A DNA stretch of 64,000 bases from Streptomyces sp. SPB162. GTDB lineage: Bacteria > Actinomycetota > Actinomycetes > Streptomycetales > Streptomycetaceae. The position numbers were made by a program, and so were the translations under genes. The stretch is from NCBI RefSeq assembly GCF_029504575.1, contig NZ_JAQFII010000001.1, forward strand, positions 5,277,001 through 5,341,000, given 5' to 3'. Each line of letters opens with the position of its first letter. Within the stretch, counting starts at the first letter, position 1. Of the stretch, positions 1 through 64,000 are shown piece by piece. The notes beneath the pieces were generated by a model. That model searched no databases, had not been told where the DNA came from, and saw only the letters and a list, made by a program, of their open reading frames with translations.

Positions 1-1
1 C

Positions 2-1021
2 AACTTCTGCTTCGAGCTGTGCCTGCGCCGCGTCACCGACGAGCAGATCGAGGCCCTCGACCTCTCCCGCTGGCGGCTCGCCCTCAACGGCGCGGAGCCG
101 GTCCGCGCCGACACCCTGCGGGCGTTCGCGGAGCGCTTCGCCCCCGCCGGGCTGCGGCCCCAGGCGCTGTACCCCTGCTACGGGCTGGCCGAGGCCACCC
201 TCATCGTCTCCGGCGGCGTCCCCGACGCCCCGTTCACCGAGAAGCAGGCGGACACCAAGGCCCTGGAACGCGACCAGTTGGCGGCGGCCGAGCCCGGCAG
301 CCCGCAGCGGAACCTGGTCAGCAGCGGCCGCGTCACCGACTTCGACGTACGGATCGTGGACCCGGCCGGCTACCGGCAGCTGCCGGACGGCGCCGTCGGC
401 GAGATCTGGCTGCGCGGCGACAGCGTCGCCCAGGGCTACTGGCAGCGGCCGGAGGAGTCCGACGCGACCTTCCACGGCACCCTGAACGACGGGGAGACCG
501 GGTTCCTGCGCACCGGGGACCTCGGCGTGCTGGAGGACGGCGAGCTGTTCGTCACCGGCCGCCTCAAGGAAGTGATCATCATCAACGGGCGGAACGTGTA
601 CCCGCAGGACGTCGAGTTCGCGGTGCGCGCCACCAGCCCGGCGCTGAGCCACGGTGCCGGCGCGGCCTTCAGTGTCGAGGCCGGGCGCGAACAGCTCGTG
701 GTGGTGCAGGAGGTCAAGGGCGAGGGCGCGAGCGCGGCGAGCCTGCGGGCGCTGGCCCAGCAGGTGCAGGCGATGATCGGCCAGGACTTCAACATCCCGG
801 CGGGCAACGTCCTGCTGGTCCGGCCGGGCACGGTCCGCAGGACCACCAGCGGCAAGGTGCAGCGCACCCTGATGCGGCAGCTCTTCCTCGACGGTGAGCT
901 GCGCGGCGAGTACGAGGCGCTGGACCCGGCCGTGCACGCCGTGGTGCGGGCCCGCGACACCCTGCTCGGTGAGGACCTGCTGCAACCGGAACCGGCCGGT
1001 GGGAGAGGCAGGCCGTGGTGA
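2..1021 (+). CDS. Fatty acyl-AMP ligase (FAAL), 5' end missing
   Basis: C-terminal 339 codons of an ANL-superfamily adenylating enzyme; the N-terminal part lies before the window. It would activate a fatty acid as acyl-AMP and pass it to a carrier protein. The aromatic motif YGLAEATL, the A7-A8 stretch RTGDLG followed by GELFVTGR, and IIINGRNVYPQDVE are typical of FAALs rather than acyl-CoA ligases. The A10-type lysine region is visible as RRTTSGKVQR. The stop codon overlaps the GTG start of the next gene, so the two are translationally coupled. Context (acyl-CoA dehydrogenase, ACP, KS-AT-ACP) says it primes a lipid chain on the ACP at 2834. Chain length of the fatty acid cannot be read from the sequence. 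Confidence 0.85.
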   Translation, partial: NFCFELCLRRVTDEQIEALDLSRWRLALNGAEPVRADTLRAFAERFAPAGLRPQALYPCYGLAEATLIVSGGVPDAPFTEKQADTKALERDQLAAAEPGSPQRNLVSSGRVTDFDVRIVDPAGYRQLPDGAVGEIWLRGDSVAQGYWQRPEESDATFHGTLNDGETGFLRTGDLGVLEDGELFVTGRLKEVIIINGRNVYPQDVEFAVRATSPALSHGAGAAFSVEAGREQLVVVQEVKGEGASAASLRALAQQVQAMIGQDFNIPAGNVLLVRPGTVRRTTSGKVQRTLMRQLFLDGELRGEYEALDPAVHAVVRARDTLLGEDLLQPEPAGGRGRPW

Positions 1022-2981
1022 CCAGGCCCGTGACCGGCACTGCCGCCTCCCTCGTCGAGGCGCCCGCACCGCAGCAGCGTGAGGCTGCGGTGCAGGCGCG
1101 CGTCGCCGAGTTGGAGCAGTTGCTCGGCGACCCCCGTGACCCGGACAACCCCTTCGGGCACGACGCGCTGCTCGCCGCCGACGACCGCAGCGAGCTCCTC
1201 CCCTCGGCGGAGGACGCGCTCACCGGCTTCGGGCTGAACCACGAGTTCGTGCCCGAGGACCTCGGCGGCCGGCTCGCCCGGGTGGACACCCTCGCCCGGG
1301 TGCTGCGCCCGGTCTTCCGCCGCGACGCCTCGCTCGCGCTGGGGTACGGGGTGACCTCGTTCCTCGCCGCGGTCGCGGTGTGGGCGGCCGGCACTCCGGA
1401 GCAGCGCCGGTGGACCGCCGACCTGCTGCTGGGCGGTGGCCGGCTGGCCATCGCGTACCACGAACTGGCCCACGGCAACGACTTCGTCCGCAACGAGTTC
1501 ACGGCGCTGCCCGACGGCGCCGGCTTCCGGCTGGACGGCCGCAAGGAAGTGATCAACAACGCCGGGCGCGCCGAGGCGCTCGTCCTGTTCAGCCGCACCG
1601 CGAAGGAGGCCGGCGCCCGCAGCCACTCCGTGTTGCTCGTCGACAAGAGCGTGCTGCCCGCCGACCGGTTCGAGCACCTGCCGCGCTACCGCACGGTCGG
1701 GGTGAAGGGCTGCGAGATCGGCGGCTTCCACTTCCGTGACTGCCCGCTGCCCGGCGACGCGCTCGTCGGCGGCCTGGGTGAAGGCGTATCGAGATCGCCC
1801 TGCGGTCCTTCCAGATCACCCGCAGCGCCATCCCCGCGATGGTGCTGGCGGGCGCCGACACGGCGCTGCGCACCGTGGTCGGCTTCGCCGTCGACCGGCA
1901 GCTGTACGGCCGTTCCGTGCTGGAGATCCCGCATGCCAGGTCGACCGTGGCCGGCGCCTTCACCGACCTGCTGATCTGCGACTCCCTCGCCTTGGCCGCC
2001 ACCCGGGCGGTCCATCTGCTGCCCGGCCAGACCAGCGTGTACGCGGCGGTGGTGAAGTACCTGGTGCCCAAACTGCTGCAGGACGCCACCTACGACCTGT
2101 CGATCGTGTTGGGCGCCAACTTCTACGTGCGCAACGGCGAGTACGGCATCTTCCAGAAGCACGTGCGCGACCTGCCGATGACCAGCCTCGGACACGCCGG
2201 GACCGCCGCCTGCCAGGCCACGATCATCCCGCAACTGCCGCGGCTGGCCCGCAAGTCGTGGTTCGCGGGCGAGCCCGCGCCCGCCTCGCTCTTCCGCAGC
2301 TGGGAGGGGCTGCCGCCGCTCGACACGAGCCGGCTGTCGCTGGCTGCGGAGGGCGACGCCCTCGCGGCGTCCCTGGTGAGCGGGTACGACTGGCTGCGGG
2401 CCACCGGCAGCGGCGGCACGGACGCGGCCGCGCTGATCGAACTCGTCCGCATCCTCGTCGAGGAGCTGCGCGAACTGCAGGGCGAGTGCACGGAGATGCC
2501 GCCCGAGGACCGCACCGTACTGGCCAGCCCGCACGCCTACGCGCTCGCCGACCGGTACGCCCTGGTGCTCGCGGGATCCGCCGTCCTGAACGTCTGGCGG
2601 GAACAGTTGGGGGGCGGCTCGCCGTTCCTGGCCGACCCGGCCTGGCCGACGGCCGCGCTCGCGCGGATCGCCCGGCGGCTGGGCCTGCCCGTCCCGGAAC
2701 GCACCAGGGACGAGGTGGACTGGCTGCTCGGCGAGGTCCTCGACCGGTACCACGGCGAGCGCAGCTACGACCTCTACGACAGCCCCCTCCCCGGCCGGTT
2801 GAGCGGCACCGAGACACACAAGAGGAGTCGGACATGGTGGTTCCCGGCAGTGGTGTCCAGGAGCGGGAGTTTCGCGGGTGGCTCCTGGAGAAGCTCGGCC
2901 AGTACCTGCGACGGCCCGCGGCGGACATCGACATCAGCGTGCCCTTCGCGGAGTACGGCATCGACTCGGTGGCCGCGCTGA
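1015..2981 (+). CDS. Acyl-CoA/acyl-ACP dehydrogenase, interrupted by a frameshift
   Basis: A flavin-dependent acyl dehydrogenase that probably adds an alpha,beta double bond to the chain loaded by the neighbouring FAAL. The first part reads from GTG 1015 to about 1788 (for example YHELAHGNDFVRNEF, GRKEVINNAGRAEALV). The rest reads one frame over from about 1791 (EIALRSFQITRSAIP, then RTVVGFAVDRQLYGRSV). One base appears to be missing near 1789 in gtatcgag. With the break repaired the protein is about 655 residues, longer than a simple ACAD, with a helical C-terminal extension. The repaired frame stops only at 2981, 148 nt inside the ACP gene, so a second indel near its 3' end is possible; a TGA in the original frame lies at 2800. 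Confidence 0.7.
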
Positions 2982-3235
2982 GCATCTTCGGTGACATCGA
3001 GGACGGATTCGGGCTCTACCTGGAGCCGACGGTGGCTTGGGACCACCCCACGGTGCAGTCCCTCGCCCGCTATCTGGCCTCCGAGTCCGCCCGCAGCGCC
3101 ACCGGCCCGCTGACGGAGGCCCCTTACGGCGAACCGATCGGCGGGAACCAGGCGGGCGGCGATCCGACCGACCCCCGCGACGATCCCGGCACGGCGGGCT
3201 GGACACGGAACACGCCGGGGGGTGGACCGCGGTGA
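2834..3235 (+). CDS. Acyl carrier protein
   Basis: 133-residue carrier protein. The phosphopantetheine attachment Ser is in YGIDSVAALS, followed by the usual helix III region and a long Gly/Pro/Asp-rich tail. ATG 2834 is preceded by AGAGGAGTCGG, a good ribosome binding site. It lies between the acyl dehydrogenase and the KS-AT-ACP gene, whose GTG start overlaps its stop (GTGA at 3232-3235). The likely role is to carry the FAAL-activated fatty acid, first to the dehydrogenase and then to the KS. Confidence 0.8.
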   Translation: MVVPGSGVQEREFRGWLLEKLGQYLRRPAADIDISVPFAEYGIDSVAALSIFGDIEDGFGLYLEPTVAWDHPTVQSLARYLASESARSATGPLTEAPYGEPIGGNQAGGDPTDPRDDPGTAGWTRNTPGGGPR

Positions 3236-6200
3236 ACCCGATCGCCGTTCTCGGCCTGGACTGCCGCTTCCCAGGGGCCCCCGACCCGGGGGCTTACTGG
3301 GACCTGCTCGCCGCCGGCGCCGACGGCGTCGGGCCGAGACCCGCCTCCCGCCGGGTCGGGGACACCCGCCGGACGAGCGGGCCCGTCGCCCGTCCCGACG
3401 GCGGGTTCATCGACGACGCCGACGCGTTCGACCACGTCTTCTTCGGCATCGGCCGCGCCGAGGCCGCCGCGATGGACCCGCAGCAGCGGCTGCTGCTGCA
3501 GACCGCCTGGCGCGCCCTGGAGGACGCCGGCATCAACCCCAGAAGCCTGGCCGGCAGCGGCACCGGCATCTACGTGGGCGCCATGGCCGACGACTGGTCC
3601 CGGCTGCGGCTGGCCGACGACGCGGCGATCACCCCGCGCACCGGCACCGGCGCCGGCCGGGCGATCCTCGCCAACCGGCTCTCGTACCAGCTGGACCTGC
3701 GCGGCCCCAGCCTCACCGTCGACTCCGCCTGCTCCTCCGCGCTGATCGCCGTGCACCTCGCGATGGGCGCGCTGCTGTCCGGCGAGTGCGACATCGCCCT
3801 GGCCTGCGGGGTCAACCTGGTGATGTCCGACGTCCTGGACGAGATCTACGGGCAGTCGGGGCTCGCCGCCCCGGATGGCCGCTGCAAGCCCTTCGGCGCG
3901 CAGGCCGACGGCATCGGCCGCGCCGAGGGAGTCGGCGCCGTCGTGCTGCAGCGGCCGGCGGCCGCCCGCGCGGCGGGCCGCCCGGTCCGGGCGCTGCTGC
4001 TGGGCAGCGCCGTCAACCAGGACGGTCGCAGCAACGGCATCATGGCCCCGTCCCGGCGTGCCCAGCGCGAGGTGATCGAGGCCGCCTGCCGGCGGGCCGG
4101 GGTGGAGCCGCAGCGGGTCGGGTGGGTCGAGGCGCACGGCACCGGCACCCCGGTCGGCGACCTCATCGAGGCCCGCGCGCTCGGTGACGTGTACGGCGGA
4201 CTGCGGCCGGAACCCTGCGCGATCAGTTCGGTGAAGGGCAACATCGGCCACGCGGAGGGCGCGGCGGGCATCGCGGGCCTGATCAAGGCCGTGCTGGCTC
4301 TGGAGCACCGGTTGGTCCCGCCGGTCAGGACCGCCGGGGGCGAGCACCCGGGACTCGACCTGTCCTCGCACGGCCTGCGGCTGCTGACCGAACCCCTGCC
4401 GCTGCCCGAGGGGGAGATGCTCGCGGCCGTCTCCAGTTTCGGCATGGGCGGCAGCAACGCCCATGTGGTGCTGTCCTCCGCGCCCCGCCCGGCCCCCGCC
4501 GTTGTGCGGGACACGCACACCGAGGACGGCGGGAGCGGCGAGCACCCCGGCGTGTTCACCCTGACCGCGCCCAGCGCCGAGGCGCTGCGCCGCAACCTCG
4601 TGGTCCAGGCCCGGTCGCTCGCGGCCCGTGTGCAGGAGCCCGTCACCCCGCTGTGCTGGACCAGCAACGTGACGCGGACCGGTATGGCGTACCGGATCGC
4701 GATCCCGGCCGACGACACCGCGGGGCTCGCCGCCGCGCTGGACGCCGCCGCGGAGGCGGGGGAGGGCGTGCAGGAGCCGCCGGAACCGCCGGTCGTGGCG
4801 TTCCTCTACACCGGCCAGGGCGCCCAGTACCCGGGGATGACCAGCCGGCTGTACCGCGAGTCACCGCTCTACCGGCACTACCTCGACGAGGCCTCCCGCG
4901 CCCTGGAACCGCACCTCGGCGAGTCGGTCACCGAACTGCTGCTCGGCCGTGACGAGCGGGTGCACCGCACCGGCTGGACCCAGCCGGCCGTCTTCGCCGT
5001 GCAGTACGCGCTGACCGGCTACCTGCAGGAGCTGGGGGTGCGGCCCGGCGCCGTACTGGGGCACAGCATCGGTGAGTTCGCGGCGGCCGTGGCCGCCGGG
5101 GCGCTCGGTCTGCGGGACGCCGCCGCGCTCGTCACGGCCCGCGGCACCGCGATGGAGGCGCTGCCGGCGGGCGGCGGGATGCTCGCGGTGCGGGCGCACC
5201 CCGACGATCTGCGCGAACTCCTCGCGGACGAACCACTGGTGGGCCTGGGCGCCGCCAACGGCGCCGCCGCCTCGGTGCTCTCCGGCGACCTGACGGCGCT
5301 GGCCAGGATCCGCGAGCAGCTCGGGGCCCGCGGGGTGGGCTGCACCCCGCTGAAGGTCTCGCACGCCTTCCACTCGGTGCTGATGGACCCGGTGCTGCCC
5401 GGCTTTGCCGAGACGGCCGGCACCGTCGACGCCGCGCCGCCCCAGGTGCCGCTGGCCTCCACCCGCTACGGGCGGATGCTGCGCGACGAGCCGATGGACG
5501 GCGCGTACTGGACAGGCCAGGCGGCCGAGCCGGTGCTCTTCTCGTCCGCGCTGGGCGCGCTCAACGAGGCGCTGGCCCCCACCCATCTGATCGAGATCGG
5601 CCCGAAGCCACAACTGCTGCCGCTGGCGGGGCGGGCCGGCCTGCGCGGGGACATCGAGTTCCTGCACCCGGCGCCCGGCGCCGAGGCGTCGGGCCGGGAC
5701 CTGGCGGAGCTGGTCGCCGCGCTGTTCCGGGCCGGGCTCGACCCGGAGTGGGACGCGCTCTACGCACCGCGCCGGCGCACCGCCGAACGGCTGCGGCCCT
5801 ATGTGTTCTCCGACCGGCACCGCTTCTGGCACCAGCCGGCCGAACCCGGCGAGCGGCAGCCCGCCGGGCCCGCCGAGCCCGCCGGGCGGCGGAGCGCCAA
5901 GCCCGTCGTGCGCCCGGCGCAGCCCGCCCTCGCGTTGGGCCCGCCGGCCGCGCTGCCGGCCGAGTTCGCCGGGCCGGACGCTGCGCCGGCCCGGCTGGAC
6001 ACGCTGTCGCGGGAGCGGGAGCCGGTGCTGTCCGCCGTCATCGAGGCGGTCGCGGAGGTCGGCGACTATCCGCTGGAGCAGGTCGTGCGCTCGGCACGGT
6101 TCTACGAGGATCTGGGGTTCGACTCCGTGATGATCATGCAGCTCAAGGACCGGATCGAGGCGCGGCTGCCGGACGCCGGAGAGATCTCCGTGCAGCAACT

Positions 6201-6273
6201 GCTGCCCGCGCTGCGCTCCGTGGGCTCGCTGGCGGAGTTCCTGACCGAGTGCGTCAGCGTGCGTACGCCGTGA
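3232..6273 (+). CDS. Type I PKS, one module: KS-AT-ACP
   Basis: 1013-residue single-module PKS. KS occupies about residues 1-430, with active-site Cys in DSACSSALIA and His in EAHGTGT and KGNIGHAEG. AT covers about 520-860, with YTGQGAQYPGM, GHSIGEFAAA and HAFHS, a malonyl-CoA signature. A Pro/Ala-rich linker of about 70 residues leads to an ACP near 930-1000 (EDLGFDSVMIMQL). There is no KR, DH or ER, so the product should be a beta-ketoacyl thioester. There is no thioesterase either, which fits off-loading by the next gene, a KSIII whose GTG overlaps this stop codon. Confidence 0.9.
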   Translation: MNPIAVLGLDCRFPGAPDPGAYWDLLAAGADGVGPRPASRRVGDTRRTSGPVARPDGGFIDDADAFDHVFFGIGRAEAAAMDPQQRLLLQTAWRALEDAGINPRSLAGSGTGIYVGAMADDWSRLRLADDAAITPRTGTGAGRAILANRLSYQLDLRGPSLTVDSACSSALIAVHLAMGALLSGECDIALACGVNLVMSDVLDEIYGQSGLAAPDGRCKPFGAQADGIGRAEGVGAVVLQRPAAARAAGRPVRALLLGSAVNQDGRSNGIMAPSRRAQREVIEAACRRAGVEPQRVGWVEAHGTGTPVGDLIEARALGDVYGGLRPEPCAISSVKGNIGHAEGAAGIAGLIKAVLALEHRLVPPVRTAGGEHPGLDLSSHGLRLLTEPLPLPEGEMLAAVSSFGMGGSNAHVVLSSAPRPAPAVVRDTHTEDGGSGEHPGVFTLTAPSAEALRRNLVVQARSLAARVQEPVTPLCWTSNVTRTGMAYRIAIPADDTAGLAAALDAAAEAGEGVQEPPEPPVVAFLYTGQGAQYPGMTSRLYRESPLYRHYLDEASRALEPHLGESVTELLLGRDERVHRTGWTQPAVFAVQYALTGYLQELGVRPGAVLGHSIGEFAAAVAAGALGLRDAAALVTARGTAMEALPAGGGMLAVRAHPDDLRELLADEPLVGLGAANGAAASVLSGDLTALARIREQLGARGVGCTPLKVSHAFHSVLMDPVLPGFAETAGTVDAAPPQVPLASTRYGRMLRDEPMDGAYWTGQAAEPVLFSSALGALNEALAPTHLIEIGPKPQLLPLAGRAGLRGDIEFLHPAPGAEASGRDLAELVAALFRAGLDPEWDALYAPRRRTAERLRPYVFSDRHRFWHQPAEPGERQPAGPAEPAGRRSAKPVVRPAQPALALGPPAALPAEFAGPDAAPARLDTLSREREPVLSAVIEAVAEVGDYPLEQVVRSARFYEDLGFDSVMIMQLKDRIEARLPDAGEISVQQLLPALRSVGSLAEFLTECVSVRTP

Positions 6274-7289
6274 CGGGGGCGACGGCGTACCTGGCTTCCG
6301 CCGGTACAGCGCTGCCCGGAGTGCCGGTGGACAACGCCACCCTGGGGAAGCTGCTCGGTGTGAGCGAGGAGTGGATCGACATCTTCGTCGGCACCAGGAC
6401 CCGGCACTTCGCCTGGGACCTGGCCACCGGCGAGGTCCACCAGAGCCTCACCGACCTGTGCGCGGAAGCCGGGGACCTGGCCATCGCCGGCGCCGGTCTC
6501 GACCCCTCCGACATCGAGTTCCTCGTCCTCGCCACCGCGACCCCCGACACCCTGCTGCCGACCACGGCCGCCCGGGTCGCCGACCGGCTGGGGCTCAACT
6601 ACCTGCCCGCGTACCAGCTCCAGGCCGGTTGCTCCGGCGCGGTGCAAGCCATCGACCTGGGACGTTCCCTGATCGCGGGTGGCAGCGGCGCGGGGCTGGT
6701 GATCGGCGGGGACGTCACCAACCGCCATCTCGACGTGCGTCGCGACCTGAGCCGGATGCCCACCGAGGAGCTGGTGAACTACGTGCTGTTCGGGGACGGC
6801 GCGGGCGCCGCCGTCCTCACCGCGGAGCCGGCCGGCGAACGCGTCGCGCTGCGCGGCGTGCTCAACCGCTTCGCCGGGCTCGGCCGCCCGCCCGGCCAGA
6901 TCATCGACTGGTACGGGACCACCGACCGGCACAGCGAACGCCAGATGATCTCCGAGGACTACAAGGAGATCGAGGAGAGCGTCCCGGTCATGGCCGTGGA
7001 GATCCTCTGGGACCTCCTGGGCCTGCTGGACTGGAAGGTCGAGGACCTGGACTTCCTGCTGCCGCCTCAGCTGTCCACCCGGATGACGCAGCGCATCGTG
7101 GAGCACATGGCGGTGCCCGGCGCCCGCGAGATCAGCTGTGTCTCCGACACCGGCAACACCGGTAACGCCCTGCCCTTCCAGCAGATCGAACGACTGCTGC
7201 CGGAGCTGGGGTCCGGCCAGCGCGCGCTCGCCGTCGCGGTGGAGTCCAGCAAGTGGATCAAGACCGGGCTGGCCCTGGAGAAGGCCTGA
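6270..7289 (+). CDS. FabH-like ketoacyl-ACP synthase III, probably ring-forming
   Basis: 339-residue thiolase-fold KSIII. Cys121 in QAGCSGAVQ is the nucleophile and Asn296 in GNTGNALP matches the FabH asparagine. At the position of the FabH histidine (canonical PHQ) this protein has Pro266 (LLPPQLST), so the usual Cys-His-Asn triad is incomplete. GTG 6270 overlaps the stop of the PKS gene. In tetronate pathways a KSIII of this type joins a beta-ketoacyl thioester to glyceryl-ACP; the FkbH and ACP genes immediately downstream support the same role here. A plain FabH role in fatty acid synthesis is unlikely in this context. Confidence 0.8.
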   Translation: MTGATAYLASAGTALPGVPVDNATLGKLLGVSEEWIDIFVGTRTRHFAWDLATGEVHQSLTDLCAEAGDLAIAGAGLDPSDIEFLVLATATPDTLLPTTAARVADRLGLNYLPAYQLQAGCSGAVQAIDLGRSLIAGGSGAGLVIGGDVTNRHLDVRRDLSRMPTEELVNYVLFGDGAGAAVLTAEPAGERVALRGVLNRFAGLGRPPGQIIDWYGTTDRHSERQMISEDYKEIEESVPVMAVEILWDLLGLLDWKVEDLDFLLPPQLSTRMTQRIVEHMAVPGAREISCVSDTGNTGNALPFQQIERLLPELGSGQRALAVAVESSKWIKTGLALEKA

Positions 7290-7327
7290 GAAGGCTTGAG
7301 AAGGCCTGACCAGGTCTGAGAAGGACG
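7278..7327 (+). repeat. Five tandem 10-bp repeats spanning KSIII stop and next RBS
   Basis: Five degenerate copies of GAGAAGGCCT run from the last KSIII codons across its stop and into the intergenic gap. The final copy (GAGAAGGACG) supplies the purine-rich ribosome binding site of the FkbH gene. Copy number changes would alter the spacing between the two genes. Confidence 0.75.
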
Positions 7328-7338
7328 GATTGCGTCAC

Positions 7339-9294
7339 ATGACAACAGGACTGGAACGGCTGCGGGAGCTCAAGGCACTCGGGCGGCTGGAGGCCGAGTA
7401 CGACCGGGTCGCCCCGCTGCTCGCGGAGCTCACCGACGACCCCGGCACGTCCGGCGCCGCCGATCTGCCGCGCGCCGGCCGGCTGCTCGCCGGCCTCGAC
7501 CGTGCCGCCGTCCTGGCCGCCCACCCGGAAACCCCTGTCGTCACCGTCGCCGTCACCGGTCAGTCCACCGTGGCGCAGCTCGTCGACCCGCTCACGGCGG
7601 AGCTGGCGCGGCACGGACTGCTGCTGCACCCCGTCCTCGGCGACCACGGCGCCTATCTGCACGACCTCACCTCCGAGCAGGGGCTCTTCCACGGTCTGGC
7701 GGCCGACCTCTCGCTCTGCCTGCTGGACGCCGAGACCGTCTTCTCCGAGGTGCCGCTGCCCTGGGACGTCGCCGCACTGTCCCGCGCCGCCGACGACGTA
7801 CTGGAGCGGCTCACCGCACTGGCCGCCCGACACGCCGAGCGTGCCAAACCCGCCGGGACGCTGGTGCTCAACACACTGCCGCTGCTGCGCCGCCACACCC
7901 ACCAGCTCGTCGATCACCGCTCGCGCGCGCAACTCGGCGCGGTGTGGCGGGAGTTCAACGCGGCGGTGCTGCGGCTGACCGAGCGCTTCCCGGGGCTGGC
8001 CGTCATCGACCTCGACCCGCTGATCGCCGAGACCGGCCCCGTCTCGGACCCGCGGCTGGCCGGTTACGCCAAGGCCCAGTACACCGCGCCGCTCCTCGCC
8101 GGCTATGCCCGCGAGGCGGCCCACCTCGCCAGGTCGCTGCGCGGGATGACGAAGAAGTGCCTGGTGCTCGACCTGGACGACACGCTCTGGGACGGCATCC
8201 TGGGCGACGCGGGAGCGGACGGGATCGCGGCGGCCGGGACGCTGCGCGGTGAGGCGTTCGGGGCGTTCCAGCGGACCGTGCGACAGCTCGGCGCGCAGGG
8301 CGTCCTCCTCGCGGTGAGCAGCAAGAACGACGCGGAGCCGGTGGCCGCCGTGCTCCGCGACCACCCCGACATGGTGCTGCGCGAGAAGGACTTCGTCCAG
8401 GTCAACGCCAACTGGCGGCCCAAGGACGGCAATGTGGCCGAGATCGCGGAGCGGCTCGGCATCGGCCTCGACTCCCTCGTCTTCGCCGACGACTCCCCGG
8501 CCGAACGCGCCCAGGTGCGGCACGGCGCCCCGCAGGTCGCCGTCGTCCCGCTCGACGACGAGCCCGCACTGCACGTGACGAGGCTGCTGGCCGACGGCTG
8601 GTTCGACACGCCCCGGCTGACGGACGAGGACCGGGCCAGGACCGGGCGGTACCGGGTGGAGCGCGAGCGCCGGGAGCTGCGCGAGGGCAGCGGCTCGCCC
8701 GCGGACTTCCTGCGCGAGCTCAAGGTGCGGGTGGAACTGAGCGCGCCGCTCGGGCACGAGTTCGCCCGGCTCGCCCAGCTCACCCAGCGCACCAACCAGT
8801 TCAACCTGACCGGCCTGCGCCCGCCCCAGGCGGACCTGGAGGCACGGGCCGCCGATCCGCGGCACCTGGTGCTGGCCGCGCGGGCCGCCGACCGGTTCGG
8901 CGACAACGGGCTCGTCGGGGCGATACTCGGCCATCGAGCGGCCGACGGGCTGCATCTGGACAACATCTGGTTGAGCTGCCGCGTTCTGGCAAGGGGCATC
9001 GAACAGGGCTGTGTCGCGGTCCTGCTGGAGCGGGCGCGGGACGCCGGGCTCGGCGCGGTGCACGCCCGCTACCGGCCGACCGCGAAGAACCACCGGGTGC
9101 GGGACTTCTACCCCTCGCTCGGCTTCGAGGAGGTGGGTGAGGACGGCGACGGTCTGGTGTTCCGCCATGACCTGCGGACGGTTCCCCCGGTGCCGGACCA
9201 CCTCGCCATCGACGCGAGGCTCGAACGACTCGCCGGACTGGCCGGACTGGCCGGACTCGCCGGACTCGACGGACCGGAAGGGGGCCGCGGATGA
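7339..9294 (+). CDS. FkbH-type HAD phosphatase/glyceryltransferase
   Basis: About 650 residues. FkbH-family enzymes dephosphorylate 1,3-bisphosphoglycerate and load D-glyceryl onto an ACP. The HAD motif is CLVLDLDDTLWDGILG (near residue 275), followed by the SSKNDAE region and FADDSPAERAQV. The C-terminal part resembles the acyltransferase-like domain of the family (LARGIEQGCVAVLLERA). It ends in a short Leu-Ala-Gly repeat. The stop overlaps the start of the discrete ACP gene (ATGA). ATG 7339 is used here; an in-frame TTG at 7330 has better spacing to the AGAAGGA site and could be the real start. Confidence 0.88.
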   Translation: MTTGLERLRELKALGRLEAEYDRVAPLLAELTDDPGTSGAADLPRAGRLLAGLDRAAVLAAHPETPVVTVAVTGQSTVAQLVDPLTAELARHGLLLHPVLGDHGAYLHDLTSEQGLFHGLAADLSLCLLDAETVFSEVPLPWDVAALSRAADDVLERLTALAARHAERAKPAGTLVLNTLPLLRRHTHQLVDHRSRAQLGAVWREFNAAVLRLTERFPGLAVIDLDPLIAETGPVSDPRLAGYAKAQYTAPLLAGYAREAAHLARSLRGMTKKCLVLDLDDTLWDGILGDAGADGIAAAGTLRGEAFGAFQRTVRQLGAQGVLLAVSSKNDAEPVAAVLRDHPDMVLREKDFVQVNANWRPKDGNVAEIAERLGIGLDSLVFADDSPAERAQVRHGAPQVAVVPLDDEPALHVTRLLADGWFDTPRLTDEDRARTGRYRVERERRELREGSGSPADFLRELKVRVELSAPLGHEFARLAQLTQRTNQFNLTGLRPPQADLEARAADPRHLVLAARAADRFGDNGLVGAILGHRAADGLHLDNIWLSCRVLARGIEQGCVAVLLERARDAGLGAVHARYRPTAKNHRVRDFYPSLGFEEVGEDGDGLVFRHDLRTVPPVPDHLAIDARLERLAGLAGLAGLAGLDGPEGGRG

Positions 9295-9545
9295 GCGGCA
9301 TCGACGACCTGGGCGGCTTCCTGCGGCTGCTGCGCAGCGAACTGGGACTCGAACTGTCCGACCGGGACGCGTACACCGACCTGGCGGACGTCGACGGCTG
9401 GGACTCGCTGCACCTGCTCCGGCTGGTGTCGCTCCTGGAGGACGAGACCGGCCGCCGGGTACCCGTCAGGGCGGTGCTGGAAGCCCGCACCTTCCAGCAG
9501 ATCCACGCCCTGGTCGCCGGCGGCGCGAGAGCCACGTCGCCGTAG
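9291..9545 (+). CDS. Discrete acyl carrier protein (likely glyceryl-ACP)
   Basis: 84-residue carrier protein with the attachment Ser in GWDSLHLLRL. Its start codon overlaps the FkbH stop, and pairing of an FkbH protein with a small ACP is the standard arrangement for glycerate-derived units. It therefore probably carries D-glyceryl for condensation by the KSIII. Confidence 0.88.
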   Translation: MSGIDDLGGFLRLLRSELGLELSDRDAYTDLADVDGWDSLHLLRLVSLLEDETGRRVPVRAVLEARTFQQIHALVAGGARATSP

Positions 9546-9609
9546 GACCCGCGCCACCGCGCACCGAGAACACCCCGCCGCTGTCGAACCACCTTCAGGA
9601 GGAGCAAGG

Positions 9610-10458
9610 ATGACCGTCCCCGGGAACTCCACTCTCGGCCCACCCCTCGGCGAGCCGGTCGAGGTGGGCGCGAGGGGTGCCGCCTGGGACAGGGTTCGCG
9701 CCGACCTGACGGCCTACGGAACCGCGCTGATCTACGCCCAGCTGGCCGACTTGCAGCCGGACCTGCCCGAGGGCGACAAGCTGCGCGCGCTGCTCGGCCG
9801 GGACTGGTCGCGCTATCTCGACCTCGCGCACCCCGCCGTCCGCGGCCGCTACGCGGCCTCGCGGATCCTGCTGAAGTACGCCGCCGGCGCGGTGCTCAAC
9901 GGCGACCCCGACGACCTGGAGCTGGCCTACGGGCCGACCGGGCGCCCGTACCTGCGCGGCTGCGACCAGATCGACATCAGCCTCAGCCACACCGAGGACC
10001 TGCTGCTGGTCGGCCTCACCACCCGCGGCCTGATCGGCGTGGACGCCGAACGGACCGACCGGCAGATGTACGGCAGCGGCCTGGGCCGCCACGTCTGCAC
10101 CCCGTACGAGCTGGTCACCCTCGCCTCGCTGGAGCAGGAGCAGCGCAATCCCAGCCTGGTGCGGTTGTGGACGCTCAAGGAGGCGTACAGCAAGGCCATC
10201 GGGCAGGGCATGCAGTTCCGGTTCAGCGAGTTCGGGTTCGGCCCCGACGGCAAGCCGGTGCGCGTGCAGCGCCCGGACGGCACGGCCGGGACCGGCTCCG
10301 AGTGGGCGTTCCGCACCTTCCTGCTCGACACCGGTTACTGCGTGAGCGCGGCGGTGTACGACGCGGGCTTCGGCGCGGTGCTGGACACCGACATCACGAC
10401 GATGCTCGACCAGGACGCCGCCGAGGCGATCACCGCCGCGCTCAATGAGGAGGAGTGA
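9610..10458 (+). CDS. Sfp-type 4'-phosphopantetheinyl transferase
   Basis: 282 residues. Converts apo-carrier proteins to the holo form using CoA. Motifs: ISLSHTEDLLLVG, GVDAERTD (Mg-binding acidic pair) and RLWTLKEAYSKAIGQG (the WxxKEAxxK motif). ATG 9610 follows GGAGGAGCAAGG. It closes the first operon and probably activates both ACPs and the KS-AT-ACP protein. A second, different transferase lies at 11934-12656, so each pathway may have its own. Confidence 0.9.
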   Translation: MTVPGNSTLGPPLGEPVEVGARGAAWDRVRADLTAYGTALIYAQLADLQPDLPEGDKLRALLGRDWSRYLDLAHPAVRGRYAASRILLKYAAGAVLNGDPDDLELAYGPTGRPYLRGCDQIDISLSHTEDLLLVGLTTRGLIGVDAERTDRQMYGSGLGRHVCTPYELVTLASLEQEQRNPSLVRLWTLKEAYSKAIGQGMQFRFSEFGFGPDGKPVRVQRPDGTAGTGSEWAFRTFLLDTGYCVSAAVYDAGFGAVLDTDITTMLDQDAAEAITAALNEEE

Positions 10459-10488
10459 CGTTTCTTCGAGGCTGTGTCCCCGCGGACG

Positions 10489-11520
10489 TCAGTCCTTCAG
10501 GCCGAACTGGTCCAGCATCCCGGACAGGGCGACATTGAACCCCGCCTGGAACCGGCTGGTGGCCTCGAGCTGCTCGGTGATCTCCGAGATGTGGCGGCGG
10601 CAGGTGCGGACCGACATGCCGAGCCGCCGGGCCACCATCTCGTCCTTGTACCCCTTGGCCATCAACCGGATGATCGACGCGCGCAGGTCATCGGTGCCCG
10701 AGGAGGTCGACTGGCTGTCGGGGCTGAACGGGGTGGCGCCGTCCCACAGGTGCTCGAAGACCGCGCAGAGGAACGCGACCAGCGTCGGTTCGCGGACGAT
10801 CGCCGCGCCGGGGGTCTTCGAGGCGGCCTTGCGCTCCGGCAGGAAGACGGTCTCCCGATCGTAAATGATCATGCGGTCGATGAGCTCGTCCGCGGTGCGG
10901 ACCTCGGCGCCCTCGGCGGAGATGTCCCGGACGTACGCCCTGGTGGCGAGGTCGCTGCGGGCGGTGTGCTGGTAGATGGTGCGGATCCGCACCCCCCGGT
11001 CCAGCGTGTTGAGCGCGCGCTGGCGGGCCGACGCGAGCGACGGTGAGGAGCGGGCGCCGCCGGGCTGCACCGTGAGCAGCTCCTTGCGGCACTGCTGCGT
11101 CAGATGGTTGATCATCGACTGGATGGTGTCCTTGTCGCTGATCACGTCGAAGGCCTCCAGCCGGTTGCGCATCCGGCGTCCCTCGAAGTACCGCGGCATC
11201 AGCGAGAGCAGCTTCGACCGCACGTCGGTGACGGCCTGCTGCAGATCCCGGATCTGGTGCTCGGCGGACCCCACCAGATCCGCGGCCGCGACGTCGGGAC
11301 CCACCGGGACCAGCACATCGGGATCACCCGGCATCGGCTGCAGGAGATGCAGGAGGCGCAGGACGTGTTCGACCCGGTCGACCTCGGGTGTGGTGAGCGA
11401 GAGCCGCTCCGCGATGTCCGCCCGGTCGAACCGTCCGAACTCGACGGCGGCCCCGTAAGCGGCAGCGCTCAAGTCGTCCAACTCGGCGAACTCCGAACTG
11501 GAATTGCCGCTTCCGGCCAT
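10489..11520 (-). CDS. LuxR-type regulator with TrmB-like N-terminal region
   Basis: 343 residues, convergent with the transferase gene 30 bp away. The N-terminal part looks like a winged-helix/TrmB-like region (TTPEVDRVEHVLRLLHLL) followed by a coiled segment and a domain with QRALNTLDRGVRIRTIY. The C-terminal HTH is RLMAKGYKDEMVARRLGMSV followed by RTCRRHISEI, typical of LuxR-like DNA-binding domains in actinomycetes. No phospho-receiver domain is seen. It is transcribed away from the small secreted peptide gene at 11701, and the 180-bp gap between them should hold both promoters. The ligand is unknown. Confidence 0.75.
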   Translation of the reverse strand: MAGSGNSSSEFAELDDLSAAAYGAAVEFGRFDRADIAERLSLTTPEVDRVEHVLRLLHLLQPMPGDPDVLVPVGPDVAAADLVGSAEHQIRDLQQAVTDVRSKLLSLMPRYFEGRRMRNRLEAFDVISDKDTIQSMINHLTQQCRKELLTVQPGGARSSPSLASARQRALNTLDRGVRIRTIYQHTARSDLATRAYVRDISAEGAEVRTADELIDRMIIYDRETVFLPERKAASKTPGAAIVREPTLVAFLCAVFEHLWDGATPFSPDSQSTSSGTDDLRASIIRLMAKGYKDEMVARRLGMSVRTCRRHISEITEQLEATSRFQAGFNVALSGMLDQFGLKD

Positions 11521-11700
11521 CCGTGGCGCTCCCCCGTGAGCTGTGAAGTTGCTGCCATGCAAGCTTAGGCCATCGGGTTGGCCTTGGAGCGGGGATTCGA
11601 ACCTGGGCATTGTGTGCGGGTCGGACAGTGGCTCTAGTGAGCCTCGAGTGACGGCAGCACAGCAGTGAAGTCGGTTGGACCGATCCTTATTGGGGGAAAC

Positions 11701-11892
11701 ATGAGGGTTTCGGCGAAGTTCAAGAGTGTGACCGTGCGGGCGATGCTCGTCGCAGGTGCGGTCGCGGCGCTGGCGGTCGGGTACTCCCCGGCACAGGCGC
11801 AGACCATGGAACGTCAGGCGGGGGATGCCATCGGCGCTCCCGTGGTTTACCACACGGGGCACGTACACCTTGATGACGACGAGTGGGACTGA
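11701..11892 (+). CDS. Small secreted peptide, function unknown
   Basis: 63-residue peptide starting at ATG 11701, with a strong upstream site GGGGGAAAC. Residues 1-33 form a clear signal peptide: basic start (MRVSAKFK), hydrophobic core (AMLVAGAVAALAVGY) and an AQA cleavage site. The predicted mature peptide is about 30 residues with no Cys and an unusual end rich in His and acidic residues (YHTGHVHLDDDEWD). It sits divergently from a LuxR-type regulator and just before a phosphopantetheinyl transferase on the other strand. A signalling or metal-binding role can be imagined, but nothing in the sequence proves it. Confidence 0.6.
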   Translation: MRVSAKFKSVTVRAMLVAGAVAALAVGYSPAQAQTMERQAGDAIGAPVVYHTGHVHLDDDEWD

Positions 11893-11933
11893 CCATCCCG
11901 GGGGACTGACCATCCCCTGTCGTTCGGCCTGAC

Positions 11934-12656
11934 TTACGCGGCGCTCCCTACCAGGACCTGGTGGGGAGCGTTCTGCTGTGCCCCCACGGTCGCGGGAACC
12001 GTCGCCGGCACGGCGATCGCACTGACCAGTACGCCGCCCCTCGCGGACCAGCGTCCGCTGAAACCCGTGGGATCCCCCTGCTCGAGCGCGGACGCCGGCA
12101 GCAGCAGCCGGGCACGGAAGGTACGGGCCGATGGGTTGACCGTGATGAGCGCGTCCTCGAAGTCCAGCTCCCGGCCGGTCAGCGGGAACCACGCCTTGTA
12201 GACGGACTCCTTCATGCTGAACAGCAGCCGGTCCCAGCACACCTCGGGCGCGGTCCGCATCAACTGCCGTACCCAGCCGCGCTCCTGGGGGAGCGCGATG
12301 GACTCCAGGATGCCCTCGGGGAGGGTGTCGTTGGGCTCGGCGTCGATCCCGATCGCCGCCATGTCGCTCGTGCGGGCCACGGCCGCGGCGCGGTAGCCGT
12401 TGCAGTGCGTCATGCTGCCGACCACGTCCGGGGCCCACTGCGGCGCACCGCGGGTGCCGGGGAGTATCGGCATCGCCGGCAGGCCGAGCCCGGCCAGGGC
12501 GCGGCGGGCGCACCAGCGCGCCGTGGTGAACTCCAGCCGCCGCTTCTCCACCGCGTTGCGGATCTGCTCCGTCTCCTCCGGGAACAGGGTCGCCTCGGGC
12601 GGGTCCATCGTCGCGTCCACTGCGACGACTTCTGGGGGAAGCAGCTGCGCGATCAT
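11934..12656 (-). CDS. EntD/Sfp-like 4'-phosphopantetheinyl transferase
   Basis: 240 residues. Motifs: SMTHCNGYRAAAVA, GIDAEPND (metal-binding Asp/Glu) and LLFSMKESVYKAWFPLT, where the KES/KAW residues are the catalytic and CoA-binding set. It is shorter than the transferase at 9610 and of the EntD-like subgroup. ATG 12656 is the first plausible start. Its partner across the 349-bp divergent gap is a metallophosphoesterase, a common pairing in Streptomyces chromosomes, so this one may be the housekeeping enzyme of secondary metabolism. Confidence 0.88.
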   Translation of the reverse strand: MIAQLLPPEVVAVDATMDPPEATLFPEETEQIRNAVEKRRLEFTTARWCARRALAGLGLPAMPILPGTRGAPQWAPDVVGSMTHCNGYRAAAVARTSDMAAIGIDAEPNDTLPEGILESIALPQERGWVRQLMRTAPEVCWDRLLFSMKESVYKAWFPLTGRELDFEDALITVNPSARTFRARLLLPASALEQGDPTGFSGRWSARGGVLVSAIAVPATVPATVGAQQNAPHQVLVGSAA

Positions 12657-13005
12657 GGAAGCCCCGTTTCGTCCGACGCCTCGTCGGCGTCCGCTGCGTG
12701 CTCACTCCGGTGGGTGGCGAGCGATTTCCACGCTGGCTTCCGGAGGGGTCACGGGACAACGCGGAAGGCTCCCACGGCCGTGACAGGGCAGGTCGAAGGC
12801 CCGATCCATGCCCACCAGTTGCTATCCCCAGGGGGGCCGGGAGACGGCCTGCCGGTCGGCAGGCACGGGCGCGCGGCGGCTTGTCATGCGGTTGCTACAC
12901 GCCATGGCAGGGCGGCCCGTGGGGCGCTCGGGGGGCCGGGGTCAGGGGGTACCCCGCTCGGACTTAGGGGTTCTTCCCCACTCGTCGCCGTTCTACCCTC
13001 ATCGG
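12657..13005. other. Divergent intergenic region with palindrome and promoter
   Basis: No gene seen. It contains an 18-nt palindrome, GCCTGCCGgtCGGCAGGC, at 12847-12864 that could be an operator, and the candidate promoter described at 12943-12999. Confidence 0.6.
12943..12999 (+). promoter_or_regulatory. Candidate activator-dependent promoter of the metallophosphoesterase
   Basis: CAGGGGGT (12943-12950) and TAGGGGT (12965-12971) end 21 nt apart. Exactly 22 nt after the second repeat comes TACCCT (12994-12999), a possible -10. The layout matches the promoters at 33097, 35534 and 39877. The -10 ends only 6 nt before the ATG, so the transcript would be leaderless or nearly so. Confidence 0.4.
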
Positions 13006-13851
13006 ATGTCTCAAGGGAAGTTGCTGGGCATCAGTGACCTGCACGTCGCGCATCCGGAGAACCGGAAGATCCTCGAGGAGCTGCGCCCTGACGACCCGTC
13101 GGACTGGCTGATCGTGGCGGGGGACGTGGGCGAGGTGCTCGAGGACATCGAGTGGGCCCTGGAACTGCTGAGCCTGCGCTACGCGCACGTCGTCTGGGCG
13201 CCGGGCAACCACGACCTGTGGACCCCGCACGGCGACTCCTCGCAGCTGCGCGGCGAGGCCCGCTACCGGCATCTGGTCGAGGTCTGCCGTTCGTTGGGCG
13301 TGCACAGTCCGGAGGACCCGTACCCGGTCTGGAGCGGCCCCGGCGGCCCGGTCGTCGTCGCCCCGCTGTTCCTCCTGTACGACTACTCCTTCCGGACCCC
13401 CACGGCGGCCACCAAGGAGGAGTCGCTCGCGCAGGCCTACGAGGCCGGAATCGTCTGCACCGACGAGTTCCTGCTGCACCCCGATCCCCACCCGTCGCGG
13501 GACGCCTGGTGCCGGGCCCGGGTGGCGGAGACCGCACGGCGGCTGGAAGCCTGCGATCCAGAACTGCGGACCGTGCTCGTCAACCACTTCCCTCTGGTGC
13601 GGGACCCGACGAATATCCTGCGTTATCCCGAATTCGCCCAGTGGTGTGGAACGGAACTGACGGCGGACTGGCACACCCGATTCCGGGCCGCGGCCGTCGT
13701 CTACGGGCATCTGCACATCCCGCGCACCACCTGGTACGACGGCGTGCGGTTCGAAGAGGTGTCGGTCGGCTACCCCCGCGAGTGGCGCACTCCCGGCCAC
13801 CCCAGGAACGTGCCGCGGCAGATCCTCCCGGAGCCCGTCGCAACCCTCTGA
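13006..13851 (+). CDS. Calcineurin-like metallophosphoesterase
   Basis: 281 residues. The dimetal motifs are in order: GISDLHVAHPEN (DxH), VAGDVGE (GDxx), WAPGNHDLW (GNHD), VNHFP and VYGHLHIP (GHxH). Cytoplasmic; no signal peptide. The physiological substrate is unknown. It is divergent from the EntD-like transferase, and its putative promoter shares elements with the PKS cluster promoters. Confidence 0.85.
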   Translation: MSQGKLLGISDLHVAHPENRKILEELRPDDPSDWLIVAGDVGEVLEDIEWALELLSLRYAHVVWAPGNHDLWTPHGDSSQLRGEARYRHLVEVCRSLGVHSPEDPYPVWSGPGGPVVVAPLFLLYDYSFRTPTAATKEESLAQAYEAGIVCTDEFLLHPDPHPSRDAWCRARVAETARRLEACDPELRTVLVNHFPLVRDPTNILRYPEFAQWCGTELTADWHTRFRAAAVVYGHLHIPRTTWYDGVRFEEVSVGYPREWRTPGHPRNVPRQILPEPVATL

Positions 13852-13968
13852 CCTGCCGGGACCGTCATGGACCCACACGGGCACTCGGGCGCCGCTGGAG
13901 TACTTACTGCAGGGCAACTTCCGGCCACCGTGGTGTGCGGGTTACCTGCCTACACTGGATTCCTGATT

Positions 13969-13989
13969 AAACGGGGGATTCCTCCGTTT
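13969..13989. promoter_or_regulatory. 21-bp imperfect palindrome before the LAL regulator
   Basis: AAACGGGGGA-T-TCCTCCGTTT pairs at 9 of 10 positions. It lies about 100 bp before the LAL gene and is AT-richer than its surroundings. The core GGGGATTCC resembles operators of PAS-LuxR/LAL activators, so autoregulation is possible. Confidence 0.45.
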
Positions 13990-14091
13990 CAATTTCGCCA
14001 GTGCCCAGGTGCTCCCCCGGGGAAAAGCGGCCGGTTATTCCGGCCGGCGGGAGCGCGGACCGCACTGGATTACGGGGACAGTGGGGCGAAG

Positions 14092-16938
14092 ATGGTGCTG
14101 ATCGACCGTGAGGCGGAACTGGCTCTACTCGATACGGCCTTGGCCGGATGCATGGCGGGACACGCCCGGATCGTGCTGGTCGAAGGCGCGGTCGGCTGCG
14201 GGAAGAGCGAACTCGCCGACACCGTGGCCGAGTCGGCCGCGAAGGCGGGCGCCGTCGTGCTGCGCGCGATGGGATCCGCGACGGAACGGGCCCTGCCGCT
14301 GGGCGTGCTGGGGCAGCTCGTCAACAGCGCGCCGCCCGGGACCCTCCCGGAGCCGGCGCAGAACCAGGGCCCGTCCAGGATCGAGGCCATGCAGGCGTTC
14401 AGCGACGCCGTCCACGACCTCAGTACGCGGACGCCGGTGGTGATCTGCGTCGACGACCTGCACCTGGCGGACGACCTGTCCTGCCGCTACCTGCTGCAGC
14501 TGGCCCGCCGGGCCCGCACGGCCCGGATCCTGCTGGTGCTGACCGAACCGGTGCACGAGCGCAGCGACGACCCGGTGTTCGGCACCGAGCTGCTGCGCCA
14601 GCCCAACTTCACCCGCCTGCGGCTGGAGCGGCTCGGACGGTACGCCGTCGCCGAGGTCCTGGCCCAGGAGCCGGCCGGCCACCCGGACGCGGCGGGCGTC
14701 GAGCGGCTCTCCGACCACGCCGGGCACTTCTGGACGGTCAGCGGCGGCAACCCGCTGCTGCTGCGGGCCCTCGTCGAGGAGTACCGGGTCGCCCGGCGGG
14801 GTTCGCCCGCGGGTGCGATCCCGGAGCCGGAGGCGGGCGGCGCGTTCACCCAGGCCGTGCTGGCCTGCCTGTACCGCTGCGGACCGCGGACCACCCAGCT
14901 GGCCGAGGCGCTGGCCGTCCTGGGCAGGACCGGCACCGCGGAACTCGCGGCGCAGCTGCTGGGCATCACCGCCCCGGCGGCGGTCCAGGGGGTCGCCGCG
15001 CTGAACGCCGCCGGGATCCTGGAGAGCTTCCGCTTCCGGCACCCGGCGGTGCGCCGCTCGCTGCTGGACCGGATGGATCCGGCCGCCCGCACCGGACTGC
15101 ACCGGCGGGCCGCCCGGCTGGCTCACCAGTACGGCATGCCCGCGGCGGCCGTCGCGGGCCAGCTGCTCGCCGCGCAGCACGCGGACGAGGACTGGGCGGT
15201 GCCGGTGCTGCGGGCGGCGGCCGAGCAGCTGCTCGCCGACGGCAAGGCCGTACCGGCCTCCGCCTGCCTGGAGCTGGCGTACCAGGGGTGCACCGACGAC
15301 GAGCAGCGCGCCGAGTTCCGTACCCGGCTGGCCGCCGTGACCTGGCGGACCAACCCGGGAGCCGCGGAACGCCACCTCACCGAGCCGCTGGACGCGCTGC
15401 GGGCCGACCGGCTCGCCCCCGCCCGGATGGGCCCGCTCGCCCGGCTGCTGGCCGCCCAGGGGCGGATCGACGAAGCCGGCGACGTCCTCGCCCGGCTCGC
15501 GACCGCGACCGGCGACCCGGGCCGCCGCCAGGACCCGCAGCACGGCTCCGCGTCCGTCACCTCGCTGAACGCGGCGCTCGGCGGCAGAACCGGCGCGCAG
15601 CTGCCGGGGCACCGGGACGATCCGCTGGACGGGCTGTCCGCCTTCCCGCGCTGGTCCGGCGGGCGGACCCGCGCGGTGGGCCCGCCGTCGTCCACCGCCG
15701 CGCACTCCAGCGTCAACGCCGCCACGGTGGCCGTCGCGCAGGCCGCCCTGTGGGCGATCCCGGACGGCGCCCAGGACGGCACGGCCGCCGAGGACGCGGA
15801 GCTGTTCCTGCGGGGCACGACGCTCGCGGGGGCCACCGTGGAGCCCATCGTGCAGGCCCTTCGGGTGCTGCTGCACCTGGGCGGCGCGCAAGGTGCCGTG
15901 CACTGGAGCCAGGTCATCGGCGAGGAGGCCGCCCGCCGCGAAGCGCCGGGCTGGCAGGCGCTGTTCACCTCGTTGTGGGCCGAGGCACTGCTGCGCCAGG
16001 GCGATCTGCGGGGCGCGGAGGACCGGGCCGCGCTCGCTCTCAAGCTGGTGCCGGAGCGCGGCGGCAGTGTCTTCCTGTGCGGGGTGGCGGGGATCCTGGT
16101 CCGCGCCCGTACGGCCATGGGCCACTACGACGCGGCGGCCCGGGTGCTCAGCCAGCCGGTCCCCGAAGGGCTCGCCGGCAGCTTCCACGGGCTCGGCTAC
16201 CTGCGGGCCCGCGGCCAGTACCATCTGGCGACCAGCCGCTACCACGCCGCGCTCGGCGACTTCCTGGACATCGGCCGGCGCACCAAGCGCTGGGGCCTGG
16301 ACCGGCCGCTGCTGCTGCCGTGGCGCACCGACGCCGCCGAGGCGCTGCTGCAGCTCGGCGAGGCGCACCAGGCGGAGCGCTTCGTGACCGACCAGCTCGC
16401 CACCCGCGACGCCGCCAACCCGTGGGTGGCCGGCATCTCGCTGCGGCTGCGCGCCGCGACCCGCGAACCCCGGGAGCGGCAGATCCTGCTCGCCAAGTCA
16501 GTCGATGAGCTGCGCAGGTCGGGTGACCGCTACGAACTGGCCCGGTCCATGGCCGAACTCGGCCAGGTGCTCAAGGAGCTGGGCGAGCCCACCCGCGCCA
16601 ACATGGTCAACCGGCGGGCCTGGCACCTGGCCCAGGAGTGCGGGGCCGAGGCGCTGCGCGAGAAGACCCTGCCGGGGCACAGCGCCGCGGGCGGGATGCC
16701 GGAGGACCCGCCGCCGGTGGCGGCCTACGCGGACCTGGAGGCCAAGCTCAGCGACTCCGAGAAGCGGGTGGCGATGCTCGCGGTGCACGGTCACACCAAC
16801 CGCGAGATCGCGATGAAGCTCTACATCACCGTCAGCACCGTCGAGCAGCACCTGACGCGGGTCTACCGCAAGCTCAGCATCAGCAGCCGGCAGGAACTGC
16901 CGGTGGACCTCCAGCTCAGCGTCACCGAGGTGGCCTGA
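14092..16938 (+). CDS. LAL-family (large ATP-binding LuxR) regulator
   Basis: 948 residues. An N-terminal AAA/NB-ARC ATPase has Walker A GAVGCGKSE (near residue 27) and Walker B VVICVDDLHLADDL. A long helical, TPR-like middle follows, then a C-terminal LuxR HTH (SEKRVAMLAVHGHTNREIAM, then STVEQHLTRVYRKLSI). Regulators of this size usually activate a nearby polyketide cluster. ATG 14092 begins the recognised ATPase domain (MVLIDREAELALLD); the upstream in-frame sequence is not conserved-looking. It is one of four large regulators in the window. Confidence 0.85.
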   Translation: MVLIDREAELALLDTALAGCMAGHARIVLVEGAVGCGKSELADTVAESAAKAGAVVLRAMGSATERALPLGVLGQLVNSAPPGTLPEPAQNQGPSRIEAMQAFSDAVHDLSTRTPVVICVDDLHLADDLSCRYLLQLARRARTARILLVLTEPVHERSDDPVFGTELLRQPNFTRLRLERLGRYAVAEVLAQEPAGHPDAAGVERLSDHAGHFWTVSGGNPLLLRALVEEYRVARRGSPAGAIPEPEAGGAFTQAVLACLYRCGPRTTQLAEALAVLGRTGTAELAAQLLGITAPAAVQGVAALNAAGILESFRFRHPAVRRSLLDRMDPAARTGLHRRAARLAHQYGMPAAAVAGQLLAAQHADEDWAVPVLRAAAEQLLADGKAVPASACLELAYQGCTDDEQRAEFRTRLAAVTWRTNPGAAERHLTEPLDALRADRLAPARMGPLARLLAAQGRIDEAGDVLARLATATGDPGRRQDPQHGSASVTSLNAALGGRTGAQLPGHRDDPLDGLSAFPRWSGGRTRAVGPPSSTAAHSSVNAATVAVAQAALWAIPDGAQDGTAAEDAELFLRGTTLAGATVEPIVQALRVLLHLGGAQGAVHWSQVIGEEAARREAPGWQALFTSLWAEALLRQGDLRGAEDRAALALKLVPERGGSVFLCGVAGILVRARTAMGHYDAAARVLSQPVPEGLAGSFHGLGYLRARGQYHLATSRYHAALGDFLDIGRRTKRWGLDRPLLLPWRTDAAEALLQLGEAHQAERFVTDQLATRDAANPWVAGISLRLRAATREPRERQILLAKSVDELRRSGDRYELARSMAELGQVLKELGEPTRANMVNRRAWHLAQECGAEALREKTLPGHSAAGGMPEDPPPVAAYADLEAKLSDSEKRVAMLAVHGHTNREIAMKLYITVSTVEQHLTRVYRKLSISSRQELPVDLQLSVTEVA

Positions 16939-16984
16939 GCGCGGCCCCGAACCAGCATCCCGTACCCATCTGAGAGGACGAGCA

Positions 16985-17206
16985 GTGAGCACACCGTTCG
17001 AGGATCCGGACGCCGCCTACCTGGCGCTGGTCAACGACGAGGGCCAGTACTCGGTGTGGCCCGCCGCCAACGACGTGCCCGCCGGCTGGCGGACCGTCCT
17101 GGGGGAGAGCGGCAGGCAGGCCTGCCTCGACCACATCGAGGCGCACTGGACGGACATGCGGCCGGCGAGCCTACGCGCCGCCATGGGCGGGCAGCCGGGC
17201 GAGTGA
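16985..17206 (+). CDS. MbtH-like protein
   Basis: 73 residues with the MbtH signature NDEGQYSVWPAANDVPAGWR and SGRQACLDHIEAHWTDMRP. MbtH-like proteins bind and activate NRPS adenylation domains. The only adenylation domain in the window that needs one is the A-PCP protein at 36446, about 19 kb away. GTG at 16985 with GAGAGGACGAGCA upstream. Its 3' end overlaps the convergent metallopeptidase gene by 36 bp. Confidence 0.92.
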   Translation: MSTPFEDPDAAYLALVNDEGQYSVWPAANDVPAGWRTVLGESGRQACLDHIEAHWTDMRPASLRAAMGGQPGE

Positions 17207-18079
17207 CGCGCGGGCGTAGACCACCTGGTACCCCGGCAGGATGAAGAGCGACTCGCGGAACGACGTGGTGGACTCGGGCATCAACTCCGGTACCGAGTCC
17301 GGCCGGTCGTACATCAGCGCCCGTTCCAGCCGGAAGAAGTACAGGTTGTGGGCGTCCACCCGGCGCTGGTAGGACCACCAGGCGCGGCACTCCTCGGGGC
17401 TGCCGCGCTCCCGCAGGTACGCGGCGACCAGGCGTTCCTCCAGGCAGTGTGCCAACCGTTCCGAGGCGAACTGCGACCGGACGGAGCGGCCGGGGCGGGC
17501 TCGTTCGTACAGGCAGTGGCCCAGTTCGTGGGCGATGCCGGCCAGCGCGTCGATCGTGGGGGCGTCCTGGCCCAGCACGATCGCGTTGCCGCGGTCGTCG
17601 TCGACCGTCCGGAACGGCGTGCCGGCCTCTTGGAGGGACGACTCGGCCAGGATCCGCGCCACCTCCGCGCGCCGGTGCCGCAGCTCCGGCAGCCCGGCGA
17701 GGATCTCGGCCGCGGGCGCGTGGGTGGGGTGGCGCAGGATGACGCTGTCGGCCGGGATGGGCAGCGGCAGCTCGGCGAGGAACGTCAGCATCGAGCGGCG
17801 CAGCGGCAGGACGTCCGCGTACTCGGGGCGCGCCATCACCTGCCGGACCTGCCGGTGGGTGCTGTCGATCAGCCGCCGCAGCCACGGGGTCCCGCGGAGC
17901 CCGGCCAGCGCTGCCCGGCGGCCCCGCAGCACGCTCTCGATCAGCTCGCCGCGCCCCAGGACCGCCTCCTTCTGCAGCAGGCGGCGCTGGTCCCGGTACG
18001 CGGCCACGGCGGCGGCGTCGCCCGGGAAGACGGCGTCGGCGGGTACGCGTGCGTCAACCGCGGTGGTCCGGAGGTCCAT
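17171..18079 (-). CDS. Zinc metallopeptidase (HELGH), putative RiPP protease
   Basis: 302 residues, no signal peptide or membrane segment. The zinc motif IAHELGHCLYE (near residue 190) is followed 19-27 residues later by several Glu (ASERLAHCLEERL) that could be the third ligand, as in gluzincin/M3-like peptidases. Flanking regions are helical and do not match a family I can name. Its ATG follows the TGA of the methylase directly, and both are downstream of the Asn-rich precursor. The simplest role is cleavage of the modified precursor. A role in general peptide turnover cannot be excluded. Confidence 0.65.
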   Translation of the reverse strand: MDLRTTAVDARVPADAVFPGDAAAVAAYRDQRRLLQKEAVLGRGELIESVLRGRRAALAGLRGTPWLRRLIDSTHRQVRQVMARPEYADVLPLRRSMLTFLAELPLPIPADSVILRHPTHAPAAEILAGLPELRHRRAEVARILAESSLQEAGTPFRTVDDDRGNAIVLGQDAPTIDALAGIAHELGHCLYERARPGRSVRSQFASERLAHCLEERLVAAYLRERGSPEECRAWWSYQRRVDAHNLYFFRLERALMYDRPDSVPELMPESTTSFRESLFILPGYQVVYARASLARLPAHGGA

Positions 18080-18847
18080 TCACCAGGGGGCCGGTTCGGC
18101 CGGCCCCGGCTGGAACGGTGTCAGCAGGGCCAGGACGGCGCGGTCGACACGGCGCGGGACGGCGGCCGGGAGGTACAGCGGGCCCGCGAAGAAGACGTTG
18201 GCGAGCAGCTCGCCCAGCGAGCCGACCCGTCCCCAGCCCACGGCGGCGGCTCCGGCGACGGCCTGGCCCTGGCCCTGCTCGACCAGGCAGGCGGGGTGCT
18301 CGGCGTCGTAGGCGCGCAGCAGCAGCCGCTGGAGCAGCTCCGCCCGGTCCGCGCCGCCGACGTGGTAGACGAGGGTGTTGAACGCGGGGTTCGGCAGCTG
18401 CTGGAAGAGCAGCAGGCGGTTGGCGTCGACGACGAGGGTGCCGCGTTCCAGCGGGTCGATCCCCAGGTTGTTGACCGTGGTGGTGAAGGTGGAGACGCCC
18501 GGCTCGACGTGCAGGGCCAACTCAGCCGCGTCGGCCAGCCGCTGGAGCTGCTGGACGACCGTGACGCCGAGGCGGGGGTCGCCGGGCAGCAGGACGGCCA
18601 CGTCGCCGTCGGACCGCGCCCGGTCCAGGATGCGCGCGAGCAGCCGCCCGAAGGGGTCGTGGTCGCGGGCGCCGGCGCGGTGGAGCGCGTGCAGCGATTC
18701 GGTGGGCCGGTCCGTCAGCTCGCGGACGTCGACGGCCGGGTCGACCAGGTGCAGCACCGCTTCGGCCTCCCGCAACTGGCGCAGTCCGGCGAGGGTGAGC
18801 TGCTCGATCCCCTGGACGCCGAGCCCGACGACCCTGATGCGATTCAT
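18080..18847 (-). CDS. Tetrapyrrole-methylase-fold SAM methyltransferase, borosin-type
   Basis: 255 residues. The N-terminal IRVVGLGVQGIEQLTLAGLR, then LVDPAVDV, GDPRLGV and EPGVSTFTTTVNNLGIDPLE reproduce the block order of borosin alpha-N-methyltransferases such as OphMA. Those enzymes methylate backbone amides of a precursor peptide. Here the enzyme is not fused to its substrate, so this would be a split borosin. The catalytic Tyr/Arg segment of OphMA (residues 63-76) aligns by eye with LHALHRAGARDHDPF, where the Tyr positions are His, His and Phe. The gene lies 89 bp after the precursor and abuts the peptidase. Corrin or diphthine methylation is less likely given the neighbours. Confidence 0.7.
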   Translation of the reverse strand: MNRIRVVGLGVQGIEQLTLAGLRQLREAEAVLHLVDPAVDVRELTDRPTESLHALHRAGARDHDPFGRLLARILDRARSDGDVAVLLPGDPRLGVTVVQQLQRLADAAELALHVEPGVSTFTTTVNNLGIDPLERGTLVVDANRLLLFQQLPNPAFNTLVYHVGGADRAELLQRLLLRAYDAEHPACLVEQGQGQAVAGAAAVGWGRVGSLGELLANVFFAGPLYLPAAVPRRVDRAVLALLTPFQPGPAEPAPW

Positions 18848-18896
18848 CGCGGTTCCTTCCCGGTGGCGCGGCGGTGTGGCGGTGGTGCGCGTGCGC

Positions 18897-18929
18897 GGGG
18901 CGGTGCGGTCGTCAGTGCCGCACCGCCCC
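18897..18929 (-). terminator. Hairpin between precursor and methylase genes
   Basis: A perfect 12-bp stem (GGGGCGGTGCGG with CCGCACCGCCCC) and a 9-nt loop, 7 nt after the precursor stop on the - strand. There is no U-run. It could act as an attenuator or as a 3' stabiliser, giving more precursor than enzyme mRNA. Confidence 0.6.
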
Positions 18930-18936
18930 GGCGGTG

Positions 18937-19176
18937 TCACGCGTCGCCGTTGTCCGCGTCGATGTCCTCGAGGATCTGCGCGAGGTCCGCCGGGACGACG
19001 CTCTGCAGGCGAGGGGTGTTGTTGTTGCTGCTGTTGTTCGTGTTGTCGTCGTTCATGGCGACGGCGTTGTCCGCGAAGTTCGTGGTCGCGTTGTTGTTCA
19101 CGTTCGCGTTCGCGTTGTTGTTGGAGTTGTTGTTGCTGTTGTTCGAGTCGTTGTTGTTCGACGAGTTGTTGGACAC
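18937..19176 (-). CDS. Asn-rich putative RiPP precursor peptide
   Basis: 79 residues from GTG 19176, which follows GGAGGACTC with ideal spacing. Residues 2-53 contain 27 Asn, with Ser, Ala, Thr and Asp filling most other positions and runs of two or three Asn (SNNSSNNNDSNNSNNNS). The last 25 residues are quite different: an amphipathic acidic helix (VVPADLAQILEDIDADNGDA) after a TPR junction. The Asn codons are AAC, so the bias is not a base-composition effect. The small size, two-part layout and the downstream methyltransferase and peptidase suggest a precursor with the Asn tract as core and the C-terminal helix as recognition sequence. No similar known precursor comes to mind. Confidence 0.7.
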   Translation of the reverse strand: MSNNSSNNNDSNNSNNNSNNNANANVNNNATTNFADNAVAMNDDNTNNSSNNNTPRLQSVVPADLAQILEDIDADNGDA

Positions 19177-19487
19177 GAGTCCTCCTGCAGCAGTGCTGTG
19201 GGTCGGGCGTGGTGCCCGGTCTGCCCGCGTCGAGCAGCACACCCATGAACCGACATCGCGCTAAAGCCGGGTATGCGCGGGGTTTGTGCCGCGGCCCCCG
19301 GCCCGGCAGGTCGCCGCGGCGCCATGACAAGCGCATAGCAACCCCCGGCAGGACACCCCCGCGGATGGCAGGGAACGGGCTCTTCGCCGCGCCGCGCGCG
19401 GTCGGTTGCCCCGCGTGCCCCGCACCACCCTTGAGCGGCACCGATCACCCCGGAAGGCTTCGCAGCAGCCGATCAGGGAGGCTCATC
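19177..19487. other. Divergent intergenic region, precursor and prenyl-synthase-like genes
   Basis: About 310 bp with no convincing gene. It must hold the promoters for the - strand RiPP operon and the + strand gene at 19488. Nothing matching the AGGGG(G)T promoter layout of the PKS cluster is visible. Confidence 0.6.
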
Positions 19488-20441
19488 ATGACCACGCATT
19501 CTCTGCCGCCGACGACACTCGTCCCCGGGCAACTGCGTACCGCGCTGCTCGACCAGGTGGAGGAGCGGCTGCGCGGCCTGCTGGCCGGGGAGTTCGACCG
19601 CTGGCACGCGGTGAACCCCAGGGCGGCCGGCCTGGTCGGCTCGATCACCGAACTGGTGCGTGCGGGTGGCGACCGGGTCCGCCCCGCCGTCTGCGTCACC
19701 GGCTACCTCGCCGCGGGCGGCGACCCCACCTCGAGGGCGATCGTCGACGCCGCGGCCGCGCTGGAGCTGCTCGACACCTGCTTCCTCATCCGCAGCGACA
19801 TCCGCGACAACGCCCCGCTGCGCCACGGCATCCCCACCCTGCACGTCAGCCACGCCGCCGAGCACGAGCGCAGCGGCTGGCGCGGGGAGTCGCGCCGCTT
19901 CGGCGAGGGCACCGCGGTACTCGCGGGCGACCTGGCGCTCGCCTACGCCGACCGGCTCGCGTCCGGACTGCCCGCCGCCGCGTGGCAGCTGTGGGACGAA
20001 CTGCGCACCGAGCGCGTCATCGGCGCCCACACCGACGCCGCCTGCGCGACCGAGTACCTCGACGACCCGTGGCCCGGCCGCTGCATCGCCGGCTGCGAGC
20101 GGGGCTGCGGAGCGGGCTGGTACGCCCTGCACCACCCGCTGCTGCTCGGGGCCGCGCTGGCCGGCCGGCCGGACCTCACCGCCCCGTACCGGGAGTACGC
20201 CCGCCCCCTGCACGCCGCCTGGCGGCTGCGCGGGTTCCTGGAGGGCGGGCCCGGCTACGACTGGGACGCGCAGATGCTGCGCGAGGTGCTGCTGGGCACG
20301 GAGGAGCGGGACACCGCGGAGCGGATCATCTCCCAGCTCGTCGCCCGCGCCGACCGCGTCGTCGACGCCGCGCCGCTCGCCCCCGGCTGGCGCGACGAAC
20401 TGGCCGCGTTCGCGATCCGCATCTCCGGCCTGTCCGACTGA
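19488..20441 (+). CDS. Polyprenyl-synthase-like protein with degenerate metal motifs
   Basis: 317 residues with the fold landmarks of trans-isoprenyl diphosphate synthases: GGDRVRPAVCVTGYLAAGG (the GGKRxRP region) and LELLDTCFLIRSDIRDNAPL followed by RHGIPTLH. The first Asp-rich motif (normally DDxxD) reads SDIRD, and the second is absent: the matching helix reads RGFLEGGPGYDWD. Metal-dependent prenyl transfer therefore looks impaired. ATG 19488 follows AGGGAGGCTCATC. It is divergent from the RiPP operon, so a link to it is possible but unproven; a terpene-cyclase-like or scaffold role is an alternative. Confidence 0.65.
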   Translation: MTTHSLPPTTLVPGQLRTALLDQVEERLRGLLAGEFDRWHAVNPRAAGLVGSITELVRAGGDRVRPAVCVTGYLAAGGDPTSRAIVDAAAALELLDTCFLIRSDIRDNAPLRHGIPTLHVSHAAEHERSGWRGESRRFGEGTAVLAGDLALAYADRLASGLPAAAWQLWDELRTERVIGAHTDAACATEYLDDPWPGRCIAGCERGCGAGWYALHHPLLLGAALAGRPDLTAPYREYARPLHAAWRLRGFLEGGPGYDWDAQMLREVLLGTEERDTAERIISQLVARADRVVDAAPLAPGWRDELAAFAIRISGLSD

Positions 20442-20627
20442 AGGGTGTGGTGAAAGTAGCGCCGTTCGCCTGTGCGGCCGGGGCCTGCGGCGTCTGGCGC
20501 GGGCGACTGCAAGGCGGAGGGTCGTCCCCGTACGTGGACGTACCTGGACGCACTTGGACGATCCCGAGAAAGTGGCAGGCGTGCGTGCCGGACGTCGCGG
20601 GCCAGGCGGGACTTTCGCAACACCCTT
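20441..20627. mobile_element. MITE-like element with 17-bp terminal inverted repeats
   Basis: AAGGGTGTGGTGAAAGT (20441-20457) and ACTTTCGCAACACCCTT (20611-20627) are inverted repeats with two mismatches, enclosing about 150 bp of noncoding DNA. A TGA triplet flanks each end; the left one is the stop codon of the prenyl-synthase-like gene. Inside are three GG-ACG repeats (cgtggacg, cctggacg, cttggacg near 20534-20560). No transposase is present, so it would depend on one elsewhere. Confidence 0.5.
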
Positions 20628-20644
20628 GAGGCGCGCGGCGCGGT

Positions 20645-22426
20645 CTACGCGTCGGAAGCGGGGGTCGGGGCCGGGGCCGGGCGGGGAACGCCCGGCCTGA
20701 TGCGGGAGAGCCAGCTGCGCAGGCCCTCCTTGCGCAGTTCGCCCCGGTCGTCCCGGGGCAGCGAACCGACCAGCTCCAGCCGGGTCGGCAGGAACGCGGC
20801 GGCGACGCCGCGCCCGGCCAGATGGTCCCGCAGTTCGACGAGGCCGGGCGGCTCCGCCTCGGTGGTGGGCACCACGACGGCGCACGGCATCTCGCCGTAC
20901 TCCGGATCGACGTAGCCGACCACCGCGGCCTCACGCACCCGGGGGTGGGTCAGCAGCCGCTCCTCCAGCTCGTTCACCGGCACCAGGAAAATGCCGCCCA
21001 GCCGCTCGCCGGCCCGCCGCATCACCTGGACGCCGCCGAGACCGTCGGCCTTGGCGAGGTCCCCGGTGTCGAGCCAGCCCTCGTCGCGGTCCCAGGTGAT
21101 CAGTGGGGCGGGACCGCCGCCGCGCTGCCACGTCGCCAGGCAGACGGACGGGCCGCGGACCCGGAGCTGTGACGTCTGCGCGTCGCCCACGCCCTCGGCG
21201 GGCACCACGGAGACCTCGAGGCCCGGCAGCGGGCGCCCGTCGCTCTCGGCGTTGCGCTCCGCCGGGGTGTCGCCGCGGGTCACCGTACCCATGCCCAGCT
21301 CCGGGGCACCCCAGACCGTGCGCACCGGGGCGCCCAGCGCCCCCGGCAGGTCGGCGAGCAGCTGCGCCGGGGTGCTGGTGCGCCCGCCGGAGAGCAGCAG
21401 GCGCAGGGCGCCGAGCTCGCGGGGGCGGTGCTGCTGCGCGGCGAGCACCTCGGACCAGTAGACGGGCGCCGCGTACGCCTGGTTGACGCCGGCGGCGGCC
21501 ATCAGGTCCAGGCAGCTGCCCGGATCCCAGACGTCCTGGTAGACACCGGTGCCGCCGACCGCGAGCGGCCAGCAGACGCTGTACAGCAGCGAGGCCAGCG
21601 AGGTGAGCGGCAGCGCCGAGTAGAAGACCTCGCCCGGCCGCCGGCCGGGACCCGCCGGGTCCCGCTGGGTGCTGATGTTCGCGTACAGGGTGTTGGGCGT
21701 GTGCAGGACGGCGGTGTAGGCGTCGCCGAGGCTCATTACGGTGATCATCAAGCTGATGCGGTCCGACCGGTCGGAGCGCAGGGTCAACCGCCGGGCGTGC
21801 GGGCCGCGTTCGTGCGGGGTGCGCTGGAAGTACCCGGCGAAGTCGAGGGCGCCCGTCGCGGCGGCGTCGCCGATCACGACGCGGTGCCGCAGCCAGGGGA
21901 GCGCAGGGGCGAGGTCGGCGAGGGCCTGCGCGTGCGGGAACCCCTCCCAGACGTCGGGCACGACGCAGATCCGGGCCCGGCTGCCTTCCAGGATCCGTTC
22001 CAGGCCGTGCGCGCGCACGGTCGGCAGGACGGGGACGGCGAGCGCGCCCACCCGCAGGCAGGCCAGGGTGAGCGCCGCGGCCTCCCACCAGCTCGGCAGC
22101 TGGAAGGCGACGGGATCGCCCGCGCCGATGCCGAGGCCGACGAGTCCGGCCGCGAACCGGTCGACGTAAAGGGCCAGTTGCGCGTAGCTGACGGTGACCG
22201 TGCGGCGGTTCGCCGGGCGGTGGATCCGCTGGGAGACGATCGCGGGCCGGTCCGGGTCGGTGGCCGCGGTCCGGTACAGGTCGTGCAGGAACGTCTCGTC
22301 CCGCCACCAGCCCTCGGCCCTGAACCGGCCCGCCACGTCCGCGGGCGGCGTGACGGCGGCCAACAGCCCCGACAGGTGCCCGCTCGCCTGCTCCGCCGCC
22401 GCCTCCGCCTCCGCACGCCCGGTCAC
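20645..22426 (-). CDS. AMP-binding (acyl-CoA ligase-like) protein, degenerate active site
   Basis: 593 residues with ANL-family architecture: early VSYAQLALYVDRFAAGLVGL, middle AGVNQAYAAPVYWSEVLAAQ, VWGAPELGMGTVTRGD (YGxTE-like) and WLDTGDLAKADG. Two key features are missing. The A3 phosphate-binding loop (normally TSGTTGxPKG) reads VMSLGDAYTAVLHT, and the C-terminal catalytic Lys (normally GK) is GE in LPRDDRGELRKEG. Adenylation by the usual mechanism is doubtful. GTG 22426 overlaps the TGA of the upstream LuxR gene, so the two are coupled. Confidence 0.7.
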   Translation of the reverse strand: MTGRAEAEAAAEQASGHLSGLLAAVTPPADVAGRFRAEGWWRDETFLHDLYRTAATDPDRPAIVSQRIHRPANRRTVTVSYAQLALYVDRFAAGLVGLGIGAGDPVAFQLPSWWEAAALTLACLRVGALAVPVLPTVRAHGLERILEGSRARICVVPDVWEGFPHAQALADLAPALPWLRHRVVIGDAAATGALDFAGYFQRTPHERGPHARRLTLRSDRSDRISLMITVMSLGDAYTAVLHTPNTLYANISTQRDPAGPGRRPGEVFYSALPLTSLASLLYSVCWPLAVGGTGVYQDVWDPGSCLDLMAAAGVNQAYAAPVYWSEVLAAQQHRPRELGALRLLLSGGRTSTPAQLLADLPGALGAPVRTVWGAPELGMGTVTRGDTPAERNAESDGRPLPGLEVSVVPAEGVGDAQTSQLRVRGPSVCLATWQRGGGPAPLITWDRDEGWLDTGDLAKADGLGGVQVMRRAGERLGGIFLVPVNELEERLLTHPRVREAAVVGYVDPEYGEMPCAVVVPTTEAEPPGLVELRDHLAGRGVAAAFLPTRLELVGSLPRDDRGELRKEGLRSWLSRIRPGVPRPAPAPTPASDA

Positions 22427-24688
22427 GGCCACCGCCCGACCGACCAGGCCACCTGCACCCGGGAGGTGCAGTTGAGACGGCGCATCACCTGGCGGACGTG
22501 GTTCACCACCGTCCATTCGGAGATGCCGAGCTGCCCGGCTATCTGCCGGTTGGTCAGGCCCTCCGAGACGAGCATCGCGACCTGCACCTGGCGCGGGGTG
22601 AGCGGCTGCGCCGCCGGGCTCTCCCGCTCGGTGTGCGGGACGGGGACGGCCGCCGCCAGCGCCTCCGCCACGGCCGCGCGGGGCGCCAACCGCAGCCCCT
22701 CGGCCCAGGCGGTGGCGAAGCCCGTCCAGTGCAGTCGCTCCCGCAACCCCGCCAGCGCCTCCTCCAGCACGCCCCAGCGTTCGTCGGGCACCCGGCCGCC
22801 GAAACTCCGGCGCAGCGCGTCGGCGGCCGCGATCAGCCGGACGGCGCGCGGCTGCTGGCCGGGCGAGGCGCGCAGCAGCAGCAGCGCGAAGGACTCGAGC
22901 GTCGCGGGGAGTTCGGTGCGCTCGCCGATCGAGTCGTACAGCCGCAGGCTCTCGCGCAGCGCCCGGCCCGCCCCGTCCAGGTCCTCGGCGTCCTCGGCGA
23001 AGGCCGCGGACTCGCGCAGCGCCGTCGCCAGCCCGCGCGGGTCGCGGATCCGCCGGTACGCGTCGAGCGCGCGGTCCAGCAGCTCCCTGCCCTTGCGGGT
23101 CTCGCCCTGCACGCGCAGCGCCCCGGCCAGCGCGGTGCCGGCCTCGGCGGCCGGCCCCGCCGCGCCCAGCGACTCCAGGGTGGCCAGCGCCGGGCCGAGC
23201 GCCGCCTGCGCTCCCGACGGATCTCCCAGCAGCAGCAGCGCCATGCCCATTCGCGCCGTCACCAGCGCGCCCTGCCGGCGGTCGCCGAGCCGCTTGCACA
23301 GCGCGAGCGCGCGGCGGTGCCGCCGCACGGCCAGGTCCGCGTCGCCGAGGGCCGCCGTGAAGGTGCCCGACAGGTCCACCAGCCGGGCCCGCACCGGCTC
23401 CGGCAGCGTTCCGCCGCCGGCAGCCGGACCGTCCTCCGCCAGCGCGTCGCACCAGTCGAGGCCCTCGCGCAGCCGCCCCTGGACGAGCCACGGCTGCCGG
23501 CACGCGGCGACCAGCGCCGCGACGGCCTCCCGCTCGCCGCGGGCCCGCAGCCGGCGCAGCGCGGCGCTGATGTTGCCGCTCTCCGCGGCCAGGACGCCCA
23601 GCCACTTCTCCTGCTCCGTGCCGGCCAGCCGCGGTTCCGTCGCCGTCACCAGCCGCTGGTACTCGCCCGCGTGCCGGTCCAGGGCCGCGTCCGTTCCGCC
23701 CGCCTGGTCCAACTCGGTGAGCAGGAACGACCGCACCGGCTCGGGGACGGCGAACCGGGGCTCGCCCAGCTCCTGGTCGACAACGGTCAGCAGGTTCCCG
23801 TCGATGAGGGTCTCCAGGACGTCCTCGGCGCCCACCCGGGCCAGCATCGCCATCCCGAACCCCCGCTCGAAGACGGACAGCTGCTCCAGGTGCGCGCGCT
23901 GCTCCGGGTCCAGCCGCCGGCAGCTCCACCGGGCGAGCGCCGTCAGCGACCGGTGCCGTTCCGGCGCGTCCACCGGCCCACCGGCCAGGATCGTGGTCCG
24001 CTGCCGCAGCCGGGCGAGCAGGACGTGCGGCGGGAACAGCCGCAGCCGCCCGGCGGCCAGTTCGACGGCGAGCGGCAGCCCCTCCAGCAGCGCGCAGATC
24101 TCCGCGACGGCCGCGACGTTCTCCGCCGTCAGCGCGAAGCCGGGATCGGCGTCCCGGGCCCGCCGGATGAACAGCGCCACCGACGCGACGTCCTGCACCT
24201 CCTGCACATCGGGCTCAGCCGCCGCGGCCGTCTCCGGCACCTGCAGCGGCGCGACCGGCAGCAGCCGCTCACCGTAGACGCGCAGCGGCTCCTGGCCGGT
24301 GGCCAGCACCACCAGCCGGGCGTTGGACGCGAGGAGTTCGCCGATCTCGGTGACGGGGGGCACGTCGGGCTGGTCGCAGCCGTCCAGCACGAGCAGGACG
24401 TGCCCGTCCGGTGCCCGGCCGGGCAGCGCGTCGCGCGCCAGGTCCACGCAGCGCACCTCGTCGAAGAAGTCCGCCGCCCCGGCGGCGGCCCTCCGCCGCC
24501 AGCCGGCTCTTCCCGACCCCGGCGGGTCCCGTCAGGGTCAGCAGCCGCACCGACGGATCCCGCAGCCGGCCGGCCAGCACGACCGTCTCCGTCTCCCGTC
24601 CGACCAGGCTCCGGCGCGGGCCGAACCGCTCGGGACCGGCCTGCGGGCGGTCCTGCCGCTGTTCACGCTCCTGCTGCGATACCGGCAT
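22423..24688 (-). CDS. LuxR-family ATPase regulator, apparent frameshift near its N-terminus
   Basis: About 755 residues when repaired. ATG 24688 follows GGGGGAAC; the N-terminal frame carries Walker A LTGPAGVGKSRLAAE. After about 24490 the protein continues one frame over with FFDEVRCVDLARDALPG, Walker B VLLVLDGCDQPDV, a TPR-rich middle, and a LuxR HTH (TPRQVQVAMLVSEGLTNRQI, then SEWTVVNHVRQVMRRL). One surplus G in gagggccgcc explains the break; removing it gives a smooth AEAAAGAADFFDEV. It is coupled to the AMP-binding gene downstream. Without repair the ATPase and HTH halves would be separate. Confidence 0.75.
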
Positions 24689-24770
24689 CGTTCCCCCTGC
24701 CCTCATAGGACGCGGTCATGGTCGGTCTCCCGGCCAAAGCGGTGCTAAAACCTGGCGCCGGGATCCCGGT

Positions 24771-27539
24771 TCAGGCGGTAAGGGCCGTCAGGCGGCCGGC
24801 GGCCGGGAGGGACGTGCGGCGTGGTGCCGGGGCGCGCAGGCGCCAGATGCCCGGCCGGACCTCGAGGTCGGTGGGGTGACCGGACGCCGGGGCCGGGTCG
24901 CGCAGCGCGCGCAGGGCGCGGCGGGCGTAGGCCTCCAAGCGCCGGTCCTTGAGCGACGTGGCGAGGTCCAGGCACTGGGTGAACCGGGCGCGGGCGGCCT
25001 CCGGGCCCTCCGCCTCCCATGCGAGCAGGGCCAGCGCCCGCAGCGCGTCGTAGCGGCCGCGGGCCCGCGCCGGGGCGGCGAGGGCGGCCAGGGCCGGTTC
25101 GAGCAGCGCGGCGGCCGCGGACGTGTCGCCGTCGTCCAGATGGAGGTCGGCGAGGCCGACCAGGGCGCGGCCGAACTCATCCGCGTCGTCGCAGCGCAGG
25201 GCGGTGTCACGGGCCCGGGTGTACAGGTCGGTGGCTTCGGCGAGCCGGCGGTTCTGCCAGGCGAGGTCCCCCAGCGAACGCAGCATCCGGGCCTCGCCCG
25301 GCCGGTCGCCGCCGCGTCGGGCGGCGTCCAGCGCCAAGGTGTGGGTGGAGCGCCAGTCCGCCCAGGAGGCGTGCGCCTCCAGATAGCCGGTCATGGCGTC
25401 GACGAGGCGCAGCGCGGCGGACCACAACCCGGCGGCGTGTGCCGCGCCGACGGCGTGCACCAGGGCTGGCTGCTCCCGCGCGAACCACTCCTGCGGGTGG
25501 TCGGTGACCGGACCGGGGACCCCCACCGGTCCGGTCACCGGGCGCGGGGTGAGCGCCGCGTCGGCGCGTTCTGCGGCCCGGGTGTACGCGTCGCACATCC
25601 GCTCGGTGGCGGCGCGAGCCGACTCCGGGGTCTCCTCGGCGGCGAGGAGTTCGGTGGCGAGGATCCGCAGCAGCGGGTGGAAGTGGTAGCGGCCCTGGCG
25701 CGGGCCGTCGTGCACGGATGCCTCCAGCAGCCGCCCGTCGACCAGGTGCTCCACGACGCGGCCGGCCTCGCCCTCCTCCAGCCCGAGGACGGCGGCGGCC
25801 GCCCACAGCCCGAACGGGCCGGCGGGCAGCAGCCCCAGCAGGCGGAACGCGCGCTGGGCGGCGGGGGAGGAGTCCAGGTACGCGACCATCAGGGTGCCGC
25901 GGACGTCCAGATCGCCGAGTCGGAGCTCGGTGAGCCGGGAGCGTTCGTCGCGCAGCCGGGCGGCGAGCGAACCGGCGGTCCAGTGCGGCCGGGTGCGCAG
26001 CTGGGCGGCCGCGATGTGCACGGCGAGCGGCAGATGGCCGCAGAGCTCCACGATCTCGGCCGCCGCCGCGGGCTCCGCGGCCGCGGAGCCGGGCCCCGCC
26101 AGCGCGTCGAAGAGCAGCAGCGACTCGGCGGGGTCGAGGGCGTCCAGCACCACCGGGCGGACGCCGCCGAGCCCGGCGGGCAGCCGGCGCCCGGTGATGA
26201 GCGCGGTGGAGCCCGCGGTGGCGGGCAGCAGCGGGCGCAGCTGCGCCTCGGAGGTGGCGTTGTCCAGGACCAGCAGGATCCGCCGGTCGGTGAGCAGGTC
26301 GCGCAGCGCGTCCTGGAGGTCCTGCGCCTCGGCGGGCAGGACCACCTGCGTGCCCGCCCGGCGCAGCAGGCGGGTCAGCGCGTCCGCCGCTCCGAGCGGC
26401 CGTCCGGGGTCGGGTTCCAGGTCGAGGAAGATCCGACCGTCGGGGAAGGCGTCGGCGCTGTGGTGCGCGGCCTCGACGGCCAGCGCGGTCTTGCCGACGC
26501 CCGGCTTGCCGGTGATGGCGACGCTGGTCCCGGCCGGCGCGTCCCGCAGCAGTCGGCCGACCTCGGCGAGCACCGTGTCCCGGCCGGTGAACGAGCCGTC
26601 CGCGGCGGGCAGCGAGGTGACGGCGTGGAACTCCGTCCCGAACGCCCGCTCGGGAGCGGCGTGCGCCGGGGCTTCCGCGACCGCGGACCCGGACCCGGAC
26701 CCGGACCCGGACCCGGCGCCGCCGCCGTTGCCGCCCGCGCTCAGCAGCGCCGCGTCCCCGGCCAGGATGCGCCGGTGCAGCCGCTGCAGCCGGGGGCCGG
26801 GCTCGATGGCGAGTTCGTCGACGAGGGTGCGGCGCACCCGTCCGAAGGTGCGCAGCGCCTCCGCCTGCCGGCCGGTCCGGTACAGCGCCACCATCAGATG
26901 GGCGTGGAACTCCTCGCGCAGCGGGTGTTCCGAGGCCAGGGACTGCAGTTCGGCGACGAGCCCGCGGTGCCGGCCGAGCTGGAGGTCCGCGCGGACGCGC
27001 TGGTCGAGCGCCGTCATCCGCGCTTCGGTCAGCCGCACCGCCGCGCCGCCCAGCAGCGGGCCGTGCGGGGTGTCGGAGAGCAGCGGCCCGCGCCACATCG
27101 CGATGGCCCGCTGCTGCAGCTCCGCCGCGGACACGTAGTCCTCCGCCTCCAGGGCCTTGCGCCCGCGGGCGTGCAGCTCCTCGAACGTGGTCATGTCGAG
27201 CCGGCCGGGTTCCAGCCGCAGCAGGTAGCCGGGCGGACGGGTCAGCAGGGTGTCACGGCCGTGCTCCGGGTCGGCGGAGTGCAGCAGCTTGCGTAGTTGG
27301 GAGACGTAGACCTGGAGGGTGGTGGTCGCGGTGCGCGGCGGGTTGTCCTGCCACAGCTCGTCGATCAGGCTCTCGACCGACACCACCTCGTTCGCCCGCA
27401 CCAGCAGAGCGGCCAGCACGACGCGCAGTTTGGCGGCGCGCGGCGTGTAGGAGACGGCGGGTGTGGCGGCGCCGTCGGGGCCGGCCTGCGACCCGTCGCT
27501 CCCACCGATCTCCATCGGGCCCAGAATCCAGAATCTCAT
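24771..27539 (-). CDS. SARP-family regulator (AfsR-type, BTAD + NB-ARC + TPR)
   Basis: 922 residues. N-terminal OmpR-like winged helix (KLRVVLAALLVRANEVVSVE, LIDELW, TLQVYVSQLRKLL), then a BTAD (LRLEPGRLDMTTFEELHARG, EEFHAHLMVALYRTGRQAEA). A Gly-Ser repeat linker from a short tandem DNA repeat near 26690-26720 leads to an NB-ARC ATPase (ITGKPGVGKTALAVEAAHHS) and a TPR-like C-terminus. SARPs bind direct repeats next to -35 elements and activate biosynthetic operons, which makes this a candidate for recognising the phased AGGGG(G)T repeats in the PKS cluster. Confidence 0.9.
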   Translation of the reverse strand: MRFWILGPMEIGGSDGSQAGPDGAATPAVSYTPRAAKLRVVLAALLVRANEVVSVESLIDELWQDNPPRTATTTLQVYVSQLRKLLHSADPEHGRDTLLTRPPGYLLRLEPGRLDMTTFEELHARGRKALEAEDYVSAAELQQRAIAMWRGPLLSDTPHGPLLGGAAVRLTEARMTALDQRVRADLQLGRHRGLVAELQSLASEHPLREEFHAHLMVALYRTGRQAEALRTFGRVRRTLVDELAIEPGPRLQRLHRRILAGDAALLSAGGNGGGAGSGSGSGSGSAVAEAPAHAAPERAFGTEFHAVTSLPAADGSFTGRDTVLAEVGRLLRDAPAGTSVAITGKPGVGKTALAVEAAHHSADAFPDGRIFLDLEPDPGRPLGAADALTRLLRRAGTQVVLPAEAQDLQDALRDLLTDRRILLVLDNATSEAQLRPLLPATAGSTALITGRRLPAGLGGVRPVVLDALDPAESLLLFDALAGPGSAAAEPAAAAEIVELCGHLPLAVHIAAAQLRTRPHWTAGSLAARLRDERSRLTELRLGDLDVRGTLMVAYLDSSPAAQRAFRLLGLLPAGPFGLWAAAAVLGLEEGEAGRVVEHLVDGRLLEASVHDGPRQGRYHFHPLLRILATELLAAEETPESARAATERMCDAYTRAAERADAALTPRPVTGPVGVPGPVTDHPQEWFAREQPALVHAVGAAHAAGLWSAALRLVDAMTGYLEAHASWADWRSTHTLALDAARRGGDRPGEARMLRSLGDLAWQNRRLAEATDLYTRARDTALRCDDADEFGRALVGLADLHLDDGDTSAAAALLEPALAALAAPARARGRYDALRALALLAWEAEGPEAARARFTQCLDLATSLKDRRLEAYARRALRALRDPAPASGHPTDLEVRPGIWRLRAPAPRRTSLPAAGRLTALTA

Positions 27540-27619
27540 CGCGTTACCCCCGTCCCGCTCTGCGTGCTCGCGTGCATGGTCCTGCGTCGTACGTACTCGG
27601 CACCTTCGGTGGCGCCGGG

Positions 27620-28621
27620 TCAGAAGTCCTGCACCACGGTGGTCCTGGCCTCCGCCACGGCGCGCCGCCGCTGCGTGACCGTCAGCGTGACCGGCACGGC
27701 CGGCCGGCCGTACTCGTCCCGGCCGAGCGCCCCGGGCACCGCCGTGCACCGCAGCGGCAGTCCCGGCTCCGCGTAGCTGCGGAAGTGCACCTCGGACGAG
27801 GCCGGCGTGCTGCGTGCGGGGGCGAGCCCGAAGGCGCGGCCGGCCGCGAGCAGCGAGGTCTGGCGCACCGACTCCAGCAGGTGCGTTCCCGACAGGTGGC
27901 CGCCCTCCGGAGCGAAGACCGGGTTCGGGTTGTCGGTCAGCACCCACGTCGTCAGCCGGCCGCGCGAGGACTCGGACGGCTCGCTGACCACGACGTTCGA
28001 GACCGAGGAGCGCCCGACCTCGGCCGGGTCCACCGGCCGGAGCGCCCCGTTCGGGGCGTCGTCGAGCTCCGGCGCGGCGCGCAGCGCCTGGCGGTTGTGG
28101 GCCAGGTGGTTGCGGTGCAGCTGCGGCATGAGGAAGACCAGCCCCGCGGTGCCGGTGCAGCACGGCATGTCGTTGATCCGCACCTCGATGTGGAAGTCGA
28201 GGCCGCGCGGCACTCCGTTCATCGCGTTCGCGGGCTTCGCCCTGATGTTCGTCGTCATCCGCGCCGCGCCCGACTCCGTCGAGTCGGCGAAGTCCGTGCG
28301 CCAGGCGCGCAGTTCGGTGAGGTTGAGGTGGAAGCCGTAGAAGAGACCCGGCCGGTCCTGCGGCACCCCGAAGTAGCGGTGCCCGACGAACTCGCCGATC
28401 TCCCGGATCGTCTCCGTGACGATCTGCGCGTCGTGGAAGTGGCCGGGACCGTCGTTGAACAGCGGATGCGCCCGCGGCAGCTCCCCGGCCAGGACGAAGT
28501 GCTCCTCGCCGACGCTCGGGGCGTCCAGCAGGTAGTGGTCCCACGACGGCGGGCAGTGGATCAGGTGGCGGGTGCCGTTGCCGAGTGCCAGTTCAGCGGT
28601 GGCGGCGCTTTCTACTGTCAT
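27620..28621 (-). CDS. AfsA-family gamma-butyrolactone/butenolide biosynthesis protein
   Basis: 333 residues with two AfsA-type hotdog regions. The first carries EEHFVLAGELPRAHPLFND and VTETIREIGEFVGHRYFGVP. The second has HLLESVRQTSLLAAGRAF and ASSEVHFRSYAEPGLPLRC. AfsA condenses a beta-ketoacyl-ACP with dihydroxyacetone phosphate on the way to A-factor-type autoregulators. ATG 28621 follows AAGGAGACGCC. No ArpA-type TetR receptor is present in the window, so the signal would be read elsewhere or by a different receptor. Confidence 0.82.
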   Translation of the reverse strand: MTVESAATAELALGNGTRHLIHCPPSWDHYLLDAPSVGEEHFVLAGELPRAHPLFNDGPGHFHDAQIVTETIREIGEFVGHRYFGVPQDRPGLFYGFHLNLTELRAWRTDFADSTESGAARMTTNIRAKPANAMNGVPRGLDFHIEVRINDMPCCTGTAGLVFLMPQLHRNHLAHNRQALRAAPELDDAPNGALRPVDPAEVGRSSVSNVVVSEPSESSRGRLTTWVLTDNPNPVFAPEGGHLSGTHLLESVRQTSLLAAGRAFGLAPARSTPASSEVHFRSYAEPGLPLRCTAVPGALGRDEYGRPAVPVTLTVTQRRRAVAEARTTVVQDF

Positions 28622-28947
28622 GGCGTCTCCTTGGTCCGGCGTCTTCCCCGCGGATGCGGCGTCGTCGGGAGTCTCCTCGTCCAAGGTTCCGGAGCCAGGG
28701 GGGTCCGGGCCAGCCGGGAGCGGTGGCAGCAAGCTGCACGGCCGGAACTCCGCCCCCGTCGGGCCTCCGGTGAGGCTTTAGCGAAGCCCATGAGGTCAGG
28801 GGCACGCTCGTACCGCTGCCCCCGCTCCCTTACTCCCCCGCAGGGGAGCCCTGGGCGCCCGCGAGCCCCGCCCCCGGGTCTTCCCCCGGACCCCTGGGCG
28901 GGGCCTTCGCCAGGACCCCGCCGCCCGCTACAGGTGGCGGCCGCCCG
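28622..28947. other. Intergenic region between the AfsA-like gene and LuxR regulator
   Basis: 326 bp with no convincing gene. It holds a terminator-like hairpin (28865-28904), part of a tandem repeat at its right end, and by position the AfsA-like gene's promoter. No AGGGG(G)T repeat array is seen on the - strand. Confidence 0.6.
28865..28904 (-). terminator. GC-rich hairpin after the LuxR gene
   Basis: GCCCCGCCC (28865-28873) pairs perfectly with GGGCGGGGC (28896-28904), with further CCGGG/CCCGG pairing in the loop. It lies about 45 nt after the stop of the - strand LuxR gene. There is no T-run, as is common in actinomycete terminators. Confidence 0.5.
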
Positions 28948-28960
28948 CTACAGGTGGCGA
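28921..28960. repeat. 20-bp tandem duplication at the LuxR gene 3' end
   Basis: Two copies of CCGCCCGCTACAGGTGGCGG (the second ends in A) lie head to tail. The right copy contains the LuxR stop codon, and the left copy repeats it just downstream. The duplication left the protein's GGRHL ending unchanged. Confidence 0.8.
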
Positions 28961-30375
28961 CCGCCGCGCCCCACCAGATGGGCGACCTGGGTACGGGAGA
29001 CGACCCCCAGCTTCTTGAAGATCCGGCTCAGATACGTCTCCACGGTCTTGGGGCTGAGCTGCATCCGGCCCGCGATCTGCTGGTTGGTGAAGCCCGCGCT
29101 GACCAGCACGGCGACCTGGACCTCCCGGCGGCTGAGCGACGCCAGTTCGACGGCGCCCGGCCCGTCCGGAAGGCCGGCCGTCAGGGGTTCCCCATCCATC
29201 GCGTCCGCCATCGCGGACTGCGGCACCGCGGCGGTGGGCGCCGCCGCCCGCACCGCGCGCCCCTGGGCGCCGTACCGCCAGCCCGCGTCGGTGGCGCGCA
29301 GGACGAGGCCCGCGACGGCCGGGTGCCGGAAGCGGAAACGGCGCAGGTGGCCGTCGGGGCGGATGAGGCCCTCGCTCTGCAGGTCGTCGACTGCACCGAG
29401 CACCCGTTCCAGCGGCAGTTCCGCCACCTCGGCGACGGGGCCGGGAGTGAACGGGTCGCCGAGCACGGCGGCGGCGCAGGCGGTCCGCCAGGCCTCCGGG
29501 GACAGCGCGCGGAAGTCCACGGACGCGGCGTCGGGGTTGACCGGCAGCCGGCCCGCGTCGCGCAGGGCGTGCAGCAGTCCGGGCACCCCGGCCGCGTCGC
29601 GCAGCAGCAGCTGGCGCCGGATCGGGTCGAGGCCGGCCGGTAGCAGCGCGGCGGCATCCCGCTCGGCGAGCGGGACGATGTCGAGGTGCCGCCACGACGG
29701 GACGGCGCCGTGGGCCCGCAGGGAGCGCAGCGACGAGAGGTGGCGGGCGGTGGGGGAGTCGCGGAAGGCGAGCGCGATGAGCACGGGCGCCTCGGGCGGA
29801 TGCCGGACCAGGTGGTCCAGGAGCTGCAGCGACAGCGGATCGGCGCGGTGCACGTCGTCGAGGACGAGCAGCAGCCCGTCCGTGCCCGCCGCCCGCCCGA
29901 TCAGCGCGCGCATCGCGCGGAGCAGCCAGTACGCGTCCGGGTCGGCCGGAGCGGGCGCGGGCGGCTCCCGGCGCCCCGCGGCCAGTGCGGGGAAGACCCC
30001 GGCGAGCCGGTCCGCCTCCCGGGGGCCCAGCCGCGCTGCCAGGCCGGGGCCGATGCGCGCCAGCCGGTCGTCGAGCGCGTCGACGAACACCTCGAAGGGC
30101 ACGGACCCGCCGAGCCGTCCGGCCCGTCCGGCGGCCACCGTCCAGCCGTCCTCGCGCGCCACCGCGATCAGCTCCGCCAGCAGCCGCGACTTGCCGACCC
30201 ACGGCTCACCGGCCAGCGAGACGATCCGCGCCGACGTCCGGGCGAGCCGCAACGACTCCTCCAGCACCAGCAGTTCGTTCCGGCGGCCAACCGGCGCGGA
30301 ACCGGTGGTCTGCGACAGGACGGTCTCCACAGGCGGCACGTCGTCCTCGCTGTCCTCGGCGGGCCCCGGGGTCAC
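28948..30375 (-). CDS. LuxR-family ATPase regulator
   Basis: 475 residues from GTG 30375. N-terminal AAA-type ATPase with Walker A SLAGEPWVGKSRLLAEL and Walker B LLLVLDDVHRADPLS, a shorter middle than a full LAL, then the HTH (SRREVQVAVLVSAGFTNQQI, SPKTVETYLSRIFKKLGVVS). It is half the size of the LAL at 14092, so the TPR section is largely missing. It is divergent from the MFS gene, with a GGGAAATCCC box between them. Upstream in-frame sequence to 30603 does not look like part of the ATPase, hence the GTG choice. Confidence 0.78.
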   Translation of the reverse strand: MTPGPAEDSEDDVPPVETVLSQTTGSAPVGRRNELLVLEESLRLARTSARIVSLAGEPWVGKSRLLAELIAVAREDGWTVAAGRAGRLGGSVPFEVFVDALDDRLARIGPGLAARLGPREADRLAGVFPALAAGRREPPAPAPADPDAYWLLRAMRALIGRAAGTDGLLLVLDDVHRADPLSLQLLDHLVRHPPEAPVLIALAFRDSPTARHLSSLRSLRAHGAVPSWRHLDIVPLAERDAAALLPAGLDPIRRQLLLRDAAGVPGLLHALRDAGRLPVNPDAASVDFRALSPEAWRTACAAAVLGDPFTPGPVAEVAELPLERVLGAVDDLQSEGLIRPDGHLRRFRFRHPAVAGLVLRATDAGWRYGAQGRAVRAAAPTAAVPQSAMADAMDGEPLTAGLPDGPGAVELASLSRREVQVAVLVSAGFTNQQIAGRMQLSPKTVETYLSRIFKKLGVVSRTQVAHLVGRGGRHL

Positions 30376-30470
30376 GGCTCTCGGCTCCCGGCCCTCGCAG
30401 CGTGCCCGCACCCGGGCGCGCGGCCAAGAGCGTTCCCCTGTCCGGAAGCTGCACGACAGGAAGTGGCACG

Positions 30471-30486
30471 TGGGGGAAATCCCTGA
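30471..30486. promoter_or_regulatory. Palindromic box resembling a PAS-LuxR operator
   Basis: TGGGGGAAATCCCTGA contains GGGAAATCCC, which fits the core GGGAWWTCCC of the PimM-type consensus CTVGGGAWWTCCCBAG, although the outer bases deviate. It lies in the divergent gap between the LuxR regulator and the MFS transporter. Confidence 0.35.
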
Positions 30487-30579
30487 CTTACGCCGAGGCG
30501 GCGTGTTGGTCAGGCTCGGGGACAAGTGGGCCCGGCGGCACCCCGCCACGTCCCACCCCCAATGTCGGAGGAGCACGTC

Positions 30580-31946
30580 ATGACGGCCGTCGAACCCGAA
30601 CAAGCTGTCCTGCCGCCGCGGCCCCGCCCGCAGGCCGCGCCCGCCGTACCGGGCGCGCGCCTGCGCTTCGGCTACGCCTCGGGATCGCTGGTCACGGGCA
30701 CCTTCAACACCCTGCCCGGCCTCCTGCTGCTGCCCTACCTGACCGACACCCTCGGCATCGGAGCCGCCCTGGCCGGCACGGGGTGGTACTGCTCCCCAAG
30801 GTGTGGGACGCCGTACTCAACCCGCTGGTCGGCCGGGCGAGCGACCGCACCCGCACGCGCTGGGGCGCGCGCCGGCCCTACGTGCTGCTCGGCGGTCTCG
30901 CCGCGGCCCTGACGTTCGCGCTGATGTTCTCCGGAGTGGCCGCCGGTACGGCGGGCGCCTGGTTCACCGGCGCCGGATTCCTGCTCTCCGCGACGGCCTT
31001 CGCCTTCTTCCAGGTGCCGTACGCGGCCATGCCCGCCGAGATCACCACCCGGCGCCAGGACCAACTGCGCCTGGTCGGCGGCCGGGTGGCCGTCATCGGG
31101 GTCGCCGCCCTGATCGCGGGCGCCGCGGGCCCCGCCATCGCGGACGCCGGCGGCGGGGGCATCCCCGGACACCGCTGGGTCGGCCTGTTCGGCGCGCTCG
31201 TCATCGCCGCCGGCGCGGTCGGCGCCTTCCTCGGCACCGCGGGAACCCGCGGCGACCGGGTCCTGGAGAGCGAGCCGAGCCTGCGCCGCCAGTTCGCCGT
31301 GGCCCGCGCCAACGCCCCGTTCATGGCCCTGCTGCGCTGCGGCGTCGTCCAGTCGCTCGCCACCGGCTTCATGCTCGTCGGGGCGCCGTACTTCACCGAC
31401 CACGTGCTGCACGACTCCGACGCCACCGGGCTGGTCGTCGCCGCCTTCGTCCTGCCGAACCTGCTCACCGTCAACCTCTGGTCGCGGCTCGCCGCCCGGA
31501 TCGGCAACCGCCGGGGATACACCACCGCCTGCGGGCTCTTCATCGCCGGCTGCGTCCTGCTGCTCGCCTCGCCGGACCTGCCGCTCGCCGTGGTCGCCGT
31601 CGCCATCGCCCTTGCCGGCACCGGGCACGCCGGCCAGCTGCTCTTCCTGTACGCGATGCTCACCGACCGCACCACCCACGACACCGAACGCACCGGCCGC
31701 CGCCAGGCCGGTGTCTTCTCCGGCGTCTTCACCACCGGCGAAATGCTCGGCCTCGCCCTGGCGCCCTTCCTCTACGGGCTGGTCCTGCAGGTCTTCGGTT
31801 ACGCGTCCTCCACCGGCGACTCCGTCCCGCAGAGCTCCACGGCGGAGTCGGGCGTGCTGCTCGGCTTCACCCTGCTGCCCGTTCTCGCGACCGCCGCCGC
31901 CCTGACGCTGCTGCGCGGCTACGACCGGCTGGTCGCGGCCGGCTGA
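30580..31946 (+). CDS. MFS transporter (GPH-like), apparent frameshift
   Basis: About 455 residues and around 12 hydrophobic segments when repaired. ATG 30580 follows CGGAGGAGCACGTC. The first frame gives LRFGYASGSLVTGTFNTLPG up to ALAGTG; the next frame continues VVLLPKVWDAVLNPLVGRAS and DRTRTRWGARRPYVLLGG, the hallmark of glycoside-pentoside-hexuronide/cation symporter-like MFS proteins. One G is missing from the ggggtgg run near 30791. The gene probably exports a pathway product or imports a sugar; position in the cluster favours export. It is convergent with the HypE-like gene 18 bp away. Confidence 0.75.
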
Positions 31947-31964
31947 CCCGTCACGTCCGCCCGT

Positions 31965-32972
31965 TCAGCGCAGTCGCGGTGGTTCCGCGCTGCCGGGCGG
32001 CACCCCGGCGGGCAGCCGGTGGACCGGCCCGTCGGGCGAGCGGAGCTCGACGGCCCCCGCGGTGTCGTCGGTGACCGTGCCGACGATCGCGGCCTGGCGG
32101 CCGTACGGGTGGGAGCGCAGCGCGCCGAGGACCGCGTCGGCCGCCGCCGGCGGCGCGAACAGGCACAGGGAGCCGGCGTTCGCGGCGTGCAGCGGCGACA
32201 GGCCGAGGAGTTCGAAAGCGGGCCGGGCCTCGTACTGGACCGGCAGCGCGGCCTCCTCGATCCGGAGCGTCAGGCCGCGGGCCGCCGCGCAGGCGCGCAG
32301 CGTCGCGGCGAGGCCGCCCGTGGTGATCGGGGCGGCGGCCCGGACCGCGTCCGGCGGCAGCCCGTTCAGCAGGGAGGTCAGCGGGGCACAGTCGCTGGGC
32401 ACATGGTGCTCGAAGCCGAGTCCGGCGCGCAGCGACAGCAGATGGACGGCGTGGTTGCCGAGCGGCGCGGTCACCAGGACGCGGTCGCCCGGCCGGACAC
32501 CGCTCAGCGCCAGGGGCGGGCGGCGGTGGACCCCGATGCCGGTCGTGGTGACGAACAGCTGGTCGGCGTCGCCCGCCCGCACCACACGGGTGTCGACGGC
32601 GGCGATGGCGATCCCGGCCTCGTGGGCGGTGTCGCGGATGGACTCCGTCATCCGCCGCAGGAGTTGCAGCGGCGTCCCGGCCTCGACGATCAGCCCGAGC
32701 GAGAGGGCGTACGGGTCGGCTCCGGTCGCGATGAGCACGTTGACGGTGCCGGCGACCGCGAGCCGGCCGAGGTCGCCGTTGCCGAAGAACGGCGGGTCGA
32801 CGACGTAGCAGCCGGTGCGGACGGCGAGCGGCTCGCCGCACGGCGGCGGAGTTCCGCCGGGCGCGAGGCCCGGTCCGAGGACGTCCAGGACCAGGTCCGT
32901 CAGCCGCCGCGGGCCGGTTCCCGAGTCGTCGGCGAGCGCGACCTGTCCGACGGGCCAGGAATTCACATCCAT
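31965..32972 (-). CDS. HypE-like (PurM-fold) protein lacking the C-terminal Cys
   Basis: 335 residues, the normal HypE length. HypE uses ATP to dehydrate a carboxamide on its own C-terminal Cys to a thiocyanate for [NiFe]-hydrogenase maturation. Family blocks are clear: GNGDLGRLAVAGTVN, YALSLGLIVEAGTPLQLL, LFVTTTGIGVHRR, PSDCAPLTSLL and ELLGLSPLHAANAG. However, the end reads EPPRLR rather than PRIC, the GTVND Asp is Val (GTVNVL), and the DPTRGGLA motif reads APITTGGLA. No hydrogenase or other hyp gene is nearby. It is divergent from the amidase operon, so a role on a different amide or carbamoyl substrate in that pathway, or loss of catalysis, is more likely than hydrogenase maturation. ATG 32972 is chosen; a TTG 6 nt upstream is possible. 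Confidence 0.75.
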   Translation of the reverse strand: MDVNSWPVGQVALADDSGTGPRRLTDLVLDVLGPGLAPGGTPPPCGEPLAVRTGCYVVDPPFFGNGDLGRLAVAGTVNVLIATGADPYALSLGLIVEAGTPLQLLRRMTESIRDTAHEAGIAIAAVDTRVVRAGDADQLFVTTTGIGVHRRPPLALSGVRPGDRVLVTAPLGNHAVHLLSLRAGLGFEHHVPSDCAPLTSLLNGLPPDAVRAAAPITTGGLAATLRACAAARGLTLRIEEAALPVQYEARPAFELLGLSPLHAANAGSLCLFAPPAAADAVLGALRSHPYGRQAAIVGTVTDDTAGAVELRSPDGPVHRLPAGVPPGSAEPPRLR

Positions 32973-33096
32973 TATCAAGGAAGGCTCCCCCGTGAACCGG
33001 CCGGAAAGGCCATTTCGAGCCCGGACGGGCACGGTCGCACCCTGTTCCCTCCGGACGTGTTCACGGTAGTCGGGGGAAGTTCTGACAGCAGGTCGA

Positions 33097-33154
33097 CAGG
33101 GGGTGATAGGGGGTGGGAAAGGGGGTCTGGACCACAATTCCCCATACCTAGAAT
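33097..33154 (+). promoter_or_regulatory. Promoter of the amidase-thioesterase operon with three phased repeats
   Basis: CAGGGGGT (33097-33104), TAGGGGGT (33107-33114) and AAGGGGGT (33119-33126) end 10 and 12 nt apart. After 22 nt comes TAGAAT (33149-33154), a good -10. There is no recognisable -35, as expected for an activator-dependent promoter. The -10 starts 54 nt before the amidase ATG. Confidence 0.65.
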
Positions 33155-33202
33155 CGGAGTCCGTATTAGCGGGGATTTCCGCCGAGGACAGGATGGACGG
33201 GA

Positions 33203-34726
33203 ATGGCTGACGTCAGGACCCGGGTGGCAGAGGCGTTCGACCGCGCGGACCGGCTCGACCCGGTGCTCGGCACGTACCTCGGCCGGTTCACCGAAGAGGC
33301 CGCCGGCGCGGCGGAGCGACTGGACACGGCCGTCGCGGACGGCGCCGGGACCGGCCCGCTGCACGGCCTGACGCTGGGAGTGAAGGACGTCTTCGCGACC
33401 CGCGAGGCACCCGCGAGCTGCCAGAGCCGGGTGCACGACGTGGAGTGGTGGGCCGGTCGCGACGCCGTACCGGTCGCCCGGCTGCGGGCGGCCGGCGCGG
33501 TACCGCTCGGTCGCACGACCATGGCCGAGCACGCACTGGGCCGGCCCGACCCGGCCCTGGACTTCCCGGTGCCGCGCAACCCGTGGGACATCAACCGCTG
33601 GACCGGCGGCTCCAGTTGCGGCAGCGCCAACGGGCTGCCCGCCGAGCTGTTCGACGTCGGCCTCGGCACCGACAGCAACGGCAGCATCCGCATCCCGGCT
33701 GCGCTGTGCGGCGTCACCGGCTTCAAGCCCACCCACGGCCTGGTCCCCGACGGCGGCTGCCGTCCGCTGAGCCGCTCGCTGGACGTCGTCGGCCCGCTGG
33801 CCCGCAACGTCAGGGACTGCGCGAGCACCCTCGCGGTCCTGGCCGGAGGGCCGGACGCCACCGTGTGGCGCACCGACCTGCGCGGCGCCCGCATCGGCGT
33901 GCCCGCCAAGGCGCTGGAGGAGTCGGCGCAGCTGTCCGACGACTGCGCGGCGGCCTTCGCCGGCGCTCTGGAGGAACTGCGGGAAGCCGGCGCCGAGATC
34001 GTCACCGTGGAACTCCCCGAGGTGTACCCGCTGTTCGCGGCGCAGTTCATCACCCTCCTCGCGGAGGCGTTCGAGCTGCACGGCGCCGGACTGCGCACCC
34101 GCTGGGCGGAGTACGGACGGCCGTTCCGCCGGACCGCCGTCCTCGGCGGCCTGGTCGGCGCCCCGACCTACCTGCACGCCCAGCGGGTCCGCGCCTCGGC
34201 CGCCGCGAGCCTGCGCGAGCGCTTCGAGGGTCTCGACGCGATGGCCACCCCGACCTGGCCGACCACCGCGCCCCGGTACGACGACCCCGCCGCGCTGGGC
34301 ACGGTCTCGTGGCTGCCCGGCCTGTGGAGCGCCGTCGGCTTCCCCGCCGTCGCCGTCCCGATGGGCTTCGGCGGCGACGGTATGCCCCTGTCGCTGCAGC
34401 TCGCGGGGTTGCCGTGGAGCGACTTCGACCTCGCGGCGCTGGCCGACGTCTACCAGTCGGCCACCCACTGGCACCTGCGCCGACCCGACCTCGCCGCCGG
34501 ATCACTGCCCGCCGCCGTACCGGTGGCGGAACCGCAGTCGTCCCCGGGTGACCCCGAGCAGCAGCGCCGGCTCGCCGCCGCGCTGCGCGACACCGGCGTG
34601 GACGTCGACGATGCCGAGGTCGCGGAGTTCACCGGGATGTGGGGGCTCACCTCGATGCTGTTCGGCTTCCTTCCCGAACTCCCGGTGGACCAGGGCCCGC
34701 TGCTGCCCACCCCGCCCCCTTTGTGA
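33203..34726 (+). CDS. Amidase-signature family hydrolase
   Basis: 507 residues. The Ser-cisSer-Lys triad is visible: Lys in GLTLGVKDVF, cis-Ser in WTGGSSCGSANGLPAE and nucleophile Ser in GTDSNGSIRIPAALCG, followed by TGFKPTHGLVP. It hydrolyses a C-N amide bond; the substrate is not evident. A C-terminal extension of about 80 residues (SSPGDPEQQRRLAAALRDTG onwards) is not part of the core fold. The gene is first in an operon with the type II thioesterase and shares promoter architecture with the PKS genes, so it should act on a pathway intermediate, perhaps one derived from the Asn-like building block. Confidence 0.88.
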   Translation: MADVRTRVAEAFDRADRLDPVLGTYLGRFTEEAAGAAERLDTAVADGAGTGPLHGLTLGVKDVFATREAPASCQSRVHDVEWWAGRDAVPVARLRAAGAVPLGRTTMAEHALGRPDPALDFPVPRNPWDINRWTGGSSCGSANGLPAELFDVGLGTDSNGSIRIPAALCGVTGFKPTHGLVPDGGCRPLSRSLDVVGPLARNVRDCASTLAVLAGGPDATVWRTDLRGARIGVPAKALEESAQLSDDCAAAFAGALEELREAGAEIVTVELPEVYPLFAAQFITLLAEAFELHGAGLRTRWAEYGRPFRRTAVLGGLVGAPTYLHAQRVRASAAASLRERFEGLDAMATPTWPTTAPRYDDPAALGTVSWLPGLWSAVGFPAVAVPMGFGGDGMPLSLQLAGLPWSDFDLAALADVYQSATHWHLRRPDLAAGSLPAAVPVAEPQSSPGDPEQQRRLAAALRDTGVDVDDAEVAEFTGMWGLTSMLFGFLPELPVDQGPLLPTPPPL

Positions 34727-34735
34727 GGAGACACC

Positions 34736-35506
34736 ATGACCAGCACCACCGATACCACTGATAACCCGTACATACGGCGCTACCACACCGCCCTCGCGGG
34801 CACCCCGCGCCTGGTCTGCTTCCCGCACGCCGGCGGATCGGCGAGCTTCTACTTCCCGGTGTCGCAGGCACTCGCCCCGGACATCGACGTACTGGTCGTG
34901 CAGTACCCGGGGCGGCAGGACCGGCGCAAGGAACCGCTCATCGACACCATCGGGGAACTCGCCGACCGGGTCTTCGAGGACCTGCGGAAGTTCGCCGACG
35001 AGCCGCTGACGTTCTTCGGGCACAGCATGGGCGCCACGGTGGCCTTCGAGGTCGCCCGCCGCATGGCGGACGCCGGCCTGCCCGCGCCCACCCGGCTGAT
35101 CGCCTCCGCCCGCCGCGCCCCGTCCCGCACCCGCGTCGACCGGGTGCACCTGAAGGACGACGAAGGCCTGATCAAGGAGTTGCGGAAGCTCAGCGGCACC
35201 GATTCGCGGGTGCTGGGCAACGAGGAGATCATGCGGCTCGCCATCCCCTCGATCCGCAACGACTACAAGGCCGTCGAGACCTACAGCGCGGACGCCGGAG
35301 TGCGCGTCGACTGCCCCGTCACCGTCTTCGTCGGCGACGACGACCCCACCACCACGCTCGCCGAGGCGGCGGCCTGGAGCAACCACACCACCGGCACGTG
35401 CGAGGTCCAGGTCTTCCCCGGCGGCGGCCACTTCTACCTCGCCGACCGGCCGAAGGAGGTCCTCGACGCCATCACCCGGCGTATGGGCGTTCCGGTCGCG
35501 GGCTGA
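34736..35506 (+). CDS. Type II thioesterase
   Basis: 256-residue alpha/beta hydrolase. N-terminal LVCFPHAGGSASFYFPVS, nucleophile motif FFGHSMGATVAFEVARR, acidic region VFVGDDDPTT and catalytic His in FPGGGHFYL. Such enzymes clear misprimed or stalled acyl groups from carrier domains. ATG 34736 follows GAGGAGACACC, 9 nt after the amidase stop, so the two are co-transcribed. Confidence 0.93.
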   Translation: MTSTTDTTDNPYIRRYHTALAGTPRLVCFPHAGGSASFYFPVSQALAPDIDVLVVQYPGRQDRRKEPLIDTIGELADRVFEDLRKFADEPLTFFGHSMGATVAFEVARRMADAGLPAPTRLIASARRAPSRTRVDRVHLKDDEGLIKELRKLSGTDSRVLGNEEIMRLAIPSIRNDYKAVETYSADAGVRVDCPVTVFVGDDDPTTTLAEAAAWSNHTTGTCEVQVFPGGGHFYLADRPKEVLDAITRRMGVPVAG

Positions 35507-35533
35507 GACTCCCTCCGACCTGCTGAGGACGGT

Positions 35534-35590
35534 TAGGGGTGCGGCGGGCGGCCATAGGGGGTCCGCCCGTCAGCACCCTTCGTCTAGCGT
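35534..35590 (+). promoter_or_regulatory. Promoter of the hydrolase/A-PCP/OMT/ACP operon with phased repeats
   Basis: TAGGGGT (35534-35540) and TAGGGGGT (35555-35562) end 22 nt apart. TAGCGT (35585-35590) follows 22 nt after the second repeat and starts 51 nt before the GTG of the next gene. The layout is the same as at 33097 and 39877. Confidence 0.6.
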
Positions 35591-35635
35591 CGTGCCAACG
35601 GAAGAATTCCTGGAATCGGCTGGATAGGGAATCAC

Positions 35636-36442
35636 GTGAGTCTCCTTTCATGGAAATCGCTGGCAAAGGGCGACCGGGACGAATTGATTCTGTCGGTCGA
35701 TTTCAGCACCAGCGGGCGCACCCAGGCGGGTTTCGCCGACTTCGCGCCCCGGCTGGACCCGCCCGCCGCCGCGTTCTGGACGACGCTCCCGCCGACGGCG
35801 GACGACGCCGTCGCCCTCGACGGCTACGTCGACTGGTGGCTCACCGACGTACGGGAGAGCGGCCGGCGCGTCACCGCCGTCCTCGGCTACTGCGCGGGAG
35901 CGGTCTTCGCCGCCGCGCTGGCCGAACGGATCGGCGAGTGGCAGGACACCCCGGCCCTGGTGCTGTTCGACCCCGAACTGCCCAACACCGTCGGGCTGTA
36001 CAAGGACTTCCACGCCGCGGGCGACTCACTGGCCTCGCTGCTCACGCCCGCGGAGCTGACGGAGTTCCACGAGGCGGGACGGCGGATCGAACGGCGCTAC
36101 GCCGATGACCTCGCGGCCGTCGGCCCCGAACTCGCCCTGATCTTTACCCACGCGGTGGGCACCGCCGCGGAGCGCCTCGAACTCGACGACGACATCCGCG
36201 ACGACCTCGCCGGGGTCTTCAACTCGCTGGTCGGCTACCTGGCAGCGGCCTCGTCCATCGACCCGCTGCCGCAGTGGGCCCGCGGCACCGCGATCACCTC
36301 GGGCCCGCCATCGTACCCCGTCGGCCGGGAGATCCGCTTCGACGTCGACCACGACGACCTGCTGCGCATCAACGGCGTCGCCCGCGCCCTGTCGGAGCTG
36401 CTCTCCGGCGACCGCACCGAATCAACGACCGCAGGCAGGTGA
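35636..36442 (+). CDS. Alpha/beta-hydrolase-like protein with Cys nucleophile elbow
   Basis: 268 residues, starting at GTG 35636. The elbow reads VLGYCAGAVFAAALAE (Cys near residue 85), where thioesterases normally have GHSxG; the candidate general-base His is in RFDVDHDDLLR near the C-terminus. The layout resembles a compact thioesterase. It may hydrolyse or transfer an acyl group from a carrier protein, such as the PCP encoded by the next gene, whose ATG is only 3 nt downstream. I do not recognise a characterised homologue. Confidence 0.55.
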   Translation: MSLLSWKSLAKGDRDELILSVDFSTSGRTQAGFADFAPRLDPPAAAFWTTLPPTADDAVALDGYVDWWLTDVRESGRRVTAVLGYCAGAVFAAALAERIGEWQDTPALVLFDPELPNTVGLYKDFHAAGDSLASLLTPAELTEFHEAGRRIERRYADDLAAVGPELALIFTHAVGTAAERLELDDDIRDDLAGVFNSLVGYLAAASSIDPLPQWARGTAITSGPPSYPVGREIRFDVDHDDLLRINGVARALSELLSGDRTESTTAGR

Positions 36443-36445
36443 CCC

Positions 36446-38368
36446 ATGGCTGACCACGGGGGAATCGACGCCGGTCCCAGCGGGACCGGCACGGACAACA
36501 GCACGGACAACAGCACGGACAACAGCACGGACAACAGCACGGACACCAGCGCGGACACCAGCGCGGACACCAGCGCGGACACCAGCGCGGACACCAGCGC
36601 GGGCGGCGGGCTGCTTCCCGCCCTGATCGAGGAGCAGGTACGGCGTACGCCGCAGGCCGTCGCCGTCTCCGGCGGCGGAACGGAGCTCACCTACGCCGAA
36701 CTGAACGCCCGCGCCAACCGCCTCGCGCACCACCTCATAGCCGGCGGCGCCGGTCCCGAACAGCTCGTCGCCGTCGGGATGCGCCGCTCGCTCGACCTGG
36801 TGGTCGCGTTCCTCGCCGTGCTCAAGGCCGGGGCCGCGTATCTGCCGCTGGACCTGGACAACCCCGCCGAGCGGCTCACGTTCATGATGGCCGACGCCCG
36901 GCCCGCGCTGCTGGTGACCACTGCCGCCGAAGCCGGCTCCGCCACCGGCGACCAGCCGGTGATCGCGCTCGACGACCCGGAGACCGCCGCCCGCATCGCG
37001 GGCGCGCCGGCCACCGACCCCGGCGACGCCGACCGGATCACGCCGCTGCGCCCGGACAACCCGGCGTACGTCATCTACACCTCGGGATCGACCGGTCGCC
37101 CCAAGGGCGTGGTCGTCACCCACCGCCCGCTGGTCGCGTACCTCGACTACGCCCGTGCCACCTACCCGAGCGCGGCGGGCCGGGCGCTGCTGCACTCCTC
37201 GGTGGCCTTCGACATGACGGTCACGACCCTGTACGCGCCGCTGATCTCCGGTGGCCGCGTCCAGGTCGGCCCGCTGGAGGAGGTGCGCGAACGGCCCACG
37301 TTCCTGAAGGTCACCCCGTCGCACATGGCGCTGCTCGCGACGCTGCCGCCCGAGTCCGCGCCCACCGGCGAACTCGTGGTCGGCGGTGAGCTGCTGCTCT
37401 CGGAGACCGTCGAGACGTTCCGCAAGGACAACCCGGGCGTGACCGTCGTCAACGAGTACGGTCCGACCGAGGCCACCGTCGGCTGCTGCGTGCACGTCCT
37501 GGCGCCCGCCGACCGACTGCCGCCCGGCGCGGTCTCCATCGGCCGCCCCACCCACACCAGCGAGCTCCACGTACTGGACGGCTCGCTGCGGCCCGTCCCG
37601 GCGGGGGAGACCGGCGAGCTCTACATCGCGGGCGGCCAGCTGGCCCGCGGCTACCTCAACCGGCCGGGACTGACCGCGGAGCGCTTCGTCGCCGACCCGT
37701 TCGGCGCCCCGGGGACACGGATGTACCGCACCGGCGACCGGGTGCGGCGCTCCGCCGACGGCACCCTGGACTTCCTCGGCCGCTTCGACGGCCAGGTCAA
37801 GATCCGCGGTTACCGCGTCGAACTGGGCGAGATCGAGTCGGCGCTGCTGCGCCGGCTGGAGGTAGGCCAGGCCGCCGTGACGGTCCATCAGGAGCCCGGC
37901 GGTGACGCACATCTGATCGCCTACGTCGTGCCGTCGTCCATGGGCGGAATCGACGTCGGCCGGCTGTCCGCGTACGCCGCCGAGATGCTGCCCGAGTACA
38001 TGGTCCCCAGCGTGATCCTCACGTTGGACTCCCTCCCGCTGAACGCCAACGGCAAGTTGGAGGCCGGCTCCCTGCCAGTGCCCCGTTTCGCCTCCCTCAC
38101 CGCTTTCCGCGCGCCGTGGACCGAGGTCCAGACGCTGCTGTGCGAGCTGTTCGCCCAGTACTCCGGCGCGGCCAGGGTCGGCGTCGACGACGACTTCTTC
38201 GCACTCGGCGGCACCAGCCTCGGAGCCGCCCAGGTGGCCAACAAGGCCCGCAGGGCCGGGGTCCGCTTCAGCCTCCAGGACGTGGTCGACCACCGGACCG
38301 CGCTGCGGCTGGCCGCGGCCGTCTCCGACGACTCCGACGTCCCCGTCCCCTCGCTCTCCACCACGTAG
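36446..38368 (+). CDS. Stand-alone NRPS adenylation-PCP protein, Asn-like code
   Basis: 640 residues. A low-complexity N-terminus with nine tetrapeptide repeats ([12 protein letters not shown], residues 16-51) precedes an A domain (about 55-540) and a PCP (about 560-625). A motifs: [54 protein letters not shown] and NANGKLE. PCP Ser is in [11 protein letters not shown]. Reading the specificity positions by eye gives D-M-T-K-V-G-E-V-G-K, closest to the Asn code DLTKLGEVGK. There is no condensation or epimerisation domain. The MbtH-like protein at 16985 may support it. With the O-methyltransferase and free ACP downstream, it probably makes an aminoacyl starter or side unit for the PKS. Confidence 0.88.
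36491..36598 (+). repeat. Nine in-frame 12-bp tandem repeats
   Basis: Four ACGGACAACAGC, one ACGGACACCAGC and four GCGGACACCAGC units lie head to tail inside the A-PCP coding region. They encode a flexible Asp/Ser/Thr/Asn linker before the A domain. Because units are 12 bp, copy-number changes keep the frame. Confidence 0.9.
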
Positions 38369-38429
38369 GACGCACGGCTCCCGTAGGTCCCTCCTGCCCT
38401 TCGGCTTCAACCAGTAGAGGATGAACACG

Positions 38430-39458
38430 ATGTCGCTCTTGCAACTCGCGGGCATGGGGTGGATCTCCCGCTCGCTCAGCGTCGCCGCCCGACTCGGTAT
38501 CGCCGACCACCTCGCGGACGGCCCCAAGTCCCCCGCGGAGCTCGCGCAGCTCACCGACTCCGACCCGGACGGGGTGCTGTACCTGCTGCGGGTGCTCGGC
38601 ATCGTCGGCGTCTTCAAGGAGAACGAGGACGGCAGGTTCGAGCACACCGACACGTCACAGGCGCTCCGCGACGACCACCCGGAGTCGATGCGCTACTGGT
38701 GCGTACTCGGTGGCGAGATGTACTACGACGTCTGGCGCGACCTGCTGACGACCGTCAAGACCGGCAAGCCGGCCTCCCAGTCCGAGTACGGCGGCTCCAT
38801 CTACGCCTACATGGACCAGGACACCGACGCCGGCGAGATCTACGACAAGGCCATGGCGGACATCACCCGCCCGGCCGCCGCCGAACTCGCCCGTGACTTC
38901 GACTTCTCCTGGATCCGCAAGGTCGTCGACATCGGCGGCGGCACCGGCCACCTGCTCAAGGGCATCCTGGGCGCGCACCCCGACGTCGAAGGCGTCGTCG
39001 CCGACCGAGCCGACGTCGCCGAGCGCGGCACCAAGGAACTCGCCGCCACCGGCAACGAGGACCTCATCCGGCGGCTGACGTTCGTCGAGTCGGACTTCTT
39101 CGCGGAGGTCCCGGCGGGAGGCGACGCGTACTTCCTCAAGAACGTGCTCCACAACTGGAGCCCGGACAGCAGCGTCAAGATCCTCGAGACCGTGCGCAAA
39201 GCCATGGTCCGCACCGTCGAGGACTCCGAGGGCCTCGCCGCCGAGCCGGTGCTCTTCGTGATCGAGCCGCTGCTCGGACATGACAACGCGTCCGCCATCC
39301 GCTCGCTCTTCCAGATGGTCGTCTGCGAGGAGGGCACCCGTATCCGCTCCGAGCCGGACATGCGCAAGCAGGCGGAAGGCGCCGGCTTCGAGATCCGCTC
39401 CATCAAGCACCTGTCCACGGAGCACAGCGTGGTCGAAATGATCCTGGCCCGGGACTGA
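38430..39458 (+). CDS. SAM-dependent O-methyltransferase (methyltransferase-2 family)
   Basis: 342 residues. The N-terminal winged-helix dimerisation domain (SLSVAARLGIADHLADGPKS) is followed by a Rossmann domain with SAM-binding VVDIGGGTGHLLKGILGAHP. The catalytic-His region is KNVLHNWSPDSS and the end has EMILARD. Substrate is unknown; such enzymes usually methylate hydroxyl groups, including carrier-bound intermediates. ATG 38430 is preferred because AGAGG lies 9 nt upstream; an ATG at 38421 directly abuts that site. Confidence 0.85.
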   Translation: MSLLQLAGMGWISRSLSVAARLGIADHLADGPKSPAELAQLTDSDPDGVLYLLRVLGIVGVFKENEDGRFEHTDTSQALRDDHPESMRYWCVLGGEMYYDVWRDLLTTVKTGKPASQSEYGGSIYAYMDQDTDAGEIYDKAMADITRPAAAELARDFDFSWIRKVVDIGGGTGHLLKGILGAHPDVEGVVADRADVAERGTKELAATGNEDLIRRLTFVESDFFAEVPAGGDAYFLKNVLHNWSPDSSVKILETVRKAMVRTVEDSEGLAAEPVLFVIEPLLGHDNASAIRSLFQMVVCEEGTRIRSEPDMRKQAEGAGFEIRSIKHLSTEHSVVEMILARD

Positions 39459-39490
39459 CGGTACCGACGGGACGGAAAGGAAACATTCAC

Positions 39491-39739
39491 ATGTGGGACG
39501 CCCAGTTCGAAGAAATCGTCAGGCCTCATCTCTCGTTCCTGCCGGAGGACGCTGAATTCACCCCCGAGCTCGACCTCAGGGAATTCGGCCTCGACTCCCT
39601 CGGCATCGTCGATCTGCTGATCGCGCTGGAGAACGCGTACGACGTCAAGTTCACCGACGACGCGCTCGCCATGGAGACGTTCGAGACGCCGGGGTCCCTG
39701 TGGGGCACCCTGTCGGGTCTCCTGGTCCCGGTCGGCTGA
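39491..39739 (+). CDS. Discrete acyl carrier protein
   Basis: 82 residues with the attachment Ser in [18 protein letters not shown]. It is last in the operon that begins at 35636 and precedes the first PKS gene. It may carry a starter unit made from the A-PCP product. It has no C-terminal docking helix, so hand-over to the PKS would not use standard docking. Confidence 0.88.
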
Positions 39740-39842
39740 CCAGCGGCACGAAGAGCGTCCGAGTTCACGTCGCGGGCACGGCATCCTGGCGGGATGCCGT
39801 GCCCGGCGGTGTGTCCGGGCGCGTATCCGGGGCCCCTTCCGT

Positions 39843-39895
39843 CCACCCCTGCCCACCCCTGACCGCCGGCGCCGGATAGGGGTGGGCAGGGGTGG
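39843..39895. promoter_or_regulatory. Perfect 18-bp inverted repeat overlapping the PKS promoter
   Basis: CCACCCCTGCCCACCCCT (39843-39860) and AGGGGTGGGCAGGGGTGG (39878-39895) are exact reverse complements with a 17-nt loop that contains the palindrome CCGGCGCCGG. It lies downstream of the ACP stop. The right arm holds the two AGGGGT repeats of the PKS promoter, so the element may be both a terminator for the upstream operon and a symmetric operator. Confidence 0.65.
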
Positions 39896-39921
39896 TTGGT
39901 CCCGAAGGGCCGAAATAGCGT
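39877..39921 (+). promoter_or_regulatory. Promoter of the PKS genes with phased repeats
   Basis: TAGGGGT (39877-39883) and CAGGGGT (39887-39893) end 10 nt apart. TAGCGT (39916-39921) follows 22 nt after the second and starts 53 nt before the GTG of the PKS gene. Confidence 0.6.
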
Positions 39922-39968
39922 GGCCGGAACGAATGGCTGTTCCAGTTCTTCCTCATGAGGTGGCCCAC

Positions 39969-42900
39969 GTGTCGAAAGAGTCGAATGAAGAAAAGCTCCT
40001 CGACTACCTCAAGCGGGCTACGGCCGAGCTGAAGGAGACTCGCCGGCGCCTCCGTGCGGAGGAGGACAGGCAGCGCGAACCCATTGCCATCATCGGAATG
40101 TCCTGCCGTTTCCCCGGCGGTGTGCGCAATCCCGAGGAACTGTGGGACCTGCTCGCCGCAGGCGGTGACGCGATATCGGACTTCCCGGCGGACCGCGGCT
40201 GGGACATCGAGGGCGTCTACGACCCCGACCCGGACACCGAGGCGTCCGGCAAGACGTACTCCCGCGAAGGCGGCTTCGTCCACGACGCGACCGGGTTCGA
40301 CGCCGAGTTCTTCGGTATCAGCCCCCGCGAGGCCCTGGCGACCGACCCCCAGCAGCGGCTGCTCCTCGAAGCTTCCTGGGAGAGCATCGAGCGTGCGGGC
40401 ATCGACCCCGCGACCCTGCGCGGCAGCGCGACCGGTGTCTTCGCGGGGATCATGTACCACGAGTACGGCACCGACCGCACGGTCGTCCCCGAAGGCGTCG
40501 AGGGCTTCCTCGGCACCGGCACGGCGGGCAGCGTCCTGTCCGGCCGCGTCTCGTACACCCTGGGCCTCGAAGGCCCGGCCGTCACCGTGGACACCGCCTG
40601 CTCCTCCTCCCTCGTCACTGTGCACCTCGCCGCCTCCGCGCTGCGCCAGGGCGAATGCTCGCTGGCCCTCGCGGGCGGTGTGACGGTCATGGCGACCCCC
40701 GACACCTTCGTCGACTTCAGCCAGCAGCGCGGCCTCGCCGCCGACGGCCGCTGCAAGCCGTTCGCGGACGCCGCCGATGGCACGGGGCTGGGGCGAGGGC
40801 GTCGGGGTCCTGGTCCTGGAGCGGCTGTCCGACGCGCGCCGCAACGGCCACCGCGTGCTGGCGGTCATCAAGGGCAGCGCGGTCAACCAGGACGGCGCGA
40901 GCAGCCAGTTGACGGCCCCCAACGGACCCTCGCAGCAGCGCGTCATCCGGCAGGCCCTGGCCGGCGCCCGGCTTTCGGCCGAGGACATCGACGCCGTCGA
41001 GGCCCACGGCACGGGCACCCGGCTGGGCGACCCGATCGAGGCGCAGGCACTGCTGGCGACCTACGGGCAGGAGCGGGCGGACGGCCGTCCGCTGTGGCTG
41101 GGCTCGGTGAAGTCGAACCTCGGGCACACGCAGGCCGCCGCCGGTGTCGCGGGCATCATCAAGATGGTGCTCGCGCTCGGGCACGAGGAACTGCCCCGCA
41201 CCCTGCACGTGGACGCGCCGAGCTCGCACGTGGACTGGACGGCCGGCTCCGTCGAGCTGCTGACCGAGGCCCGGCCGTGGCCGGCGCGGGGGAGCGGACC
41301 CGCCGTGCGGGCGTCTCGTCCTTCGGCATCAGCGGCACGAACGCGCATGTGATCGTGGAGGAGGCCCCGGCGGAGGCGCCGACGGAAGACGTCGCGGTCG
41401 CCGAGCTGCCGGTGGTGCCGTGGGTGCTGTCCGGCAAGTCGCCCGAGGCGCTTCAGGCACAGGCGGCACGCCTGCGGGAGTTCGTGCTGGCGGATGCGGG
41501 ATCGGACGCGGGATCGGAAACGGCGGCGATCGGTTCGGCGCTGGCGACGCGGCGCGCGGTGTTCGCGCACCGCGGTGCCGTCGTGGCCGCGGACCGTGAC
41601 GGCCTGCTGGCCGGACTGGCGGTACTCGCCGCGGGCGACAGCACGCCGGGCGTGGTGCGGGGTATCGCAGGACCCGGCCGGACGGCGTTCCTGTTCACCG
41701 GGCAGGGGAGTCAGCGGGCGGGGATGGGGCGTGGGCTGTACGCCGCGTTCCCGGTGTTCGCGCAGGCGCTGGACGCGGTGGCGGCCGCGTTCGACGGGAA
41801 ACTGGAACTGCCGCTCAAGGACGTGCTGTTCGCGGATGATTCCGAGCGCCTGAACGAGACGGGTTTCACCCAGCCGGCGCTGTTCGCGCTGGAGGTCGCC
41901 CTGTTCCGGCTGCTGGAGTCCTTCGGGGTCCGACCGCAGGTGCTGGCGGGTCACTCCATCGGTGAGCTGGCGGCCGCGCAGGTGGCGGGCATCTGGTCGC
42001 TGGAGGATGCGGCCCTGCTGGTGGCGGCCCGTGGCCGGCTGATGCAGGGGCTTCCCTCCGGCGGTGCGATGGCGGCGGTCCAGGCCACGGAGGCGGAGGT
42101 TTCGCCGCAGCTGACGGAGCGGGTGGGGATCGCGGCGGTCAACGGGCCGACGTCGATCGTCGTCTCCGGGGACGACGAGGCGGTGGCGGACGTCATCGCG
42201 CACTTCGACGCTCTCGGGCGGAAGACCAAGCGCCTCACCGTCAGCCACGCCTTCCACTCCCCGCACATGGAACCGATGCTCGCGGAGTTCGCCGAGGTAG
42301 CGGCCGGTCTCACGTACGCGGCGCCCTCGATCCCCATCGTGTCGACCCTGACGGGCAAGGCGGCGACCGCCGACGAGCTGACCGACCCCGCCTACTGGGT
42401 CCGCCACGTCCGCGAGGCCGTCCGCTTCGCCGACGCGGTCACCACCCTCCAGCACCAGGGCGTCAGCACGCTGCTGGAACTCGGCCCGGACGCGGTACTC
42501 ACCGCCATGGCCGCCGACTCCACCACCGACACCACCACCCTCGTCCCGGCCCTGCGCCGCGGCCACGACGAAGCGCAGGTCTTCGTCACCTCCCTCGCGA
42601 CCCTCCACACCCGAGGCGTCCCCGTCGCCTGGCCGACCTTCTTCGGCACCGGTCACGCCCCCGTCGACCTCCCCACGTACGCCTTCCAGTCGAGCCGCTA
42701 CTGGCTGGACACCCCGACGGCGTCGGCCGCGGGCGACATGGCGGCCGTGGGACTCGTGGACGCGGGGCACCCGCTGCTCGGCGCGGCCGTCGTCCTGCCG
42801 GACTCGGACGGGCTGCTGTTCACGGGCCGGCTGTCGCTCGGCTCGCACCCGTGGCTGGCGGATCACGTCGTCGCGGGCACGGTCGTCGTGCCGGGTGCGG

Positions 42901-45900
42901 CGCTCGTCGAGATCGCCGTGCGGGCGGGCGACGAGACCGGCTGCGGTGTGCTGGAAGAACTCACGCTGCACGCACCTCTGGTGGTGCCGGGCAGCAGGAC
43001 CGTTCAGCTCCGGGTCCGGATCGGCGAGGCCGGTCGGGACGGACGGCGGACGGTGGTGGTGTTCTCGCGCGTCGAGGACGCCTCCGAGGCCACCTGGACG
43101 CGGCACGCCGACGGCCTGCTCGCGCCCGAGGACACCGACGCGCCCGCCGGGTTCGACCTGGCGCAGTGGCCGCCGGCCGGAGCCGAGACCGTACCGGTCG
43201 ACGGGCTGTACGCGGCGATGGCCGCGAGCGGCCTGGAGTACGGGACGGTGTTCCAGGGGCTGCGGGCCGCCTGGCGGCACGGCGAGGAGGTCTTCGCCGA
43301 GGTCGCGCTGCCGGACGGTGTCCAGGCGGCCGGCTTCGGCATCCACCCCGCGCTGCTGGACGCCGCCCTGCACGGGATCGCGCTCGCACAGCCGGCCGGC
43401 GGGGCGGCCGAGCTGCCGTTCGCCTGGTCCGACGTGGCCCTGCACGCGGCCGGCGCGACCGCGCTGCGGGTGCGCGTCACCCCCGCAGCCTCCGGCTACA
43501 CCCTGCGACTGGCCGACCCCCAGGGCGCCCCCGTCGCCACGGTGGGTTCCCTGGTCCTGCGACCCGTCGCGACCGGTGAGCTGCGGAGCGCCCACGACCG
43601 TGAGCTGTACGAGGTCCGGTGGAGCGCGCTGCCGCAGCAGACGGCGGACGGGACCGAGGCCGCGGAGCTCCTCGACGTTCCGGCGGGGCTCGACCCCACG
43701 GAGGCGGTCACCGGCGTCCTGGCGCGGCTGCAGGAGTGGCTGGCCGAGGAGGAGACGTCCGATGGCCGCCTCGTCGTCCGCACCCGGGGCGCGGTCGCCG
43801 CGCTGCCCGGCGAGGACATCACCGACTTGGGCCAGGCGGCAGTACACGGCCTCATCAGGGCCGCACAGACGGAGCACCCGGGCCGTATCGTCCTTCTCGA
43901 CGCGGACGAGGGAGTGGATTCGTCTGTCGCTGCGGCCGTCGCTTCCGGCGAGCCGGAACTGGCCCTTCGCGACGACCAGTTGCTCATACCCCGCCTGTCA
44001 CGTACCGCTCCCGCCACCGGCGGAGTGACGTGGCGCCCCGAAGGTACCGTCCTGATCACCGGCGGCACCGGCGGCCTGGGCGCGCTCACCGCGCGCCACC
44101 TGGTCGCCGAACACGGCGTCCGCAACCTGGTGCTGACCAGTCGCCGCGGCCTCCAGGCCCCTGGCGCCACCGCGTTGGTCGCCGAGCTGGAGGCGGCCGG
44201 CGCTTCGGTGAGCGTCGCCGCGTGCGACGTCTCCGACCGTGCCGCGCTGGCGCAGCTGCTGGCGGAGGAGACGATCACCGGGATCGTGCACGCGGCGGGT
44301 GTGGTCGACGACGGCATGATCACCTCGCTCACCGCCGACCGGGTGGCCGCGGTGCTGGCCCCCAAGGCCGACGCGGCCCGTCACCTCCACGAGCTGACGG
44401 CCGACGCGGACCTCGACGCGTTCGTCCTCTTCTCGTCCGCCGCCGGCACCTTCGACGGTTCGGGACAGGGCGGATACGCCGCCGCCAACGCCTACCTCGA
44501 CGCGCTGGCGGTCCACCGCCGGTCGCGGGGACTGGCCGGGGTCTCGCTCGCCTGGGGCCTGTGGGACCCGTCCATCGGCGGCATGGGCGCCGAACTGACC
44601 ACGGCCGACGTCGAGCGGATGGAACGCTCCGGCGTCCTCGCCATCGGCCGCCGGCAGGGCCTGGCCCTGCTCGACGCCGCCCTCGCCGGCCATCACGCGC
44701 ACCTGCTCCCCGTCGCCTTCGGCAGGAGCGCGCTGGAGCAGCGGGCCCGGCTCAACACCCTCCCCGCCGTCCTGCGCGGCCTCACGCGTCCGTCCCCCAC
44801 CGCCCGCAAGGCGGCGGGCTCCGCCGCGGCGGACGCCACCGGGCTGGCGGAGCGCCTCGGCGCGCTGACCGGAGCGGAACGGGCGCGGCTGCTCCTCGAC
44901 CTCGTCCGGCGCCACGTGGCTTCCGTGCTCGGCTACGACGGCGTGCAGAAGGTCGCCGGTGACAAGCCGTTCAAGGAGTTCGGCTTCGACTCGCTCACCG
45001 CGGTCGAGTTCCGCAACCGCCTCGGCGCCGAAGCCGAGGTCCGGCTGCCCGCAACCCTCGTCTTCGACTACCCGACGCCGACCGCCGTGGCCGAGTTCCT
45101 GCTGGTGGAGCTGCTCGGCGAGGAGGCCGCGACAGCGGCCGACGCGACGGCCCCGGTGGTCACGGGCGCCGGTTCGGTGCTCGACGAGCCGATCGCGATC
45201 GTGGGCATGGCCTGCCGGTTCCCGGGCGGGGTCACGTCGCCCGAGGAGCTGTGGGCGCTGCTGGCGGCGGGCGGCGACGGGGTGTCGTCGTTCCCGCTGG
45301 ACCGCGGCTGGGACGTCGAGGGGATCTACGACCCCGACCCGGACGCGGTGGGCAAGACGTACTCCCGCCACGGCGGCTTCCTGGACCGGGCCGCGGACTT
45401 CGACCCCGGCTTCTTCGGGATCAGCCCCCGCGAAGCCCTCGCGATGGACCCGCAGCACCGGCTGCTGCTGGAGACCTCGTGGGAGGCGTTCGAGCGCGCG
45501 GGCATCGACCCGGCGTTGGTCCGGGGCTCGGCGACCGGCGTCTTCGCCGGGGTGATGTACCACGACTACACGTCGGTGCTGGAGCAGTCCGCACACCGCA
45601 ACACCGAAGGCTTCATGGGCGTCGGCGGCAGCATCGCCTCCGGCCGCGTCTCGTACACCCTGGGCCTCGAAGGCCCGGCCGTCACCGTGGACACCGCCTG
45701 CTCCTCGTCCCTCGTCGCCGTCCACCTCGCAGGCCAGGCGCTGCGCTCGGGCGAGTGCTCGCTCGCGCTCGCCGGCGGCGTCACCGTCATGGCGACCCCC
45801 GACACCTTCATCGACTTCAGCCGCCAGCGCGGGCTCGCCCCCGACGGCTACTGCAAGCCGTTCGCGGAGGCGGCGGACGGCACCGGCTGGGGTGAGGGCG

Positions 45901-48900
45901 TCGGCATGCTGCTCCTGGAGCGGCTGTCCGACGCGCAGCGCAACGGCCACCGGGTGCTGGCGGTCGTCCGCAGCAGTGCGATCAACCAGGACGGGGCCAG
46001 CAACGGCCTCACCGCCCCCAACGGCCCGTCGCAGCAGCGCGTGATCCGGCAGGCCCTGGCGGCCGGTTCGCTCACGACGAGTGACGTCGACGCGGTGGAG
46101 GCGCACGGCACGGGCACCCGCCTGGGTGACCCGATCGAGGCGCAGGCGCTGCTGGCGACATACGGGCAGGAGCGGGCGGAGGGCCGTCCGCTGTGGCTCG
46201 GTTCGGTGAAGTCGAACCTGGGGCACACGCAGGCCGCGGCTGGTGTCGCGGGCATCATCAAGATGGTGCTGGCGATGCGGCACGAGGAGCTGCCGCGCAC
46301 GCTCGGTGTGGACGCGCCCAGCTCGCACGTGGACTGGTCGGCGGGTTCGGTGGAGCTGCTGACGCAGGCGCAGCCGTGGCCGGTGCGGGAGCGTCCGCGT
46401 CGGGCGGGGGTGTCGTCGTTCGGGATCAGTGGGACGAACGCGCACGTCATCGTGGAAGAAGCGCCGGCGGATGCTCGGGCGGAAGTCGTTGAGGTTGCCG
46501 ACCTGCCGGTGGTGCCGTGGGTGCTGTCCGGCAAGACCCCGGACGCCGTCCGGGCGCAAGCCGCCCGGCTCCGCGACTTCGTGCTGGCCGACCCGGAACT
46601 GGACCCGGCGGCCGTCGGATCCGCACTGACGACGAACCGCGCGGTGTTCGCCCACCGGGGCGGCGTCGTCGCCGCCGACCGCGACGGGCTGCTGTCCGCG
46701 CTGTCGGCCCTGGCCGAAGGCCGGAACGCACCAGGTGTGCTGCGCGGCCTCGCCGGGCCGGGCCGGACGGCGTTCCTGTTCACCGGGCAGGGGAGCCAGC
46801 GGGCGGGGATGGGGCGTGAGCTGTATGCCACGTTCCCGGTGTTCGAGCAGGCGCTGGACGCGGTGGCGGTGGCGCTGGATGCGCACCTGGAAGTGCCGCT
46901 GCTGGACGTGCTGTTCGCGAAGGACGGCGAGCGGTTGAACGAGACGCGCTTCACGCAGCCCGCGCTGTTCGCGTTGGAAGTGGCGTTGTTCCGGTTGCTG
47001 GAGTCCTTCGGCGTCCGGCCGCAGGTGCTCGCCGGCCACTCCATCGGGGAACTGGCCGCGGCGCACGTGGCGGGCGTCTGGTCGTTGGAGGATGCGGCGC
47101 TGCTGGTGGCGGCCCGCGGGCGGCTGATGCAGCAGCTGCCCTCCGGCGGTGCCATGGCGGCGATCCAGGCCACCGAAGCCGAGGTCCTGCCACAACTCAC
47201 GCAGCAGGTCGGAATCGCCGCCGTCAACGGACCGACGTCCATCGTCGTCTCCGGAGATGCCGGCGCGGTCGCGGACGTCATCGCGCACTTCGACACCCTC
47301 GGACGGAAGACCAAGCGCCTGACCGTCAGCCACGCCTTCCACTCCCCACACATGGAGCCGATGCTCGAAGAGTTCGGCGAGGTAGCGGCCGGCCTCACCT
47401 ACAACCCGCCCACCATCCCGATCGTCTCCACCCTCACCGGCCAGACCGCCACCGCCGAAGAACTCACCGACCCCGCCTACTGGGTCCGCCACGTCCGCGA
47501 AGCCGTCCGCTTCGCCGACGCCATCACCACCCTCCAAGACCAAGGCATCAACACCCTGCTGGAACTCGGCCCGGACGCGGTCCTCACCGCCATGGCCGCC
47601 GACTCCACCACCGACACCACCACCCTCATCCCCACCCTCCGCCGCGACCACAACGAACCCCAACTCCTCACCGAAGCCCTGGTCCGGCTGCACACCCGAG
47701 GCACCCCCGTCAACTGGCCCGCCCTCTTCGGCACCACCCACACCCCCGTCGACCTCCCCACCTACGCCTTCCAGCACCAGCACTACTGGCTCGCCGACAC
47801 CGCCGCGCCCAGTGGGAACGCTTCGGGCTTCGGTCAGAGCGACACCACGCACCCGCTGCTCAGCGCGGCGATCGCCCTGCCCGACGCGGAAGGCATGTTG
47901 TTCACCGGGCGGCTCGCGCTGCACACCCACCCGTGGCTCGCGGACCACGCCGTCAACGGCACCGTCATCGTCCCCGGCGCCGCGCTCGCCGACCTCGCCA
48001 TCCACACCGGCGACCACACCGACACCAGCACGCTGGAGGAGCTGACGCTCTACGCGCCGCTCGTCGTCCTTCCCGCATCGGCGACCCAACTCCGGGTCAG
48101 GACGGCTGCGGACGATGGTTCCGGCCGTCGGCGAGTGAGCGTGTTCTCACGCGTCGAAGGGTCTCCCGAGGAAGCGTGGGTGCGGCACGCCGAGGGCGTG
48201 CTCTCCTCGGCGGCTGCGGATGCCGGCTTCGACTTGATCCAGTGGCCGCCGGCCGGGGCCGATGCCGTCCCGGTCGACAGCCTCTACGACGACCTGGCCC
48301 TGCTGGGCCTGGAGTACGGACCGGTCTTCCAAGGGGTGCAGGCCGCCTGGAAGCGCGGGGACGAGGTCTTCGCCGAGGTCTCGCTGCCCGAGGACGCCGA
48401 CGCCGGCGGGTTCGGGATCCACCCGGCCCTGCTCGACGCGGCTCTGCACGGCATCGGGCTGGGAACGTTCTTCGCTGACGACGGGCGCGCCCAACTGCCC
48501 TTCTCATGGCTCGACGTAGCCCTCTTCGCCACCGGCGCCACCGCTCTCCGCATACGCCTCGCCCCGGCGGACGGGCACGGCGGTGTGACGCTGCAACTGG
48601 CGGACGCCGCCGGTTCCCCGGTCGCGTCGGTCGGCTCGCTGACGCTGCGGCCACTCGCCGAGCAGCTGCCGGTCGCCCAGCACGGCGACGCGCTGTTCGG
48701 GGTGGACTGGGTACCGGTCACGGACCCGGCCGGTGCCGGAGTGTCCACCGAGGTGGTTCCCGCGGCGCAGCTGCTGCTCGCCCCGTCCGGGCTCGGAACG
48801 GCCGAGACGCTCTCCACCGTCCTGGCCGCGCTGCAGCGGTGGCTCGCTGACGATTCCTCCGCCGGTTCCGACGGCCGGCTGGTCGTCGTCACCCGGGGCG

Positions 48901-50482
48901 CGGTCGCCGCGCTGCCCGGGGAGGACGTCACCAACCTCGCGCAGGCCGCCGTGCACGGGCTCGTCAGGGCCGCGCAGGCGGAGAACCCGGACCGGATCGT
49001 CCTCATCGACATCGACATCGACATCGACAGCGACAGCGACACCGGCACCGGTCAGATACCTGCGGCCATCCTCGTCTCCGACGAGCCGGAACTCGCACTG
49101 CGTGCCGGAGCCTTCCTCGCACCGCGCCTGACCCGCGCGACGCCGCCCGCCGAGGCGACCCCCTGGCGCACGAACGGCACCGTGCTGATCACCGGCGGCA
49201 CGAGCGGCCTGGGCGCGCTCACCGCCCGCCACCTGGTCACCGAACACGGCGTCCGCGACCTCCTGCTCACCAGCAGGCGCGGCCACAACGCCCCCGGAGC
49301 CGCCGAACTCACCGCGGAACTCACCGCGGCGGGCGCCACCGTCACCATCGCCGCCTGCGACGTCTCCAACCGGGACGCCCTCGCGGCACTCCTGAACGAC
49401 GTGCCACTCAGCGCCGTGATCCACGCGGCCGGCATCGTGGACGACGGTGTCCTCGCCTCGCTCACGCCCGAGCGGCTGGCCGCCGTACTCGCGCCGAAGG
49501 CCGAGGCAGCGCACCACCTGCATGAGCTGACGGCCGGGACGGACCTGGACGCGTTCGTCCTGTTCTCGTCGGCGGCCGGGGTGCTGGGGGGTGCTGGGCA
49601 GGGCGCGTACGCCGCGGCCAACACCTACCTCGACGCGCTGGCCACCCACCGTCGGGCCGTCGGTCTTCCGGCGGTTTCCCTCGCTTGGGGACTGTGGGCG
49701 CCGGAGGCCGGCGGGATGGGCGCCGAGCTCTCCGGGGCCGAGGTGGAACGGATGGCCCGCGGGGGAGTCCTGGCCCTCGGCGAGGAGCAGGGCCTGGCTC
49801 TGCTGGATGCCTCGCTGATCGCCGACCGGGCGGTGCTGGTCCCGGCCGGCCTCGACGTGTCGGCGCTGGTGCGCTCAGCGGGCGGCGAGGTGCCGGGTCT
49901 CTTCCGCGGCCTGGTGCGTGGCAAGGTCCGGCGCACCGCCGCCGCGGGGGACTCCGGCGGCGCCGGGACGTCAGGTCTGGCCCAACGGCTGGCGGCACTG
50001 CCGTCCGACGAGCGCCTCCCGGTGGTCGTCGAGCTGGTCCGAAGTCAGGTCGTCGCGGTCCTCGGCCTCACCGCGGCGCAGGAGGTGGAGCTGGGCAAGC
50101 CGTTCAAGGAGTTCGGTTTCGACTCGCTCACCGCGGTGGAGTTCCGCAACCAGCTGAGCACGGCGGCCGGAGTACGGCTCCCCGCGACCCTCGTCTTCGA
50201 CTATCCGACGCCGCAGGAACTGGCGGACTTCCTCCTCGAAGAAGCGGCCCCCGGCACGAACGCCGATCCGGGGACCGCCGCGTACGAGGAGAGCGTCCGG
50301 GCCTCGCTGCTCGCCATCCCACTGGCCCGGCTCCGGGAGACCGGACTGCTGGACACACTGCTGCAACTCGCGGGCCTCCAAACGGAGGACGACGGCCCGA
50401 CGGCCGAGGACGCGAGCGAATCGATCGACGAAATGGATGCCGAGAGCCTCATCTCGAAGGCGCTCGAAGGGTCCGACTTCTG

Positions 50483-50483
<1 letters not shown>
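39969..50483 (+). CDS. Type I PKS, two modules (KS-AT-DH-KR-ACP x2)
   Basis: About 3504 residues from GTG 39969 (GAGGTGG upstream), beginning with a coiled-coil docking helix ([20 protein letters not shown]). Module 1: KS about 37-460, AT 574-910, DH 930-1210, KR 1355-1577, ACP 1640-1714. Module 2: KS 1737-2164, AT 2267-2607, DH 2627-2897, KR 3070-3287, ACP 3347-3420. Both ATs have GHSIG and HAFHS (malonyl). Both DHs keep HxxxGxxxxP ([20 protein letters not shown]). KRs have VDD at the LDD position (B-type). Each module should give a double bond. The C-terminus has an acidic docking tail. Between 40785 and 41287 the first KS reads in another frame: one surplus G at 40784-40787 and two surplus bases near 41287 cancel, so the ORF stays open but about 168 residues are scrambled, including EAHGTGT. 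The KS Cys (DTACSSSL) is before the break. Confidence 0.9.
47121..47680 (+). repeat. AT-domain segment identical to 52556-53115
   Basis: This 560-bp part of the module-2 AT matches 52556-53115 base for base as far as I compared, while flanking sequence differs. Wider stretches of the same KS and AT domains are also nearly identical. It indicates recent gene conversion or duplication between the two PKS genes. Confidence 0.85.
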
Positions 50484-62297
<11,814 letters not shown>

Positions 62298-62326
62298 CGG
62301 CCGTGTTGCAACTCTGAGGAGAACTG

Positions 62327-64000
62327 ATGGCGGACGAGAAGCAGCTGGTCGACACGCTCAAGCGGGTCGCCGCTGACCTGCACGACGCCCGCCGGCGGCT
62401 GCGGGACGCGGAGGACAAGGAGCGCGAGCCGATCGCGATCATCGGCATGGCCTGCCGCTTCCCGGGCGGCGTCACCTCGCCCGAGCAGCTGTGGGATCTG
62501 CTCGCGGACGGTGCGGACGGCCTGACGCCGTTCCCCACCGACCGCGGCTGGAACCTCACCCAGTTCCAGGACAGCGAACGGGAGAAGGGCGGCGCCGCGG
62601 GTGACGGCGCCCCCGAGGGCGGCTTCCTCGCCGACGCCGCCGAGTTCGACGCCGAGTTCTTCGGGATCAGCCCCCGCGAGGCCCTCGCGATGGACCCGCA
62701 GCAGCGCGTGCTGCTGGAGACGTCGTGGGAGGCGCTGGAACGCGCCGGGATCGACCCGGTGGCGCTGTCCGGCACGCGGACGGCCGTCTTCACCGGCGTC
62801 AGCAGCTCCGACTACCTGCGCGGGCTGCAGAAGATGCCCGCCGAGGTCGCCGGCCACATGATGACCGGCGTCGCGGGCAGTGTCCTGTCCGGCCGCGTCT
62901 CGTACGCGCTGGGCCTCGAGGGCCCGGCCGTCACCATCGACACCGCCTGCTCGTCGGCCCTGGTCGCCCTGCACCTCGCGGGCCAGGCGCTGCGGGCGGG
63001 GGAGTGCACGCTGGCGCTGGCCGGCGGGGTGACGGTGATGGGCTCCGCCGGAACGTTCCTGGAGTTCAGCCGGGCGGACGGGCTGGCCGGTGACGGCCGC
63101 TGCAAGCCGTTCGCGGAGGCCGCGGACGGCACCGGTCTCTCGGAGGGCGTCGGCGTCCTGCTGCTCGAGAAACTGAGCGACGCCCGGCGCAACGGGCACC
63201 GGGTACTGGCCGTGGTCCGCGGCAGCGCCGTCAACCAGGACGGCGCGAGCAACGGCCTCACCGCGCCCAACGGCCCCTCCCAGCAGCGCGTCATCCGGCA
63301 GGCGCTGGCGAGCGCCCGGCTGTCGGCCGACCAGATCGACGCCGTCGAGGCGCACGGCACCGGCACCAGGCTCGGCGACCCCATCGAGGCGCAGGCGCTC
63401 ATCGCCGCCTACGGCCAGGAGCGCCCGCAGGACCAGCCCCTGTGGTTGGGCTCCATCAAGTCCAACCTCGGGCACACCCAGGGGGCCGCGGGTGTCGCGG
63501 GCGTCATCAAGATGGTGCTCGCCCTGCACCACGAGGAGCTGCCGCGCACCCTGCACGTGGACGCCCCCAGCTCGCACGTCGACTGGTCGGCGGGCTCCGT
63601 GGAGCTGTTGACCGAACCCCGGCCGTGGCCGGCGGGGGAGCGGACCCGCCGTGCGGGCGTCTCGTCCTTCGGCATCAGCGGCACGAACGCGCATGTGATC
63701 GTGGAGGAGGCCCCGGCCGAGGACGCGGCGGACGAGGGCGCGGTCGATGGACTGCCCGCCGTGCCATGGCTGCTGTCCGCCCGCACCCCGGAGGCGCTGA
63801 CCGCGCAGGCCCGGCGGCTGCACGAGCACCTGCGCGACGACTCCACCGCCGACCCCTCCGCCGTCGGCGCGGCCCTCGCCACGACGCGCTCCGCCTTCCC
63901 GTACCGGGCGGGTGTGGTGGCCGGGGACCGCGAAGGGCTGCTCACCGCGCTCGCGGCGCTGGCCGACGGCGAGACCGCCCCGGGAGTGTTGCGCGACGGC
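62327..64000 (+). CDS. Type I PKS, N-terminal part (docking helix, KS, start of AT), runs off the window
   Basis: 558 codons are visible from ATG 62327, which follows GAGGAGAACTG. The N-terminal docking coiled coil ([20 protein letters not shown]) resembles that of the gene at 39969. A complete KS follows (about residues 33-465) with Cys in [21 protein letters not shown] and KSNLGHTQG. The window ends in the KS-AT linker, before the AT catalytic motifs, so its extender unit cannot be predicted. It should receive the chain from the preceding protein, whose C-terminal docking domain ends just upstream. Confidence 0.92.

What the first reader, a model, noticed from the sequence alone, without database searches (positions are those of the whole stretch)
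17171..19176. Candidate new RiPP system: Asn-rich precursor, split borosin-type methylase, HELGH peptidase
Seen: a - strand operon of a 79-residue peptide with 27 Asn in residues 2-53 and a distinct acidic helical tail, then a tetrapyrrole-methylase-fold enzyme with the borosin block order, then a zinc-peptidase-like protein. Known: borosin methylases of this fold N-methylate peptide backbones, and split forms exist in bacteria. Inference: the Asn/Ser tract is a core that becomes multiply methylated, and the C-terminal helix is the recognition sequence, which would reverse the usual leader-core order. I know of no poly-Asn borosin.
Basis: partly seen in the sequence, partly recalled or inferred. 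Interest (0 to 1): 0.93.

Follow-up and report, generated by a model that had tools for sequence, protein, structure and literature searches.

The report
Borosin-like peptide methylation cassette, new motif
A Streptomyces gene trio encodes a short asparagine-rich peptide, a diverged relative of the enzymes that methylate peptide backbones, and a peptidase-like protein; relatives in other bacteria suggest that a 15-residue motif in the peptide, not its asparagine run, is the conserved working part.

Summary
In detail: a - strand operon of a 79-residue peptide (27 Asn in residues 2-53), a 255-residue borosin-fold methylase and a 302-residue HELGH peptidase-like protein. The methylase is closest to borosin methyltransferases by sequence and predicted fold, but in its clade a key active-site Arg of borosins is Asp (19 of 20 rows; Arg in 13 of 13 classic rows), and neither peptide nor enzyme shows a borosin binding domain. 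The conserved part of the peptide is the C-terminal motif PRLQSVVPADLAQIL, not the Asn tract. The motif lies upstream of the methylase in 10 of 11 loci outside the genus, over four phyla (the eleventh lacks upstream DNA), and in 0 of 15 control loci. It is repeated twice in Biostraticola and three times in Serratia, with little else in the Serratia precursor. A same-genus relative without the methylase has a Thr/Gly tract instead of Asn. HELGH homologues sit in the Nostoc and a Silvanigrellales cluster. Best reading: a RiPP-type cassette whose motif carries recognition and probably the modified core, the Asn tract being a variable spacer. Chemistry, product and activity are untested.

The parts
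18937..19176 (-). precursor-like peptide, 79 aa, GTG start
19018..19173 (-). Asn-rich low-complexity tract (residues 2-53, 27 of 52 Asn); variable in length and letters between sister species
18970..19014 (-). conserved 15-residue motif PRLQSVVPADLAQIL (residues 55-69); upstream of the clade's methylases across phyla
19181..19186 (-). ribosome-binding site AGGAGG of the peptide gene
18893..18932 (-). G+C-rich hairpin just after the peptide stop codon, possible attenuator that favours precursor over enzyme expression (inference)
   Evidence: fold z -1.79 for 93 nt, 8 of 200 shuffles as good; the same hairpin in 2 of 3 sister loci, re-paired differently in the third
18080..18847 (-). borosin-like TP-methylase-fold methyltransferase, 255 aa
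17171..18079 (-). HELGH zinc-peptidase-like protein (M3/ACE-like model), 302 aa; homologues in the Nostoc and Silvanigrellales clusters
16985..17206 (+). context: MbtH-like protein, convergent neighbour
19488..20441 (+). context: polyprenyl-synthetase-like protein, divergent neighbour; close orthologues (78-100% identity) in exactly the five genomes of the genus that carry the motif peptide, more distant relatives (45-53%) in 13 others of 35

Best explanation
It is a RiPP-type precursor/maturase cassette. SHOWN: a short peptide with the motif P-R-[LCF]-x-x-x-x-P-x-[DN]-[LI]-x-x-[ILVF]-[LIM] (Nostoc has I for the first P) is encoded just upstream of a methyltransferase that forms its own clade beside the borosin methyltransferases. 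In Streptomyces, Nostoc and a Silvanigrellales bacterium the same cluster also encodes a related HELGH protein of about 300-350 residues. INFERRED: the methyltransferase binds the motif directly, without a borosin binding domain, and methylates the peptide within or beside it. The motif therefore carries recognition and probably the core. The HELGH protein then cuts the precursor and frees the product from the Asn-rich tract. The Asn/Ser tract (Thr/Gly or Asp/Ser in relatives) is a disordered spacer of drifting sequence. The site of methylation (backbone N or a side chain) is open, because an Arg important in borosins is Asp in this clade.
Against: No modification has been measured. The motif survives in G029, which has no methylase hit at E 1e-12, so it cannot serve the methylase alone; its Pro is lost there (VTQADL), which fits relaxed constraint but is one case. 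With a weight matrix from Streptomyces sequences only (window, L042, P0018), the motif is top in L007 (12.1 against 11.8), L008 and L010 (2.8 against 1.2), second in L011, and not top in L012 and L013. The six first distant motifs were seen by eye before the matrix was built. L009's methylase lies 171 bases from its contig end, and the motif search found nothing in that MAG (1 of 8 genomes without a hit at E 0.05). HELGH homologues are absent from most distant clusters, which have an ABC-like and a radical SAM protein instead. The third gene of Serratia and Biostraticola has HEALHH but no detectable relation to P0003. I saw no exporter beside the Streptomyces trio, but did not search the cluster for one.
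Confidence: 0.6

Rival explanations
1. One reading: the Asn/Ser tract is the core and becomes multiply methylated, the C-terminal helix is only the recognition sequence (a follower).
For: Within the genus all 4 methylase-bearing loci have an Asn-rich tract, and the one relative without the methylase has none. A tail that is invariant while the rest varies is what a recognition sequence looks like. P0018 has Asn tracts on both sides of the motif.
Against: Elsewhere the same methylase clade pairs with precursors without such a tract. In Serratia there is nothing but eight N-terminal residues, motif copies and 6-residue linkers. A probable methylase-bearing metagenomic contig (P0005 and P0017 share source and contig length) has a short Asp/Ser/Asn tract instead. 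Tract length and letters drift.
Confidence: 0.2
2. Same cassette (not exclusive with the best reading), but the methylase has changed chemistry: it methylates a side chain (for example the conserved Asn/Asp, Arg or Cys of the motif) rather than backbone nitrogens.
For: SonM-R67 equivalent is Arg in 13 of 13 classic rows and Asp in 19 of 20 clade rows; position 144 is Arg in 20 of 20 clade rows and in no classic row; position 162 is His in 19 of 20 against Gln in 13 of 13; the Y93 equivalent is Pro or Ala in 18 of 20. Window-type enzymes also lack the loop that aligns with the SonM top clamp. One passage of PMC8429565 says that SonM-R67A was not active in the kinetic assay.
Against: Alignment-based; active-site geometry was not measured. 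The Tyr71 equivalent is kept in 16 of 20 clade rows. Another passage of the same paper says that all single mutants kept measurable activity and only Y58F/Y71F did not.
Confidence: 0.45
3. Not a RiPP: the peptide is an adaptor or regulatory partner of the two enzymes or of the surrounding PKS/NRPS cluster, and is not modified.
For: The trio sits inside a large cluster with LuxR-type regulators, AfsA-like and PKS genes; the peptide and HELGH protein persist without the methylase in G029.
Against: In other phyla the precursor-methylase pair stands with MFS or ABC-like proteins, radical SAM proteins or 2OG oxygenases, typical maturation and export genes, and motif copies are repeated as in multi-core precursors.
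Confidence: 0.12
4. The HELGH protein is not a peptidase but an alpha-ketoglutarate-dependent HEXXH hydroxylase like those of other RiPP clusters (PMC12636437, passages).
For: HEXXH proteins in RiPP clusters can be hydroxylases, and one there hydroxylated Asn in a variant peptide (PMC12636437, passages); the window's peptide is rich in Asn.
Confidence: 0.15

Closest known systems
Split borosins (type IV, SonM/SonA) and fused borosins (OphMA)
   Same: TP-methylase-fold methyltransferase, in split forms next to its own small precursor gene; nearest solved structures by sequence and fold.
   Different: No borosin binding domain seen; the motif is C-terminal, central or repeated; an important Arg is Asp and other active-site positions differ; separate branch 100/99 in the tree.
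Type 0 borosins (core N-terminal of a fused methyltransferase; PMC11395268, part 1 of 5 of the text and passages seen)
   Same: Shows that a core before the methyltransferase is not unheard of among borosins.
   Different: Those are fused proteins; here the peptide is separate. The original report was not read.
M3/M2 zinc peptidases (oligoendopeptidase F, ACE)
   Different: About half the length; no Pfam or NCBIfam assignment above cut-off; activity unknown.
alpha-KG HEXXH peptide hydroxylases (PflC/PosC; PMC12636437, passages seen)
   Same: HEXXH proteins coded beside RiPP precursors.
   Different: No family match to P0003.

Membership tests
Borosin alpha-N-methyltransferases | TP-methylase fold closest to borosin methyltransferases | tested here: met
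Borosin alpha-N-methyltransferases | active-site set SonM Y58, R67, Y71 (importance from PMC8429565 passages) | tested here: not met
   R67 equivalent is Asp62 and Y71 equivalent is Phe66 in the window protein. Y58 equivalent is His56, read by eye from the stretches printed (Tyr in the 4 classic and 2 other clade rows printed there); the two positions that I counted for it, were the wrong columns
Borosin alpha-N-methyltransferases | helical borosin binding domain of about 50 residues in the precursor or fused to the enzyme | tested here: not met
   by anatomy: Asn tract plus a 26-residue tail, and a 255-residue enzyme without extension; the Serratia precursor is motif copies only. A home-made profile from four control ORFs found none of 13 motif loci, but it is insensitive: 3 of the 10 other control loci above threshold. 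Pfam LigA matched 2 of 3 control precursors weakly (E 0.013, 0.022) and none of 4 motif precursors
Borosin alpha-N-methyltransferases | methyl groups on backbone nitrogens of the core | not testable with these tools
   needs mass spectrometry
RiPP biosynthetic cluster | small precursor gene conserved beside a modifying enzyme | tested here: met
RiPP biosynthetic cluster | separable recognition sequence and core | tested here: inconclusive
   conserved motif could be either or both; repeats favour both in one
RiPP biosynthetic cluster | processing peptidase and exporter | tested here: inconclusive
   peptidase-like protein present; MFS or ABC-like proteins in relatives; no exporter seen beside the window's trio, not searched for in the whole cluster
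M3-like zinc peptidase | HExxH plus downstream Glu in a PepF/ACE-type fold | tested here: met
   H184 E185 H188 E207 invariant in 24 rows; fold by VIA-align, not supported by Foldseek at E 0.001; the role of E207 as zinc ligand is recalled, not computed
M3-like zinc peptidase | proteolytic activity | not testable with these tools
   -
alpha-KG HEXXH peptide hydroxylase | match to the family model or fold | tested here: inconclusive
   no NCBIfam match; not listed, which does not exclude it

The most novel reading that the evidence does not exclude
A distinct class of peptide methylation beside borosins, spread over five phyla: a motif of 15 to 18 residues, single or in tandem, is at once recognition site and core; the enzyme needs no leader domain and uses an inverted active site (Arg to Asp, with a new Arg at position 144) for a methylation other than the borosin one. 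The Streptomyces version adds a replaceable low-complexity tract and a dedicated M3-like peptidase, and is built into a PKS/NRPS cluster, possibly as its peptide signal.
Probability: 0.35. Interest if true: 0.85.

Novelty: new variant of a known kind. Interest (0 to 1): 0.66.

Why it matters
If right, it gives a way to find a further group of methylated peptides that borosin mining keyed to the binding domain may miss (one motif plus one methyltransferase clade), and an enzyme guided by a short tag, which would be handy for N- or side-chain methylation of chosen peptides. The Arg/Asp exchange offers a natural test of how borosin methyltransferases activate their substrate. It also warns that the eye-catching Asn run is probably not the product.

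Tried and rejected
Rejected or led nowhere. (1) Asn tract as chance or frameshift artefact: rejected by codon-position G+C and conservation of the reading frame. (2) Simple microsatellite: TRF finds only short imperfect arrays, best score 68; the tract is repeat-like but codes through. (3) Viral contigs: no relative. (4) Plasmids: P0003 none, P0002 two Serratia records; with the Serratia methylase four more records, all below 60% identity, used as controls. (5) E. coli genomes: nothing like the Serratia operon. (6) P0003 family against PDB sequences: one chance-level match; P0046: none. (7) P0003 and the Serratia HEALHH protein are not detectably related. (8) Motif search beyond the five genomes of the genus gave seven weak hits, E 0.001-0.007, in 394 genomes, taken as chance and not followed. 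(9) The first tree held three control rows read from the wrong strand (c_L024, c_L025, c_L026) and c_L028, not checked; it was rebuilt with the three corrected and c_L028 left out. (10) One search tested the polyprenyl-synthetase-like gene in a wrong frame; repeated. (11) G696 locus L072, the only other hit of 396 phylum genomes at E 1e-18 (4.8e-19), has no motif and counts among the controls. (12) Distribution of the methylase clade elsewhere is thin: 3 of 58 genomes in the phylum of G400, 2 of 92 in that of G398, 1 of 118 in the family of G394, each count including the starting genomes. The alpha-KG HEXXH family did not appear.

Literature. No paper found that describes this motif or an Asn-rich borosin-like precursor, by searches. 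The library holds only openly licensed papers. The reports that define types V-X (Imani 2022, not held; Cho 2022) and type 0 were not read, so a prior description there is possible.

Full report
OBSERVATION. The peptide gene (18937-19176, -) has a strong ribosome-binding site, G+C of 0.97 at third codon positions and 27 Asn among residues 2-53, all Asn codons AAC. The methylase (18080-18847) and the third gene (17171-18079) follow; the last two abut. Collinear relatives are Streptomyces fildesensis and Streptomyces sp. H39-S7. The trio lies inside a long PKS/NRPS-type cluster with MbtH, LuxR-type, AfsA-like, 4'-phosphopantetheinyl transferase and polyketide synthase genes.

PRECURSORS. In the genus, 4 of 35 genomes have the methylase, and all 4 have the Asn-rich gene upstream. 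Between these four the 26-residue tail is identical in all six pairs, with 1-3 synonymous and no other codon changes in 25 codons, while the tract keeps 40-54 of 55-58 aligned positions and changes length. The genome-contig scan gave 10 loci of the methylase, 8 of them outside Streptomyces. The ORFs upstream of these are unlike the window's peptide except for one 15-residue motif, first seen by eye. Weights built without the tested group rank that motif first in the whole locus for L007, L008, L010, L011, L012 and L013. Three more loci came from Chlamydiota (L071) and two Serratia plasmids, and the genome of L014 shows motif and methylase start on another contig end. That makes 10 of 11 methylase loci outside the genus. 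The eleventh, L009, has only 171 bases of upstream DNA, and its MAG gave no motif hit. The ten are not independent lineages: Biostraticola and the two Serratia records are close, as are L012 with L013 and L011 with L071; I count about six. By record title they are Cyanobacteriota, Pseudomonadota, Chlamydiota and Bdellovibrionota; L012, titled Betaproteobacteria, turned up among the phylum of the Silvanigrella genome. In 15 control loci with classic or other methylases the best score was 11.6, against 27.6 or more for the motif copies scored with the full matrix, which held most of them. With Streptomyces-only weights the result is weaker (see evidence against).

WHAT THE MOTIF IS. The Serratia liquefaciens plasmid precursor consists of eight residues and three copies of HPRLQAAAPMNLAKVIGGF joined by 6-residue linkers; Biostraticola has two copies in 97 residues. 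In Serratia there is no room for a separate leader or a separate long core, so the motif most likely contains what is modified. In P0018 (Streptomyces sp. NPDC046876; search E 9.3, accepted for the identical PRLQSVVPADL stretch) the motif stands between two Asn tracts. P0017 keeps the tail, one letter changed near the end, and has a short Asp/Ser/Asn tract. In G029 the tract is Thr/Gly, the motif reads PRLQSVTQADLAQVL, the peptidase-like gene follows directly, and there is no methylase hit at E 1e-12 in the genome. The Asn tract is therefore replaceable, which argues against its being the conserved core.

OTHER CLUSTER TYPES. Seven Chlamydiota, Bdellovibrionota and other MAG loci carry a related ABC-like protein after the methylase and six of these a radical SAM protein. 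Pfam support: the ABC match is below cut-off in the three tested; the radical SAM match is above it in L010 and L012 and below it in L009. Serratia liquefaciens and Biostraticola share a HEALHH protein and a 2OG-Fe(II) oxygenase; Serratia liquefaciens has an MFS gene beside them. Nostoc has an MFS protein, a methyltransferase-like protein and a 2OG oxygenase besides the HELGH protein. Exporters and varied tailoring enzymes are what RiPP clusters look like.

VERDICT. A real, conserved cassette. It works like a split borosin system in layout and fold, but two borosin features were tested and not met (active-site set, binding domain), so I do not file it as a borosin. Whether it methylates backbone nitrogen is the open question. 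Prior description cannot be excluded, because the papers that define split borosin types were not read here.

Noticed in passing
L042:9088-9363 (G029): Homologous peptide with a Thr/Gly tract instead of Asn, followed directly by the HELGH gene, no methylase hit in the genome; the contig length equals that of Streptomyces sp. NBC_01262 (P0023).
   Followed up: partly
L085 (Serratia liquefaciens plasmid p2-125, 105890-118384): Conjugative plasmid carries a three-repeat precursor, methylase, HEALHH protein, 2OG oxygenase and MFS transporter: a possible new plasmid-borne peptide cluster.
   Followed up: partly
L086 (Serratia marcescens plasmid pE17): Apparently decayed copy: the start codon used in L085 is not a start here, and the methylase match covers only 54% of the query in two pieces.
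   Followed up: no
L009-L013, L071: Methylase-ABC-like-radical SAM operons, with the precursor upstream in all but L009 (no upstream DNA), in Chlamydiota, Bdellovibrionota and a MAG titled Betaproteobacteria.
   Followed up: partly
P0018 (Streptomyces sp. NPDC046876): Peptide with the motif in the middle and Asn tracts on both sides; neighbourhood not seen.
   Followed up: no
proteins P0024-P0044: Further proteins 57-73% identical to P0003 (P0035, a fragment, 85%), many named as Streptomyces; whether motif peptides or methylases lie beside them is unknown.
   Followed up: no
window 27620-64000: Large PKS cluster with AfsA-like, amidase, thioesterase and O-methyltransferase genes; product not identified.
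   Followed up: no
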